Shown here one piece after another: positions 1-64,000 of a stretch of DNA of 64,000 bases (positions are counted from its first letter, which is position 1; each line of letters opens with the position of its first letter). Both the position numbers and the translations under genes were made by a program. The notes under the pieces are model-generated. The model made no database searches. It was not told the DNA's origin and saw only the letters and a list, made by a program, of their open reading frames with translations. Origin of the DNA: Opitutales bacterium (GTDB taxonomy: Bacteria; Verrucomicrobiota; Verrucomicrobiia; Opitutales; Seribacteraceae); contig JAQWWZ010000025.1 in NCBI GenBank assembly GCA_029254745.1, positions 62,001 to 126,000 on the forward strand, written 5' to 3'.

Positions 1-619
1 CAACAGATGCGTCTTCTTCCGTATCTTCCTCATCTTCTGCTCCTGATCTACCACTTGCACTGCCAACACAGGAAGCAAGAATCATCTCTGGAGAATCTAC
101 ATACTCCACATCATCAATTTTCGGAAGATCCTTAATTTGTAAATTTGAACCAAGCTCTAAAGCACTAATGTCCAAGATCACTTGGGAAGGCAGGTTACTA
201 GGTCTACATTTGATTTCAATCTCGCTTGATAGAACCTCAAGAATCCCACCCTGGCTCTTCACGCCCTCCGCTTCACCAGTGATGACCAACGGAACTTTAG
301 TCTGCAGATCTTCGCCGCGTGTAACTTGTATGAAGTCAATGTGAAGAATTTTATCTTTAATTTGATCTTTCTGAAGGTCTTTTATCAGAACTAATTCATC
401 CTCGCCGTTGTCACCAAGAAGTCTGAATAGGGAAGATGAACCAGATGCCTTTCGTAGAAGCATTCTCGTTTCTTTATCATCCACAGTGTAAGGTTTGTTT
501 ATGGCTTTCCCGTAAAGGATTACAGGAATCTTACCAGAATTCCTTAGGCTTTTGCAGGCATTGCGGCCAGATTTCTCTCGAGGGGAAACCTTTAAAGTAA
601 ATTCGCTTAGTTCAGACAT
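1..619 (-). CDS. rplY: 50S ribosomal protein L25 (CTC/TL5 type), 3' end outside window
   Basis: Binds 5S rRNA in the large ribosomal subunit. The reverse strand starts with ATG at 619 (MSELSEFTLKV) and stays open to the left edge, giving at least 206 codons. The N-terminal part has the L25 pattern: a Gly-Arg-Asn-Ala run followed by PVILYGKA, then DKILHIDF. A second beta-rich domain follows, as in the long CTC/TL5 form, and the visible end turns into a Ser/Gly/Glu/Asp-rich tail (about residue 188 onward), which is common in long L25 proteins. No Shine-Dalgarno motif precedes the start. The stop codon lies outside the window, so total length is unknown. Confidence 0.93.
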   Translation of the reverse strand, partial: MSELSEFTLKVSPREKSGRNACKSLRNSGKIPVILYGKAINKPYTVDDKETRMLLRKASGSSSLFRLLGDNGEDELVLIKDLQKDQIKDKILHIDFIQVTRGEDLQTKVPLVITGEAEGVKSQGGILEVLSSEIEIKCRPSNLPSQVILDISALELGSNLQIKDLPKIDDVEYVDSPEMILASCVGSASGRSGAEDEEDTEEDASV

Positions 620-1051
620 GATGATTACAAGGGGTAGAAAAATTTAAAGCGTATACATTTATCAGTTGCCTTTCATTCTTGCAAGCACTTAACCACAGAG
701 TCCTTATGCAGTACATTCTCTTTAATACAGGAGAGCGTTCTGCTTTTGACACATAACTTTAAATTAAATTCATCAACTCTCTTAGAAATAAAGTATCTTA
801 TAACTCTTTAGCTATAATTAGCAGATAGGAAACATTGCGACAGCGTGAATATGAACATATTTCAATTATGAATTTACATGTAATCACTTCAATGCTTCAA
901 CGCAATCGATGTGTTAATTCCTGTTGTAAAAACTAAAGTTTTTCAACACCTGAGTGAAAGTTTATTGATAATAAGATTTAAATTAAAATGCTCATCATCA
1001 TACTTTGAATGACTAATCTGCCCATGACACTTAGACTCATATCTTAAATTT
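620..1051. other. Intergenic region without recognisable gene
   Basis: AT-rich DNA between rplY and the small Cys-rich ORF. I see no tRNA, repeat or convincing ORF. A TTGACA hexamer occurs at 746-751, but no good -10 box lies at the right distance, so it is not called as a promoter. Confidence 0.5.
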
Positions 1052-1219
1052 ATGAAAAGAAAACGAGCAATCTATGCCTGCTCCGCTAAGGAATGCCGAT
1101 TTCCAAACACATGCAACTGGAATCAAGCATGCATGGTCAAGGCATTGAATAAAAGTTTGAAAGATAAAAAAGTAAAGAAGGCAAAAGAGGAGTTAATTAT
1201 CAAAAAGAAGACTTTTTAA
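1052..1219 (+). CDS. Small cysteine-rich basic protein (55 aa), putative
   Basis: A 55-codon ORF on the plus strand encoding a basic peptide with four cysteines at residues 10, 15, 21 and 27 (spacing C-x4-C-x5-C-x5-C) and a Lys-rich C-terminal half. The regular Cys spacing in the first half could form a zinc-binding or disulfide knuckle. It begins with ATG and its 3' end overlaps the stop of the convergent gene by 20 bp. No Shine-Dalgarno motif is visible and I do not recognise a family. Cys spacing and composition argue for a real gene; the short length argues for caution. Confidence 0.35.
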   Translation: MKRKRAIYACSAKECRFPNTCNWNQACMVKALNKSLKDKKVKKAKEELIIKKKTF

Positions 1220-1679
1220 TCGACCTCGGCTCATCGAGAATTTCTTTGAGTAAAAATGCTTTACGAAGAGATTGATTAGACTTGTTTAAATCCTCAGTAA
1301 TTGACACAATGGATTTCTTCTTTTGCACCGCTTGATTGTAGGAAAACACAGGTTCTTCGTCTTTTTTGTTAGCTTGTGAAGCTTCTTTTTTCGCAAGCAA
1401 ATTTTCTTCATGCTTTGCTTTTTCAACAGGAAAAGGAAGGGTAGTTTCCGGAGCACTTTTGGGAGGAGAATCAACCTGCGAAGGGTTGCTGAAATTCTGC
1501 CAGGCTTCTCTCAGTACATTTTCTAAGCTAGCACCAACTTCTACGGAACCTTCCTGTTCAAACTCTTTTTTCTTTGGGTTTGGTTGAGGTACAGATGATT
1601 TTTTATTGGTTAGTTTACCAATGAAGGAAGCAATAACTAGACCAATTATTAAAAGTGTATCTAGTGGAAGATCCTGCAT
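1200..1679 (-). CDS. Hypothetical single-pass membrane protein at the end of the floA/nfeD operon
   Basis: 159 aa. Residues 5-22 form one hydrophobic segment (LDTLLIIGLVIASF) near the N-terminus. The rest is a hydrophilic, Lys/Glu/Ser-rich, probably disordered tail predicted to face the cytoplasm. No catalytic motif or known domain is visible. It lies 34 bp downstream of floA on the same strand, so it is probably the last gene of the flotillin/NfeD operon. A role in the same membrane-organising system is inference from position only. Confidence 0.6.
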   Translation of the reverse strand: MQDLPLDTLLIIGLVIASFIGKLTNKKSSVPQPNPKKKEFEQEGSVEVGASLENVLREAWQNFSNPSQVDSPPKSAPETTLPFPVEKAKHEENLLAKKEASQANKKDEEPVFSYNQAVQKKKSIVSITEDLNKSNQSLRKAFLLKEILDEPRSIKKSSF

Positions 1680-1713
1680 ATTTGCGGAACGATTTATGAT
1701 TCAAATCAAAGGT

Positions 1714-2703
1714 TTATTCAACCCCTTTAGAAACACTCTCCCTCATTTCTGTATCAGCTTCAATATTTCTCAGGCGATAATAGTCCATCACACCAAGGTT
1801 GCCACTTCTGAACGCTTCTGCCATTGCAAGTGGGATTTGGGATTCGGCTTCAACTAACTTTGCCTGCATTTCCTGAACCTTGGCTTTATTTTCTTGCTCC
1901 AAAGCAACGGCTGCTGCTCTTCTGATCTCGGCTTGAGCCTGAGCAACCTCTTTGTCGGCCGAAGCTTGAGAAGAACGGAGGGCTGCCCCCCGATTTTCAC
2001 CTAAATCAACATCTGCTATATCAATGGAGAGAATCTCGAAAGCTGTTCCTTGATCAAGTCCACGATCCAAAACTTTTTCGGTTATGGAATTTGGATTTTC
2101 TAAAACAACTTTGTAGTTTTCTGAGGAGCCAATAGTGGAAACTATACTCTCACCAACTCGCGCAATAACTGTTTCTTCCTGAGCACTGCCTACATATCTA
2201 TCCAAATTACTTCGAACCGTTACCCTCGCCCTAACTTTAACTTGTATGCCGTCTTTAGCTACACCGTCAATGGTTTGGCGTCCTTCTATCACGCAATCAA
2301 TGATTTTAGGATTTATAGATGTTCTTACCGCTTCCAAAACTGATTTGCTTGTTCCCCTCGTTGCTAGATCAATTGCACAGGCACGATCCCATTCCAATAT
2401 AATGTTTGCCTTGGACGCAGCAATCAAAGCTTGAACAGTTTGCACTACATTTCCTTCGGCAAGGTAATGAGCTTCCAATTGGTCAGTTTCAATGGGAATA
2501 CCTGCCTTTACGGCGGTAATTCTGGCATCGACAATTAGGCCAACCGGAACCCCCCGAAGTCTCATAGCAAGTAAAGTAGTAAACCCGACAGTTGCCTTAG
2601 AGAGAAAAGCTTTCAGCCAAGTGTTGAAAAACGACATGATGACCAACGTGACGACAAGTCCGATGACCACGAGTAATCCAATAATAATCCATTCAAACAT
2701 CAT
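1714..2703 (-). CDS. floA: Flotillin-like protein FloA (SPFH/band 7 family)
   Basis: 329 aa, the usual FloA length. A hydrophobic N-terminal hairpin (residues about 4-35) anchors it to the membrane. It is followed by the SPFH region with the typical FloA stretches [27 protein letters not shown] and [13 protein letters not shown]. The C-terminal part (about 238-300) is an Ala/Glu/Gln-rich coiled coil, as expected for an oligomerising scaffold. FloA proteins organise ordered membrane microdomains and affect secretion and cell-wall enzymes. The two genes upstream encode short and long NfeD proteins, the standard partners of this family. Confidence 0.93.
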
Positions 2704-2754
2704 AATAATTAGGGTTAAAGATAGATACCTTGATGGTTAAAATGAGATCTAAGG

Positions 2755-3237
2755 TCAACTCTTCTCGACACCCTTTTTCTCCACACGAATTCTGAAAGCA
2801 TCCAATCCAATAACTTTTACCTCTGTTCCTTTGGGTAAAAAACCGCTTTCACTATATGCATCATAATCCTTATCATTGACTTTCACGAATCCCTCAGGAT
2901 GAAGGTCTGTTAGAGTAAGTCCGGAAAAGCCAAGCAAATCCTCTGCCCGTATTAACGAATTGCTGGTGCCATCAACAATTTTTCCAAGAAACAGGTTTTG
3001 GCCAAGAGGACTTTTGGATAACCACTTAAACTCAGCAAAGACCAAAGCAAGCCCACCCAATCCACTCAAAAGAAAAGTTAATGAAGGTGCAAACCAGCCC
3101 CCAAATTCTAAAAAGGAGTAGTAGGCAGCAACGATCAATCCCAAGAAACCAAGAATCCCAAGTAATCCCCCAGGAACAATTGCTTCAAATGCAATGAGAG
3201 TGTAGCTGATTAGTACAATACCAAGTATTAAGGTCAT
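2755..3237 (-). CDS. Short NfeD-type membrane protein
   Basis: 160 aa. Hydrophobic segments cover about residues 1-70 (ILGIVLISYTLIAFEAIVPG, then two more). The C-terminal 60 residues form the NfeD OB-fold-like domain: GLTLTDLHPEGFVKV, then KGTEVKVIGLDAFRIRVEK. NfeD beta-barrel domains are thought to bind stomatin/flotillin partners. The start overlaps the stop of the long NfeD gene by 4 bp (ATGA), indicating translational coupling, and floA follows 51 bp downstream. Confidence 0.85.
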   Translation of the reverse strand: MTLILGIVLISYTLIAFEAIVPGGLLGILGFLGLIVAAYYSFLEFGGWFAPSLTFLLSGLGGLALVFAEFKWLSKSPLGQNLFLGKIVDGTSNSLIRAEDLLGFSGLTLTDLHPEGFVKVNDKDYDAYSESGFLPKGTEVKVIGLDAFRIRVEKKGVEKS

Positions 3238-4730
3238 GAGGAAATTTCTTCTACAATTAAATCCATTGAAGCAATTCTAATAACCTTAATTTTTTCCCCT
3301 TTTGCAATCCTACCGTGAACGGCTCGGGCCTCATAACGCATACCGTTAATTTGTACCTGCCCAGATGGAAATAATTCTGAAACGGTCTCACCGTGCATTC
3401 CCTCTGTACTCAAAAGCGGTTTTAAAGCAGTAAATTTTGATGCAGAATTTCCTATCGTTTCACTCAAAACTAAGCGATTCCATAACGGAGTTTTAGGAAG
3501 TACCATCGATAGTAAAACACCTATTGTAATCGCTATACCCAAGGACTGTAAAAGCTCCCAAAAAGGCAGACGAAAAACTTCAAAGTTCCAGGAGAAGTCA
3601 GGCGTAGGCCAAATATCAACCATTGCCCAAAAAATAGAACCGATCATCATAAGGAATCCAATAAGCCCAGGAATAATAAAACCTGGGACCAGAAAAATTT
3701 CGACTAAAATTAAGCATATACCCAGCAAAAAGACGATAAGTTCTTCTTGGCCAGCAAGACCCGCCACATATTTTGAGCCAAAAAAGACCAACATCAAAAT
3801 AATTCCCAAAACTCCAAAAATCCCAAAGCCAGGAGTCTTAAACTCTACGAATATACATACCAGCCCAATACTTAAGATAAGGGGTGCGAACCCATTTAAC
3901 CAAAGTCCTGCTTTTTCTGCCCAATTTACATTCATTTCTATGATCTTATAATTGCCGGGACCCCACTTATTTACCAAAATTTCTTCGTAATTCTCAAAAA
4001 CGCCAAATCCTAGCAAGGGTGCAGGGGGACTGCCATAAAATTGGCACGCTTCTTCACCTGTTAAAGTAAGAAGCTCGCCCTTCTTTTTGATTATACTACC
4101 GTCAGATGCTTTGATTGGATCACCCTCGATAATCAAACTTTCATTCGCATCCATCATCGCAGACATAACTAAAGATCGATAACGATGATCTCCAGCATAG
4201 TTCCTAATTTTTGCTTTTAAATAAGAATTGATTTTCCGCTTCATGGAAGAATCAATATTGCTGCCTCCACCACTAACTGCCTCTGCCGCACCAATTTGAG
4301 ATTTCGGGGAAAAAGCAATTTCACTAGATGCTATAGCTATGTAGGCACCTGCTGAAATTGCTTCGTCATTCACATAGGTAATAATTTTTCCATTAAATCG
4401 TTCCAGGTTATCAATGATCTCTTCCATGATTTCCAGAGTCACCCCAAGTTCTCCGCCCGGTGTATCCATATTCAAAATTACAATTTCGGCTCTTTCCTTG
4501 ATCGCATTTTTCAGTCCACGCCTGAAAATATCAAGAATGGGGGGTCCAATTTGATCCTTTACGGGAATTACATACGCAATATGCAACTTTTCTAGGGAAG
4601 AATTACCTTCGGAACTGATACTCTCATTACCGTCATAATTAAGCACGGAGGAAATTTCGGCTCTTACTGGATTAATAAAGATCAACACAAAAAGTCCGAG
4701 AAGGAGGGGAGGGGATTTAAAAATTAGCAT
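3234..4730 (-). CDS. nfeD: Long NfeD protein: membrane-bound ClpP-class serine protease with NfeD domain
   Basis: 498 aa. There is a signal/TM segment at 8-24, then a ClpP-like protease domain (about 48-260) with MDTPGGELG (88-96) and the putative nucleophile Ser126 in AISAGAYIA. A lysine near 164-172 is the likely base, by analogy with the Ser/Lys dyad of the archaeal stomatin-operon partner protease. Four to five membrane segments follow (about 275-410), then a C-terminal NfeD OB-like domain. The family cleaves hydrophobic regions of stomatin-like partners; FloA is the obvious candidate partner here. It is the first gene of the nfeD-nfeD-floA operon. Confidence 0.9.
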   Translation of the reverse strand: MLIFKSPPLLLGLFVLIFINPVRAEISSVLNYDGNESISSEGNSSLEKLHIAYVIPVKDQIGPPILDIFRRGLKNAIKERAEIVILNMDTPGGELGVTLEIMEEIIDNLERFNGKIITYVNDEAISAGAYIAIASSEIAFSPKSQIGAAEAVSGGGSNIDSSMKRKINSYLKAKIRNYAGDHRYRSLVMSAMMDANESLIIEGDPIKASDGSIIKKKGELLTLTGEEACQFYGSPPAPLLGFGVFENYEEILVNKWGPGNYKIIEMNVNWAEKAGLWLNGFAPLILSIGLVCIFVEFKTPGFGIFGVLGIILMLVFFGSKYVAGLAGQEELIVFLLGICLILVEIFLVPGFIIPGLIGFLMMIGSIFWAMVDIWPTPDFSWNFEVFRLPFWELLQSLGIAITIGVLLSMVLPKTPLWNRLVLSETIGNSASKFTALKPLLSTEGMHGETVSELFPSGQVQINGMRYEARAVHGRIAKGEKIKVIRIASMDLIVEEISS

Positions 4731-4806
4731 GAGGATTAGATCTTAATGTCATGTAATGCTATAATTGGCATTGCGCAAATGCGAAAGAAACTTCAATTCA
4801 TAAGTA
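4731..4806 (+). promoter_or_regulatory. Divergent promoter region with a TATAAT box and a near-palindrome
   Basis: The 76 bp between the divergent nfeD and epimerase genes hold a perfect TATAAT at 4760-4765 on the plus strand, with only a weak -35 (TTAGAT, 4736-4741). Just downstream, 4768-4782 is a near-perfect inverted repeat (GCATTGCGCAAATGC) around the 8-bp palindrome TTGCGCAA, placed like an operator between the -10 box and the start codon. Function is inferred from position. Confidence 0.35.
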
Positions 4807-5721
4807 ATGGAAAAGATTACCTATCAAAACCATGAAATTAGGCGCTGGGATGTCGGTCCCTCTACCTTTTTGGCATCCCCCGAAAAAGGGGCTCAATTAC
4901 TGAATTGGCATGTCAATATGAGCGATGGCTCAGTTCGCGATGTCATTCATTGGCCTGAAGATATAAAGGATGAAGAGTTTCATAAGGTTGGGGGTGGAAT
5001 CCCAATTCTATTTCCCTTTGCAGGCAAATCATACCTAGAGGGGAAGCAGGATTATTGGAAATTACCCGACGGTCGCCATGCGCAAATGCCCATGCACGGC
5101 TTTGCCAATAGAGCAGATTTTGAAATACGTTCTATTGATAAATCAGGGTTCGAAGTGGAAATGATTCAAACCCAAGAAATGAAGAAGTTTTACCCTTTTG
5201 ATTACAACTTTACTGTCATATATCACTTTTTGGAATTAACACTGCAAATCAGCTTAGTACTAGAAAACGAGAGCCGGGAACCACTACCATGGTCAGCAGG
5301 CTTGCACCCTTATTTCCAAATACCTTGGAGAAAAGGGTTAACCTTATCTGATCATAAACTATCAATCGAAGCCAAGAAAGTTTATGAATATCAAAAGGGT
5401 GGTATGATGGTACCCAAGAATAATCAAATACCAGAACAAAAGCTCAGTGATTTAAGTCTAATCAATAATGTTTTTTATGAGTTATCTGCACCGAAAGCAG
5501 ACATCTCCCTTCTAAACGGAGAAGAAACTGTAAGCATTTCTGAAGTTGGTGGACCAGAAACAGGGACTCGACTTACATTCGTATCTTGGACTAAGAAAAA
5601 CGAACCATATTATTGTATAGAGCCATGGATGTCTCCGCCCAATTCAACCGAAAATAAAACTACTCGTATGGTAGGACCAGGAGCAAGGGATGAGTTTACA
5701 ATCGAAATCGAGTTAGCCTGA
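4807..5721 (+). CDS. Aldose 1-epimerase family protein (galactose mutarotase-like)
   Basis: 304 aa, cytoplasmic, no signal peptide. It interconverts alpha and beta anomers of sugars or sugar phosphates. Visible family signatures are GGGIPILFPFAG (62-73), the conserved MHGFA with His97, SAGLHPYFQIP with His167, and near the C-terminus CIEPWMSPPN with the likely catalytic Glu. The last motif resembles the LacX/YphB-type branch rather than classic GalM. Exact substrate cannot be read from sequence. It stands alone on the plus strand and ends 13 bp before the convergent DUF3050 gene. Confidence 0.85.
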   Translation: MEKITYQNHEIRRWDVGPSTFLASPEKGAQLLNWHVNMSDGSVRDVIHWPEDIKDEEFHKVGGGIPILFPFAGKSYLEGKQDYWKLPDGRHAQMPMHGFANRADFEIRSIDKSGFEVEMIQTQEMKKFYPFDYNFTVIYHFLELTLQISLVLENESREPLPWSAGLHPYFQIPWRKGLTLSDHKLSIEAKKVYEYQKGGMMVPKNNQIPEQKLSDLSLINNVFYELSAPKADISLLNGEETVSISEVGGPETGTRLTFVSWTKKNEPYYCIEPWMSPPNSTENKTTRMVGPGARDEFTIEIELA

Positions 5722-5734
5722 GAACTTGTCAAAC

Positions 5735-6493
5735 CTATGCATCGAGAGCATTCAAGACACCGTCCCAAAACTGAATTCTTTCTTGTATACTACGCTCTGC
5801 CTGAGCAATTACTTCGTTCTCTTTGTCGGGATCACCATCACATAAGTTTTCGAGAAGACGATGAGCCATTGGTCCATGATGGTCGCCGTCTAAAACTGCA
5901 TGCCTTTCTAGATAATAATTGAAAACAGGCACTTGCCTTGGGTCTAACTCTGTTTGCGAGAGTATTCGCTTGAACATGAGAGGCACAACACTCTCCCGGG
6001 CAATTGCAAATGAAGATGCAATTTCATGGGATTTACCATGAGAAATAGTCTCAAAAGTATGTTGCATAAATAAACGAGAGGGTTCGGGCAGATCATCTAG
6101 CTTTAACGAAAATTCTATTCCATCATTTCTAACATGATCCAAAAAAGATTCTATTTGGGATGTAGAACAATTAACCTCTCTCATAGATCTCAAATAAATT
6201 TCGAAATGGCTTGAGTATGATGTCTCACTTGTGGAGGAAAAAGAAACATCAGATTCTTCCTCCATAACAATTTCATTAAGGAATCTAACAAGAAGACCAT
6301 TAGGGTTCGGGAGCCATGGTGATCCGCTCGGAACAAGATCAATCTGAAGTTTTTTAAGCAACGACATGAAATCCCAAACAGCGTAAACATGATGCTCCAT
6401 GAAAATCTTTAGTTCGCACAGAGAATTAATACGGTTGAAAATTTCATGGTGCTCAAGCTGGTGCTTGATTTTATCAAGGGAGGAAATATCCAT
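5735..6493 (-). CDS. DUF3050 family protein, putative heme-oxygenase-like diiron enzyme
   Basis: 252 aa, all-helical, no signal peptide. The N-terminus (LEHHEIFNRI, then MEHHVYAVWDFMSLLK) and SHFEIYL match DUF3050 as I remember it. A clear H-x3-D-x2-H motif sits at His198, Asp202 and His205, with Glu167 (ARESVVP) in a preceding helix and Glu74/His96 further upstream. This is the ligand order of heme-oxygenase-like diiron oxidases such as CADD and SznF. The enzyme may therefore bind two metals and use O2; this is inferred from motifs, not known for this protein. It is a single gene, convergent with the epimerase. Confidence 0.8.
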   Translation of the reverse strand: MDISSLDKIKHQLEHHEIFNRINSLCELKIFMEHHVYAVWDFMSLLKKLQIDLVPSGSPWLPNPNGLLVRFLNEIVMEEESDVSFSSTSETSYSSHFEIYLRSMREVNCSTSQIESFLDHVRNDGIEFSLKLDDLPEPSRLFMQHTFETISHGKSHEIASSFAIARESVVPLMFKRILSQTELDPRQVPVFNYYLERHAVLDGDHHGPMAHRLLENLCDGDPDKENEVIAQAERSIQERIQFWDGVLNALDA

Positions 6494-6731
6494 AATTGAT
6501 AACTAGCAAATAAAGTAGATTACCCAAATAATAATCTCAAAATTAATGAAAAAAACTGATTTATTTTTTCGAACAATAAAAACAAATTGAGAAACAATTT
6601 TTAAATTTTCAAACATCAAATGCGAATATAATGCTATAAACTATTATAACGTTAACCGCTGTCAAACAATGGTTAATGGAAAATATAGTCTACAATTAAT
6701 TAAATATTTATGTAAATATAAACTTGATACA

Positions 6732-7256
6732 CTAGCTTTTCATCCAACTATCCCAACGATTTGATAACAAACTTTCACTTCTTGTATTTGGATTCTTTTT
6801 ATCGTCTACTAACTTTACAGATTTTTCTGATATTGGTTGGATGTTACGCTTTTTTTCAGACTGTAAATATTTAAGAAGCTCAGACTTTAACATCGAATAT
6901 CTAGATCGAGGGTTTCCCGGGCAATCAAGCATTGCCTTTGCTTCCAACATATCCGAAACAAAAAACTTAAACCTAAAGCACATCCTTCCATTTTTTTTAT
7001 AAAAATAGCGATGTCTTCCATCATTTTTTGGAAAGTTTGTCTTTGGGAAATTTTCTAAAATAAGTTTCCAGAACTCAAAATTTCTAAATACATAAGTTTC
7101 ATTTTCTCGCTGCTTCCGGAGTAACTTGAGCTGAAGTTTTAACATCTTAATGTCATTATTCAAGGACCTACAGAAAAGCGTAAACTTTGCTTCACTATCA
7201 TCAAATAGATCTATGTATTTATCTTGTAGAAATCTTATTATTTTTTCGTTATCCAT
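6732..7256 (-). CDS. Hypothetical protein, Lys/Phe-rich, AT-rich gene
   Basis: 174 aa with no family I recognise. The N-terminal 55 residues look like an amphipathic coiled coil (DIKMLKLQLKLLRKQRENE). The middle is rich in aromatic and basic residues (HRYFYKKNGRMCFRFKFF), and a probably disordered C-terminal tail follows. There is no signal peptide or membrane segment. It is flanked by very AT-rich spacers (6494-6731 and 7257-7490) and is itself more AT-rich than neighbouring genes, which suggests acquired or fast-evolving DNA. No operon partner. Confidence 0.5.
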   Translation of the reverse strand: MDNEKIIRFLQDKYIDLFDDSEAKFTLFCRSLNNDIKMLKLQLKLLRKQRENETYVFRNFEFWKLILENFPKTNFPKNDGRHRYFYKKNGRMCFRFKFFVSDMLEAKAMLDCPGNPRSRYSMLKSELLKYLQSEKKRNIQPISEKSVKLVDDKKNPNTRSESLLSNRWDSWMKS

Positions 7257-7490
7257 TATTTGATAAGGCTTTACAATATATTATGTCTAAATTTAAAAAA
7301 TATATAGACTTATCAAAAAAATGCAAATACCTTTGGGTAATTTTCCAAATTCATTCTCTTCATTAAACTTTAAAAATCTAGGAACACAGCTACAAGTAAA
7401 ACAGTATCAATAAATTCTTTTTCTAAAATTTCATCCCGCATGAAAAGCTTGTACTTGTGCTAAACTTACTTACTTCATATTAAATTTTAT

Positions 7491-9215
7491 ATGCGTATTT
7501 TTTTTATCATTTTTTCCACAGTAACCATTCTGACCAATTTGTTCCCTGTTCAAAATGATATTATATCAAAAAAAATCCGAATTGGGCCGGGATTTTCGTA
7601 TTTATTTGAGAGTACAAACCCTCCCAGTAACTACGAATCAACAAAGAATCACTTACATATAGGATTCCGATGGCAACCTTACACAGATCGCCCCAAAAGC
7701 TCTGAAGCGGACATTAACAGAGAAATTGGTAAAGTGGCCAGTTATGCAAGCTTTTGGTACATGTCGCTTCACGCCCTTCCAGAAGAAAAAAATTTAGACT
7801 ATCATAAATATCCATCCAAAGAAGCATTAGCTATCCGACATGCGATAAAATTGTGTAAAATGAGAGGGATAAAGACCGAACTTGTTTTATGGCAAGTACC
7901 CTTGTGGATGAATGGGGGTAAATCCTATCCCGATTTTAATAAAATACCACCGAATGACCAGGCAATTTATAATATGGTTAAAGCTACCGTGGAGTGGTTT
8001 GGTGAAGATGTTGATTACTATTCTATCTTTCACGAAGCCAATCATCCTAAATATTGGGAAGGAACATGGGATGAGTTAATCAATTTATTTATGCTACCGG
8101 CAACACGAGCAATTCGAGACTACACAAACGAAACAGGGGATATGAAGATAGTTTCAACCGCAGGTTTGTCGCCATCACGCAACTGCAAAAAATGGTACGA
8201 CATTCAATTGGATTACCCTGAACTTATGGATCTGATTGACAATTTTGCGGTTAATCTAAGCGACTTTAATAATGGTTGGGGAGGTGGACTTCTCACTTGG
8301 GTAAGTTCGGTATGGGATCAACTCGACTATATGAAACAGAGACTCAACGAAGAAGGATATGATGACAAAGGGTTAGTCGCTGCGGAAAGCTGGATCTGTT
8401 GGGATGGCGAACGGACGCCTCATGGACCCGAGGGAAGCGGAGACACTGTAGAATCAACCCTCCGCATTTTGGGAGAGTGCATCCAACGGGGGTTAAGTTT
8501 AACAAATCTTCCATGGTCAGACAATCACAGTGCCTGGTCTATGGGGCTAACAAAACGACTGGACTACAACGGACAACTCGCAATTTTGGGAGAAAAGTTA
8601 AATCATAACTTCACAGGTGGACCAAACATTGCGACAAGGAAACTAAACATCACCGGCAGCGATAAGAAACTCATTATTCAAAACAATTCCCCTTCATTTA
8701 ATGGCAACGAATTTGGTGCCTCGTATGCTGTTCCAGATGACCCAAACCATACACACTATTATATTTGGCGCTGGTTTGCACAATTATCTGCGGGACAAAA
8801 TGAATGCATACATCACACCATAGCAGACGAAGAAGGTAATGACATTATTTTCAAAGAAAATCATTCCGATGAATTTATGAGAATGAGCTCATATGACAGA
8901 ACCAAAAAGAGATTCATTATCTTATTAGCAAAAAGAGATCCAGACCAAGAATCACAAGATATAACTATTTCTTTCCCCGCTACTATACAAAACGGAAACC
9001 GATATAATAGAGACAACAAGTTTACAGGAGAAGGATTTACTATTGGTGACAAAATACAAGTTCGATGGACAACAGAAGATGTTGAGACGAAAACAGGTTA
9101 CAGAAAAAACTCTAGATATGAGGAGGCAATGTTGATCGTTGATGAAGAAGGGCAGTTAACTTGCAGTATACCTTTGGTTCAACGCCTGACGACTTTAGTT
9201 TTTGAGAAAAAATAA
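7491..9215 (+). CDS. Secreted glycoside hydrolase, clan GH-A-like TIM barrel
   Basis: 574 aa. A signal peptide spans about residues 1-20 (FFIIFSTVTILTNLF). The barrel has a likely acid/base Glu182 in IFHEANHP at the end of strand 4 and a likely nucleophile Glu299 in AAESWICWDGE at strand 7, the spacing seen in clan GH-A retaining hydrolases. NLPWSDNHSAW follows, then a C-terminal beta domain (about 400-574). The NE pair common in GH-A is HE here, so the exact family (GH39-like or uncharacterised) is uncertain. It probably degrades an external polysaccharide. A decayed paralogue of its C-terminus lies beyond ppc. Confidence 0.7.
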   Translation: MRIFFIIFSTVTILTNLFPVQNDIISKKIRIGPGFSYLFESTNPPSNYESTKNHLHIGFRWQPYTDRPKSSEADINREIGKVASYASFWYMSLHALPEEKNLDYHKYPSKEALAIRHAIKLCKMRGIKTELVLWQVPLWMNGGKSYPDFNKIPPNDQAIYNMVKATVEWFGEDVDYYSIFHEANHPKYWEGTWDELINLFMLPATRAIRDYTNETGDMKIVSTAGLSPSRNCKKWYDIQLDYPELMDLIDNFAVNLSDFNNGWGGGLLTWVSSVWDQLDYMKQRLNEEGYDDKGLVAAESWICWDGERTPHGPEGSGDTVESTLRILGECIQRGLSLTNLPWSDNHSAWSMGLTKRLDYNGQLAILGEKLNHNFTGGPNIATRKLNITGSDKKLIIQNNSPSFNGNEFGASYAVPDDPNHTHYYIWRWFAQLSAGQNECIHHTIADEEGNDIIFKENHSDEFMRMSSYDRTKKRFIILLAKRDPDQESQDITISFPATIQNGNRYNRDNKFTGEGFTIGDKIQVRWTTEDVETKTGYRKNSRYEEAMLIVDEEGQLTCSIPLVQRLTTLVFEKK

Positions 9216-9602
9216 AACATCATAATTACATATATTAGTACGCACATTTAAATACAAATATTTACCTTTTTATCTTTAGCCATTTCTTAGATATCTTTTA
9301 AGTTCTCGATAATTTTATACGCTATTATTTATTAATGCTTCATCTAAATCAACTTCAAGAATAATCCAACGTGTTATACTTTTGCGGTTGATTAGTAATT
9401 GCTAAACCTCATCGGGTAGAGATCTCCAACTTATTAAAAGATATCCGATTCCCTGGCACTATATCATGAGGCGGAATTTAGTCATTCAGCATAAATCACA
9501 TCTTGAAGAAGATACTTATCAATGTTGCTGTAAGACTAAATTTGAAAGAGTTAAATTGATGTCGCTTGTCGGGAACACCTCATGATATATATGACTTAAT
9601 TA
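9216..9602. other. Intergenic region upstream of ppc, with a 12-bp inverted repeat
   Basis: AT-rich spacer without an ORF. It holds TATATCATGAGG at 9460-9471 and its exact inverse CCTCATGATATA at 9578-9589, the latter ending 13 bp before the ppc ORF. The arms are 106 bp apart. They could be the ends of a lost small mobile element, an operator pair, or chance. Confidence 0.4.
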
Positions 9603-12275
9603 TTGATGAAAAAAAATACTCCGAAAAACCAACTTGTTTATGAAAAAACTATAGAATCTGGATTGGAGCAAGTTGCTAGCGATCATAAATTCCTCGTTGA
9701 ATCTTTTTCAGTGGTATTGGAAACGATTGGCTTTTCTAACGCTGCCTCTCTTTTAAGAGAAAGAAATTTCTCAAAACAAGAAGGTGAGCTTGATCCTCAA
9801 ACCATACAAGCTATCTCTTTTTATTTTCAATTACTCAATCTTGCTGAAGAACACGGTGCAGGCAGAAGTGCCAGATTGCGGGAGAAAGAACTTGGTGGAG
9901 ATACTGAGCCTGGGCATTGGGGGCAGTACCTCCAGCAATTGAAAGGTGCAGGCTTTACCGAAACTCAGATACGAGAGAAACTTCCTTTGGTACGGGTGGA
10001 GCCTGTTTTCACAAAGCATCCTACCGAAGCCAAAAGGTGGGCAGTGCTCGGATTACACCGTGAAATTGTCCGTTTAATGCGCAAAAGGGACGCAGTAGAA
10101 ACTTCCTATGAGCAAAGCTTTTGTAACCGTTCTTTGCAAGCAGTATTGGAGCGACTTTGGCTAACCGGTGAAATTTTCTCCCGTAAACCTGAGGTGGAAA
10201 ATGAGTTGGAAAACCTTTCCTATTACTTAAAACAAGTTTTTCCCGTTGTCTTTACCAATTTAGATGATCGCTTGAGGCATGCCTGGAGAACAGTTTGGCC
10301 AGAGTCTAAACCATTGATGGATAACGAACTTCCTTCTCTGGTTTTTGGCTCTTGGGTGGGAGGAGATCGTGATGGTCATCCAAAAGTGACTGCTGAGGTT
10401 ACCCATAATACGCTAAACACTTTAAACAAGGGTGCCCGAGAAGTCATTGGCATACGTCTCCACGAGCTAGGACAAAAGTTGGCATTCAGTCGGGCTGGAC
10501 TGGAGGCACCCCAAGCATTGCTTAAGCGCTTAAAAGAGTGGGGTATCGCTGAAGATACAGCAGAACCCTGGAAAGTATTTGTTCAAGGCGTGGCCCAACG
10601 CTTACACGAAGGAGTCGCCTTGTTGAGGGAAAACCTTGAACTACTCATTAAAAGCTTGGAAGATGCAGGAGCTCTTAGAACGATGGACTTATATGTTCGC
10701 CCAGTATTGCGTTTAGTCAATAGTTTCGGCCTTCATCTAGCCCGTCTTGATGTAAGGCAAAACAGTGCGGCATATGATTTGGCTCTTAGTCAAATGATGG
10801 AAGCAGCTGGTATTAGAGATGGACAGAATTTTGGTACATGGTCTCTCGAAAAGAAACTACTTTTTTTAAATCAGGAACTGAGTCACCCCAGACCGATGAC
10901 ACATACCTCCATGGCTCTCCCACCAGAGGCTGAAGAAGTAAGGGCCACTTTTTCTGAATTAGTCGATCAAATTGATAAAAAGGGTGCGGAAGGGCTAGGT
11001 TGCCTTGTGGTGAGTATGACTCGTACTGTAGCTGATTTGCTAGTCGTTTATGTACTTGGCAAGGAAGTGGGTCTCACTCAAATGATCGATGGGAAAATGA
11101 CCTGTGCATTGCCAGTTGTACCACTCTTTGAAACTTACGAAGACCTAGAAGCCGCCCCAAAAATCATCTCTGAATTCTTAAACCATTCATGTGCGCAGGC
11201 TAGCATGGAAAAACAGGGCATAACAGCATCGCAGGTTGTCATGCTTGGGTACAGTGACAGCAACAAGGATACTGGAATTATTGCCAGCCAGTGGGCCTTA
11301 CAAAGGGCTCAGAAAAGATTATTGGTTATTGGGAGTGATTGTGGGGTATCACTAACCTTTTTTCATGGGCGGGGAGGTACTGTAGGGCGCGGAGCAGGCC
11401 CAACTCATCGTTTTTTGGAGGCTCTGCCAGCTGGCTCATTAAAGGGTGGTTTGCGTATAACCGAACAAGGGGAAGTCATCGGACAAAAGTTTAATACAGC
11501 TACCACTGCCTCATCTAATCTAGAAACATTGCTTGCCGGTTCACTAGGTGCCCAAATGTTGACATCAAAGAGTGGAGATTCTAAGCAGATCACTTCTGTT
11601 ATGGACTGCCTAGCCAAGTCTTCACGCCTTGCCTATCGCGAGCTTCTGGAAACCGATGGTTTTGTACAGTTTTACCGACAGGCGACTCCGATTGATGCGA
11701 TTGAACGCAGCCGTATTGGTTCCCGTCCGAGTCGCAGGACCGGTCAGACGAGCCTGCAGGATCTCCGTGCTATCCCGTGGGTATTTAGCTGGAATCAGTC
11801 CCGATACTACCTTCCCGGATGGTATGGAGTCGGTACAGGTTTGGAGGAGTTAAAAACTTACTACCCCACTCTCTTTGCTCAACTACCCAAACTAGTCGAG
11901 CAAAGTTCTTTTTTACGCTATGTTTTTTACAATGCAGAAAGTAGCCTTGCCAGTTCAGATCCTAAGTGGATGAAAGCATATGCTGGATTGGTCGAAGACG
12001 AAAACTTACGGCTACTTATGTTGGGAAAAATTTTAGCAGAAAGAAACCTAGCAGAGAAACATTTTAACTTCATTTTCCAAGGAACTTTACAGCAAAGGCG
12101 TCCGCGGTTCTGGAAAACCCTACAGGCTAGAGAAGATGCCCTGGGACTCCTGCATGGACAACAAATTCGCCTGCTTCAGGAATTTCGGCAAGAGGATAGA
12201 GACCAACCAGAGCGAATCGAGCGCATGCTTCTGGTAGTTAATGCGATTGCGAGTGGTCTAAGAACAACAGGATAA
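9603..12275 (+). CDS. ppc: Phosphoenolpyruvate carboxylase
   Basis: 890 aa, full length. Carboxylates PEP with bicarbonate to oxaloacetate, refilling the TCA cycle. Visible signatures are VFTKHPTEAKR with the catalytic His near residue 138, GSWVGGDRDGHPKVT, GYSDSNKDTGI, the glycine loop FHGRGGTVGRGAGPTH, and the conserved C-terminal LRTTG end. It is cytoplasmic and monocistronic. It sits in an odd place, between a secreted hydrolase gene and a relic of the same hydrolase family. Oxaloacetate links it to citrate synthase at 25893-27176. Confidence 0.97.
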   Translation: MMKKNTPKNQLVYEKTIESGLEQVASDHKFLVESFSVVLETIGFSNAASLLRERNFSKQEGELDPQTIQAISFYFQLLNLAEEHGAGRSARLREKELGGDTEPGHWGQYLQQLKGAGFTETQIREKLPLVRVEPVFTKHPTEAKRWAVLGLHREIVRLMRKRDAVETSYEQSFCNRSLQAVLERLWLTGEIFSRKPEVENELENLSYYLKQVFPVVFTNLDDRLRHAWRTVWPESKPLMDNELPSLVFGSWVGGDRDGHPKVTAEVTHNTLNTLNKGAREVIGIRLHELGQKLAFSRAGLEAPQALLKRLKEWGIAEDTAEPWKVFVQGVAQRLHEGVALLRENLELLIKSLEDAGALRTMDLYVRPVLRLVNSFGLHLARLDVRQNSAAYDLALSQMMEAAGIRDGQNFGTWSLEKKLLFLNQELSHPRPMTHTSMALPPEAEEVRATFSELVDQIDKKGAEGLGCLVVSMTRTVADLLVVYVLGKEVGLTQMIDGKMTCALPVVPLFETYEDLEAAPKIISEFLNHSCAQASMEKQGITASQVVMLGYSDSNKDTGIIASQWALQRAQKRLLVIGSDCGVSLTFFHGRGGTVGRGAGPTHRFLEALPAGSLKGGLRITEQGEVIGQKFNTATTASSNLETLLAGSLGAQMLTSKSGDSKQITSVMDCLAKSSRLAYRELLETDGFVQFYRQATPIDAIERSRIGSRPSRRTGQTSLQDLRAIPWVFSWNQSRYYLPGWYGVGTGLEELKTYYPTLFAQLPKLVEQSSFLRYVFYNAESSLASSDPKWMKAYAGLVEDENLRLLMLGKILAERNLAEKHFNFIFQGTLQQRRPRFWKTLQAREDALGLLHGQQIRLLQEFRQEDRDQPERIERMLLVVNAIASGLRTTG

Positions 12276-12486
12276 AGGTTTGCTACCTTCAGGACCCTTA
12301 AATGCCTTAAGAACTATTGGGTAAATACTAGCCTTACCCACTCATTCGTGAAGGTCTGAACCGGAATCTGATCTCTGTAAGCTATCTTGAAGCCTCCGAC
12401 ACTCACATGCCAGATAGTATTCCTAAACTGCTAAACCTATCGAACCTGCCCCAATCAAATACTTCTTCGCTGAGCAAGTGGAGTTA
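12276..12486. other. Intergenic region after ppc
   Basis: No ORF. The short inverted repeat GGGTAA/TTACCC near 12319-12340 has no T-run and is not called a terminator. The right part may be further decayed sequence of the hydrolase relic that follows, but I could not align it. Confidence 0.4.
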
Positions 12487-12765
12487 GGCAAACGGGAGGC
12501 CAAGAATGCACCATATAGTTTCATGATATTAAATTTCTGCAACTGATTAGCCTGTAGCTCGATCTACTCAAGACAAAAAGTTTACTAGGGAAGATTTCAA
12601 TGAAGGCGAACTCATTTTGGTAAGATGGACCACAGAAGATGTCGAAACTAAAAATTGACTATCGTAAAATGTAAAAGCCGGGAACTCTTCTTTCGTAGTA
12701 GTAAAATAGAGTCTGCTGAGTGTAAGCTTACCCTAGAGCCGTCACTTAACTTGCTAAGTTTTTAA
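12487..12765 (+). pseudogene. Relic of a paralogue of the 7491-9215 glycoside hydrolase (C-terminus)
   Basis: Only the last part of a hydrolase-like gene survives. Bases 12571-12653 align without gaps to about 9013-9095 of the intact gene, with 57 of 83 bases identical by my count, and encode the shared run VRWTTEDVETK. Upstream, ELGKREAKN matches LLAKRDPDQ of the intact protein after small indels. Downstream, YRKM and LTLEPSLNLLSF match the intact C-terminus, again in shifted frames. In-frame stops and frameshifts show it is not translated. The 5' half is missing or beyond recognition. Confidence 0.7.
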
Positions 12766-12997
12766 ATCTCAAGATCACCAAATCAGCTTACAATGCGTGC
12801 TTTTCAGAATCATCTACTCTTTCAATTCAGCCCAGAAATTGAATTTTATACTCTAAGAAGATGGTTTGACGGAAGAGAATAATCATTTATTAAATATTTA
12901 GATAAGCGATCATTCCATTAGCCCTTTCTTTGCTTGCCATTTTATTCCACTAGGTAGAGCTAATATTCAACCACATCCATCGAGATGGCTTGAGTGT

Positions 12998-13966
12998 TTG
13001 GCATTTATTTTTATCTTCCTACATCTTGGACTAGGTGCCAGGTCTAAGAAGTCTTTTGAAGGTCCTCCAGGCTCCAACTATGCATTTGGAGATGAGTTTG
13101 CCGGCACAAAGCTCAACCAAGAAATCTGGGGATTGGGAATCAATAAAAAAAATCTTCAAAACGAGGGCGTAGATTGTATTTACAAGCTGGAAAATATCAT
13201 TTTGGATAATGGACTTCTTATCTTTACCCAAAAAAGGGAAACCATGCCTGTAACCGGCAAAACATGGTCAAAAGAAAAAACTTTTAATTATTCCTCGGGT
13301 GGAATTCATACCCGGAAAGATTATGCACTTCGCAATAACATGTATTTAGAACTGCGTTGCAAACTTCCACGAAATAATGGAGGGTATGGTGCTTTTTGGA
13401 CAATTTCTAACAAAGTGGGAGACTGGTCGCCCGAAGATCTTTTAGAAATTGATATGTTCGAATTTATTGCTGCCCAGGAAAAAAATAGATTATGGAGCGG
13501 TTTGTGGTGGCACGATTTTAGAGCTAAAGAAATTCATCAAGGTATCCCTAAGGAATCTATGGTAAAACGTTCGGATGATCATTTCTTTATCAAGCAAAGA
13601 GTCTACAAAGCCCACCATGGACATGGTCACCAAATAAAAGGAAATACTGTCAATTTTTACGAATTTTTTACCTTTGGCTTACGGGTCACTGATAATGAAT
13701 TCTTCTGGTATCTTACCCAAGATGGACCTGCATGGAAGTCTGAACCTTATTTTAAGTTTTCCGGTGGTAAGGTGCACAACCGAACTTATGGAAAAGTCGA
13801 AGATTTTGAGTGGGAACGGCAGGTTCCAAGAAATTTAAACGTACAAATTAATTTAAATTATGCGATTCGAAGTGCGGGGTGGGCAGGTGGTCCAGTAAAA
13901 GATGAACAGCTCCCTTCGAAGATGTATATTGATTATGTGCGAGTCTTTAAACTCGATAAAAGCTAA
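12998..13966 (+). CDS. Secreted GH16 family glycoside hydrolase (laminarinase/agarase/carrageenase type)
   Basis: 322 aa. The GH16 active-site signature is visible as E-I-D-M-F-E at residues 150-155, with Glu150 as nucleophile and Glu155 as acid/base. The GGIHTR stretch (101-106), preceding aromatic residues and LPSKMYIDYVRVFK at the C-terminus are typical of GH16. It likely cleaves an algal-type beta-glucan or galactan; the substrate is not decidable from sequence. The only in-frame start with a signal-like stretch (AFIFIFLHLGLGA) is TTG at 12998. The frame stays open upstream to 12902 without an ATG, so the true start is uncertain or the 5' end is damaged. Confidence 0.8.
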   Translation: MAFIFIFLHLGLGARSKKSFEGPPGSNYAFGDEFAGTKLNQEIWGLGINKKNLQNEGVDCIYKLENIILDNGLLIFTQKRETMPVTGKTWSKEKTFNYSSGGIHTRKDYALRNNMYLELRCKLPRNNGGYGAFWTISNKVGDWSPEDLLEIDMFEFIAAQEKNRLWSGLWWHDFRAKEIHQGIPKESMVKRSDDHFFIKQRVYKAHHGHGHQIKGNTVNFYEFFTFGLRVTDNEFFWYLTQDGPAWKSEPYFKFSGGKVHNRTYGKVEDFEWERQVPRNLNVQINLNYAIRSAGWAGGPVKDEQLPSKMYIDYVRVFKLDKS

Positions 13967-14256
13967 CCACTTATCTAAGTAAAGGTTGGAATTAAAGAGT
14001 ATAAGAAATAGTGATGATATTGCTTCCTGAGCACTCGGAAATATACCTTTTACGGGAGTAAAAATTATGGGGAGAAACAGGAAACTGTAGGGTTAGGACC
14101 AAAAAGAAGGGAGGATATAATCCAAGGCGTATAATTCTGTAACGTCTTCAAACATTTTGTTTTATAAATAAAAAACAAATGTCATTGTTCTTCAAATTTC
14201 AGCCTTCGAGGGTTTGACACTAGTAAGACGAAACGCAACAACCACAATAATTGCTG
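13967..14256. other. Spacer between GH16 gene and tRNA-Arg
   Basis: No gene. An AT-rich imperfect palindrome at 14152-14182 (ACATTTTGTTTTA ... AAAAAACAAATGT) could serve as a weak bidirectional terminator for the GH16 gene and tRNA-Arg, which face each other here. Confidence 0.35.
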
Positions 14257-14330
14257 GCGCTCCCGCTGGGAGTCGAACCCAGATCTTCGGTTCCGGAGAC
14301 CAATATTCTATCCATTGAACTACAGGAGCG
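14257..14330 (-). tRNA. tRNA-Arg (anticodon CCG)
   Basis: On the reverse strand the acceptor stem CGCTCCT pairs with GGGAGCG (one G-T pair). The anticodon stem TTGGT/ACCGA frames the loop CTCCGGA, so the anticodon is CCG, reading the CGG codon. The T arm contains GGTTCGACTCC. The CCA end is not fully encoded: CAG follows the discriminator base. Confidence 0.93.
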
Positions 14331-15125
14331 TAAGCCTTGTGAGCACTGAATCCTAGAGTCAACCTTCCAGGAAAAAGTTAATATATCTACCTTCGATTTT
14401 ATTTTTGTTACTAATTCCTTTGCTGCCTTTGGACATATTAAAGCGAGCACATCTCTAAAAATCAAAGAATTCACGATCGAGAGTCGTAAAAAATTCGGAA
14501 ATGTATTGTTTAAGGTTAGCATTCTCACCAAATAATACTACGCGGGATCCCGAGTTCAAGCAACTCCGAAAGATGAAGACAGAACAATAAATTAGGGATA
14601 CGAATCGACATGGGAATACCATCAGTTGGCGGCGAGTTTGGAAAAGAGAGAATAAGCTAAAATGGTAAAAACTGTAATGCCCCAAAACATGGATATTCTG
14701 TGAATTGGGTAACGCCTGCAAGGCTTGCCTCAAAGCACAAGGTTTGCAAGTCCGCAAAACATAGGAAAAAAACAGCATATTCAATTAAATAAAAGAGGAC
14801 GACATAAATGGATCCTAGAAATCTATTAAAACTATCCTAGATAAAAATCATTTTTTAAGGTCATCATCTTAAGAAAGAGGTAATCGTAGAGTTGCCTCAA
14901 TTTTGGCAAATAAAGAGTTGGAATGATCAAACATGATTGAATAACTTCGAGGCAATAAAAGCATTTTTCCTATAATTCAATAAGAAGAATTTTGTACTAT
15001 AAAGTCCTAATGGTATAACAGCAAACGGCCTCAGTTGGGCGTAATACATTACCAAGAGTATGCTTTACACTCGACGTGCCCGAAAGGTTCATAAATGCTT
15101 TTCTACAGTCCAAAGACTGCACAAC
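14331..15125. other. Long intergenic region without a confident gene
   Basis: About 800 bp with no credible intact ORF. On the plus strand, roughly 14350-14530 reads as about 60 open codons ending in a stop, and the same frame continues after it with protein-like text. This could be another decayed gene, but I cannot match it to anything. Minus-strand ORFs here look random in composition. Confidence 0.4.
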
Positions 15126-15656
15126 ATAAAGTTTTGCCTCATTACGACTTTCACAAGGTTTGTGCCCTGGTGAAATCAATGATGATTGGAATGCTGAAAC
15201 AGCACTAAAATGGCATCCCTTTACCCTTGATACAGAAGAAGGTTTAAAGCCTGAGGTTATTATTCCTTTCATTGGACAAAGAATATTAACGAGCATCGAA
15301 ATCTATCAGAAAAGTGCACTCAAATCCTCAAGGAGGAGGTGCAAGGAGAACTGATGTAATTCCAAAGCAAAATGGTATTCACAGATTGGGACAATTACGC
15401 CGTGCTTACGGATTAACTTATGTAAGTAGTAATGTCGCAAGAAGGACCGTAATCAATAAAACCCATCATCCAGGTAAACCTATAACTGATGAAAGTGCAA
15501 TAAACCTTCAATTTAGTAACACAAAAGATGGTTCTGTCACAATTGAAGATAAAAAGAGTTTTGGGCCTAAATGTTGCTTAAGAAGAATTCTTTGTTGAAG
15601 AAGGAAAGGTAGAAAAACCTGACTCATTGGCAGAATTAAGATTCCGTAAATACTGA
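15126..15656 (+). pseudogene. Decayed protein gene with at least two frameshifts, family not recognised
   Basis: Three consecutive plus-strand frames carry coding-like text that joins into one protein. Frame 1 (about 15126-15312) encodes LCPGEINDDWNAETALKWHP and PEVIIPFIGQRILTSIEIYQ. Frame 2 (about 15314-15590) carries QGGGARRTDVIPKQNGIHRL and GLTYVSSNVARRT. Frame 3 carries FFVEEGKVEKPDSLAELRF and ends at TGA 15654-15656. Shifts occur near 15310 and 15590. No upstream start is visible, because a stop precedes 15126. Family and function are unknown to me. It lies before another secreted protein gene on the same strand. Confidence 0.55.
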
Positions 15657-15920
15657 TTGCGACTCATATCCAAATGATCCGCACCATGTTTCCCAGTTTC
15701 TGTTTTTTACCGAGAACAAATGAGCTTGAAGATACTTTTTTAGAGTCAAAGATTCTAGTTGTCATTGTTTTCATTGCCAAGATTCCTAAAAGGTATGGAT
15801 ATTCACCTATCATATTACTGATCCCAATTGAAAAGCCATCAAAATAAAAATTAAACGAGTCTAAAATTTACCTCCTTAAATAATACTTGTATGATTAAAA
15901 AAAGTGCTTTAGTGTAACTT

Positions 15921-16991
15921 ATGAAAAGTATTATAAATATATTAATATTGGCTTTATTCTCTTTAACTCAAGCCACTGCCTCGGAGTGGTTGTACTACAA
16001 AAAATTCCCATGGGTCTTCGATGACAAAACTGAAGATTGGCTCTATTTATGGGGTGGTGAAAACGGGAAAGTTTATGCGTTTAGCTCAAACAGTCAGGCT
16101 TGGTCTGAATTTATGCCATACGAGAATCATGAAACTGTTATTTCCGATACAAATGGTCAAGCGGTAGTCGTAAAACATGGAGATGAATACTCCTGGTCCA
16201 ACGACCTTGATGGAACCATCCTTCGGGCTGCTGAATGGGAGCAAGGTGAAACTCCAGATATTGCGACGGTTAAATTCGAAAATGGAAATATTTTGTATGG
16301 ATTTAATACCTTTTCAACGGATGTCGCCGATCTGGGAAACAATAAAGTTTCTTACAGTATTGATGAAAATGGATACTTGAAAAGCTTAGAAGGAGATGGG
16401 GACTATCAATACTATAATATTGCCAGCGTGAAAGATGGCATTATCGGTACGATACAAAATGACCAAGGGGTGGACTCTGTTGCAAATAATGGTGTAAACC
16501 AAATCGACCAATGGTTTTTCACCACCAAAGCCGCAGCCGAGGCATTCTACCAAGAAAAATCTTCCCCTTCTGTTGTGGTCACAGATACTAACGGGCAAAC
16601 AGTCGTCGTTCAGTCAGGCAACGAGTACTCTTGGAACAGCTCTCTGGATGGTATAACATTATGGTCTGTTGAGTGGGAGCCCGGAGAAACTCCTGACACC
16701 TACACTTACAAGTTTGAAAATGGAAGAAACTTGGGAAATATAGGCTTCTTCGATTACCTTTCGGGACAACAACCTTACGATAAGCCGTATGTGATAGATG
16801 AAAATGGATATTTAAAGGTTACGGAAACAAATTATCAATACTACAATGTGGTAAGTTATGAAAACGGGGCAATCGGTACCATTCAAAATGACGGAGGCTT
16901 GGAGTCCGTCGCTGACAACGGTGTCAACCAAATCGACCAATGGTTTTTTACTACCAAAGCGGCCGCCGAGATATTTTTAAACTCCTTGTAA
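15921..16991 (+). CDS. Secreted protein with Trp/Tyr-rich N-terminus and two tandem ~135-residue repeats
   Basis: 356 aa. A signal peptide covers residues 1-20 with an A-T-A site before SEW. Residues 21-66 form a Trp/Tyr-rich segment (EWLYYKKFPWVF, DWLYLWGG, YAFSSNSQAWSEF) resembling surface modules I associate with Verrucomicrobia. Two homologous repeats follow, at 73-210 and 218-352. Each has DTNGQ-VVV, EYSW, EW-GETPD, IDENGYLK, QYYN, GTIQND and closes with NQIDQWFFTTKAAAE. It is probably extracellular or outer-membrane associated. Function is unknown and no catalytic motif is seen. No partner gene is intact nearby. Confidence 0.75.
   Translation: MKSIINILILALFSLTQATASEWLYYKKFPWVFDDKTEDWLYLWGGENGKVYAFSSNSQAWSEFMPYENHETVISDTNGQAVVVKHGDEYSWSNDLDGTILRAAEWEQGETPDIATVKFENGNILYGFNTFSTDVADLGNNKVSYSIDENGYLKSLEGDGDYQYYNIASVKDGIIGTIQNDQGVDSVANNGVNQIDQWFFTTKAAAEAFYQEKSSPSVVVTDTNGQTVVVQSGNEYSWNSSLDGITLWSVEWEPGETPDTYTYKFENGRNLGNIGFFDYLSGQQPYDKPYVIDENGYLKVTETNYQYYNVVSYENGAIGTIQNDGGLESVADNGVNQIDQWFFTTKAAAEIFLNSL
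16137..16976 (+). repeat. Internal tandem duplication within the secreted protein gene
   Basis: Unit A is 16137-16550 and unit B is 16572-16976. The 3' ends of both units are nearly identical at DNA level over about 50 bp (16494-16548 versus 16922-16975), including the shared run AACCAAATCGACCAATGG, while the centres differ more. This fits a duplication followed by divergence or by conversion of the ends. Confidence 0.8.
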
Positions 16992-17455
16992 CGCCATCAC
17001 ACTGAAGCTGTTTCTGGAATCTATCCAAAACCTCAAGGAGTTTGTTTTGTAATAAAACCACTAAACAATAATACTTTTACTATTCTTGGGAAACTCGCTC
17101 CAAATGAATGGATATAACCTATAATCTTTGAAATAAATAGTGCTAAAATTAATTTTTTATCTACTAACTTTAATATCATATAAATCGCATTAAGGTTAGA
17201 ATAATAATAGTTGAAGACGGGACTAGCTACGACTGCTTCTAATTTGCAACTTACTTGTAAACGCAAAAAAACACTCAAATTTTCTAAAGATTACCAAACA
17301 GCATTATTAGTCTGCCAATTTATTGATTCTAACAGCGCATTTAAAGTTATAAATTAGTAAAGTAATCTATTTTCCGTAGCTTATTTCGATCATCTAAAGA
17401 TTTATTGCGAATGATTGGTCTTGCTTGCTGTCCTATCGTTCTTATCAAATATTGG
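16992..17455. other. Intergenic region upstream of purE
   Basis: AT-rich, with no credible gene. A minus-strand ORF at 17033-17278 (81 codons) has no family features and is not called. I see no purine riboswitch or clear promoter. Confidence 0.4.
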
Positions 17456-17965
17456 ATGACTAGTTCAAATGCGCCGTGCGTAGGAATAATCATGGGAAGC
17501 CAATCCGATTGGCCAACTTTAGAAAAAGCAACTCAGACCCTCGATGATTTTGAGGTAAAATGGGAAGCGAAAGTTGTGAGTGCACATAGAACACCTGAGC
17601 TTCTCTACGACTATGCCAAGACAGCTGAAAATCGGGGGTTGAAGTGTATCATCGCAGGGGCAGGGGGAGCCGCTCATCTTCCTGGTATGACTGCCGCCAT
17701 AACCACAATTCCAGTGTTAGGAGTCCCTGTTAAATCTAAAACACTTCAAGGTATAGACTCACTTCTGTCTATCGTTCAAATGCCAGCAGGTATACCCACA
17801 GCCACATTTGCCATAGGTGAGGCAGGAGCTACTAATGCCGCTCTTTTTGCCATCTCTATGCTTGCAACAATGGGCAATACAGTACTTGGCGAAAAATTAA
17901 GAGACTTTAGGTCTAATCAAAAAAAACAAATTGAAATAAGCAAACTTCCTCCTACTGATTCATAA
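17456..17965 (+). CDS. purE: N5-carboxyaminoimidazole ribonucleotide mutase
   Basis: 169 aa from ATG 17456. Converts N5-CAIR to CAIR in purine synthesis. Class I PurE signatures are [12 protein letters not shown] at the N-terminus, [14 protein letters not shown] with the catalytic His, and [14 protein letters not shown]. The open frame extends upstream to a TTG at 17405, but the extra residues (including [12 protein letters not shown]) do not belong to the family, so 17456 is preferred. purK follows after 2 bp; the two act in sequence. Confidence 0.95.
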
Positions 17966-17967
17966 AT

Positions 17968-19122
17968 ATGATTCTGAAAGGAAACAACTGGTTGGGAGTT
18001 CTTGGCGGTGGCCAACTTGGAAGGATGCTGTCATTAGATGCACGAAGAATGGGCTTTAATGTTTTGGCATGGACAGGCGGAGACCGATCAGGAGCCGCGG
18101 CTACGGCTGATCAAATCATTGATGCACCTTTTGATGATCCCAATGCTTTAGATGAATTTACGAAAAAGGTACAAGTTGCCACGGTTGAATTTGAGAACTT
18201 ACCCCAAACTACCCTCGAGAAAGTTGAAGATCGAGTGAAACTTTTCCCGAGTCCTCAGGCTGTAACAATCTGCCAACATCGAGAAAGAGAGAAGAATTTT
18301 CTCTCTGAACATGGGTTTGCATGCGCAAAATTTAGAGTAGCTCATGATTTGATCACTTTTAAACATGCTATTCACGAATTACATTGCGATGTAATCGTAA
18401 AAACTGCTGAATTCGGATATGATGGCAAGGGCCAAGTCAGGTTAAATAAATCCTTATCGGAGCAGGAAATTACTCAAGCGTGGGAAGCATTTAATGGCGG
18501 ACGTGTCGTCATTGAAGAGTGTATTTCCTTGCAGGCCGAACTCTCTGTTATCGTGGCACGCAGTAGTAAATGTGAAATCTTAACCTATGATCCAGTAGAA
18601 AATATTCACAGAAATCATATTCTTGATGTTTCTATTGTTCCTGCCCGTATTCCGGAAAGCATACAAGCTGAGGCTAAAGATATTGCCTTATCCATTGCAG
18701 ATACTCTTCAATATGTGGGTATCCTAGCGGTTGAATTCTTTTTATCTGCGGATGGCCGCTTAGTTGTGAATGAATTGGCACCAAGGCCTCACAATTCCGG
18801 ACACCATACGCTTAATGCATGCACTTGCTCACAGTTTGAAAACCAGGCAAGAGCGATTGCTGGTCTACCTTTAGGTAGCACGAAGCTTCTTTCACCCGTC
18901 GTTATGATGAATCTGCTTGGCGATCTCTGGATCGATGAAAATACGCCCCCCAACTGGGATCCAATCACTTCATCCCAAGGTGCATCACTCCATCTTTACG
19001 GTAAGAGAGAAGCACGAGCAGGGCGTAAAATGGGCCATGCAACCTTCATGAACAGTTCTCTCGAGAAAACGATAGAGCAAATCAATGTTGCTCGAGAATT
19101 TTTTAAGCTTCCTGCAGTCTAA
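17968..19122 (+). CDS. purK: N5-carboxyaminoimidazole ribonucleotide synthase
   Basis: 384 aa, an ATP-grasp enzyme that makes N5-CAIR from AIR, bicarbonate and ATP. Visible features are LGVLGGGQLGRML at the N-terminus, the ATP-grasp residues in VKTAEFGYDGKGQ, VIEECISLQAELSVIVAR, and VNELAPRPHNSGHHT. The order and 2-bp spacing after purE indicate a bicistronic operon. Its presence shows the two-step PurK/PurE route rather than direct carboxylation. Confidence 0.95.
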   Translation: MILKGNNWLGVLGGGQLGRMLSLDARRMGFNVLAWTGGDRSGAAATADQIIDAPFDDPNALDEFTKKVQVATVEFENLPQTTLEKVEDRVKLFPSPQAVTICQHREREKNFLSEHGFACAKFRVAHDLITFKHAIHELHCDVIVKTAEFGYDGKGQVRLNKSLSEQEITQAWEAFNGGRVVIEECISLQAELSVIVARSSKCEILTYDPVENIHRNHILDVSIVPARIPESIQAEAKDIALSIADTLQYVGILAVEFFLSADGRLVVNELAPRPHNSGHHTLNACTCSQFENQARAIAGLPLGSTKLLSPVVMMNLLGDLWIDENTPPNWDPITSSQGASLHLYGKREARAGRKMGHATFMNSSLEKTIEQINVAREFFKLPAV

Positions 19123-19237
19123 TTTTAGCTTTTAGAAAGCTTTCATACTTTCATCTCCAACAGCTAGTTTCAGGACTTGCCCTTAGAGAAAATCAAAAGA
19201 TATCACTTATTGAACAGAATCTTTTCACCAATTTAGT

Positions 19238-19295
19238 TTGACAAATGGCAAATTTGTTGAGAATGAGTCTCAGTATCAATTGAGATTGAGTCTCA
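19238..19295 (+). promoter_or_regulatory. Tandem Fur-like boxes overlapping the promoter of the TonB receptor gene
   Basis: Two 15-bp perfect-arm inverted repeats, TGAGAATGAGTCTCA (19258-19272) and TGAGATTGAGTCTCA (19281-19295), are spaced 23 bp start to start. They resemble the Fur/DtxR-type consensus TGAGAAT-ATTCTCA. A TTGACA -35 lies at 19238-19243, so the first box covers the -10 zone. Binding here would block transcription of the siderophore receptor when iron is plentiful. Regulation is inferred. Confidence 0.7.
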
Positions 19296-19318
19296 GTATC
19301 AAGCAACGCTAACCCATT

Positions 19319-21469
19319 ATGAAAAACAAAAACAAACTACTTCTATACCTAAGTGCAAGTTTCGCCCTGGTTTCGACAGCACACACACAAGAAAAAGATA
19401 AGCCAGAACTCTCAGCTATGAGTGTTCTCGGTAACAAAGTCGAAAAACTTAATCTATCACCTGGACTTAAGTCATCTTTACCAGCCAATAAGATACCCCA
19501 AAGCTTCTCAGTGATGTCAGCAGAGCAAATTAAAACACAGGGACTTAAAAGTGTTGGCGACATTCTCGACTACACCCCAGGTGTGACCAATTCACAAGGC
19601 GAAGGACACCGTGATGCTGCTGTAATTCGCGGAATGCGCACGACTCAGGATTTCTACCGTGATGGAGTTAGAGATGATATACAGTACTACCGTCCACTCT
19701 ACAATGTTGACCAAGTAGAGGTTCTCCGTGGGCCAAACGCACTTGTTTCTGGCTTCGGTGGCGGTTACGGTTTGATCAATCGCGTTTCCAAAAAAGGTGT
19801 CATTGGAGAGTCTTTCAATGTGGCAAGTGCCAGCGTTGATACCTTCGGTGAAACTGTTTTTTCATTAGATAATAATTACGAACTTGATGAAAACAAAGCT
19901 CTTCGAGTTAACATGTTTGGAGAAAACCTGGAGAACCACAGAGATTTTTACTATGGAGATTCCTTTGGAGTGAATCCTACCTTGAGGATGGATCTTGGAG
20001 GAAGCACTTTGGATCTTTCATATGAATACCTCAATCAAGAGCGTTTTATCGATCGCGGTATTCCCACAAGTGATACAACCGGTTTTCCAATTAAATCTTT
20101 TAAAGATACATTCTTTGGGGATCCCGCTGAAAACTATTCTACTCATGAAGCTCATATTTTTAGGCTCCTTTACGAGCACGAATTGACTGACGCATTCACG
20201 GGTCGCTTTAGTGCTACCTACAACGATCATGATAAACTGTATAAGAATTTGTATGCTAATGATTATAATGAAGCGGCCCCAACGGTTGTTGAATTGGACG
20301 GCTATCTTGATACTACTCAGCGCAGCACTGCTATCTTCTCCTATGAAGTTGATGGGCAGATAGAAACTGGTGGTATAGTGCACAATTTGATTGCTGGCAT
20401 TGAATATCTTAGCATGAACAACGATAATGATCGCTACTACGCTCATTTTTCAGATGCTGCTTCAGACGGCCGAATTGCGTCCGGTAAAGCTTGGAGATTT
20501 TCTCGAGAAGATTTTCTAATTTCCGCACAACCCCTTCACCATGCCGGCTTTAACAGTGCTGGTGATGTCTCATTCAACACTTATGGCGAAGCTAATTCAT
20601 CAAACGACGACACCCATGCAGAAAATTCAGTCTTTTCAATTTATCTACAGGATGAAATTGAACTTACAGATTCATTGGATTTAGTTTTAGGCGTTCGATT
20701 TGACAATATGGACACAGATGTTGTCTCGATTGGGAAGCCAGCTCAGGGCTCACCGGTTACAAACCTATCCGATTCAGATGACACAATATCTCCGCGTGCA
20801 GGCTTCATTTTCACGGCAACTGAGCAACTATCTGCTTATGTTAGCTATAGTGAAACATTTAGTCCTCTTGCTGGTGACCAATATGCAAGTCTTAAAGAAA
20901 GTTACTCTTATGTTGATCCTAAATCTTTCGAAAATACTGAGTTTGGTATAAGGTACGATCTACTAAGTGGTTTGAGTTTTGCAGCTTCATATTTCGAGGT
21001 TAATTCAAATACGCCTGCCTATAATGTAGCTGCAGCAACATACTCAAAATCTGAACAAGAAATTACTGGATTCGAATTACAACTTGTAGGATCAATCACA
21101 GACAAATGGTTTATCAGTGCAGGCTATACTGATACTGATGCCAAGAAAACTGACGGCACTCCATTACGGGAAGTTCCTGAAAGTGTATTTTCAATCTGGA
21201 ATAATTACCTAGTCACAGATAAATTAGCGATTAATTTAGGCGTCATAAATCAGGGAGAAAGCCACATTAAAGATGGTTCAGCTCAAAAACTTCCAAGTTT
21301 TACAAGAGTGGACGCCGGTGCTAATTATGCCCTTACTGAAAATACAACTCTTGGTCTTAATATTGAGAATCTTACGGACGAGCTTTATTTCCCGCATTCT
21401 CATAGTACACACCAAGTCTCGGTTGGAGCACCGATTAATGCCATGTTTAGCATCACCAGCAGTTTCTAA
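19319..21469 (+). CDS. TonB-dependent siderophore receptor
   Basis: 716 aa outer-membrane receptor. A signal peptide covers about residues 1-22, ending STAHTQ. The plug domain follows (about 55-170): IPQSFSVMSAEQIKTQG, LDYTPGVTNSQGEG, the RDAAVIRGM segment, and VEVLRGPNALVSGFGGGYGLINRVSKK. A 22-strand-type barrel runs to the C-terminal aromatic residue in SITSSF. The layout fits the FhuA/FhuE/FpvA group that imports ferric siderophores with TonB-ExbBD energy; the ligand is not predictable. No linked ABC transporter genes are seen. It is preceded by Fur-like boxes and followed by an intrinsic terminator. Confidence 0.93.
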   Translation: MKNKNKLLLYLSASFALVSTAHTQEKDKPELSAMSVLGNKVEKLNLSPGLKSSLPANKIPQSFSVMSAEQIKTQGLKSVGDILDYTPGVTNSQGEGHRDAAVIRGMRTTQDFYRDGVRDDIQYYRPLYNVDQVEVLRGPNALVSGFGGGYGLINRVSKKGVIGESFNVASASVDTFGETVFSLDNNYELDENKALRVNMFGENLENHRDFYYGDSFGVNPTLRMDLGGSTLDLSYEYLNQERFIDRGIPTSDTTGFPIKSFKDTFFGDPAENYSTHEAHIFRLLYEHELTDAFTGRFSATYNDHDKLYKNLYANDYNEAAPTVVELDGYLDTTQRSTAIFSYEVDGQIETGGIVHNLIAGIEYLSMNNDNDRYYAHFSDAASDGRIASGKAWRFSREDFLISAQPLHHAGFNSAGDVSFNTYGEANSSNDDTHAENSVFSIYLQDEIELTDSLDLVLGVRFDNMDTDVVSIGKPAQGSPVTNLSDSDDTISPRAGFIFTATEQLSAYVSYSETFSPLAGDQYASLKESYSYVDPKSFENTEFGIRYDLLSGLSFAASYFEVNSNTPAYNVAAATYSKSEQEITGFELQLVGSITDKWFISAGYTDTDAKKTDGTPLREVPESVFSIWNNYLVTDKLAINLGVINQGESHIKDGSAQKLPSFTRVDAGANYALTENTTLGLNIENLTDELYFPHSHSTHQVSVGAPINAMFSITSSF

Positions 21470-21589
21470 ATCTAATCACAATTTAAAGATTTTTAGGTAT
21501 CGTTTGTTTGTTTCAAGTTCATAACTTATAAATATAAAAAGTGGACTTGTTTTATATCCGAATTAGATAATCTCGGGTGTAAGATCTAA

Positions 21590-21630
21590 AGCCCAACCCT
21601 TTGCGGGCAATTTAGGGTTGGGCTAATCTT
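21590..21630 (+). terminator. Intrinsic terminator after the TonB receptor gene
   Basis: Perfect 11-bp stem AGCCCAACCCT (21590-21600) with AGGGTTGGGCT (21614-21624), loop of 13 nt, followed by AATCTTTT. It is placed about 120 bp after the receptor stop codon. Confidence 0.7.
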
Positions 21631-21666
21631 TTCAATCTAAATAGATTGTTCACAGGCACATAGGTT

Positions 21667-21696
21667 AAAGGTCCTCAGAAATGAGGGCCTTTTTCT
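21667..21696 (+). terminator. Second hairpin with T-run before tRNA-Asn
   Basis: AAAGGTCCTC pairs with GAGGGCCTTT (one G-T pair), loop AGAAAT, followed by a run of T. A typical rho-independent terminator. Together with the hairpin at 21590 it insulates the receptor gene from tRNA-Asn. Confidence 0.7.
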
Positions 21697-21770
21697 ATTT
21701 TTAAAAGATAACTCTTAAACCACTCGTTGGATTGACAGGTACGAACAAATTCAGCATAATAATAAAATAT

Positions 21771-21845
<75 letters not shown>

Positions 21846-21852
21846 TTTTTGC

Positions 21853-23226
21853 TTAGTTAATGTCCAAGTCTGGCCAGCGAACTAACTTACGGTGCAAAGT
21901 TCTTCGGCTTATACCCATTAGTTCGGCAGCTTTTGTTTTATTTCCATGTGCTTGAAGTAAAGCATTCCGCAATAATCGCTTTTCATTCTCTTCCACAGAC
22001 AACGAGTTTGATGAGGTATAATCTAATATTTCTTGATCTTCCTGATTATCAATAACTGGGTGCCTAAATCGTGGATCAAGATCATACTGGGTAATTGTTG
22101 AACCCCGCTTTAATACTACTAAATTTTCGCAAAAGTTTCTAAGCTCACGGACATTTCCAGGCCAGGAGTACTTTAAAAGTATGTTCACCGCATCCTGCTC
22201 AAGCAAGGGTTCCTCAAACCCGTTTTCATTAGCAAAATAGTTAAGAAAATACTGTAGTAACAACACTATATCGTCACCCCGCTCCCGAAGAGCAGGTAAA
22301 TCAACAGTTACGACATTTAAGCGGTAATATAAGTCATCACGGAATTCACCATTCTTCACCATTTTGTGCAAATTTCGGTTTGTTGCACACACCAAACGTG
22401 AATCTACTTCAATCGTCTTTGAACTGCCCAGTCTTTCAATCGATTTTGATTCTAAAAACCGCAGGAGTTTAACTTGAGTAGAAGCATCAATTTCTCCTAT
22501 TTCATCAAGAAAGAGCGTACCACCTTTAGAAGATTCGAATCGGCCAATTCTTCTATCGTTTGCACCAGTAAATGCACCCTTTTCATGTCCAAACAATTCG
22601 CTTTCCAAAAGATTAGATGGGAGGGCAGCACAATGAACCGCAACAAATGGACCGCGAGATCGGTCACTATTTTGATGAACCGCTTGCGCCACCAATTCTT
22701 TTCCCGTCCCGGTTTCTCCTGTAATTAGAACCGTAGCTTTCGATGGACCAACAAGTTTTACTTGATCTAGCACATTTTCTAAAGCAGGAGATTTCCCAAG
22801 AATTCCATCAAAGCTAAATTTTTTATCAAGCCTTTGATGAAGCTCTTTATTCTCTGTCTTTAAATCTTTTTCACTTAGACCTCTTTGTATCAGAAGATCT
22901 AGTTTTTCAAGATTTACTGGCTTGGAAAGGAAATCAAAAGCACCACGCTTCATTGCCTCAACAGCCACATCAACTTCTCCATAGGCTGTCATCATGATGC
23001 ATATGGGATTACTTGGATGCTTAGAGGCAAAGTCGATAACACTCATGCCTGAGACTCCTGACATACGTAAATCAGTTAAAACGACTTCAAATTTCTCAGC
23101 ATCCATTGCATTAAACGCTTCCTCAGCACTGGAAGCTAAAAAAACTTCAAAATTATCTTCTAAAGAAAGCTCCAAACCTTCACGAGTATGCTCTTCATCA
23201 TCAACTATCAATAAATTTGGCTTCAT
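21853..23226 (-). CDS. Sigma-54-dependent response regulator (NtrC/AtoC type)
   Basis: 457 aa. The receiver domain (1-120) has acidic DD9-10, phosphoacceptor Asp52 and Lys102. The AAA+ domain (about 140-370) has Walker A GETGTGKE (170-177) and the sigma-54 contact loop GAFTGA (217-222). A C-terminal Fis-type helix-turn-helix ([20 protein letters not shown]) binds DNA. It activates sigma-54 promoters on phosphorylation by the kinase encoded 12 bp upstream. The target regulon is unknown. Confidence 0.93.
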
Positions 23227-23238
23227 TTCACAAAAATT

Positions 23239-24429
23239 TTATGAGGATGCAAGTAATTGCCGACGAGGAGAATTTCGAGGAAACTTCAAAGTAACAACCG
23301 TACCAGACCCTTCCTTACTATCAATTCCGACTTCTCCATTGTGATCCCGCATAATCCGGTGAACAATCATCATTCCAATTCCATGCCCCCTTTTTTTTGT
23401 AGTAAAATACGGCTCGAATACCCGTGATATATTCTCTTTCGCAATTCCACTTCCTTGATCAACAACCTGGGCAAAAACAAATTTTTCATCCAACCCAGAA
23501 ATTATTCTTATTTCTGAGTCCTCTGGGATAGAATCGATTGCATTTCCAATCACATTGAAAAATACCTGTTTAACCTGCTCAAGGTCACCGCGAATCATAG
23601 GTTCTCGTACACCAGCTTCCATTTGTACTTTTACTTTTTTATTCTGTAGTTCTTTTTCTCTTAAAAGCAGCGTTTCTTCAATTACAGAAAGAAGATTAAT
23701 TTTTTGAAAACTGGGTTCACTTGGGCGTATTGCTTTTAAAAAATGAGATATTATACCATCTAACCTTTCAACTTCTTTAATACAGATATCTAGAGATTTT
23801 GACACTTTTGAAGCGTCTATTTTTTGGTTATTTAAACTTCGATTTAAATATTGGAGATGAATGTTTATTGAGTTAAGTGGGTTGCCAAGTTCATGGGCCA
23901 CACCCGCAGCTAAATCCATAATACTTGAAATCCTTTCACCTTCTAATTGTGCCTCTAATTTATCTTTTTCTTCAGTAACATCTGTCATCACGATTGTGAG
24001 ACCAGTTTTACCCCGCGCTGAACTAGAAGTTGTTTTTGTATCTTCGATAGGCACTGCGTAAGCCCTAATTTGTCTTCGCTCAGGATAAGAAATTTTCATT
24101 TCTCTAACTACGACCTCAGGGTAAGGATCGTCTTTGCTGAGACCCAAGCCGATTGCTTTCGCTAGTTCAGGAGCGGCACGATGGAGAAACACTTTTTCGC
24201 TTATATCGTCCTTTAACCCAATTAACCGACGTCCTTCAACATTTGAATATGTGATAATACCCTCTTCATCTAAAACAAGAATGCCATCACGAATTACATC
24301 AAATACAGTCTCAAGTAATTTTCGTTCCCGTGCTAATCGCTGAACGAGTATACCAAGATTTACTTCATCTAAGTCATCCAAACGGCCAAGGACTTTATCT
24401 AAAGGACTTATTGTTGGTTTTGATTTCAT
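23239..24429 (-). CDS. PAS-domain sensor histidine kinase
   Basis: 396 aa, cytoplasmic: no membrane segment is visible. A PAS domain covers about residues 40-150 (VFDVIRDGILVLDEEGIITYSN). HisKA follows with phosphoacceptor His179 in GVAHELGNPLNSI, then HATPase_c with the N box NVIGNAIDSI, VDQGSGI, and KKRGHGIGMMIV. NtrB/AtoS-like architecture fits its partner regulator downstream. It overlaps the coaB stop by 4 bp (ATGA), so kinase synthesis is coupled to a CoA biosynthesis gene. Confidence 0.92.
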   Translation of the reverse strand: MKSKPTISPLDKVLGRLDDLDEVNLGILVQRLARERKLLETVFDVIRDGILVLDEEGIITYSNVEGRRLIGLKDDISEKVFLHRAAPELAKAIGLGLSKDDPYPEVVVREMKISYPERRQIRAYAVPIEDTKTTSSSARGKTGLTIVMTDVTEEKDKLEAQLEGERISSIMDLAAGVAHELGNPLNSINIHLQYLNRSLNNQKIDASKVSKSLDICIKEVERLDGIISHFLKAIRPSEPSFQKINLLSVIEETLLLREKELQNKKVKVQMEAGVREPMIRGDLEQVKQVFFNVIGNAIDSIPEDSEIRIISGLDEKFVFAQVVDQGSGIAKENISRVFEPYFTTKKRGHGIGMMIVHRIMRDHNGEVGIDSKEGSGTVVTLKFPRNSPRRQLLASS

Positions 24430-25064
24430 TTGAACAAAAGCTTCAAAATTCTACTGGCTATCACAAGTTTAGTGTCTCGATCCAAAATAACTGTTTCCTC
24501 ATCCTTAGAGAGCATAGTAATCGCATTAAAATCAGATTGGAAGCCTAGACCTTTACGAGACACATCATTCAGGGCGATCCAGTCTAGATTCTTGTTATGA
24601 ATTTTGGTCATTGCATTCACTAAATGATTTTCGGTTTCTGCAGCAAAACCAACCAATATTTGGGAGCTTTTTTTTCTTCTTCCTAAGCTTTCTAATATAT
24701 CAGGGTTTGCTTCTAGTTTGATATATGATGGGTGCTGGTTTTTTTTAAGCTTGTGACCATGTTTACTTTGCGGACGATGATCGCAGACTGCTGCAGCCAT
24801 AATTGTTACATCTGCTTTTTCAAATAATGCCTGCATTGCATCATTCATTTCTTGTGCAGTTTCCACCATGATACTGCGTACTCCATCAGGCACTTTTAGG
24901 TTTACAGGACCACTTACTAATGTGACTTCGATTCCACGTTTTTGAGCAGCTTGGGCAAGAGCATAGCCCATCTTTCCTGAAGAGGGGTTCGATATAAACC
25001 GTACCGGGTCTATCCATTCACGGGTTGGGCCAGCAGATATTAGGCATTGAATATCACTTTTCAT
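24426..25064 (-). CDS. coaB: Stand-alone phosphopantothenate-cysteine ligase (CoaB domain)
   Basis: 212 aa, only the DFP/CoaB half of the usual CoaBC fusion. It joins 4'-phosphopantothenate and cysteine using a nucleotide triphosphate. The signature SAGPTREWIDPVRFISN plus SSGKMG is at the N-terminus, AAAVCDHRP in the centre, and VGFAAET later. The CoaC decarboxylase half is absent here and must be encoded elsewhere. It is the first gene of an operon with the two-component pair. Confidence 0.9.
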   Translation of the reverse strand: MKSDIQCLISAGPTREWIDPVRFISNPSSGKMGYALAQAAQKRGIEVTLVSGPVNLKVPDGVRSIMVETAQEMNDAMQALFEKADVTIMAAAVCDHRPQSKHGHKLKKNQHPSYIKLEANPDILESLGRRKKSSQILVGFAAETENHLVNAMTKIHNKNLDWIALNDVSRKGLGFQSDFNAITMLSKDEETVILDRDTKLVIASRILKLLFK

Positions 25065-25115
25065 TTGAACAATAAGAGAGACATTATCTTATGATGATGA
25101 TTCAATAGTCTGCCA

Positions 25116-25880
25116 ATGAAAGAAAATAAACCACCTAAAAAAGAAAACCTTTTATTAAATCTTGGTTTTAATTTAGTTCTTCCCATTCTTTTTCTTCGAA
25201 AGGGCAGTTCATGGCTCGGTGAACCGCTTGGGGAGCAATTGGGCACTAGCCCGGACTCTTCGCTCATTAGCTCTATTATGCTCCTTCTAGCTATTTCATT
25301 TCCTATTGGATATGGACTGTGGGACTGGATTAATCGAAAGAAAATAAATTTTATTTCTATTCTTGGGGCTTGTAGTGCGTTACTGACTGGTGGGATTGGA
25401 TTGATACCAGGAGCAACGGTGCAAATGTTTGCAATCAAAGAGGCAGCTTTACCAGCTATTCTTGGGGCACTCACTGTATTAACATTAAAAACCAAACGTC
25501 CGCTTGTTCATCTCTTTCTATTTAATCCGGAAGTGATTAAAGTAGATTTGGTTAATGAAAAACTTAAACTTCAAAACTCAGAAGTTTTATTTCAAAAACT
25601 TATGACTAAGTGTACTTGGCTGATTGGGCTATCCTTTGCCATAAGTGCTATATTAAATTACCTCTTATCTCGCTGGATTGTTGTGACAGAGCCTGCCTTT
25701 GATCCAATTGCCTATAATGATGAGGTAGGTCAAATGATGGGGTGGAGCTTTCCTGTTATAAGCTTACCTTGCATGGTTGTGAGTGCCTATGCATTTTGGA
25801 TTTTAATTAAGGGTATCAAAGACCTCACCGGGCTATCCCTTGAAGATGCGATGGCACAAGGGACAGTTAAGAAAGACTAA
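25116..25880 (+). CDS. VC0807-like integral membrane protein
   Basis: 254 aa with about six hydrophobic segments. The stretches LGFNLVLPILFL, AISFPIGYGLWDWI, INFISILGACSALLTGGIGL and FAIKEAALPAILG match the VC0807/intracellular-septation-A-like family as I know it. Molecular function of this family is not established. It sits alone on the plus strand, divergent from coaB by 51 bp and converging on gltA, with which it shares a hairpin. Confidence 0.75.
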   Translation: MKENKPPKKENLLLNLGFNLVLPILFLRKGSSWLGEPLGEQLGTSPDSSLISSIMLLLAISFPIGYGLWDWINRKKINFISILGACSALLTGGIGLIPGATVQMFAIKEAALPAILGALTVLTLKTKRPLVHLFLFNPEVIKVDLVNEKLKLQNSEVLFQKLMTKCTWLIGLSFAISAILNYLLSRWIVVTEPAFDPIAYNDEVGQMMGWSFPVISLPCMVVSAYAFWILIKGIKDLTGLSLEDAMAQGTVKKD

Positions 25881-25904
25881 GGAACTAAAACTTTATCTAG
25901 TTCC
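25881..25904. terminator. Bidirectional hairpin terminator between VC0807-like gene and gltA
   Basis: GGAACTA (25881-25887) pairs with TAGTTCC (25898-25904), loop of 10 nt. The hairpin begins right after the stop of the plus-strand gene and contains the gltA stop codon (25893-25895). Flanking T/A runs are modest, so strength is uncertain. Confidence 0.5.
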
Positions 25905-27176
25905 TATGTCAGTGTAGGAACGTAAAGTCTCGCCTTGATAGATTTGACGGGGCCGGTGTATGCGTTTTCCATTGGATGCGATCTCCTTCCAATGAGCTAA
26001 CCAACCTGGGGCTCTCCCTATAGCGAAAAGAACAGTGAAAGTATCTGTAGGGAAACCCATGGCCTGTAAAATTATACCACTATAAAAATCTACATTTGGA
26101 TACAACTTGCGCTGTATAAAATATTCATCCTCCAAAGCGGATGACTCAAGATTGCGGGCAATATCAAGGATAGGACTTTTTACGCCCAATGCATCCAATG
26201 CTTGATCACAAGCACTTTTAAGAATTTTGGCTCGGGGGTCATAATTGCGGTATACCCGATGCCCAAATCCCATAAGCCTCGACTTACCTTCCTTGGCCGA
26301 CTGAATAAACTTACTTCCATCATCGCCAGACTGATGAATTTCATTGAGCATTTTTATAACTGCCATATTAGCCCCACCATGTAAAGGCCCCCACAATGCA
26401 GAAGTTGCCCCAGCCACCGATGCGAATGGGTTGGCTCCTCCTGAAGCTATCATCCTACAAGTCGAAGTAGAGCAATTCTGCTCATGGTCCGCATGAAGGA
26501 GAAAAATTACATCCAATGCTTTGCTAACAGCTTCCGGTATCCCATCGCTATCTTTTGAAGAAAACATCATGGAGAGAAAATCTTCACAGTAATTCCCACC
26601 TTTTGCAGAACTTGGAAATTCTTCCCCTTTTGAAAATCTATATTGAGCAGCCGCAATTGAACGAATAGCTGAAATAATCAAACTAGAAGACTTATCAAAA
26701 TTATCTAAATCTTGCTGCCTATTGTTAGACGAAAGGTCTGGGAAAGCTCCACCCAAAGCCTGAAGACCGCAGGATAAAACTGCCATTGGGTGGGTGTTAG
26801 CAGGTAAAGCCCTCAAGGAAGCCAGTACTTCCGGTGGCAATTCTGTAAATTGAGCAACTCGCTCCTGAAGTGAGGATAACTCGGTTGCGGTAGGCAGATT
26901 ACCATAAATCAAAAGATAGCATGTTTCTAGGAATGTCGATTTTCCCGCAAGTTCAGCAATGTCATAACCACGGTAACGAAGTATACCTTTATCACCGTCT
27001 ATGAAAGTAACAGAGCTTTCACAAGAACCCGTGTTTCCATATCCGTCATCGAAAGTTATAAATTTGCTGTGCTTTCGAAGCTGACTTATGTCAACAGCTT
27101 GTTCTTGTTCAGTACCAGTAAGAATTGGAAGAGGGTAGGATTGATCATTTATAAGAAGATCTGCTGATTGTGACAT
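25893..27176 (-). CDS. gltA: Citrate synthase
   Basis: 427 aa, the type-II (hexameric, Gram-negative) length. Condenses acetyl-CoA with oxaloacetate. Conserved parts are FDDGYGNTGSCESSVTFIDG, the active-site HADHEQNCSTSTCRM, WGPLHGGAN, and GFGHRVYRNYDPRA with the catalytic His. It is the last gene of the long minus-strand block, 45 bp after hisH. With ppc it covers the entry of carbon into the TCA cycle. Confidence 0.96.
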   Translation of the reverse strand: MSQSADLLINDQSYPLPILTGTEQEQAVDISQLRKHSKFITFDDGYGNTGSCESSVTFIDGDKGILRYRGYDIAELAGKSTFLETCYLLIYGNLPTATELSSLQERVAQFTELPPEVLASLRALPANTHPMAVLSCGLQALGGAFPDLSSNNRQQDLDNFDKSSSLIISAIRSIAAAQYRFSKGEEFPSSAKGGNYCEDFLSMMFSSKDSDGIPEAVSKALDVIFLLHADHEQNCSTSTCRMIASGGANPFASVAGATSALWGPLHGGANMAVIKMLNEIHQSGDDGSKFIQSAKEGKSRLMGFGHRVYRNYDPRAKILKSACDQALDALGVKSPILDIARNLESSALEDEYFIQRKLYPNVDFYSGIILQAMGFPTDTFTVLFAIGRAPGWLAHWKEIASNGKRIHRPRQIYQGETLRSYTDIGTR

Positions 27177-27221
27177 GATATAGGGTAGTTTGAATAGGTA
27201 GAACCTTTAGTAATGCCAATT

Positions 27222-27851
27222 TTAAACAATTTTTTCAAGAAAGTTCCTGTAAAGTTGTAAACCTTTTGCCTGACTTTTTTCAGGATGAAATTGGGTGGCG
27301 ATGCACTTACCAGTAAAAATACCGCTTACAAACGGAATGCCATAGGTCGTTTCAAAGGTTACAAGATCCTCAGAGACGTCCGCCAAGTAATAACTATGAA
27401 CAAAATAAAATTGATCAAAATCTGATAAATTTTTTCTTACAGAATTTCCTATTGGCAAATTCCAAGAAACTGAATTCCAACCCATATGGGGAATCTTCAA
27501 AGAGGATTCTAAGGTAAATCTTCTTACATGACCTTTGAAAATTCCAAGCCCCGGCAAACTTCCCTCTTCTGATGTTTCAAAAAGAACCTGTAAACCGAGG
27601 CATATACCAAAGTATGGCTTTCCTTGATTGATCCATAATCGCAAGGCTTGATCTAGCCCTGATTTCATCAATGACTCCATACACTGATCAAAAGTACCTT
27701 GCCCAGGAAATACCAAAGCGTCTACCTCACTTATTTCGTCCGGATTTTGTATTATTAAAACTTCTACATTTAAATATTCGAAGGCCTTAACAACGCTTCT
27801 TAGGTTTCCTGTGCCATAATCAATAACCCCTACTTTGCGGGACATGTTCAT
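27222..27851 (-). CDS. hisH: Imidazole glycerol phosphate synthase, glutaminase subunit
   Basis: 209 aa class-I glutamine amidotransferase that feeds ammonia to HisF. The triad Cys is in YFGICLGLQ; His and Glu are in QFHPEKSQ near the C-terminus. The N-terminal VGVIDYGTGNLRSV is typical of HisH. The start could be M1 (27851) or M3 (27845). hisF is not in the window, so its partner is encoded elsewhere. Confidence 0.95.
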   Translation of the reverse strand: MNMSRKVGVIDYGTGNLRSVVKAFEYLNVEVLIIQNPDEISEVDALVFPGQGTFDQCMESLMKSGLDQALRLWINQGKPYFGICLGLQVLFETSEEGSLPGLGIFKGHVRRFTLESSLKIPHMGWNSVSWNLPIGNSVRKNLSDFDQFYFVHSYYLADVSEDLVTFETTYGIPFVSGIFTGKCIATQFHPEKSQAKGLQLYRNFLEKIV

Positions 27852-27865
27852 TAAAATTTAGTAAA

Positions 27866-28468
27866 CTAAGCCGACAAAGTTCCCTTGGTCGAAGGAATCT
27901 TACCGTCTAAGCGGGGCTCAAATTTGGTGGCTATATCCATTGACTTGGCAAACCCTTTAAAAATAGCTTCCGCTATATGGTGAGGTTCTTCTCCGTGCTC
28001 TAGGCAAATATGTAAATTACAGGCAACTTCATTAGCAAAAGCCTGAAAAAATTCCTTAAATAAGTGAATGTTAAAATCTCGAACAGTGAGTGAAGAACTT
28101 GTTACTTTCCAGACCAGATAAGCCCGATTACTTAAATCAACAGATACGGAAGCTAAGGTTTCATCCATGGGCAAAAGAAAAAAACCGTATCGGCAAATAC
28201 CTGCTTTGTCTCCTAAAGCTTTTTTAAAAGCTTGGCCCAAACAAATACCCAAATCTTCCACCAAGTGATGATAATCAATTTCAATATCACCAGTTGCTTC
28301 AATCGAAAGATCGAAAAAACCATGCCGAGAGAATAGATCGAGCATATGATCTAAAAAGGGTACACCCGTTGAAATTTCCCCCTTTCCGGAACCATCAAGG
28401 GATAAAAGGATTTTAATTTGTGTCTCGCTAGTTTTGCGGACTATTTCTGCTTTTCGTGAAGTCGCCAT
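27866..28468 (-). CDS. hisB: Imidazoleglycerol-phosphate dehydratase
   Basis: 200 aa, monofunctional (no phosphatase domain). Dehydrates IGP in histidine synthesis using a di-manganese centre. Metal-binding stretches are [25 protein letters not shown] and [12 protein letters not shown]. The start overlaps hisC by 28 bp, indicating coupled translation. The missing HisB-N phosphatase activity could come from the HisN-like protein at 62181-62954. Confidence 0.95.
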
Positions 28469-29544
28469 TCTTTAATCTTTTTTACTAGCATAGTCATCTC
28501 TTCCGGCTTGCCAATACTGATTCTTACATACGAATCGGTTAAGGGACTACGCTCAAAATACCGGACCAAAATTCCACTTCGCTCTAAATAATCAAAGAGG
28601 TTCTGTGCTACTACCTTTCCTTTTTTTCCGTATTTATCAACAGGCTGTGTAAAAATAAAATTAGTCGAACTTGGTATAGTTCTCCACCCCCATCCCTCTG
28701 TAATAGAAGATAATTGATCACGAGACGCAATGATATCGTTGCGAGTTTTTATAAAATATGCCTGGTCCTCAATGGCAGCCTGGGCTCCGATTTGAGCAAG
28801 CTTATCAACATTATAAACCTCTCTAGCTTGATCTAGAATCTCAATAATATCAGGACTAGATAAAGCATAACCGACACGGAGGCCGGCTAAAGAATATGAT
28901 TTGGAAAAAGTTCTCGTGATGATTAATTTCTGAAAATCTCTTAACAAGGGAACTGCACTTTGACTAGAGAAATCAACATACGCTTCGTCTATCACCATAA
29001 TTCCTTGAAACCTATTAAGGATATCAGTCAGTTCAATTAAACTATATCCCCGACCGCTTGGTGCATGAGGACTTGTAATAAAAAATAAATTTGCTTCAGA
29101 TTTTTCAATTAATTGAAAAGGAATTTTAAAATCTTCAGTTTGAAATGGGATACGAATTAAATTTGCTCCTTGAATAGAAGTTAGAACTTCATAGAGGGAG
29201 TAACTGGGGTCAAGGATCCCTATACTGTGATGTTCATCTCCAAAACAACGAACGCAAAGATTAAGAATATCATCAGAACCATTACCAACAATGACTTGAT
29301 CTTCAGAAACACGATTTAAAATAGATATACTTTTCCTTAAGTCTGACGCTTGTGGGTTGGGGTAAAGGTTTAGGCTTTGGATACCTTCTACAACTTTTTC
29401 CTTTACGCTTGGACTTGGAGGATAGGGGTTTTCATTAGTATTTAACTTAATGACCTTCTGCCCAAACGAAGGTTGCTCTCCGGGTGTGTAGGGGGTGTGT
29501 GATTGAACAGAGCGGGAAAGGTGCTTTCTAAGGAACGGATCCAC
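28441..29544 (-). CDS. hisC: Histidinol-phosphate aminotransferase
   Basis: 367 aa, PLP-dependent fold type [13 protein letters not shown] at the N-terminus, VIDEAYVDF, and [18 protein letters not shown] with the PLP lysine (FSKS). Converts imidazole acetol phosphate to histidinol phosphate. It lies 7 bp after hisD and overlaps hisB. Confidence 0.95.
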
Positions 29545-29551
29545 TATAAAT

Positions 29552-30859
29552 CTACCTGCGCTGTGCTGTTCTTACATTTACCGAAGCACCATGACCATCT
29601 AATCGTTCCATTTTAGCAAAACTATTAATATGCTCCTCAGCTTTAATAACCGCTTGCTGATTATATTTTATGATACTCGACCGGCGAAGAAAATCATGCA
29701 CGCGAAGACCAGAAGAAAATCGAGAGGATCTACCTGTAGGTAATACATGACTAGGGCCAGCGATAAAGTCACCCAATGCAGTTGCAGAGAAATGACCCAA
29801 TAAGAGTGCTCCTGCAGTAGTAATATTCTGAACCAAAAATTCGAGATGATTTTCGGAAACTTGCAGTTCTAAGTGTTCAGGAGCAATAAAATTTGCCACT
29901 TCTACTACTTGATCCAAATCTTTTAGATAAACAGCCTTAAATCCACTTTTTAATAAACTCATAATCGATTGCCTGTGAGTGAGTTTTTGTATTTGGCCTT
30001 CTAATTCTTTCATGGTTTGTTGAAAGAGATCTCTTTCAGTAAATAGAAAATATACTTTTTCCTTACCTGAGCCATGTTCAGCCTGTGCTAGTAAAGCGGC
30101 CGCAATAAACTCCGGATTTGCAGTCTCATCCGCAATCACCATTACTTCGCTTGGTCCTGGTAACAAGTCAATTCCAACGGTTCCGAAAACCTGCCGCTTT
30201 GCTTCATTAACAAAAGCATTTCCAGGCCCAAAAATTTTATCTACCGAGGGAATCTGATTCGTTCCATAGGCCAACGCTCCTATTGCCTGTACCCCCCCAA
30301 CTTTATAAACTTCATTTATACCCAAATACTGAAGAGCGCCTAATAACTTTGATGAAATAGTACCATCGGGTGCAGGCGGAGTAACAATTGCAACTTCTGG
30401 AACATTTGCTACTTGAGCAAGAGTTACTGTCATAAGAACAGTTGAAACCAAAGGTACATTACCTCCAGGAATATAAAGCCCAACCCGCTTTATGGGGTAG
30501 TACTTTTCACCAAATTCTGCTCCATGGGAATTTTTTCCAGTCCAATCTTGTGGAAAACTTTGTTGATGAAAATCAAAGATATTTTTTCGGGCATCGTCCA
30601 ATGCGTTAAGTTCTTCTCCACTAAGAGAAGCTAAGCCTGAAGCAAGTTCATCCTCAGATACCCTGAGTTGATCTGAAGTTAGGGTAGCGTGGTCGTAAAG
30701 CTTCGTTTTTTCAGCAACTGCTTTATCTCCCCCTACTTTTATCTCCTCCAAAATTGAGGATACCGTCGTTATGATATCTTGATTTGTAGAAGTTGAACAA
30801 GCGAATGTCTCTAATTCACTTAACAGCGAAGAGTCATATTTTAAGAATGAGTAAGGCAT
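29552..30859 (-). CDS. hisD: Histidinol dehydrogenase
   Basis: 435 aa, zinc enzyme doing the last two oxidations of histidine synthesis with NAD. Signatures are GLYIPGGNVPLVSTVLM, the motif around GPGNAFVNEAKRQVFG and DLLPGPSEVMVIADE, AQAEHG and GPSHVLPT. It lies 20 bp after guaA, and hisC follows. Position suggests co-transcription with guaA. Confidence 0.96.
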   Translation of the reverse strand: MPYSFLKYDSSLLSELETFACSTSTNQDIITTVSSILEEIKVGGDKAVAEKTKLYDHATLTSDQLRVSEDELASGLASLSGEELNALDDARKNIFDFHQQSFPQDWTGKNSHGAEFGEKYYPIKRVGLYIPGGNVPLVSTVLMTVTLAQVANVPEVAIVTPPAPDGTISSKLLGALQYLGINEVYKVGGVQAIGALAYGTNQIPSVDKIFGPGNAFVNEAKRQVFGTVGIDLLPGPSEVMVIADETANPEFIAAALLAQAEHGSGKEKVYFLFTERDLFQQTMKELEGQIQKLTHRQSIMSLLKSGFKAVYLKDLDQVVEVANFIAPEHLELQVSENHLEFLVQNITTAGALLLGHFSATALGDFIAGPSHVLPTGRSSRFSSGLRVHDFLRRSSIIKYNQQAVIKAEEHINSFAKMERLDGHGASVNVRTAQRR

Positions 30860-30879
30860 ACCTCTAGTTTAACCATATA

Positions 30880-32418
30880 CTACTCCCACTCAATCGTACT
30901 GGGTGGCTTAGAGCTTATATCATATACCACGCGATTCGCTCCTTTTACTTCATTAATAATTCGATTAGACACTTTTCTTAATAAGCTATCAGGTAGATCC
31001 GCCCAATCCGCAGTCATTGCATCACTGCTAGTAACTGCTCGAAGAGAAATCACATTTTCATAAGTTCTTTCATCACCCATGACTCCGACACTACGAACGG
31101 GTAAGAATACACAGAATGCTTGCCACAATTTGGAATACCAATTTGCAAGCTTCAATTCTTCTATAAAAATCGCATCAGCCTCCTTCAAAACCCTTAACCT
31201 GTTTTGATTAATATCTCCTACGACTCTTACACCTAAGCCGGGTCCAGGAAAAGGATGTCTCATCAAGACATTTTCTGGTAAACCAAGACTGCGACCTAGG
31301 TTTCTTACTTCATCTTTAAAAAGCTCACGCAAGGGTTCTAAAAGTTTTAGCTTCATTTTCTTGGGTAGACCCCCAACATTGTGGTGACTTTTAATCATTG
31401 CCGCTGGATTACCCCCAATAGGTACACTTTCGATTACATCAGGATATAAAGTTCCTTGGGCAAGAAAATCCACCTTCCCTAGGCTTTTTACTTCCTTATC
31501 AAAAACTTCAATAAAAGTTTTTCCAATGATTTTTCTTTTAGTCTCCGGATTAGTAACACCTTTTAAGCGTTTCAAGAAAAGAGAACCACTTAAAGAAACT
31601 CTTAGTTTTCCGGGTATGTGGTCACGAAATAATTTTTTTACTTCCTCTCTTTCGTGCAACCGTAGCAAACCATTATCTACAAAAATGCAGGTTAACTGTT
31701 TGCCAATTGCTTTGTGTATAAGAGACGCAGCAACCGAAGAATCAACTCCACCACTTAACCCTAAGATTACTTGCTTTGATCCAACCTGGGCACGGATCTG
31801 CTCAACCGCAACATTAACAAAATCCCCCATATCCCAATCCGCTTTACAACCACAAACACCAAACAAGAAGTTATTGATAATCTCAGACCCTTTTTGCGAA
31901 TGTTCGACTTCAGGGTGAAACTGTAAACCGTAAAATTTCTTAATGGGGTCCTCAATCGCGGCAAAATTTGAGTTTTCGGTTCTAGCAACAGAGTGAAAGC
32001 CATTTGGTATGTTGGTCAATCCATCTCCGTGCGAATTCCATACAATTAACTCCTGTGGAAGATTCTTAAATAAGGCTCCTTTCTTCAATATCTCTAACTT
32101 GCCCCGACCGTATTCTCTAAGTGGACTTTGCTCGACATTTCCACCAAGTAGTTTGGCCATAAGCTGTAGTCCATAACAAATACCAAGAACAGGCACGCCC
32201 AGATTAAAGACTCCGATGTTTGGTTTTGGAGATCCTTTACTTAAAACACTTGCAGGGCCACCTGAAAGGACAATACCAACTGGTTTAAACTTCTTAATTT
32301 CACTAAGAGGCGTACTGTACGGTATGACACGGGAATACACATTTGCTTCCCTTATACGACGGGCAATTACTTGAGTATATTGGGATCCAAAATCAAGAAC
32401 TAAGATTGTCTGAGCCAT
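30880..32418 (-). CDS. guaA: GMP synthase (glutamine-hydrolysing)
   Basis: 512 aa, GATase plus ATP-PPase in one chain. The amidotransferase Cys is in [12 protein letters not shown], with its His/Glu in QFHPEVEHS. The P-loop SGGVDSS marks the ATP-pyrophosphatase domain, and the C-terminal dimerisation domain ends PPSTIEWE as usual. Converts XMP to GMP. It follows rplQ by 117 bp that includes a possible terminator, so it may be read through from the ribosomal block or have its own start. Confidence 0.97.
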
Positions 32419-32442
32419 AATTAAATAGTGAAAGTTCGAACA

Positions 32443-32485
32443 TAGAAAGAACTAACAAATGGGGCAGCCATAAACTTGGCAACCC
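32443..32485 (-). terminator. Possible terminator between rplQ and guaA
   Basis: On the minus strand GGGTTGCCA pairs with TGGCTGCCCC (loop AGTTTA, one bulge and one mismatch), followed by the U-rich ATTTGTTAGTTCTTTCT. This would end the ribosomal-protein transcript partly or fully before guaA. Confidence 0.4.
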
Positions 32486-32535
32486 TAAGAAACAAATTAT
32501 TTTAGAAGTTGTCGGATAGAAAGAGAGAGAGAAAA

Positions 32536-33180
32536 TTACTTATCTTCTTCCTTTTTCTCAGCAACATCAGAGTCTTCACTATCAGAAGACTCTTTTGATT
32601 TTACTTCTTTATTACCCTTAGATGATTTGGTTACTTCAGTTGAACCATCTATATCTTTAGACACTTCGGTTTTTTTAACTTCAACAACTGTGTCATGCTT
32701 GCCGTCGGAAGAATCCGAAGCTACAGCCTCAGCACTTTTTGTAGATGATTTTACTTTCTTGGATGCACCCTTTTTCTTTTTTGCTTTCTTCTTTGGTGCT
32801 TCTTCAACGAACTCAATGAGTGCCATATCCGCCGCATCACCTAATCTAGGAAGAGCTAGTTTATAAATACGGGTATACCCACCATTCCTAGATACAAACT
32901 GATCCACAAGTTCATCAAATAACTTTTTGACTGCAGGTTTACTCCGCAACCTAGCAATAGCAAGCCTTCGGTAATGTACTTTTTGTGCGGCATCATCGGT
33001 TGCATGTGCATTTTTCGCTAAGGTTATAGCTTTTTCAATGAATGGTCTTAACGCACGGGCTTTGGCAAGAGTAGTTTTAATTCTACCGTTTTCAATCAAG
33101 GAGCATGACAAATTCGCAATTAATGAAGATCTGTGAGCTGTTTTTACTCCAAGTTGATGGTTGTGTTTGCGATGTCTCAT
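32536..33180 (-). CDS. rplQ: 50S ribosomal protein L17 with long C-terminal extension
   Basis: 214 aa; the L17 core is residues 1-127 (MRHRKHNHQLGV, SLIENGRIKTTLAKARALRP, LPRLGDAADMALIEFVE). Residues 128-214 are an extra tail: a Lys-only patch (about 129-147) followed by a Ser/Asp/Glu/Lys-rich stretch. Such a tail could thread into rRNA or be disordered. Last gene of the alpha operon, after rpoA. Confidence 0.95.
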   Translation of the reverse strand: MRHRKHNHQLGVKTAHRSSLIANLSCSLIENGRIKTTLAKARALRPFIEKAITLAKNAHATDDAAQKVHYRRLAIARLRSKPAVKKLFDELVDQFVSRNGGYTRIYKLALPRLGDAADMALIEFVEEAPKKKAKKKKGASKKVKSSTKSAEAVASDSSDGKHDTVVEVKKTEVSKDIDGSTEVTKSSKGNKEVKSKESSDSEDSDVAEKKEEDK

Positions 33181-33201
33181 GTCAGTGGATTCAAAGGATA
33201 A

Positions 33202-34203
33202 TTATTGATTTGCGGCAGCTTCGAGAAGACGACTCTCAAATTTCATGCCAAGTGAAAGCCCGAGTTGCTCGAGTTTTGCTTTAATTTCATTTAGAGATTT
33301 TTTTCCAAAATTTCTATATTTCAGCATCTCAGGTTCGGACTTTGTAGCTAATTCACCGACAGTCGTAATATTTGCATTGTTTAAACAATTTGCAGCACGA
33401 ACCGAAAGTTCAATTTCATTTACGCTCATACTTAACAAATTACGAAGTCTGTTTTGTTCTTCACTGACTTCCTTAGTCTGACTTTCAAACTCAATTTGGT
33501 CTTCAGTAATTTGGTCAAAAACATCTAGATGGTGACGTAAAATAGCAGCAGATTGCTTTAATGCATCCTCTGGAGTAATACGACCATCTGTGTTTACTTC
33601 GAGAATAAGTTTGTCGTAGTCTGTCATTTGTCCAACACGAGTGTTTTGAACTTCGTATTTGACTAATTTCACTGGGCTATAAAGTGCATCAACATTGATC
33701 ATCCCGATTGGTTGTTCACCACTTTTACTGTCCTCTCCCAAACAAAAGCCACGACCAACAGTTACAATCATCTCTGCCACGACTCTCTGTTTGCGGTCAG
33801 TGGTTAATATTATCTGCTCAGGGTTTACGATTTCAATACCTTCAGTAGGAGAAATGTCTGCAGCAGTGACAACCCCATCTTTCTCCATATCAATTGTTAA
33901 AGTGACAGGATCTGCCTTATGACTGATGATTAAAACCTTTTTAAGATTCAATACGATGTCTGTTATGTCTTCAACAACGCCGTCTATGCTTTGAAATTCA
34001 TGCTGTACGCCGTCCATTTTGAGAGATGAGATCGCTGCACCTTCAATAGAACTTAGCAACACTCTACGAAAAGCATTTCCAATAGTATGTCCGTAACCGG
34101 ACTCAAATGGATCCGCAATAAATTTTGCGTACTTCTCTGTTGCAGTTTCATCTTCTTTGATGAGACGGTTTGGTAATTCGAACTTTCCGAGTCTTTTGGC
34201 CAT
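33202..34203 (-). CDS. rpoA: RNA polymerase alpha subunit
   Basis: 333 aa. The N-terminal dimerisation/assembly domain (EPFESGYGHTIGNAFRRVLLSS) is joined by an acidic linker (about 240-260) to the C-terminal domain (LSVRAANCLNNANI and LKYRNFGKKSLNEIKAKL) that contacts UP elements and activators. Standard position between rpsD and rplQ. Confidence 0.97.
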   Translation of the reverse strand: MAKRLGKFELPNRLIKEDETATEKYAKFIADPFESGYGHTIGNAFRRVLLSSIEGAAISSLKMDGVQHEFQSIDGVVEDITDIVLNLKKVLIISHKADPVTLTIDMEKDGVVTAADISPTEGIEIVNPEQIILTTDRKQRVVAEMIVTVGRGFCLGEDSKSGEQPIGMINVDALYSPVKLVKYEVQNTRVGQMTDYDKLILEVNTDGRITPEDALKQSAAILRHHLDVFDQITEDQIEFESQTKEVSEEQNRLRNLLSMSVNEIELSVRAANCLNNANITTVGELATKSEPEMLKYRNFGKKSLNEIKAKLEQLGLSLGMKFESRLLEAAANQ

Positions 34204-34237
34204 AGTAAAAAAAGTTTAGGGGGAATAATTTGTAAAT

Positions 34238-34846
34238 CTAACGACTGTAAAATTCAACAACTAGTTGAACATTGACGCTTTTCTCAAGCTCATCGGTTTG
34301 AGGAAACCGGCTTACAGTACCTTGTAATGAATCAATATTAATTTCTAACCAAGGTGGAGCAGGGTGATACTGAGCACCTTCTAAGTTTCTAGTAGCAACT
34401 TGCCTGGATGAGGTTTTTTCACGAACACCAATTTCATCACCCTCAGAAACTTGAAAACTCGGAATGTCTGTTTTGGTTCCGTTGACAATAATATGACCAT
34501 GATTAACAAACTGACGGGCAGCTTGTCTAGTCTTAGCTAAACCTAATCTGTAAACAACATTATCGAGTCTTGTTTCAAGCATAGCTAAGAAAACTTCACC
34601 AGTAACCCCTTGCTTACGCTTTGCACGCTCAAACATGTTTCGAAATTGTTTTTCGGTAAGACCGTACATCATTCGAAGCTTTTGCTTCTCAATAAGACCT
34701 TCGCCATAATCACTTACTTTACGCCTAAAAGAAGGGCCATGCTGACCCGGTGGGTAGGTTCTCCGTTCAAAAGCTTTATTAGCTGGAAAAATTGCCATAC
34801 CAAAACGGCGATTTATCCTAGTAGTTGGTCCTGTATATCGTGACAT
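34238..34846 (-). CDS. rpsD: 30S ribosomal protein S4
   Basis: 202 aa. Primary binder of 16S rRNA in small-subunit assembly. SRYTGPTTRINRRFG at the N-terminus and the S4 domain LETRLDNVVYRLGLAKTRQAARQFVNHGHI. No zinc cysteines are present, so it is the C-minus form. Located between rpsK and rpoA. Confidence 0.97.
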   Translation of the reverse strand: MSRYTGPTTRINRRFGMAIFPANKAFERRTYPPGQHGPSFRRKVSDYGEGLIEKQKLRMMYGLTEKQFRNMFERAKRKQGVTGEVFLAMLETRLDNVVYRLGLAKTRQAARQFVNHGHIIVNGTKTDIPSFQVSEGDEIGVREKTSSRQVATRNLEGAQYHPAPPWLEINIDSLQGTVSRFPQTDELEKSVNVQLVVEFYSR

Positions 34847-34880
34847 AGTAAGTGAGGTAAAATGTTATTAATTCAAAAAG

Positions 34881-35468
34881 TTAAACACGTCTTCTCTTAG
34901 GTGGACGACATCCGTTATGGGGAACTGGGGTCACATCGATAATAGTAGACACCATAAAACCTAAGCTTTGAAGAGCACGAATGGCTGAATCCCTACCCAT
35001 ACCTGGGCCTTTAACCTTAACAAGAACTTCTTTCATTCCGTGTGACATGGCAACACGACCGGCATCTTGTGTAACAACTTGTGCGGCATAAGCAGTTGAT
35101 TTGCGGGAACCTCGAAAATTACATTTCCCAGAACTTGACCAGGATATTACATTTCCATTCATATCGGAAAAAGACACCTTGGTATTATTGAAAGTCGCGA
35201 CAATGAAACAAATGCCTGAGGAAATGTTTTTACTCCCTTTTGCTTTTCGAACCTTAACTTGTTCGATATTAGCACCTAGTAAATCGGCAGCAGTTTCCTC
35301 CTTTTTTTCCGTTGGCTTTTCTGCAGTTTGCTCGACTGCAGGATTACTTTTGGTATCAGCATCTACGGCAATATCATTGGTTGCTGTTGCTTTTGTGTCG
35401 GTTTTAGTTTCCACGGGATCAACTGCCTTTGGTTCCCCCGAATCTTTATTGTTTTCTGCTTCGCTCAT
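34881..35468 (-). CDS. rpsK: 30S ribosomal protein S11 with acidic N-terminal extension
   Basis: 195 aa against about 129 usual. The S11 body begins near residue 73 ([15 protein letters not shown]) and ends [11 protein letters not shown]. Residues 1-70 are an extra Glu/Asp/Thr/Ala/Lys-rich segment, low complexity and probably disordered. No ATG, GTG or TTG codon lies near the body start, so translation from 35468 is the only visible option and the extension is likely real. S11 forms part of the platform near the mRNA exit. Confidence 0.94.
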
Positions 35469-35486
35469 AGGATATATGTAAATTTA

Positions 35487-35861
35487 TTATGCCTTACGGA
35501 TAACTCCGACAGTCTTCCTGCCACCCTTGCGAGTTCTGGCGTTTGTGATAGTTCTTTGTCCTCTTACGGGTAAACCGCGTTGGTGACGTAAGCCACGGTA
35601 ACAACGAATGCTCTGTAACCTCTTAAGGTTATTGGTAATATTTCTTCGAAGATCACCTTCGACCATAATTTTTTGGTCAATTATGAAGTTACTGATGAGG
35701 CTTAATTCTTGTTCGTTAAGCTCCGATGTACGCCTATCAGGATCAATGCTCGTCGCATCAAGAATTACTTTTGCACGCGTCGGTCCAACGCCGTAAATAT
35801 AGCGTAAAGAAAATCCAATTTTTTTACGGTTTGGTATGTCTACTCCTAGTAATCTAGCCAT
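35487..35861 (-). CDS. rpsM: 30S ribosomal protein S13
   Basis: 124 aa. Head protein contacting the large subunit and P-site tRNA. MARLLGVDIPNRKKIGFSL at the start, GLRHQRGLPVRGQRT and NARTRKG near the C-terminus. First gene of the alpha operon here; map, infA and rpmJ, often located between secY and rpsM, are absent from the 24-bp gap. Confidence 0.97.
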   Translation of the reverse strand: MARLLGVDIPNRKKIGFSLRYIYGVGPTRAKVILDATSIDPDRRTSELNEQELSLISNFIIDQKIMVEGDLRRNITNNLKRLQSIRCYRGLRHQRGLPVRGQRTITNARTRKGGRKTVGVIRKA

Positions 35862-35885
35862 GATGAATGTTTTGTTAAAGTGTTA

Positions 35886-37454
35886 TTAAGAGAAAAAGTT
35901 TGTGTCGTTTAAAAAATAGCCAACAAGGCCAAGAACAAATAAAAGTACTGAGATCCAAATCAATGGTCTCCACTCAGCCTCAAATGCTTTTAGTTCCAAT
36001 GATTCAATTCTTTGATTAGAGTTGGATGATCTCCCACGAATTCTTCCTTTACGCAGAAACCCGTCATAATGACGTTGTAATAAAAAGGTTTCGACCTGTC
36101 GCATCGTGTCCAAAACAACACCGACGATAATTAGCATTCCAGTACCACCGAAGAAAGTAGCGACATTGTAAGAGACATTAGCTAAATTGAATATAAGATC
36201 AGGAAAAACAGCTATGACTGTGAGGAATATTGCACCTGCTAAAGTAAGCCTGGTCATAGTAAAATCAAGAAAGCGTGCAGTTGGGTCACCCGGTCTAACA
36301 CCAGGAACATAACCACCATTTTTCTTCAAATCATCAGCAATTTGTACAGGTTTAAACATAATTGATACCCAAAAATAACTAAAGACCAAGATTAGGCCAC
36401 CGTATACAATATAATAAAACCAACCTCGACTTGCGAAAACATTTGCTAAATCTATTGCCCAATTTGTCTCAGAAGGGGAATCCGCAATAGCAGCACCCAA
36501 TGTACGCAATAATTGAGCAGGAAACATGAGAATTGCACTCGCAAAAATAACAGGCATGACGCCAGCATAATTGACTTTAAGAGGGAGAAATGAACTTTGC
36601 CCGCCAAAAACTTTTCGCCCCACCATTCGTTTTGCATACTGAACAGGAATTTTTCTTTGAGCCTGGGTGACAGCAATGATTCCTCCGACAACGACCAAGA
36701 ACAATCCTATCATGATCACCGCCTTAACTATAACTAGATTATCACTCGCAGGAGCTTCGAAAATTAAAACATAAGCGTCTGCTAAAGCTTTAGGTAAATC
36801 AGCAAGAATACCGACTGTGATCAGTAAAGAGATGCCATTCCCGATACCCCGCTGTGTAATCTGTTCACCTAACCACATTAATATCAATGAACCAGTAGTT
36901 AAAAATACTATGGAATTAAGAAGGAAAAGGTTTGGAGAAGACGCGACAACGATATTGCCAAGTGGCTGACCATCAAGGCCTGTCTCGGCCGCATTAAAAC
37001 CCTGGATCAAGCTACCAGGACTATCCCGGAGTGCTACGGCTAGTAATCCCCCCTGAATTAAGCAAATAATAATAGTTAAATATCTAGTGTACTGTGCTAT
37101 TTTTTGCCGGCCCGGCTCACCTTCTTGCTGCAATCTGGCAAGTTGAGGCCAAACAGCACCCATCAATTGCATGATGATGGAAGCACTAATGTAAGGCATA
37201 ATGCCAAGGGCAAACAGAGCGCCATTAAGCAAGGCACCACCAGTAAACATATTATAGAACCCGAGAATATCATTACCCTCGGATGAACTGCGAGTTTGCT
37301 CTCTCAACTCGAAGAACTCTTTGATAGGAGATGGATCTACACCGGGAAGTGGAATATTAGCACCTACTCGAGCGATAAACAACAGAGCTAAAGTAAAAAA
37401 GATTTTTTGCCTTAACTCAGGAATCTTGAGAGAATTTGTGAAAGCGGAGAGCAT
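35886..37454 (-). CDS. secY: Preprotein translocase channel subunit SecY
   Basis: 522 aa from ATG 37454 (MLSAFTNSLKIPELRQKI); an upstream TTG at 37463 would add three residues. Ten hydrophobic segments, the plug region after VGANIPLPGVD, GIGNGISLL, and a cytoplasmic basic C-terminal stretch (FLRKGRIRGRSS). Forms the SecYEG channel with SecE encoded at 60339. Somewhat longer than E. coli SecY (443 aa), with additional hydrophobic C-terminal residues (VLLFVLGLVGYF). Confidence 0.96.
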   Translation of the reverse strand: MLSAFTNSLKIPELRQKIFFTLALLFIARVGANIPLPGVDPSPIKEFFELREQTRSSSEGNDILGFYNMFTGGALLNGALFALGIMPYISASIIMQLMGAVWPQLARLQQEGEPGRQKIAQYTRYLTIIICLIQGGLLAVALRDSPGSLIQGFNAAETGLDGQPLGNIVVASSPNLFLLNSIVFLTTGSLILMWLGEQITQRGIGNGISLLITVGILADLPKALADAYVLIFEAPASDNLVIVKAVIMIGLFLVVVGGIIAVTQAQRKIPVQYAKRMVGRKVFGGQSSFLPLKVNYAGVMPVIFASAILMFPAQLLRTLGAAIADSPSETNWAIDLANVFASRGWFYYIVYGGLILVFSYFWVSIMFKPVQIADDLKKNGGYVPGVRPGDPTARFLDFTMTRLTLAGAIFLTVIAVFPDLIFNLANVSYNVATFFGGTGMLIIVGVVLDTMRQVETFLLQRHYDGFLRKGRIRGRSSNSNQRIESLELKAFEAEWRPLIWISVLLFVLGLVGYFLNDTNFFS

Positions 37455-37472
37455 TACAACCAAATATTTCTA

Positions 37473-37928
37473 TTATTCAACTGAACCACCAGCAGCCTCA
37501 ATTTTTTCGCGAGCGGACTTGGAGCAAGCTGAAAGTTTTATCTTGTAAGCCTTGTCAACAGATCCATTACCTAAAAGTTTAGCAAGGATTGAATTGGACC
37601 GAATAAGACCAGCTTTTTTTAGAGTAGTTAAATCAATCAGATCACCTTCTACAATCGCAAGATCTGAAAGATTAACGATAGCACAAGGTGTTTGAAACCG
37701 GGTACGATTAAAACCACGCTGAGGCAATTTTCTAAACAACGGCATTTGGCCACCTTCAAAACCTGGACGAAGTGAGTAACCAGATCGAGCACCTGCTCCT
37801 TTATGTCCACGACAGCATGTTTTACCATGACCATTCCCTTCGCCACGACCTACACGCTTTTTTTCGCGATTAGCACCAGATGGTAAATTATCTTCCTTCA
37901 TAAAATTAAATAATAAGTTATTCTGCAA
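37473..37928 (-). CDS. rplO: 50S ribosomal protein L15
   Basis: 151 aa. [28 protein letters not shown] is the L15 signature region, followed by [17 protein letters not shown]. The start overlaps rpsE by 11 bp, so rpmD (L30), normally located between them, is missing. secY follows after 18 bp. Confidence 0.96.
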
Positions 37929-38499
37929 CGACTGTTGCCGAAGTAGCTAAGATTGATTTTTGGGTTGTAAAAGCTGGGCCTTTAACTTCCTCGCCTCGGA
38001 CTTCAGAGATTTGAATAGCTGTGCGAAGTTGACTAAGACCATTCAATGTAGCTGAAACCACAGATAGATGATTGTTCGAACCAAGAGATTTAGAAAGTAT
38101 GTTTTTAATACCTGCTGCTTCTAATACAGCCCGCACTCCACCACCAGCAATAATACCAGTACCTGGCCTAGCTGGACGAAGCATTACCTTACCACCATCA
38201 TAAGAACCTAAAATCGGATGGGGGATCGTATCACCGGAGATAGAAACAGGGCGCATCGCTTTCTTAGCTTTGTCTGTACCCTTACGGATAGCGTCCGGAA
38301 CCATCTGGGCCTTACCATATCCAAAGCCAACATTTCCCTTTTGGTCACCAACTACAATAAGTGCTGCAAAACTGAAGCGTCTTCCACCCTTAACAACTTT
38401 TGCACAACGGTTTATATGAACAACTTTTTCAAAGAGCTCAGATTCATCTTCTGATTTGGGTTTTTGAGACCTAGATTTATTTCTTTTCGGGTGATTCAT
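37918..38499 (-). CDS. rpsE: 30S ribosomal protein S5
   Basis: 193 aa. [20 protein letters not shown] and [20 protein letters not shown] mark the double-stranded RNA-binding part; [20 protein letters not shown] the C-terminal half. An extra basic/acidic 25-residue N-terminal segment precedes the core. Contributes to decoding accuracy. Confidence 0.97.
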
Positions 38500-38501
38500 A
38501 A

Positions 38502-38858
38502 TTAGAATTTAATTCCTTCTTGTCTTAAAGAATCTGCGAAAGCTTTGACGCAACCATGATACTTACGACCAGCACGGTCGAATACAATAGAAGTAACTCC
38601 TCCTTGTTTTAATTTAGAGGCTAAATCTGCCCCCAATTTGGTAGCTCCTTCTACATTAGGAAGAAGGTTAGAATGATCCTTATTGTTTGTTGAGACAGAA
38701 TGATGAGTGTGACCAGAAAGATCGTCAATACACTGAGCATGGATGTTCTTGTTGGTGAAACAAACCGTGATACGAGGACGAGACGATGAACCAATGATTT
38801 TCTTTCGGATTCGCCATTTACGCTTTTGGGCAAGTTGTTTTTTCTTAAAGAGATTCAT
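38502..38858 (-). CDS. rplR: 50S ribosomal protein L18
   Basis: 118 aa. Binds 5S rRNA with L5 and L25. [21 protein letters not shown] at the N-terminus, then [26 protein letters not shown]. The gap to rpsE is only 2 bp. Confidence 0.96.
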
Positions 38859-38863
38859 AATTG

Positions 38864-39400
38864 TTAAGCTGATTTTTTACCTTCTTTTCGGCGAACATAC
38901 TGACCGAGGATCCTAACGCCTTTACCCTTGTAAGGCTCGACAGGGTAATACTTCTTGATTTCAGCTGCGGTTTGTCCAACTTTTTGTTTATCGGGACCTT
39001 CTACTAAAATTTTAACATTATCGGAGACCACAACATTTACACCGTCAGGGATTGGGTGTTCTACGGGGTGTGAATATCCTAGCTCGAGATCAATAATGTT
39101 GCCTTTAACTGTTGCCCTAAAACCAACACCCTCAATCAATAGGTTTTTGAAGAAAGGTGTGATTACACCTTGGACCATATTGGCGATTATTGATCTAGTT
39201 GTTCCATAAACAGCATTAGCAGACCGAGAAGCATTTGCGGGTTTGATGATCACTTGATTGTCGACAACCTCGACAACGGCAAGTGATGAAAAATGTTTAT
39301 CCAAAGAACCCTTGGGGCCTTTAACAGTAACAATGTTGTTACTGACTGAGACCTCAACACCGGATGGGATAACGACGGGGATTTTACCTATTCTACTCAT
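38864..39400 (-). CDS. rplF: 50S ribosomal protein L6
   Basis: 178 aa. MSRIGKIPVVIPSGVEV start, VEGPDKQKVGQTAAEIK and the C-terminal PYKGKGVRILGQYVRRKEGK. Lies near the factor-binding site and the sarcin-ricin loop. Confidence 0.97.
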   Translation of the reverse strand: MSRIGKIPVVIPSGVEVSVSNNIVTVKGPKGSLDKHFSSLAVVEVVDNQVIIKPANASRSANAVYGTTRSIIANMVQGVITPFFKNLLIEGVGFRATVKGNIIDLELGYSHPVEHPIPDGVNVVVSDNVKILVEGPDKQKVGQTAAEIKKYYPVEPYKGKGVRILGQYVRRKEGKKSA

Positions 39401-39418
39401 ATTTAAAAAAATATTGGT

Positions 39419-39817
39419 TTACCAAACACTACAAAGGAGTTCCCCACCAAGTTTACTATTTCTTGCCGATTTATCATCCATTACACCCTTAGGAGTACTC
39501 AAAATAGAGATACCCAATCCTCCTAATGTTTTAGGGATTTCACGGTAACCACAATAGGACCGACGACCGGGAGTACTTAATCGGCTAATACCGCGTATTG
39601 CATGTTCGCCGTTAACATATTTAAGCTGGATATCAATTTTTTTAATACCTTTATCGTTAACGCCTTCAGCAAGATCTTCTACAAAACCTCGCTCTTTTAA
39701 AATTTTGGCAATACCCACTCTCAGATTAGAGTGAGGGTATGTACAAGCGGGTTTGCCTGCACTACCTGCATTACGAATGACGGTTATAAAGTCACCTATT
39801 GAATCATGTACTGACAT
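39419..39817 (-). CDS. rpsH: 30S ribosomal protein S8
   Basis: 132 aa. DSIGDFITVIRNA start, STPKGVMDDKSARNSKLGGELLCSVW at the C-terminus with the rRNA-contact STPKG. In other bacteria S8 is the translational repressor of the spc operon; that control is not tested here. Confidence 0.97.
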   Translation of the reverse strand: MSVHDSIGDFITVIRNAGSAGKPACTYPHSNLRVGIAKILKERGFVEDLAEGVNDKGIKKIDIQLKYVNGEHAIRGISRLSTPGRRSYCGYREIPKTLGGLGISILSTPKGVMDDKSARNSKLGGELLCSVW

Positions 39818-39835
39818 AATAAATTGGGGTTGGGG

Positions 39836-40141
39836 CTACCAAGAAGCCTTGATGATACCAGGAACCTTGCCCTGTAAAGCAAGTTCACGGAAAGTAATTC
39901 TTGAAAGGCCGAATTTTCTGATAACAGCACGAGGACGGCCGGTAAGAGTGCAACGCTTAACCAATCTTACGGAAGAAGAGTTGCGCGGTAATTTTGATAA
40001 TTTACCTTGAGCAATGTAAAAATCTTCTTCGCTAGTACTTGCGTCTTCTAGAATATTTTTCAATTCTGCTCGTTTAGCTGCAAAGCGAGCAACCATGCGC
40101 TCTCTCTTTTTATTTCTGTGAATTACGGATTTCTTAGCCAT
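39836..40141 (-). CDS. rpsN: 30S ribosomal protein S14 (long, zinc-independent form)
   Basis: 101 aa, the C-minus type: no CxxC zinc motif. [17 protein letters not shown] start and the conserved [24 protein letters not shown] region. Located between rplE and rpsH as usual. Confidence 0.97.
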
Positions 40142-40162
40142 TATAAAAAAGGGGGTTCAGAA

Positions 40163-40738
40163 TTAAGCAGCAGCTTTCTCTGGGTTAGAATCTGATGAAT
40201 GTTTACGAAAAGGCATACCTAATAATTTGAGCAATTCAGTACCCTCCGCATCAGATTTCGCGGTGGTAACAATACAAATGTCCATTCCAGTATTAACCCT
40301 CTGTCTTTCGACATTTATCTCAGGGAAAATACTATGGTCGATAATACCCAGCGTGTAGTTTCCGCTGCCGTCAAGTTTGGTTGGCACACCTCTAAAGTCA
40401 CGAATGTTAGGAAGTGCAATCGCAATGAGACGGAGTAAAAATTCCCACATACCATTGCCACGTAAAGTAACTTTAACACCGACGGGCATACCTTCACGAA
40501 GTTTGAAGTTTGAAACACTTACTTTCGCTTTAACAACAACTGGTGATTGACCGGCAATTGAAGCAATATCATTACGTAGCTCAATAACTCCATTTTTATC
40601 CATTTCAGCACCGAAGGAACTGTTAAGAACAACCTTATCTACTTTGGGAACTTGATGTAAGTTAGTGTATCCGAGCTTTTTCATGAGTGCAGGTACTGCA
40701 TCATCAAGGTAGGATTTTTTTAATTCGGGGATATTCAT
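40163..40738 (-). CDS. rplE: 50S ribosomal protein L5
   Basis: 191 aa. 5S rRNA-binding protein of the central protuberance. VVVKAKVSVSNFKLREGMPVG and DFRGVPTKLDGSGNYTLGI are the family stretches; MDICIVTTAKSDAEGTELLKLLGMPF is near the end. Confidence 0.97.
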   Translation of the reverse strand: MNIPELKKSYLDDAVPALMKKLGYTNLHQVPKVDKVVLNSSFGAEMDKNGVIELRNDIASIAGQSPVVVKAKVSVSNFKLREGMPVGVKVTLRGNGMWEFLLRLIAIALPNIRDFRGVPTKLDGSGNYTLGIIDHSIFPEINVERQRVNTGMDICIVTTAKSDAEGTELLKLLGMPFRKHSSDSNPEKAAA

Positions 40739-40766
40739 TCTAAATAAATTAGTTAACTGATTTCGG

Positions 40767-40991
40767 CTATTTCGAAGCCTTCACATTTGAATAGTGGATA
40801 GAAGCCTCACGCTCGACAATAGACCCTTGAGGATTATCTTGAGATTTTTTTTCGTGTTTTTTGATCAAATTTACACCTTCGACAATGACACGGTTTTGGG
40901 AGCGTAAAACCTGTAGTATTTTACCTTTTTTACCCTTGTGATCACCAGCAACTACTTCGACCTCAACGCCTTTCTTTAATGATTTTGACAT
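40767..40991 (-). CDS. rplX: 50S ribosomal protein L24
   Basis: 74 aa, at the short end for L24. KOW motif VEVVAGDHKGKKGKIL followed by VIVEGVNLIKKH. An initiator protein of large-subunit assembly. It is 1 bp from rplN. Confidence 0.95.
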   Translation of the reverse strand: MSKSLKKGVEVEVVAGDHKGKKGKILQVLRSQNRVIVEGVNLIKKHEKKSQDNPQGSIVEREASIHYSNVKASK

Positions 40992-40992
40992 A

Positions 40993-41355
40993 TTATAAAA
41001 CTTCGGGGGCTAGAGAAATGATCTTCATGTACTTTTGGCGTAACTCACGAGCAACAGGACCAAAAATTCTTGTTCCTTTGGGCGTGCCGTCATTATTAAC
41101 AATGACAACTGCGTTTTCATCAAAACGCACATAACTACCATCACTACGACGCATAGGATAACGTGTGCGTACAACTACGGCACGAACTACTGTACCTTTT
41201 TTGACAGATGCCTCCGTGGAACATTCCTTAACATGGCAAACAATAACATCACCAATTGAGGCTGTCTTTTTGTTTTGTCCAAGTCTACGGATCATACGAA
41301 CTTTTTTTGCACCAGTGTTGTCGGCAACTTCTAGTCTGCTAAGTAATTGAATCAT
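40993..41355 (-). CDS. rplN: 50S ribosomal protein L14
   Basis: 120 aa. [23 protein letters not shown] and [24 protein letters not shown] are diagnostic. Sits at the subunit interface. Confidence 0.97.
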
Positions 41356-41362
41356 GGTAATG

Positions 41363-41635
41363 TTATAAAGTTGGTGCTTTCTCGAGGACTTCGACTACTC
41401 TCCATCTTTTAAGTTTACTGATGGGACGTGTGGCCATGATTCTAACTTTATCTCCAACATTTGAGTCATTGTTATTATCATGTACATGGACAGTTGTCTT
41501 CCTCCGGATTTCTTTTTTGTAAAGTGGGTGGGGAATCTTGTATTCGTAAACTACCTTCACAGATTTGTCTCCAGTCTTGGAACGAACAAAACCTACAAGT
41601 TCTTTACGATTATTTCTGGAATTATCTTCAGTCAT
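41363..41635 (-). CDS. rpsQ: 30S ribosomal protein S17
   Basis: 90 aa. [29 protein letters not shown] and [25 protein letters not shown]. Primary 16S rRNA binder. 4 bp from rpmC. Confidence 0.96.
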
Positions 41636-41639
41636 ACTA

Positions 41640-41837
41640 TTAATTTGTAGATTGTTTTAGGTCACTCAACACCGTTAGCACCCGGGCACGATCTCGTCGA
41701 ATAGACTTTAATAGGTGAGGTTTTTCAACCTGACCTGTTTGTTTTCGAACGCGTAGTTGAAGTAATTCGACACCCAAATCCCTAAACTTTTTGCTTAGTT
41801 CGGGTTCTGACATATCTTTTATTTCTGAAATTTTCAT
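41640..41837 (-). CDS. rpmC: 50S ribosomal protein L29
   Basis: 65 aa, two helices: MKISEIKDMSEPELSKKFRD, then LLQLRVRKQTGQ and KSIRRDRARVLTVL. Lies at the polypeptide exit tunnel. Expected order rplP-rpmC-rpsQ is kept. Confidence 0.95.
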   Translation of the reverse strand: MKISEIKDMSEPELSKKFRDLGVELLQLRVRKQTGQVEKPHLLKSIRRDRARVLTVLSDLKQSTN

Positions 41838-41841
41838 TATA

Positions 41842-42264
41842 CTAATAACTTTGGTGCCTAGTCACTAAGCGGCAGCGGAAAGGAAGTTTTGCATCAGCTA
41901 GACCCAGGGCTTCACGAGCCAAGGTCAAAGAACAACCTGCAATCTCGAACAAAACATGACCGGGTTTGATAACTGCAACCCAATGATCGACAGGACCTTT
42001 TCCCTTACCCTGTCTTGTCTCAGCAGGTTTTTTCGTAACAGGCTTGTGTGGAAAAACGCGTATCCAAACTTTGCCTTTTCTTTTAAGGTGGCGATTAATG
42101 GCAACGCGAGCAGCTTCGATTTGATTGGATGTCATTCTGCCTCTAGTAAGAGACTGGATTCCAAATTCACCGAATGATACAGTATTACCTTTCGAGGCAA
42201 CTCCGCGTACACGACCCTTGTGTACTTTACGAAATTTCGTGCGTGATGGTAGTAACTTTGGCAT
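41842..42264 (-). CDS. rplP: 50S ribosomal protein L16
   Basis: 140 aa. [21 protein letters not shown] start, [21 protein letters not shown] and [22 protein letters not shown]. Contacts tRNA near the A site. Confidence 0.97.
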
Positions 42265-42287
42265 AACTTAAAAAATGAAAATTAAAA

Positions 42288-42923
42288 CTAAAATATTTTG
42301 TCTTCGTCTTTGAGGCATATCCAACATTTGATACCGATGATGCCATAAACAGTGTTTGCTTCTACTAAACCATAATCAATATTTTCACGTAAAGTATGAA
42401 GAGGAACTCTACCTTCACGAAGTTGTTCAGTTCTAGCAATGTCTGCACCAGCAAGTCTCCCTGCACATTGAATCCGAATACCTTCAGCACCCATGGACAT
42501 TGTGGTTTGTACAGCTTTTTTCATTGCACGACGAAAAGCGATTCTTCTTTCCAACTGAAGAGCAACATTTTCAGCGACAAGAGAAGCAACTAAATCTGGC
42601 TTTTTAATCTCCTGGATTTCGAGCCTTATGTCTTTTCCAACTGTACGATTGAGTGAATCACGTAATGAATCAAGTTCCTGACCTTTTCGTCCGATAACGA
42701 TGCCGGGGCGAGCTGTCCAAATTGTAACTCTGGTACGAGTAGAGGCTCGCTCGATAACAATACGTGGAACAGACGCAAAACGAAGTTTCTTTTCTAGAAA
42801 TCCCCGGATCATATTATCTTCCGCAAGAAATTTGGAATAATCATGCTTATTGGCGTACCAACGAGCACTCCAATTACGACGAACACCTAGTCTAAAACCA
42901 ATTGGATTTACTTTTTGTCCCAT
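42288..42923 (-). CDS. rpsC: 30S ribosomal protein S3
   Basis: 211 aa. [14 protein letters not shown] start, type-II KH domain with [12 protein letters not shown], and [28 protein letters not shown]. Slightly short at the C-terminus compared with E. coli (233 aa). Confidence 0.97.
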
Positions 42924-42925
42924 AA

Positions 42926-43261
42926 TTAAGCCTCGTCTGAAAGGGTTATACGCAAATGACTCATTCTTTTTTTGTAAGGATGAGCTGATCCACGAGCACA
43001 GGGCCGAAATCTCTTTAAAGCAGGACCTTCATCAACAATAGCTTCGCTAATGAATAGGTCATCCGCACTTAGATTTAAATTATTTTCAGCATTAGCCATA
43101 GCAGACTTGAGAGTCTTATCGAACATACGAGCTGCTTTTCGAGGGATAAACTTTAAAAGAGACACAGCATCAGATGCTTTTCTACCTGGCAGAACACGAG
43201 CAACTTCTCGAGCCTTTTTAGGAGATATTCTCATGTACTTAGAATGTGATTTTACTTCCAT
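42926..43261 (-). CDS. rplV: 50S ribosomal protein L22
   Basis: 111 aa from ATG 43261 ([20 protein letters not shown]), the family's normal start. An ATG 45 bp further upstream would overlap rpsS by 38 bp and add non-conserved residues, so it is not chosen. The C-terminal hairpin reaches the exit tunnel: [21 protein letters not shown]. Confidence 0.96.
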
Positions 43262-43268
43262 ACGAAAA

Positions 43269-43538
43269 TTATTTTTGAGTGTGCGGATTGTGGGATTTGA
43301 ATACACGTGTGGCAGAAAACTCGCCCAGTTTATGACCTACCATATTTTCGGTAACATAAACAGGGAGGAAACTTTTACCGTTATGAACAGTGAAATTAAG
43401 ACCTACAAAGTCTGGTGTAATTGTCGAACGACGAGACCATGTTTTTATGGGCTTTCGATCGCCGTTATTCTGTGCTGTTACAACTTTCTTCATTAAACCA
43501 GGGTCTACAAAGAAGCCTTTTTTGATTGAACGTGTCAT
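43269..43538 (-). CDS. rpsS: 30S ribosomal protein S19
   Basis: 89 aa. [19 protein letters not shown] start, [43 protein letters not shown] in family order. Head protein paired with S13. 10 bp from rplB. Confidence 0.97.
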
Positions 43539-43548
43539 GGTGCCTTAG

Positions 43549-44388
43549 TTACTTCATCCGTCTGCCATTACGCCTAACGAGAATTTGTGAATTTGATGGT
43601 TTCGATTTTTTACGAGTGGGGAATCCTTTTGATAACTGACCCCAGGGAGATGAGGGATGACCGCCACCTGAGGTGCGACCTTCACCACCACCCATTGGGT
43701 GATCTACAGGATTCATCGCAACGCCTCTTACCCTTGGCCTGCGACCTTTCCAACGATTACGTCCTGCTTTACCAATTGTTGCTTTTTGATGACTACTATT
43801 TCCGACAGCACCAATGGTTGCACGACAATTTTCTTTAACAATACGGATTTCACCAGAAGGCATTTTTAAGGATGCATAACCATTATCGATTGAAATCAAG
43901 CGAACTTCGGATCCAGCAGATCGTGCAATCTTGGCACCAGCACCTGGAAGCATTTCCACACAATGCACTTTCGTACCAAATGGGATTTGGTTTAGCGGCA
44001 TCGCATTCCCAGGTATAAAATCGACCTTACCAGAAGAGCTGACAATCTTGGCACCTTCTTCAAGAGAAGTAGGTGCAAGGATGTAGGCCTTTTCGCCATC
44101 AGAGTATTCAAGCAAAGCAAGGTGAGCAGTTCTATTTGGATCGTATTCGAAACAAATAACGGTTGCAACTTCATCGAGTCTTTCACGACGGAAATCAATT
44201 TGACGATAAAGTCTTTTGTGGCCACCACCACGACGTCTTGAAGTAATACGACCGTAACTATTTCTACCTTTTTTTCTATGGTGTCCTTTAGTTAAGGCCT
44301 TTTCAGGGCGCTTGTCAGAAAGTTCAACCTTATTTTTAAAATAGAACCTTCCGGAAGGAGTAACAGGTTTTTGTTGTACAATTGGCAT
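43549..44388 (-). CDS. rplB: 50S ribosomal protein L2
   Basis: 279 aa from ATG 44388 (MPIVQQKPVTPSGRFY); the frame extends to a TTG at 44403, not needed. Conserved RNA-binding and peptidyl-transferase-proximal parts: NSYGRITSRRRGGGHKRLYR, GSEVRLISIDNG and the C-terminal VAMNPVDHPMGGGEGRTSGGGHP with the conserved His. Confidence 0.97.
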   Translation of the reverse strand: MPIVQQKPVTPSGRFYFKNKVELSDKRPEKALTKGHHRKKGRNSYGRITSRRRGGGHKRLYRQIDFRRERLDEVATVICFEYDPNRTAHLALLEYSDGEKAYILAPTSLEEGAKIVSSSGKVDFIPGNAMPLNQIPFGTKVHCVEMLPGAGAKIARSAGSEVRLISIDNGYASLKMPSGEIRIVKENCRATIGAVGNSSHQKATIGKAGRNRWKGRRPRVRGVAMNPVDHPMGGGEGRTSGGGHPSSPWGQLSKGFPTRKKSKPSNSQILVRRNGRRMK

Positions 44389-44411
44389 GTTCTTAATCCC
44401 CAAGTATTGAA

Positions 44412-44702
44412 TTATGCAAGGTCGATGCTGTCGCCAGCCTTCACCGTAATGATTGCTTTTTTAGTCGCAGTTGTTTTCCCAAGTCGATTTTTTCGCATGC
44501 GATCGCGTTTGGTCTTAGGCTTAGCGTTAAGTGTGTTGACTTTGAGAACTGAAATACCAAACGCATTTTCAACGGCATCCTTAATATGTTGTTTCGTTGA
44601 AAACTTAGAAACTGAAAACACATACTGATTAAGGTTGGCCGACAACATGGAGGCTTTCTCAGTTAACAGGGCCTCATGAATTATTTTTACTGATTCCTTC
44701 AT
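44412..44702 (-). CDS. rplW: 50S ribosomal protein L23
   Basis: 96 aa. IIHEALLTEKASML start and YVFSVSKFSTKQHIKDAVENAFGI. Docking site for trigger factor and SRP at the exit tunnel. Overlaps rplD by 4 bp, and an AGGAG Shine-Dalgarno lies inside the rplD 3' end (about 44710). Confidence 0.96.
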   Translation of the reverse strand: MKESVKIIHEALLTEKASMLSANLNQYVFSVSKFSTKQHIKDAVENAFGISVLKVNTLNAKPKTKRDRMRKNRLGKTTATKKAIITVKAGDSIDLA

Positions 44703-45340
44703 GAAACTTTCTCCTTATTATACTTAGAAATTAATGAATCTAAACCGCTCTCGCTGAAGATTATTTTGTCTGCCTGAACAATATCAATGGCTGCGAGGTT
44801 ATTAGCTGTGGAAGTTCTAGCGAAAGGTAAATTCCTAGCAGCAAGGGAAACCTCTTGCGTAAAGGTATCGTCGACTACTAAAATTTTCTTAGAGGTGGGA
44901 GTAATTTTCTTTAGCAAAGAACTAAATATGTGTGTTTTAGGTTTTTCAATTTTCCAATCTGAAATAACACAAATACTGCTTGATTCAGCTTGGTCAAAGA
45001 GTGCACGACCAAGAGCTAGACGCTTAATCTTTTTATTTAACTTTTGATTGTAAGAACGAGGACGTGGGCCAAAAATTACACCTCCTCCTCTTCGCTGAAT
45101 AGCTTTCTTATCACCAGCACGACCAACTCCCAAACCTTTTTGGCGATATAACTTCTTGCCAGAACCAGCTACCTCAGAGCGTAACTTTGTAGATGCATTT
45201 CCTTGTCGCTTGTTTGCATGGACTGCAATGATTGACTGCCGTAGTGCATCCACACCTTTATCACCTTCAAAAACGGGAAAGTTATCAACAGATTTCTCAC
45301 CAGATGAGGAACCGTCGGATTTAAATAATTCAAATTTCAT
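44699..45340 (-). CDS. rplD: 50S ribosomal protein L4
   Basis: 213 aa. LRSEVAGSGKKLYRQKGLGVGRAGDKK and GGGVIFGPRPRSYNQKLNKKIKRLALG form the tunnel-lining loop. In E. coli L4 also represses its own S10 operon; no such site can be claimed here. Confidence 0.96.
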   Translation of the reverse strand: MKFELFKSDGSSSGEKSVDNFPVFEGDKGVDALRQSIIAVHANKRQGNASTKLRSEVAGSGKKLYRQKGLGVGRAGDKKAIQRRGGGVIFGPRPRSYNQKLNKKIKRLALGRALFDQAESSSICVISDWKIEKPKTHIFSSLLKKITPTSKKILVVDDTFTQEVSLAARNLPFARTSTANNLAAIDIVQADKIIFSESGLDSLISKYNKEKVS

Positions 45341-45349
45341 CTGTACCGA

Positions 45350-45997
45350 TTAGTTAGAGGGTTTAGATTTTATTGCTACCCGTATGGATAATACGGAACC
45401 CTTGTGCCCAGGAATACTACCTTTAACCATGACAAGATTTTTTTCAGGAAGGAGTTTAATGACTTTTAAATTCTGGGTCGTTCGACTAACATTTCCCATA
45501 TGACCTGGCATCTTTTTATTTTTAAAAACACGTCCTGGCCACTGACATAAACCATAAGATCCACCACGTCTGTGAAACATTGAACCGTGGGATGCAGGAC
45601 CACCGGCAAAGTTCCATCGTTTAACTACGCCTTGGAAACCTTTACCTTTGGTGATCGAAACAACATCAACCATAGTGATGTCCTTAAAATCTTCAACTGA
45701 AAGGATTGCACCTTGTTTGTAGGTATGATCGATAGAAAGGCGAAACTCTTTACAAACCTGTTGAGCATCAGCATTTGCCTTTTTAGCGTGACCTTTAATG
45801 CAACGGTTTGACTTGTTTGGTGATTTACCCTGAGGGTTGAAACCAATTTGGACAGCCGAATAGCCATCACTGTCATGAGATTTTACTTGAAGAATAGGGC
45901 ATGGACCCGCTTCAATAATTGTGACGGGGACAAGATTATTGTCATCGTCATACACTTGGGACATGCCCAGTTTTTTACCTAATAATTCTAGTTTCAT
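45350..45997 (-). CDS. rplC: 50S ribosomal protein L3
   Basis: 215 aa. MKLELLGKKLGMSQVYDDD start, GKGFQGVVKRWNFAGGPASHGSMFHRRGGS and VFKNKKMPGHMGN. Initiates large-subunit assembly and lies near the peptidyl-transferase centre. Immediately preceded by a hairpin (46001-46042). Confidence 0.97.
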   Translation of the reverse strand: MKLELLGKKLGMSQVYDDDNNLVPVTIIEAGPCPILQVKSHDSDGYSAVQIGFNPQGKSPNKSNRCIKGHAKKANADAQQVCKEFRLSIDHTYKQGAILSVEDFKDITMVDVVSITKGKGFQGVVKRWNFAGGPASHGSMFHRRGGSYGLCQWPGRVFKNKKMPGHMGNVSRTTQNLKVIKLLPEKNLVMVKGSIPGHKGSVLSIRVAIKSKPSN

Positions 45998-46000
45998 TGC

Positions 46001-46042
46001 TTTAAGCGGCAGGTGGCTTACGCCGTTTGAACCTGCTTTAAA
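46001..46042 (-). promoter_or_regulatory. Hairpin directly upstream of rplC
   Basis: In the rpsJ-rplC gap, GCAGGT (46009-46014) pairs with ACCTGC (46031-46036). An outer TTTAAGC/GCTTTAAA extension and an inner GGC-TTAC-GCC helix (46015-46024) complete the fold. The structure ends only 3 nt before the rplC start codon on the transcript, so it could control rplC translation. A ribosomal-protein-binding leader is inference. Confidence 0.55.
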
Positions 46043-46060
46043 GGTTAATATTAAATGATT

Positions 46061-46369
46061 TTAAACGTTAATGTTTATTTCTACGCCAGCAGGCAAGTTT
46101 AGTTTCTTGAGTTCATCAACTGTCTGAACAGTTGGTTCGATAATATCAATAAGTCGTTTGTGCGTGCGAAGCTCAAATTGATCCATTGATTTTTTATCCA
46201 CATGGGGTGAACGATTAACCGTGTATCTTTCAATGCGGGTAGGCATCGGGATAGGTCCGGCTACTCGTGCACCAGTACGTTTTGCAGTATCGACAATATC
46301 AGAAGCTGATTGATCAATCACTCTGTAATCAAAACCGCGAAGTTTTATGCGTATTCGTTGTCCGTTCAT
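46061..46369 (-). CDS. rpsJ: 30S ribosomal protein S10 (NusE)
   Basis: 102 aa. [21 protein letters not shown] and [40 protein letters not shown] in family order. Also an antitermination partner of NusB. It follows fusA after only 6 bp, so there is no separate S10 promoter gap and no tufA between them. Confidence 0.97.
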
Positions 46370-46375
46370 GTAAAA

Positions 46376-48532
46376 TTAGGTTCTCGCTGGTTCGCGAGAT
46401 AAAGTCTCGACAATGGTTTTTACTAAACTCTGAGGAACTTGCTCAAAATGGGAAGGTGTCATAGAGTAATCAGCTCTGCCTGAAGAGAGAGATCTCATGT
46501 CTGTTGAATAACCGAACATGTTTTCCAGAGGAACAAATGCATCAAGAATACAAACCTTACCCCTAGTTTCCATGCCTTGTATTTGGCCACGCCGACGATT
46601 AAGATCACCCATCAATTCACCTTGGTATTCATCCGGTGTTGAAACCTCAACTTTCATGATTGGTTCAAGAAGGATGGGTGTCGCATTTTTCATAGCGTCT
46701 TTGAAAGCAAAAATTCCAGCCATCTTAAAAGCCATTTCAGAAGAATCAACATCGTGAAATGAACCGTCAACAAGAGTAACTTTAAAGTCAATGACTGGAT
46801 AACCAGCTACGACACCACTGAGAGCAGCCTCCTTAATACCGTCAAAAGTAGGCTTGATGTACTCCTTTGGAATGGCTCCGCCGACAATTTTGTTTTCCAA
46901 CTCTACACCCTTACCTTTTTCAAGAGGTTCGAGCTTAATAACTGCATGACCGTATTGACCACGACCGCCAGACTGTCTAATAAACTTACCGTTACCATCG
47001 GAAGCAGATAACATAGTTTCACGGTAGGCAATTTGAGGTTTACCTGCATTGGCTTCAACTTTGAATTCCCTGAATAAACGATCACGAATGATTTCAAGGT
47101 GGAGCTCACCCATACCAGCGATTATCGTTTGACCAGTTTCCTCGTTGGTAGAAAGACCAAATGTGGGATCTTCTTCTGCAAGTCTCTGCAGACCTATTCC
47201 CATTTTCTCTTGATCTGCTTTGGTCGCAGGCTCAATAGACATAGAAATGACCGGCTCAGGAAAACTTGGTGGTTCCAAACGAATATCTAAATCTTTGACC
47301 GCCAATGTATCACCAGTTGCCACATCTTTAACGCCAATAAGAGCACAAATGTCTCCAGAATGAGCTACCTGAATGTCTTCACGGGTATCGGCCTTCATCA
47401 CCATCAGGCGAGAAACACGCTCACTCTTACGAGTACGAGGATTATAAAGAGGAGTACCCTTACGAAGAGTACCTTGATAAACACGATAGAATACAAGTTT
47501 ACCGACATACGGATCTGTCATCAATTTGAAAGCAAGGCCAGCGACTTGAGCAGAATCATCGGGTGAGACCTCAACTTCGGTGCCGTCAGAATCTTGCCCT
47601 TTCATTGGCGGCAGATCTAAAGGGCAGGGCAAATAATCAACAACTGCGTCCATTAACATTTGGACGCCCTTATTTTTGAAAGCACTACCAGGAATAACAC
47701 CAACAAATTTTAGTGAAAGAGTTGCGTTTCTGATACCGAGTTTGATTTCGTCCTCAGAAAGATTTTCTCCTTCAAGATACTTGCTTGCAATATCATCATC
47801 AAAATCTGAGATGGCTTCAATTAAAGATTCACGGTATTCATTTGCTTGATCAACCAAATCAGCTGGAATTTCTTCTGTAGTAAAGCGTACCCCTGATTCA
47901 TCAGTCTCGTCATATATATACGCGACCATTTTTATGAGATCAATTAAGCCCTTGAATTGATCCTCAGCACCAATTGCAAGATAAAGTGGATGTGCATTTG
48001 CCCCCAATTTATCGCGCATGGTTGTAATTGCAGCAAGGAAATCGGAACCCATACGGTCCATCTTATTAATGAAACCAAGACGCGGGACATTGTACTTATC
48101 CATCTGACGCCAAACTGTTTCAGACTGAGGCTGTACGCCCTCAACTGAGGTAAAAACAGCGACAGCACCATCAAGTACACGAAGAGATCTCTCGACCTCA
48201 GCTGTAAAATCGACATGACCAGGCGTATCAATAATATTAATACGATGAGGTACGCCTGCATTTGGTCCTTCTGCTGTAGTCCAACCGCAAGAAATTGCTG
48301 CCGATGTGATCGTAATGCCACGCTCACGCTCTTGCTCCATCCAATCAGTGGTTGCATTACCTTCGTGGACCTCACCAATTTTATGTACAACCCCAGAATA
48401 AAAAAGTACCCTCTCCGTGCAAGTTGTTTTACCGGCATCAATGTGAGCGGCAATACCAATATTCCTAGTATGCTCGAGCACTGCCGGTCTGTCAGCAGCG
48501 TTTGCTGTTGAAAATTGAGAATTATCGTTCAT
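46376..48532 (-). CDS. fusA: Translation elongation factor G
   Basis: 718 aa GTPase driving translocation. G1 [14 protein letters not shown]2 region [10 protein letters not shown]3 DTPGHVDF, G4 NKMD, then domains II-V with [17 protein letters not shown] and MPSHFEQVP-like end ([11 protein letters not shown]). It carries a 15-residue N-terminal lead before the conserved LEHTRNIGI. Standard rpsL-rpsG-fusA order. Confidence 0.97.
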
Positions 48533-48541
48533 GTTTCAAAT

Positions 48542-49015
48542 TTACCAGCGTAAATGAGCAAAAGCTCGGTTAGCTTGTGCCATTTTGTGAGTTTCTTCGC
48601 GTTTCTTAACAACAGAACCTGTATTATTATAGGCATCAATTAATTCATTAGCCAAGGATTCAGCCATAGCGTTTCCTTTGCGAGCTGAAGCAGCTTTAAC
48701 TACCCAACGAAAAGCTAAACTTTGCTGTCTTTCGAAAGGAACTTCAATTGGGACTTGATAAGTCGCTCCACCGACACGACGACTCTTAACCTCAATTTTA
48801 GGGCGAATATTTTCAAGAGCACCAAGGACTAAATCCACAGGATTTCCCTTCTCGAGCTTTTCAGCCATTTTTTCAATTGCACCGTAAACAATGCGTTGAG
48901 CAACTGATTTTTTCCCACTGAACATTACAGCATTTATTAAGCAACCCACTAAAGGGCTGCCGTGTAATGGATCAGGGGCTACAGGTCTTTTATTTGCTTG
49001 TCTTCTGCGTGACAT
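48542..49015 (-). CDS. rpsG: 30S ribosomal protein S7
   Basis: 157 aa. MSRRRQANKRPVAPDPLHGSPLV start, VEVKSRRVGGATYQVPIEV and the C-terminal KMAQANRAFAHLRW. Nucleates the 16S 3' domain. 5 bp from rpsL. Confidence 0.97.
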   Translation of the reverse strand: MSRRRQANKRPVAPDPLHGSPLVGCLINAVMFSGKKSVAQRIVYGAIEKMAEKLEKGNPVDLVLGALENIRPKIEVKSRRVGGATYQVPIEVPFERQQSLAFRWVVKAASARKGNAMAESLANELIDAYNNTGSVVKKREETHKMAQANRAFAHLRW

Positions 49016-49020
49016 ATCAA

Positions 49021-49395
49021 TCAGCTTTTAGGTTTTTTAACGCCATATTTGGAACGACTGCGTCTTCTTTTTTCTACACCTTGACAATCAAGTGTGCCTC
49101 TAACAATGTGGTATCGAACACCATTTAAATCTTTGACACGACCACCTCGAAGTAAAACAATACTGTGCTCCTGAAGATTGTGACCTTCATCCGGGATGTA
49201 AGCAATTACCTCGTGCCCTGTTGTTAGGCGAACCTTAGCAACCTTACGTATAGCTGAATTAGGTTTTTTCGGTGTACGAGTAGTGACTTGTACACAAACG
49301 CCACGACGAAACGGGCAAGCTTTGAGAGCAGGTGATTTGGTTTTGGCCTTTTGTAAGCGCCTACCTTTGCGAACTAGTTGATTTATAGTGGGCAT
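49021..49395 (-). CDS. rpsL: 30S ribosomal protein S12
   Basis: 124 aa. [13 protein letters not shown] start, [17 protein letters not shown] with Lys43, and [13 protein letters not shown] with Lys88. E. coli has Pro at position 91, the methylthiolated-Asp loop (KDLPGV); here it is Asn91. Substitutions at Pro91 are known to change streptomycin response in other bacteria. Otherwise the family length and sequence are normal. Confidence 0.97.
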
Positions 49396-49474
49396 GGAGT
49401 AGAAAAATTGGGGAAAGCGATTAGTAGTAACATGAAATTAAAAAAGCTCAAGTATTAAATTAGAAAAAACATAA

Positions 49475-52400
49475 CTATTGAGATGCCGCTTCCTCTACTG
49501 GACTCGAACCAAGCGTATCAATCTTAAGTTTTCTCCACTTTGGAAGTCCTGTTCCTGCAGGAATTAAGTGACCCATGATAACATTTTCCTTGAAACCTTT
49601 GAGTTCATCTACTTTTCCGAGCGTTGCCGCATTTGTTAACACCCTTGTTGTTTCTTGGAATGAAGCTGCTGAAATGAAGCTATCGGTCTCTAATGATGCC
49701 TTTGTAATTCCAAGCAATATTGGTTCTCCTTCAGCAGGTTTACCACCCTTTTCGGAAATCATTTCATTAGCGTCCATGAAAGCAAAGCGGTCAATTTGGT
49801 CACCCCAGAAGAAATCAGTATCACCTGTATCTGTTATTCTTACTTTAAACAACATCCTCGAAATGATAACTTCTAAGTGCTTGTCGTTGATTGTTACTCC
49901 TTGGAGGCGATAAACTTTCTGAATCTCTTCAATAAGGTATTCTTGAACTGCAGACGGTCCCAAAATTTCAAGAATTTCATGAGGATCCTTTGCTCCCTCG
50001 GTGATTAGCTGTCCCTTTTGTGCGTAATCACCTGGTTGTACAAGAACATGTTTACCATGAGGAATAAGGTGCTCTTCAACTTGGCCTGACTCTTCGTTGG
50101 TTACGAGTAATCTCTTTTTTGAACGTAAAGTGCCTGCTTCAGAAACAATCCCATCAATTTTAGCCATTTGCCCCACATTACCTTCTTTCGGCCTGCGAGC
50201 CTCAAAAAGTTCCGCAACACGAGGTAAACCTCCGGTGATGTCTTGTGTCTTCGATGCTTGCCTTGGTGTTTTAGCAATGATTGAACCAGCATCAATTTTC
50301 GTACCTTCATCAACAGCAACCTGTGCACCGGTGGGAACCGAGTAGGTGGCCAATGGTTTACCAGAGCTATCTTTTACAATTATTTGGGGGTTAAGATCTT
50401 CTTTGTGTTCAACGACAACCATTGATCGTCCACCAGAAGCATCTCTGTCTACTTTTGTTGTGACCCCGGGTAACATATCTTCGAATGCAATTATACCCTT
50501 CTTTTCAGATAAAATTGGGATATTGTATGGGTCCCACTGCGCAAGCAAAGCTTCTTCCTTAACGCCCTCGCCGTCCTTGAAGTGAAGTAAGGCACCAGCT
50601 GGAATCGGATAGTCATCCACAATACGATCATCCTGGTCTAATACTTGGATGGATCCAGTTTTATTGAGTGTAACCTGCTGGTCATTAGCGAGTGTTACTA
50701 ATCGTAGACCCTTAAAACTTAAAGTACCAGCTTTTCGGACATTTATTACAGGGTCTTCACGACCAGCACTTGCAATACCACCGATGTGGAAAGTACGCAT
50801 CGTCAACTGAGTACCAGGTTCTCCAATAGACTGTGCCGCTATAATTCCAACAGATGACCCCTCCTTAACCAAATTATTGGTCGATGGGTCAATTCCGTAC
50901 TCAAAAGCAGTAAGTCCGTTTTTAATTCTACTCGAAAGTGGAGACATAACCCGTAGTCGGGTAATTCCCAGCGAATCTATTTTATCGGCAACTTCCTCGG
51001 TTATTAATGAACCGCCAGCTATAAGTAAATTAGTTGGGTTAGAGGGATCAAAAATATCCTCAGATGAATAACGGCCGATTAAACGATCGCGCAAAGGAAC
51101 CACTTCATTGTCTCCCTCCATGATTGCTTTTTTAACAACTCCATCCCTGCGCCCATCATCATTGCAAGTAATGATACAATCCATGGCTACATCGCATAAC
51201 TTGCGTGTCAAATAACCAGCATCTGCTGTTTTTAATGCCGTATCCGCTAGACCTTTTCTTGCTCCGTGAGTTGACATAAAATACTCAAGGACGGAAAGAC
51301 CTTCCCGAAAGGAAGCCAAAATGGGTTGCTCTATAATTTCCCCTGATGGTTTGGCCATAAGACCCCGCATCCCGCAGAGCTGTCTTACCTGCTGACGGTT
51401 ACCACGTGCACCTGAATCCATCATCAAATACACAGGATTAATTGTATCTTTACCCAAATTTTTATCTAAGCAATTGAATACTTCCTTGGCAATGTCATCA
51501 GTAGCTGTGGTCCATACATCGATAATTTTGTTATGTCTTTCTCCCCGTGTGATAATTCCTTTACGAAACTGGTCTTCAATCTTGTCAATTTCTTTACGGG
51601 CTATTTCAATCCTGTCCTGCTTTTCTGGAGGTATGATCATATCGAAAATACCGATTGAGATACCTGCTTTGGTAGCAATATCAAATCCCATTTCTTTAAG
51701 CCGGTCAAGTGACTCAATGGTATCAGGCTTACCTAAAAGTTTGTATGTTTCAAGGATCAGATTACCTAGATCTCCTTTAAGGGCAGGAGCGTTAAAATAT
51801 CCAAGTTCAGAAGGCCAAATTGTATTAAATAAAACCCGACCGACTGTAGTACGAATAACGGATCTTTTAGATAAACCGAATTGAGTTTCATTACCTTTAT
51901 CAGGGTTAGCTAAATCAATCCAGTCATGAAGTTTAAGAACTCCTTCCTGCAATGCACTAAGTGCTTCTTCTAGAGAAGCGATAAGAGGAAGTCTTTTATC
52001 TTCAGCAGGAAGATCTCCCTTGGGGTTCATCGTTAGATAATAGGAACCTAGAACAATATCTTGCGAAGGAGTGAGAATAGGTTTCCCACTTGAAGGTGAG
52101 AAGATGTTGTGCGTAGCCATCATCAACAACTTTGCCTCCATGATCGCTTCTACAGAAAGAGGCACATGAACCGCCATTTGGTCGCCATCAAAATCAGCAT
52201 TGTAAGCCGTACACACCAAAGGGTGAACACGAATTGCATTACCTTCAATAAGCACAGGTTCAAACGCCTGTATAGATAGTCGGTGAAGAGTAGGAGCACG
52301 ATTTAACAAGACCGGGTGCCCTTTGGTAACTTCCTCTAAAATATCCCATACTTCTGGCGAACGACTTTCAATCATTTTACGCGCTCCACGAACTGTATGG

Positions 52401-53572
52401 ACAAATCCTAATTCTTTAAGTCTCCTGATAATAAATGGCTCAAACAAAATAAGTGCCATCTTCTTCGGGAGACCACACTGATGGAGCTTTAATTCTGGTC
52501 CGATCACGATGACGGATCTACCAGAATAATCGACTCTTTTCCCAAGAAGATTCTGACGGAAACGTCCTTGTTTACCCTTGAGCATATCACTAAGCGATTT
52601 AAGTGCTCGGTTGCCGGAACCAGTTATTGCCCGACCATGTCTACCATTATCGAAAAGTGCATCTACCGCCTCTTGTAGCATTCTTTTTTCGTTATGAATG
52701 ATAACATCAGGAGTCTTCAACTGAAGAAGATTTTTTAACCGGTTATTTCGATTAATTACCCTCCTGTAAAGATCATTCAAATCACTGGTGGCAAATCTAC
52801 CACCTTCCAAAGGAACAAGAGGACGAAGGTCAGGTGGGATAACAGGAATAGAGTCCAAAACCATCCATTCCGGAGATGCTCCAGACTTTAAGAAACCTTG
52901 TGTTACTTTTAATCTACTAGCCAGCTTCTTTTTGATTTGTTTAGACTTAGTTTCATGCATTTGGTCATACAAATCTTCAAGCTCGTCTTCTAAATTGATA
53001 CGCCCTAAAACATCACGAACTGCTTCGGCACCCATTTTAGCTTCAAATTCGTCTCCAAATTCATCTTGAGCTTCCCTGAACTCTTTATCGGAGAGTAATT
53101 GTTTTTCCTCTAGAGGGGTATTGCCCGGGTCAGTAACCATGTACTGTTCATAATACAGTACTCGTTCCAAACTCTTTGCCGTCATATTCAACAATAAACC
53201 CAAACGGGATGGCATACTTTTTAGAAACCAAATATGGGATACTGGAACGGCTAATTCTATGTGGCCCATACGATCACGACGAACACGAGAGACAGTAACT
53301 TCAACGCCACAGCGATCGCAAACTACCCCTTTATATTTAATTCTCTTATACTTTCCACACGCACACTCATAATCGCGAACTGGTCCAAATATCTTTTGAC
53401 AGAACAACCCGCCTGGTTCCGGTTTAAAAGTACGGTAGTTGATGGTCTCTGGGTTTTTTACCTCTCCTTTGGACCAAGAACGAATTACATCTGGAGATGC
53501 AACTGTTATTGATACTTTGTCCATAGGACCTACTTCTACACCTAGTGCTTCGCTTACTGCTTCAATGCTCAT
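49475..53572 (-). CDS. rpoC: RNA polymerase beta' subunit
   Basis: 1365 aa. N-terminal zinc finger with [20 protein letters not shown], clamp [13 protein letters not shown], catalytic [16 protein letters not shown] with the three Asp ligands, trigger-loop region MTLRTFHIGG-like ([12 protein letters not shown]), and C-terminal [26 protein letters not shown]. 48 bp after rpoB. No large lineage insert in the trigger loop is apparent. Confidence 0.97.
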
Positions 53573-53620
53573 GTGTTAGTTTCTCTATTTTAATTTTTAA
53601 ATATTGTGGTAGTGCTTTGA

Positions 53621-56600
53621 TTAAAGAGAGTCTGCGCTTCTGACTCGAATATCGAGGCATAGACTTTGCATTTCTTTCATCAAAACATTAAAAGACTGTG
53701 GCGTCCCTGCTTGTAGCGAATTATCGCCTTTCACAAGAGATTCGTAGATTTTTGTCCGACCTGCTACATCATCAGATTTCACCGTTAGGATCTCTTGGAG
53801 AGTATAGGCTGCACCATAGGCTTCCAAAGCCCAAACTTCCATCTCTCCAAAACGCTGTCCTCCGTACTGTGCCTTACCTCCTAAAGGTTGTTGAGTTATT
53901 AGACTGTAAGGACCAACAGCTCTTGCGTGTATTTTGCTTGAAACCAAGTGATTTAGTTTCAGCATATACATGTATCCTACGACAATCTTTTGGTAAAATG
54001 CCTCACCGGTACACCCATCATAAAGAACAGATTTACCAGTATCAGGGAGGTTGGCTTCTTTCAAATATTCTTGAATCCTTGACTCAGGAATTCCGTCAAA
54101 AATAGGAGTAGCAACTTTCAACCCTAATTTGTGGCAAGCCCAACCCAAGTGGGTTTCTAAAACTTGCCCCACATTCATTCGACTCGGGACTCCTAGCGGA
54201 TTCAAACAGATTTGGATAGGAGTACCATCTGGAAGAAAAGGCATATCTTCCTCAGCAACAATCTTTGCTACAACACCTTTATTCCCGTGTCTTCCGGCCA
54301 TTTTATCACCGACACGCATTTTTTGTTTTTTGGCAACAAATACGCGGACATTTTTTATAGCACCCTGATCTATCGGTTCTCCCTGTTCAATTGCCTCAAT
54401 TTTCCGGTTACAATCATCTTCTAGATCGGAAAATTTTGATTCATAACTTTCAATAATTTCGAAAACCTTAATTCTAACCGGGGAGGGGGGTATCTCAATA
54501 AAGCGGTGAACCGAAGCCAATCTACGTAACAAAGTTTTTGTAATCTTACGGTTCGATGGGATTATGATATCACCAGTTTCTGAATTGGTAACATTCAAAG
54601 GAATCTTTTCGCCCAATAAGATATTTGAAAGAGACTCAGTGAGTTGAGCACGGAGATCTTCAGTTTGAGTACGAAAATCTTCTTTTATCTGTTTCATTTG
54701 CCTGCGGAAATCTGACGGGGTAAGCTTTTCCCGTTCAGCATCTGTACGACTAGAGATCTTAATATCCATCACGATACCCTGGGTACCGGAGGGAACCTTC
54801 AATGAACTGTCTTTTACATCAGCTGCCTTCTCGCCAAAAATTGCTCGAAGTAATTTTTCTTCAGGTGCTAAATCGGTTTCACTTTTTGGTGTAATTTTTC
54901 CAACAAGAATATCACCAGGTTTTACTTCGGCACCAATTCGAACAACCCCAAGATGGTCAAGATTTCTCAGTGCTTCTTCGCCAGCATTGGGAATATCACG
55001 AGTGATTTCTTCAGGGCCAAGTTTTGTATCTCGAGCAGTAACCTCAAACTCTTCGATGTGAATCGATGTATAAATATCATCTTTTACGATCTTCTCAGAT
55101 ATTAAAATTGCATCTTCAAAGTTATATCCCTTCCAAGGCATGAAAGCCACGAGGATGTTCCGACCAATAGCGAGCTCTCCCTGATCTGTGCAAGCCCCAT
55201 CTGCTAGTGCTTGTCCAACGACTACTTTTTCACCCTTTCGAACGATTGGCTTTTGATTGAAACAAGTGCCTGCATTGGATCGAAGAAATTTTCTAAGGTC
55301 GTAGCAATATATACCTTTTTTATGGTCACTCCTTGGTTCCTTGTAAAAACGAGGTGGTAATGTACCGTCATCTGAAACAACAATTCGTTTTCCGTCCGCT
55401 AAAGCAACAGTACCTTCAGATTCGGAAACTGTCACAGTTCTCGAATCTTCTGCAACTTTCTTTTCAATACCTGTACCTACTAACGGGGAATCTGATTGTA
55501 ATAATGGAACTGCTTGGCGTTGCATATTTGCTCCCATTAAAGCTCGGTTAGCATCATCATGCTCAATAAATGGGATGAGACCGGCAGCTACAGATACAAC
55601 TTGTTTTGGAGAAACATCCATGTAATTAACATCGCTTGGCTCGTACTCAGCGACTTGATCCCTGTACCTGCAGGTTACACGACCCGTTAATTTACCGCTA
55701 GCCTTGTCAATTTCAGTATTAGCTTGAGCAATCCGAAATCTTTCTTCTTCAAATGCGTTAAGATACTTTACATTTTTGGGATTCTTATCCACCACACCCT
55801 TACTAACAGGGTGGTATGGTGATTGAAGAAAACCAAATTCGTCAATCTTTGCATAAGTTGACAAAGTGTTTATGAGGCCAATATTTGGTCCCTCGGGAGT
55901 TTCGATAGGACAAATTCTTCCATAGTGCGTTGGATGAACATCTCGAACTTCAAAACCAGCACGCTCTCGATTAAGACCACCAGGTCCGAGAGCGGACAAA
56001 CGACGCTTGTGGGTTAACTCAGCAAGTGGATTGATTTGGTCCTTAAACTGACTTAACTGGCTTCGAGCGAAAAAATCGCGGACAACAGTCGTGAGCGCCT
56101 TTGGATTGATTAATTTACCCGGTGTGAGAGATTCGACACCTTGATCATATAAAGTCATGCGCTCCCGAACAACTCTTTCAGTCCGAGCTAGGCCACTACG
56201 GCATACATTAGCGAGCAATTCACCAACAGTACGAACTCTACGGTTGCCTAAATGGTCGATGTCATCGATCCCCATATCAAAAATAGAGCCCGCATCTTCC
56301 TTAGCTTTTTCTTCGTTACTTTTACCTCTCTTTAGATCAGTAAGCTTCCTCGTTGCAGCCACCAAATCTTCAACTGTGGTCACTCGTACTTCAAGAGGAG
56401 TTTCTAATCCTAGCTTTAAATTAAGCATGTGCCTACCTACTTTGGCTAAATCATATCGCTTAGGATCTAAGAATAAGCGCTTAATCAAAGCTTCTGCATT
56501 AGCCTTCTCGGGTGGCTCACCAGGGCGCAGTTTCTTGTAAATTTCTTTTAAAGCCTCTTCCTTATTTTTGGTAGTATCTTTCTTGAGACACCTAATAATA

Positions 56601-57487
56601 GCCCCGTCATCGACTGAGGTATCAATTGCTCGTAGATTGGTTTCACCAGCCTTCTGAAATGCTCGCAGGTAAGTCTTTGTAAGCGGTTCAAATGCTTTTG
56701 CTAAAACCTGCCCTTTTGTGCGATCAAACATTGGCTCTACGAGTACAAAGTTAGATACATTATCTTTTTTTAGGAGCTTATCTATCGATAAATTCTCAAT
56801 GTCGTAAAATAATTCAATTATTTTTTGATCAGAATTTTTGTCTTTTTCGGTATCTGAATCTAGCAATGCCCGCAGGAATGTAGTGATCAAAAATTTACGA
56901 CGACGGCGACGTCTGTCTAGATAAATATAAAGCAAGTCATGTTGATCAAACTGTGCTTCAATCCATGTACCACGATCTGGTATAATTCTGAACCCGTGAA
57001 GTGTCTTACCACTTGTATGAGTTGACTCCTCAAAGCTTACGCCAGGAGAACGGTGTAACTGACTGACAACAACACGCTCAGCGCCATTTATTATAAATGA
57101 ACCTCGTTCGGTAACAATGGGAAGTTCACCCATGAAGATTTCTTCTTCAGAATAAAAGGGTTTGCTCTGCCCCTCAAGCTCCATCTTGAGTCTCAGCTTG
57201 ACCTGCAAAGGTGCTGAATATGTGCAATTTTGGTCAATACAGTCCATTTCAGACAGAGTAGATTCTCCAATAGAATAACTTACATACTCAAGCCGAGACT
57301 TTTCATCATAGCTTATGATGGGGAAAACTTCCCGAAATACCGCTTCTAAACCACCTAGCTTTCTATGACTAGATGGGACATCTCGTTGTAAAAAATCATA
57401 AAATGAATCAACCTGATTTTGGATGAGATTAGGTGGATCGATAACTTCTTGAAGTTTACCGAAATTAAGTCTTTGGGTGGAGGCCAT
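53621..57487 (-). CDS. rpoB: RNA polymerase beta subunit
   Basis: 1288 aa from ATG 57487 (MASTQRLNFGKLQEVI); the frame extends 19 codons upstream into the attenuator spacer, and that part is rejected. The rifampicin cluster reads LSQFKDQINPLAELTHKRRLSALGP in order. Asp516, His526 and Ser531 (E. coli numbers) are kept, while Met515 is Lys, Asn518 is Ile and Ser522 is Ala. GRHGNKGVVAKI and GGKAQYGGQRFGEMEVWALEAYGAA are standard. Confidence 0.96.
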   Translation of the reverse strand: MASTQRLNFGKLQEVIDPPNLIQNQVDSFYDFLQRDVPSSHRKLGGLEAVFREVFPIISYDEKSRLEYVSYSIGESTLSEMDCIDQNCTYSAPLQVKLRLKMELEGQSKPFYSEEEIFMGELPIVTERGSFIINGAERVVVSQLHRSPGVSFEESTHTSGKTLHGFRIIPDRGTWIEAQFDQHDLLYIYLDRRRRRRKFLITTFLRALLDSDTEKDKNSDQKIIELFYDIENLSIDKLLKKDNVSNFVLVEPMFDRTKGQVLAKAFEPLTKTYLRAFQKAGETNLRAIDTSVDDGAIIRCLKKDTTKNKEEALKEIYKKLRPGEPPEKANAEALIKRLFLDPKRYDLAKVGRHMLNLKLGLETPLEVRVTTVEDLVAATRKLTDLKRGKSNEEKAKEDAGSIFDMGIDDIDHLGNRRVRTVGELLANVCRSGLARTERVVRERMTLYDQGVESLTPGKLINPKALTTVVRDFFARSQLSQFKDQINPLAELTHKRRLSALGPGGLNRERAGFEVRDVHPTHYGRICPIETPEGPNIGLINTLSTYAKIDEFGFLQSPYHPVSKGVVDKNPKNVKYLNAFEEERFRIAQANTEIDKASGKLTGRVTCRYRDQVAEYEPSDVNYMDVSPKQVVSVAAGLIPFIEHDDANRALMGANMQRQAVPLLQSDSPLVGTGIEKKVAEDSRTVTVSESEGTVALADGKRIVVSDDGTLPPRFYKEPRSDHKKGIYCYDLRKFLRSNAGTCFNQKPIVRKGEKVVVGQALADGACTDQGELAIGRNILVAFMPWKGYNFEDAILISEKIVKDDIYTSIHIEEFEVTARDTKLGPEEITRDIPNAGEEALRNLDHLGVVRIGAEVKPGDILVGKITPKSETDLAPEEKLLRAIFGEKAADVKDSSLKVPSGTQGIVMDIKISSRTDAEREKLTPSDFRRQMKQIKEDFRTQTEDLRAQLTESLSNILLGEKIPLNVTNSETGDIIIPSNRKITKTLLRRLASVHRFIEIPPSPVRIKVFEIIESYESKFSDLEDDCNRKIEAIEQGEPIDQGAIKNVRVFVAKKQKMRVGDKMAGRHGNKGVVAKIVAEEDMPFLPDGTPIQICLNPLGVPSRMNVGQVLETHLGWACHKLGLKVATPIFDGIPESRIQEYLKEANLPDTGKSVLYDGCTGEAFYQKIVVGYMYMLKLNHLVSSKIHARAVGPYSLITQQPLGGKAQYGGQRFGEMEVWALEAYGAAYTLQEILTVKSDDVAGRTKIYESLVKGDNSLQAGTPQSFNVLMKEMQSLCLDIRVRSADSL

Positions 57488-57503
57488 AACTAAAATGCTG
57501 TTG

Positions 57504-57555
57504 TGTAATAAAAAAATGGAAAAAGCCGTATGGCTGAAAGGCAACCATACGGCTT
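57504..57555 (-). terminator. rplL-rpoB attenuator
   Basis: Perfect 11-bp stem AAGCCGTATGG (57523-57533) / CCATACGGCTT (57545-57555), loop 11 nt. On the minus strand it is followed by TTTTTCCATTTTTTT. It lies between the rplL stop and the rpoB start. It should end a share of transcripts so that RNA polymerase is made in lower amount than L7/L12. Confidence 0.85.
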
Positions 57556-57586
57556 GTAAAAGATTATGAACTCAAAGTAATAAGCA

Positions 57587-57973
57587 TTACTTGACTTCTG
57601 CTTTTGCGCCTGAGGTTTCAAGCTTCTTAAGGATTTCATCCGCTTCGTCTTTGGATACTCCTTCTTTGACGGGCTTAGGAGCACCTTCGACTAGTTCTTT
57701 GGCTTCTTTGAGCCCAAGTCCTGTAATCGCACGGACTTCTTTGATTACTGCTATCTTGTTTCCTCCAAACTCTTGAAGAATAACGTCGAATTCAGTTTTC
57801 TCTTCGGTTGCACCGGCACCTCCACCATCAGCTGGTGCTGCGGCGGCAACGGCTACTGGAGCTGCTGCACTGACTCCCCATTTTTCTTCAAGATCTTTAA
57901 CAAGATCTGCTATTTCGATAACGGATTGGCCGCTAAGCCAATCGATTACTTGGTCTTTTGTTATGTCTGACAT
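57587..57973 (-). CDS. rplL: 50S ribosomal protein L7/L12
   Basis: 128 aa. N-terminal dimerisation domain ([29 protein letters not shown]), Ala/Gly hinge (about 37-55), and C-terminal factor-binding domain ([36 protein letters not shown]). A strong AGGAGG Shine-Dalgarno precedes the ATG, fitting its need for several copies per ribosome. Confidence 0.97.
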
Positions 57974-58101
57974 ATGTATAATATCCTCCTTGCCTGAATA
58001 TGATTAGTACCTATCGGTGTTTAAGGGAGCATCCCCTAATTTCTCCTAGGTTGGCGGTTATTGTTTTTGGGTTAAAACGGACAGAGTCCGAAAATGATGG
58101 A
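57974..58101 (-). promoter_or_regulatory. rplJ-rplL intergenic region with small hairpin
   Basis: A 128-bp gap, long for this operon. Shortly after rplJ there is a CGGAC-TCT-GTCCG hairpin followed by TTTT (58078-58090), and before rplL the AGGAGG ribosome site. The hairpin may be a weak terminator or processing site; an rplL promoter cannot be seen clearly. Confidence 0.35.
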
Positions 58102-58608
58102 TTAGTCTTGCTTGGCCTTCGCTTGTAAGACGGTTACGAAACCACGTGATGGGGCAGACATAACACTTAAAAGTTGAGACGCGGAAGTATTGAGTAAGGA
58201 AAGCAATTGAGCCTTAAGACTGTCGAGACCAGGTAACGTTGCTAACTGTTTGACTTCATCTGAAGTTAAAACTTTTTGCGAAAGCGCACCAGCCTTTACA
58301 GATACTTTATCTGTCTTCTTAAAATAACCTACAAGAGCTTTTGCCACTGCTGATGGATCATCACCACCAAAAACAATCGCAGTATGACCTGTAAGATGAT
58401 CATCAAGATCTAAACCTTTATCTTTGGTCGCAAGTTTCAAAGAAGAATTTTTAACGACATGAAATTCGGCACCATTTTCTAATAATGCTTTTCTAAGATC
58501 ACTGGTTTGCTCTGCATCTATTCCCTTGTAATCGGTAAGGAAGAAAAAATCAGAAGTGTTGATAAAATTAGATGCTTCTTTTACTAGGAATTCTTTTTCG
58601 GGTCTCAT
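58102..58608 (-). CDS. rplJ: 50S ribosomal protein L10
   Basis: 168 aa. Base of the L7/L12 stalk. MRPEKEFLVKEASNFI start, FFLTDYKGIDAEQTSDLRKALLENGAEFHVVKNSSLKLA. The C-terminal helix for L12 dimers follows. 8 bp from rplA, so no separate L10 leader. Confidence 0.95.
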   Translation of the reverse strand: MRPEKEFLVKEASNFINTSDFFFLTDYKGIDAEQTSDLRKALLENGAEFHVVKNSSLKLATKDKGLDLDDHLTGHTAIVFGGDDPSAVAKALVGYFKKTDKVSVKAGALSQKVLTSDEVKQLATLPGLDSLKAQLLSLLNTSASQLLSVMSAPSRGFVTVLQAKAKQD

Positions 58609-58616
58609 AACTTAAT

Positions 58617-59297
58617 TTAGCTTGCAGGTGTAAGGCTTACTTTGACACTAGGGGACATGGAACTACTAATAAAAATAGACTTAATAAACTTACCTTTGAA
58701 ACCTTCAGGCCGAGATGAAGTTATTGCACCTATCGCAGTTTCAGCATTTTCTTGAAGCTGTTGCTGAGAAAAAGAACGTTTCCCAATTATGACAGCGATA
58801 GCACCAGTTTTGTCCATTTTGAACTCCACGCGACCAGCTTTGACCTCTTTTATTCCAGATTCAACATCATCCGTGACAGTACCTGCCTTAGGAGTGGGCA
58901 TCAGACCTCTAGGTCCAAGAACTCGAGCGATTGAGCGGACAGATTTCATGGCGGAGGTTGTGGCTAGCGCGACATCAAAATCCATCCAGCCATCCTTGAC
59001 CTTTGCAATCAAGTCTTCGAGTCCAGCGAAATCTGCTCCTTGCTTGATGGCTTCTTCTGGATTCTCGGTAAATACGAGGACTTTAATTTCTTTGCCACTC
59101 CCGTGAGGAAGATTGACCACACCTCGTACGGCTTGTGATGTTTGCTTGGGATCAACACCCAGGGACATAGAAACCTCAACAGTTTCATCAAACTTTACTT
59201 TCTCAAAAGCTGATAATTTCTCAATTGCTTGAGGTAAATCTGAATCAGACAAATTTTCCTTGAAAGTGTTTTTGTATCTTTTACTTCTTGCGTTCAT
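58617..59297 (-). CDS. rplA: 50S ribosomal protein L1
   Basis: 226 aa. KFDETVEVSMSLGVDPKQTSQAVRG-type start (split over residues 34-60), LGPRGLMPTPKAGTVTDDV and VEFKMDKTGAI. Forms the mobile L1 stalk releasing tRNA from the E site. Confidence 0.97.
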   Translation of the reverse strand: MNARSKRYKNTFKENLSDSDLPQAIEKLSAFEKVKFDETVEVSMSLGVDPKQTSQAVRGVVNLPHGSGKEIKVLVFTENPEEAIKQGADFAGLEDLIAKVKDGWMDFDVALATTSAMKSVRSIARVLGPRGLMPTPKAGTVTDDVESGIKEVKAGRVEFKMDKTGAIAVIIGKRSFSQQQLQENAETAIGAITSSRPEGFKGKFIKSIFISSSMSPSVKVSLTPAS

Positions 59298-59307
59298 GAT
59301 GATTGAG

Positions 59308-59733
59308 TTAATTTACAACTTCGATTCCCATGCTACGAGCAGTGCCTTCAATAATACGGCACGCTGCATCATCATTTGTTGCATTAAGGTCGTTTTGTTT
59401 TGTTTTTACGATTTCTAAAACTTGCTCACGAGTGACTTTACCCACTTTATCTCTGTTTGGAACACCAGAGCCTTTAGCGAGTCCGGCTGCTTTTTTGAGC
59501 AAAACCGCGGCAGGGGGAGACTTTAGGATGAAACTAAAAGACCTGTCCGCGTAAACTGTGATAACCACCGGAAGAATTAACCCAGATTGATCTTTAGTTT
59601 TGGCATTAAATTCCTTACAGAAACCCATAATGTTTACACCTTGTGCACCAAGGGCAGGGCCAACAGGAGGGGCAGGGTTAGCTGCACCAGCTGGTAACTG
59701 TAGTTTGATTTGTCCGACTGCTTTTTTTGACAT
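59308..59733 (-). CDS. rplK: 50S ribosomal protein L11
   Basis: 141 aa. [20 protein letters not shown] with the conserved prolines, [20 protein letters not shown] and [10 protein letters not shown] end. GTPase-associated centre, site of stringent sensing by RelA. Confidence 0.97.
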
Positions 59734-59748
59734 AAAAATTTTCCTAAT

Positions 59749-60315
59749 TTATTCTTCCTCTGCTTTTTCAACCTGCCAGAATTCTAATTCAACTGGCGTA
59801 AATCTTCCAAAAATTGAAACAGATACCTTGAGCGTACCTTTGGCAGGATCAATTTCATCAATTTCGCCTGTAAGATTTAAAAAAGGCCCGTCTAAAATTT
59901 TGACAACTTCTCCAACCGTGAATTGTACTTTTGGAACTTCTTTTCCAACAGCCTCATCAACTTGGCGTAATATTCTTCCAATCTCATCCTTTGCTAAGGA
60001 GGTCGGATTTTCTTTCCCGATAAAATTGATCACGCCGTCTGTATCTTTGATTTTATACCAAGGACCCTTTTTCAAACTGCCCAAATCATCAAAAAGATTC
60101 ATTTCGACAAAAACATAACCAGGATAAAATTTTCTGTCTCTTTGTTTTTTCTTACCATTTTTAACTTCAGAAACAGTTTCAATGGGAACTAAAATTTCCT
60201 TTAAACAACTCGCGAATTCCTCATCATCCTCTTTGTACTTATTTAGGTAGCGCTTTACCTTGTCTTCGTGATTAGACAAACACTGAAGGGCGTACCATTT
60301 CATATCTGAACTCAT
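59749..60315 (-). CDS. nusG: Transcription termination/antitermination protein NusG
   Basis: 188 aa. NGN domain (KWYALQCLSNHEDKVKRYLNK, FYPGYVFVEMNL) and C-terminal KOW domain (GEVVKILDGPFLNLTGEI). Links RNA polymerase to Rho or to ribosomal S10. Located between secE and rplK as usual. Confidence 0.96.
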   Translation of the reverse strand: MSSDMKWYALQCLSNHEDKVKRYLNKYKEDDEEFASCLKEILVPIETVSEVKNGKKKQRDRKFYPGYVFVEMNLFDDLGSLKKGPWYKIKDTDGVINFIGKENPTSLAKDEIGRILRQVDEAVGKEVPKVQFTVGEVVKILDGPFLNLTGEIDEIDPAKGTLKVSVSIFGRFTPVELEFWQVEKAEEE

Positions 60316-60338
60316 GGGGTAAGGGGTAGGGTGATGGG

Positions 60339-60545
60339 TTAGCTTTTACGAACCAAGTTAGTAAAGAGCTGAACCCAGTTTGAAAGGGAAAAATCTGAAA
60401 CTGAAATAAAAAAACCAAGAATCACAACCCCAATAATTACAACGATTGTCGATTCACGTAACTCGCCAAATGATGGCCAGCTCGCTTTTGTAAGCTCAGT
60501 AATGGTCTCTTTATAAAAGGTACGTATTTTCGCGAATGGATTCAA
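60339..60545 (-). CDS. secE: Preprotein translocase subunit SecE
   Basis: 68 aa, single-span form. Amphipathic helix TFYKETITELTKASWPSFGELRES followed by one membrane segment (IVVIIGVVILGFFISVS). Stabilises SecY. 16 bp downstream of tRNA-Trp. Confidence 0.95.
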   Translation of the reverse strand: MNPFAKIRTFYKETITELTKASWPSFGELRESTIVVIIGVVILGFFISVSDFSLSNWVQLFTNLVRKS

Positions 60546-60561
60546 AATTAGAATGGTTATA

Positions 60562-60637
60562 TGGCGGGAGAAGAGGGACTCGAACCCCCAGCCTACGGTT
60601 TTGGAGACCGTTGCTCTACCAGTTGAGCTATTCTCCC
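60562..60637 (-). tRNA. tRNA-Trp (anticodon CCA)
   Basis: Acceptor GGGAGAA/TTCTCCC, D arm AGCTCAACTGGTAGAGC, anticodon loop CTCCAAA giving CCA, T arm GGTTCGAGTCC, discriminator G and encoded CCA end. Between tuf and secE, a widely conserved arrangement. Confidence 0.97.
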
Positions 60638-60663
60638 AACATATGTATTAAAAAATCAACAGA

Positions 60664-61863
60664 TTATAAAATTTCTGAAATATTTCCTGCACCAATAGTC
60701 TTTCCACCCTCACGGATGGCAAAACGTTGGCCAGGTTCCATAGCGATAGATTTCTGCAAGTCGATTTCTACAGCCAAATTGTCACCTGGCATTACCATTT
60801 CAACACCTTCGGGTAATTCAACATTACCAGTAACATCAGCTGTGCCGAAGAAAAATTGAGGACGATAGCCTTTAAAGAAAGGTGTGTGGCGACCACCTTC
60901 ATCTTTATTTAAAACATATATTTGTGCCTTGGCTTTGGTATGCGGCTTAATACTTCCTGGGGCCGCAATAACATGCCCACGCTGGATATCAGCTTTATCG
61001 AGTCCACGAAGCAAGATACCAACATTGTCGCCTGCTTGTCCTTGCCCTAATTCTTTTCGGAACATTTCTACACCAGTGCAAGTAGTTTTGCGAGATTCGC
61101 CAAGACCAACAATTTCAATTTCTTCACCAACTTTAACCATTCCTCTTTCAATACGTCCAGTAGCAACTGTACCACGGCCGGTAATTGTGAAAACGTCTTC
61201 AACTGACATGAGCAATGGTTTGTCAACATCACGCACAGGCTCAGCAATTTCAGTGTCGATGGCATCCATAAGTTTTTGGATTGAAGCAAGGCCTAATTCT
61301 CCTTCGTCATCATCAAGTGCTTTTGTAGCAGAACCTCGGATAATTTGAGCATTATCACCATCAAACTCATACTTGCTTAGCAGATCACGAATTTCCATAT
61401 CTACCAATTCCAGCAGTTCTTCGTCGTCTCCTGACATCAAATCACATTTGTTAAGGAAAACTACAAGGTTAGGCACATCAACTTGTCTGGCTAGGAGAAT
61501 GTGTTCCCTTGTTTGAGGCATGGGCCCTGTGGTTGCGTCAACGACTAATATAGCTCCGTCCATTTGCGCTGCACCAGTTATCATGTTTTTAACGAAATCA
61601 GCGTGACCAGGGCAATCAACATGAGCATAATGCCTGTTAGCAGACTCATATTCAACATGAGAAACTGCAATCGTTACAATTTTTGATGCGTCACGAACTG
61701 TGCCGCCTTTGGCGATATCTGCATAAGTTTTAACTTCTGCAAAGCCTTTCTTGGCTTGGGCGTGTAATATCGCTGTCGTTAAAGTTGTTTTGCCATGATC
61801 TACGTGACCTATGGTGCCTACATTGACGTGAGGTTTAGTGCGTTGGAACTGTTCTTTGGCCAT
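60664..61863 (-). CDS. tuf: Translation elongation factor Tu
   Basis: 399 aa. G1 [12 protein letters not shown]2 around the [15 protein letters not shown] stretch, G3 DCPGHADF, G4 NKCD, then domains II/III with [14 protein letters not shown] and [14 protein letters not shown]. The only tuf in the window; none is located after fusA. Flanked by tRNA-Thr and tRNA-Trp on the same strand. The G2 region reads [12 protein letters not shown] where E. coli has RGITINTSHVEY, see findings. Confidence 0.96.
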
Positions 61864-61886
61864 TTTTTGACTTGTTGATGATTAGA

Positions 61887-61962
<76 letters not shown>

Positions 61963-61996
61963 GGAGGGCATGGGGAGTTAATAAAGAAAACCGCCA

Positions 61997-62024
61997 ACAA
62001 TAGATTTTACAGTCACTTTGTCAA
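61997..62024 (-). promoter_or_regulatory. Promoter of the tRNA-Thr/tuf superoperon
   Basis: On the minus strand TTGACA (62024-62019) and TATTGT (62002-61997) are separated by 16 bp, with the tRNA-Thr 5' end about 35 bp downstream. A good sigma-70-type promoter at the head of the 36-kb codirectional block. Confidence 0.65.
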
Positions 62025-62102
62025 GTAAAACGGCTTATTTTAAAATAGAAGACAAATAATTTGCTTGAGCTTTTTCAATAAATGGCGATTGTGTGTCTTT
62101 TC

Positions 62103-62178
<76 letters not shown>

Positions 62179-62180
62179 TT

Positions 62181-62954
62181 TTACTGACAAAAAATTTTCA
62201 GGATTTTTTCTCTAAGTTGCGGATTACAAACTATGAGGTCCTTATTTTTTGTTGTCGATAGGTTTATTATTGAAAATCCTAATGCCTCAATTACCGGTAT
62301 TATTGGCAATATGTCACATTCCTTAAGATCTAAATCTAACATAGCATCAGCTTTACCAGTTAGGACCATGTGGTAGCCAAAACAATCTCCCCAAGATCTT
62401 GAAATCGATTTATCGGTTTTCAATTTATTCCACATTTCTGCGTATCTTGAACGAGACACTCTGTCTTCATCAGTCGTCAACAAAAGGGAAACCGCAGTAT
62501 CAGTGACTGATAAATCTTTAGTAGGAAGAATTGCATTTGAAAAACAAGCCGTACCATCACCAGCAACAAAAATATTATTGTATGAAGGTAATCGATAAGA
62601 TCCGTAAATAATTTCTTCCTTATAGCATAAGCCTAACAGTATTCCATAGAAGGGGATTCCAGCGGCAAAATTTAGTGTTCCATCAATAGGATCAACGATC
62701 CATCGGTAATCAGAATCATTGACTAAATCTTCTTCTTCCTCGCCGTGTATAGAGTGTTTAGGGTATGTACTAATGATCTCACCTCTAATTAAAGTTTCTA
62801 TTTCAAGATCGACTTCCGTAACTACAGTACCATCTAATTTGTTCCATTTACTAAAATTTTTGTTAAATTTTACTAAAGCTATCTCTGAAGCCTTTTCAGT
62901 TATAGATTCTGCAAAAGAAGCAAATTCATCAAAACTTATTTCATCATTATGCAT
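62181..62954 (-). CDS. hisN: Inositol-monophosphatase family protein, probable histidinol-phosphatase (HisN type)
   Basis: 257 aa from ATG 62954 (MHNDEISFDEFASF); a TTG at 63008 would give 275 aa but adds non-family residues. Metal ligands are in GEEEED and WIVDPIDGTLNF. The later WGDCFGYHMVLTGKADAMLD favours the HisN branch, which has GDCYGY at this point. It would supply the phosphatase step missing from the monofunctional HisB. The third metal Asp is in KECD, where WD is commoner. Symbol assignment is probable, not certain. Confidence 0.75.
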   Translation of the reverse strand: MHNDEISFDEFASFAESITEKASEIALVKFNKNFSKWNKLDGTVVTEVDLEIETLIRGEIISTYPKHSIHGEEEEDLVNDSDYRWIVDPIDGTLNFAAGIPFYGILLGLCYKEEIIYGSYRLPSYNNIFVAGDGTACFSNAILPTKDLSVTDTAVSLLLTTDEDRVSRSRYAEMWNKLKTDKSISRSWGDCFGYHMVLTGKADAMLDLDLKECDILPIIPVIEALGFSIINLSTTKNKDLIVCNPQLREKILKIFCQ

Positions 62955-63443
62955 GGTAGTGGAGTAGTAATTGATTTCGAAGGAACTTTGAATTTTGGCT
63001 TTAGCCAAATTGGTTGCATAGAAATTAAAAATTTTAAAATTATAAATGTATGTGAAATAACACTCATAGAAGAGAAGAGGGATGCTATCCTGTCAAAATA
63101 CCTAAACAAAAAAGTTGATTTTCTTTGTGCACACCATCATACGACCGAAAAAAACTTTATAAAAAGAGAAATGCCTTACACGAAATTTACAAAAACCGGA
63201 GAGTGGGGACCATGGGTCGATACCGAAATAATATACAAAAATCTTTATCCGCAAATCAAAAACTACAAATTAGAAAATCTAGCAAAAGAATTTTTAAATT
63301 TATCAAATGTCAACAATGAGGTAAAAAAATACTCACCAAATTCAATAACAAAGTTTCACAATCCACTGTATGATGCATTTTGCTGCTTCTACCTTATTAA
63401 TCGGCTACATGAAGCTATCGATTTAAAAAAATTCTGTATCTAA
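62949..63443 (+). CDS. DnaQ-like (DEDDh) 3'-5' exonuclease domain protein
   Basis: 164 aa. ExoI: VVIDFEGTLNF with Asp9 and Glu11. ExoII: FLCAHHHTTEKNFI, aligned to the DnaQ pattern hAHNaxFDxxF, with Glu67 where Asp is usual. Then DTEIIYKNLYPQIKNYKLENLA. ExoIII-epsilon: FHNPLYDA with His137 and Asp142. All catalytic positions are occupied, so 3'-5' exonuclease activity on DNA or RNA is likely. Its ATG overlaps the hisN ATG head to head in ATGCAT, and its stop abuts the gyrA stop. Confidence 0.7.
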   Translation: MHGSGVVIDFEGTLNFGFSQIGCIEIKNFKIINVCEITLIEEKRDAILSKYLNKKVDFLCAHHHTTEKNFIKREMPYTKFTKTGEWGPWVDTEIIYKNLYPQIKNYKLENLAKEFLNLSNVNNEVKKYSPNSITKFHNPLYDAFCCFYLINRLHEAIDLKKFCI

Positions 63444-64000
63444 TTATTCCAAGTTTAGTTCAGACACCTCTTTGGTATCAACTGTGGTTGTAGTTGTCTC
63501 GTCCTCTACCTCGGAGGTAGAATTTTCTTCATCCAATTCAATCACTTCTGATACACCAGTGAGTTGGTCTTTCTTATCAAGGTTTACTAATTTAACACCT
63601 TTAGATCCCCGATTTGTTTCTCGGATATTCAATACCGGGCAGCGAACTGCTTGCCCACGGGCAGTGATCATTAAAATTTCACTATCTTCTGCAACGCTCA
63701 ACGCAGAACAAACTGCATCCGTATTCATTGCCGTCACTCCTTGTCCACCTCTTTTTCTTGGCGTGATATCATTTAAATTGTCGGTATTGTTTCCCCCATT
63801 TGGCAAGAAAGCACTGAATCGTGTTCGAATGCCCAAACCGTTACAACCTGCTATAAGTAATAATTTTTCATCCTCGACTACAAGCATGCTTACAACTTCG
63901 TCTGCTGCTTTTAAGCGAATCCCTCTTACGCCACGTGTAACTCGACCCTGATCCCTTAGTTGGTCACAACTAAACCTCAAACCTTTACCGTTTTTTGTTA
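63444..64000 (-). CDS. gyrA: DNA gyrase subunit A, C-terminal part (5' end outside window)
   Basis: At least 185 codons, open to the right edge. Beta-pinwheel repeats of the C-terminal DNA-wrapping domain: GRVTRGVRGIRLKAADEVVSMLVV, GCNGLGIRT, RKRGGQGVTAMNT and NRGSKGVKLVNLDKKDQL in order. An acidic/Thr-rich tail ends EVSELNLE. The active-site Tyr and the quinolone region lie outside the window. Could be parC in principle, but the GVRGI spacing fits gyrA. Confidence 0.9.
   Translation of the reverse strand, partial: TKNGKGLRFSCDQLRDQGRVTRGVRGIRLKAADEVVSMLVVEDEKLLLIAGCNGLGIRTRFSAFLPNGGNNTDNLNDITPRKRGGQGVTAMNTDAVCSALSVAEDSEILMITARGQAVRCPVLNIRETNRGSKGVKLVNLDKKDQLTGVSEVIELDEENSTSEVEDETTTTTVDTKEVSELNLE

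Follow-up and report, generated by a model that had tools for sequence, protein, structure and literature searches.

Choline- and cell-wall-binding aromatic repeats are short, Trp/Tyr-rich units that occur in repeated form on surface proteins. The Trp/Tyr module described here shares this general description and is found on a protein encoded at positions 15921..16991 of the window, the whole 64,000-nucleotide stretch of DNA that was analyzed. It differs from the known repeats in that neither this protein (the window protein) nor two full modules had any Pfam-A match at E values up to 10.

PEP-CTERM tags are the second system for comparison. As published, a tag is composed of a PEP motif, a transmembrane helix, and a basic cluster at the C-terminus, and many diverse exported proteins of one genome share this one terminal module (PMC1569441). 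The Trp/Tyr module is likewise shared by many diverse proteins of one genome. As read by eye, it differs in having no PEP motif, transmembrane helix, or basic tail; it is also approximately 45-88 amino acids long, rich in Trp, and able to occupy the N-terminus. Membership in the PEP-CTERM family was rejected because the C-terminus of the window protein, which ends in QWFFTTKAAAEIFLNSL, and the module consensus both lack all three tag parts by eye, even though the genome encodes an exosortase (PF09721, 112.8 bits against a cut-off of 25.7, on contig C21; one of 14 control genomes was also positive). The exosortase suggests that another surface-sorting route probably exists in this organism, which counts against the surface-anchor reading of the module given below.

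The C-terminal domain of type IX secretion substrates is the third. No match to this family, or to any other NCBIfam family, was found for the window protein at E values up to 10 or for two full modules at E values up to 1.

The window gene (15921..16991, plus strand) is an intact open reading frame that starts with ATG and encodes 356 amino acids. Its translation, read by eye, opens with a hydrophobic Sec signal sequence, MKSIINILILALFSLTQATA followed by S (residues 1-20, ending in ATA before the S; 15921..15980, plus strand), and the protein is probably exported on the strength of this signal. The 336-residue mature part lacks cysteine and is acidic, with a pI of 4.05; its aromatic residues number 12 Trp, 24 Tyr, and 16 Phe. 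Residues 22-65 (15984..16115, plus strand) form a Trp/Tyr half-module, matched by the half-module profile A2 at E 2.8e-17 with the segment included in A2. The profile of the full module, A5, does not include this segment and matches it at profile positions 46-88 with E 0.0022. The full module is approximately 88 amino acids long, and the window protein carries its second half only.

Two repeat units follow. Unit 1 has 141 amino acids (residues 73-213; 16137..16559, plus strand) and unit 2 has 138 (residues 219-356; 16575..16988, plus strand), with E values of 1.9e-56 and 6.2e-61 against the unit profile A1, in which both are included. Both units have the regular ending reported in the first-pass annotation, NQIDQWFFTTKAAAE, close to their ends. 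It is encoded by 45 nt at 16497..16541 in unit 1 and at 16926..16970 in unit 2 (plus strand, positions counted by hand), and 41 of the 45 nt are identical. That annotation had proposed a secreted protein made of a Trp/Tyr module and two 135-residue repeats; the layout stands, as does the signal sequence as read by eye, and the repeat length is corrected to 141 and 138. Judged from its sequence, the window protein is an unremarkable exported protein specific to its lineage.

The module is more widely used than this one gene. An alignment of 12 modules has ten invariant columns (W7, G9, W19, H22, W27, W39, W47, W49, P56, and W66), seven of which are Trp. Whole or half modules are present at 29 places in the same genome. 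Twenty-seven were found with A5 (E <= 0.01), which was built from 10 modules of this genome, all among the 27, and one each from genomes G034 and G029. The other two, C3:2619 and C27:1745, were listed with A2 only and both contributed to it. A2 was built from 11 half-modules, six from this genome, and has 18 matches in it at E <= 1. The module is usually C-terminal, ending within 14 amino acids of the stop codon in 22 of the 29 places. It is N-terminal in three (the window protein, a leucine-rich repeat protein on contig C27, and a protein on contig C38), internal in two (60 and 127 amino acids from the stop), truncated at a contig end in one, and interrupted by stops in one. This C-terminal preference, and the standing of the window copy as an N-terminal half-module, were not part of the earlier description.

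The partners of the module were scanned against Pfam for 20 of the 29 places, where many frames are cut by the end of the locus, for two more places, and for the window protein. Thirteen of the 20 frames have a domain above the cut-off. Eleven of these contain Ig, cadherin, or InlB B-repeat domains, in one case with a subtilase domain (L071) and in another with DUF1800 (L062); the remaining two contain trypsin and FGE-sulfatase domains. Five frames have no Pfam match (L058, L059, L067, L068, and L069), and two have sub-threshold matches only (L074 and L079), so these scans characterize the cargo in part. One of the unmatched frames, L067 on contig C38, spans 448 amino acids and has a full module near a signal-like N-terminus, with a long domain behind it. 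A 638-amino-acid module protein on contig C60 also has no Pfam match. The module profile A5 had no match in the PDB, and among the matches listed in a search of open-licence literature, by title and the start of the abstract, no paper concerned the module or the unit.

Across the family, every one of the 42 genomes has A5 matches at E <= 1e-4, from 3 to 39 per genome, and 39 of these genomes did not contribute to the profile. In an even draw of 194 genomes from the phylum, seven are positive: the genome of the window (23 matches), three genomes of one other family in the order (16, 23, and, in G160, at least 27), and three further genomes that match once apiece. A2 is positive in four of the 194 at E <= 0.001. 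Phylum draws are even samples rather than all species and many of the genomes are incomplete, which makes absences soft. These counts, which answer a proposal to count the module in related genomes, agree with the first-pass view of the N-terminal module as lineage-specific, and it recurs on proteins of extracellular type.

The favored reading, held tentatively at a probability of roughly 45%, is that exported proteins are kept at the cell surface by the module, which would probably bind a glycan, and that the units serve as binding or spacer domains on display. The Sec route would export the window protein, and the aromatic half-module would retain it at the cell surface or in an exopolymer coat, most likely through Trp and Tyr side chains that stack on a glycan. 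The anchor would then display the two WFFTT-type units as ligand-binding or spacer domains. Adhesion, one of the roles suggested in the first-pass annotation, may also apply. A portable surface-retention module would be the simplest account of a domain that is aromatic and compact, lies at either end of a protein or inside it, joins varied extracellular partners, and has multiplied in the lineage.

The main rival to a surface anchor is a C-terminal secretion signal. The module would be an export signal for a dedicated outer-membrane secretion machine, similar to the type IX C-terminal domain, and the N-terminal copies would be exceptions. The mostly C-terminal positions, with 22 of 29 copies ending within 14 amino acids of the stop, fit this as well. 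The cargo is diverse, as expected on this reading, and 3-39 matches per genome resemble a sorting tag. The three N-terminal and two internal copies speak against an export signal but are not decisive, and by eye the module has no hydrophobic helix or basic tail. A folded binding module would explain occurrence at the N-terminus, at the C-terminus, and internally more readily than a cleaved tail. The type IX component SprA (TIGR04189) gave no match in this genome, and equally none in all 14 control genomes. An export signal is considered possible but doubtful.

A carbohydrate-binding module for environmental polysaccharide is unlikely. Such a module would aim enzymes and large fibrous proteins at food particles rather than at the cell itself, and both the Trp-dense composition and partners that include two peptidases and a domain of FGE-sulfatase type would suit it. 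However, the 11 partners with Ig, cadherin, or InlB-type domains dominate the 13 that are annotated, and no polysaccharide-degrading enzyme is named among the partners at the 20 of 29 places scanned, many of them cut frames.

The repeat unit has no described family. The window units have no Pfam-A match above the curated cut-off, and 10 unit sequences returned only four stray Pfam families, each with one of the 10, the best being DUF5640 at E 0.011. Two unit-bearing proteins had no NCBIfam match at E values up to 1. Among solved structures in the PDB, the best E values were 0.87 for the window protein and 1.3 for the profile A6, neither of which is credible. The first-pass annotation had seen no recognizable enzyme motif in the repeat and had named a match to a well-characterized domain family as the result that would refute it; in the sequence and profile searches no such match appeared. 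By hhalign, homology of the unit to the module or to the 'SLSGK' repeats of neighboring proteins also has no support (probability 0.2 in each case). Ten aligned units share five invariant residues, G7, L24, F125, A131, and E132 in the numbering of unit 2. Conservation thus peaks at the unit end around FFTTKAAAE. AlphaFold2 models, with mean pLDDT values of 37.0 and 33.2, are too poor to interpret, also with regard to a lipocalin-like or other named beta fold, and at most suggest strands with a terminal helix. WFFTT-type units are probably beta-rich.

The unit is rarer than the module. With A1 it is found in nine of the 42 family genomes at E <= 0.001, and five of the nine (G000, G006, G029, G034, and G038) supplied the seven units from which A1 was built. 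The other positives are G016, G022, G027, and G008, the last with a weak and partial match. An earlier search with a single sequence found seven of 42 at E <= 0.01; these included a marginal match to a plastocyanin-like protein of G032 (E 0.0057), which A1 did not repeat and which is left out of the count. In an even phylum draw of 387 genomes, the only positive is the genome of the window. A phage or plasmid origin found no support: phages and plasmids had no tblastn match at E values up to 1, and one scan of viral contigs returned no relative. A scan of genome contigs with the window protein, which reaches close relatives only, returned 15 pattern matches and confirmed a single relative, in TMED44.

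Unit and module are, as far as these sequences go, tightly associated. A unit, whole or partial, is present at 13 places: 11 clear cases including the window gene, the partial match in G008, and a remnant on contig C9 of the window genome. The module is also present at 11 of the 13, in the same open frame at 10 and across a frame break at one (G038:C10, at approximately 89.4 kb). No module was found in the stretches examined around the G008 match, where the stretch ends before the frame does, or around the C9 remnant. This remnant (C9:65493-65612) is a decayed unit C-terminus of approximately 40 amino acids with an in-frame stop, in a 3.1-kb locus. The module follows the unit at nine of the 11 places; the window gene and G038:C2 have it ahead of the unit.

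The proteins that share this combination of unit and module with the window protein are four from G038 and others from G034, G006, G029, G022, G027, and TMED44. They are longer than the window protein, except that of TMED44, and several have DDFSG/Laminin_G-like domains. They also differ in module order, except for the G038:C2 protein. The TMED44 protein has 170 amino acids and is identical to one in G016, a genome of the same genus. Its gene (L008:4857-5369) runs from a DDFSG..LDTSKW stretch straight into the second half of a unit and then into the module, a layout that an internal deletion could explain. The unit-bearing proteins of G034:C66 and G022:C25 contain extended low-complexity runs of YQTPSGG or GGHYQSGG repeats. 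A close relative of the N-terminal part is the paralogue on contig C27 of the window genome, a stop-to-stop frame of 410 amino acids with a signal sequence and an N-terminal half-module that is 51% identical over residues 14-70. This paralogue has LRR_4/LRR_8 repeats in place of WFFTT units.

The repeat of two units is far beyond chance: their alignment has a score of 397, and none of 300 shuffles exceeded 42. Over 138 aligned codons, 82 residues and 249 of the 414 bases are identical, the same codon is used at 40 of the 82 identical residues, and fourfold sites agree at eight of 30, which is saturation. The DNA near-identity at the unit ends, which the first-pass annotation took as a sign of recent duplication, is real for the 45 nt over NQIDQWFFTTKAAAE and confined to them; the preceding 93 nt agree at 63 positions. 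The C-terminal half of unit 1 shares 53 of 69 residues with the TMED44 copy, 50 of 69 with a G038 copy, and 47 of 67 with unit 2. The N-terminal half of unit 2 shares 38 of 70 with G038, slightly above the 34 of 71 shared with unit 1. Recent duplication was thus rejected, because the fourfold sites are saturated and the C-terminal half of unit 1 resembles unit 2 and the units of other species equally. The two units are best described as the products of an old duplication, preserved by selection at the protein level. The 45-nt near-identity could reflect constraint or a short conversion. Within these 45 nt, unit 1 shares five of five fourfold sites with TMED44 and two of five with unit 2, so conversion is not favored, on few sites.

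It is very unlikely that the window gene is a relic, intact but no longer needed, of a rapidly changing family of paralogues: the decayed fragment on C9, the short TMED44 copy, the frame-broken copy in G038, and the restriction of units to nine of 42 family genomes would fit, but the window frame is open, and the residues kept between units despite saturated fourfold sites indicate long purifying selection.

The window gene lies between a GH16-like gene and purE/purK, as named by eye. The 322-amino-acid GH16-like protein (12998-13966) has an EIDMFE motif by eye and no Pfam match at E values up to 0.01. A tRNA-Arg(ccg) lies at 14255-14329 on the minus strand and is followed by approximately 1.6 kb with short ORFs only before the gene; Rfam detected only tRNA over 12000-18000. 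The promoter search gave no signal (eight found against 7.0, sd 2.9, in shuffles), and the terminator search found none. A glycosyltransferase-like gene is near the unit genes of G038, G006, and TMED44, and the TMED44 unit gene also precedes EamA-like and CoA-ligase-like genes (all named by eye). On contig C50 of the window genome, a half-module lies at the very start, and the same EamA-like and CoA-ligase-like genes come directly after it. Because this contig begins where the half-module starts, a second unit gene of the genome may be lost at its edge.

A bolder form of the surface-anchor reading, possible but doubtful, is that the module marks a dedicated new surface-display system of this lineage of Verrucomicrobiota, parallel to PEP-CTERM/exosortase and built on a folded Trp-rich domain with no fixed terminus. 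The window protein would be a minimal natural construct of this system, an anchor with two displayed units. With 356 amino acids, one half-module, and two units, it is small enough to be well suited to tests of expression, binding, and structure. The family-wide module without a Pfam or NCBIfam match is of more interest than the window protein itself. Should the module act as a surface anchor, sequence would reveal many extracellular proteins in a lineage represented mostly by draft genomes.
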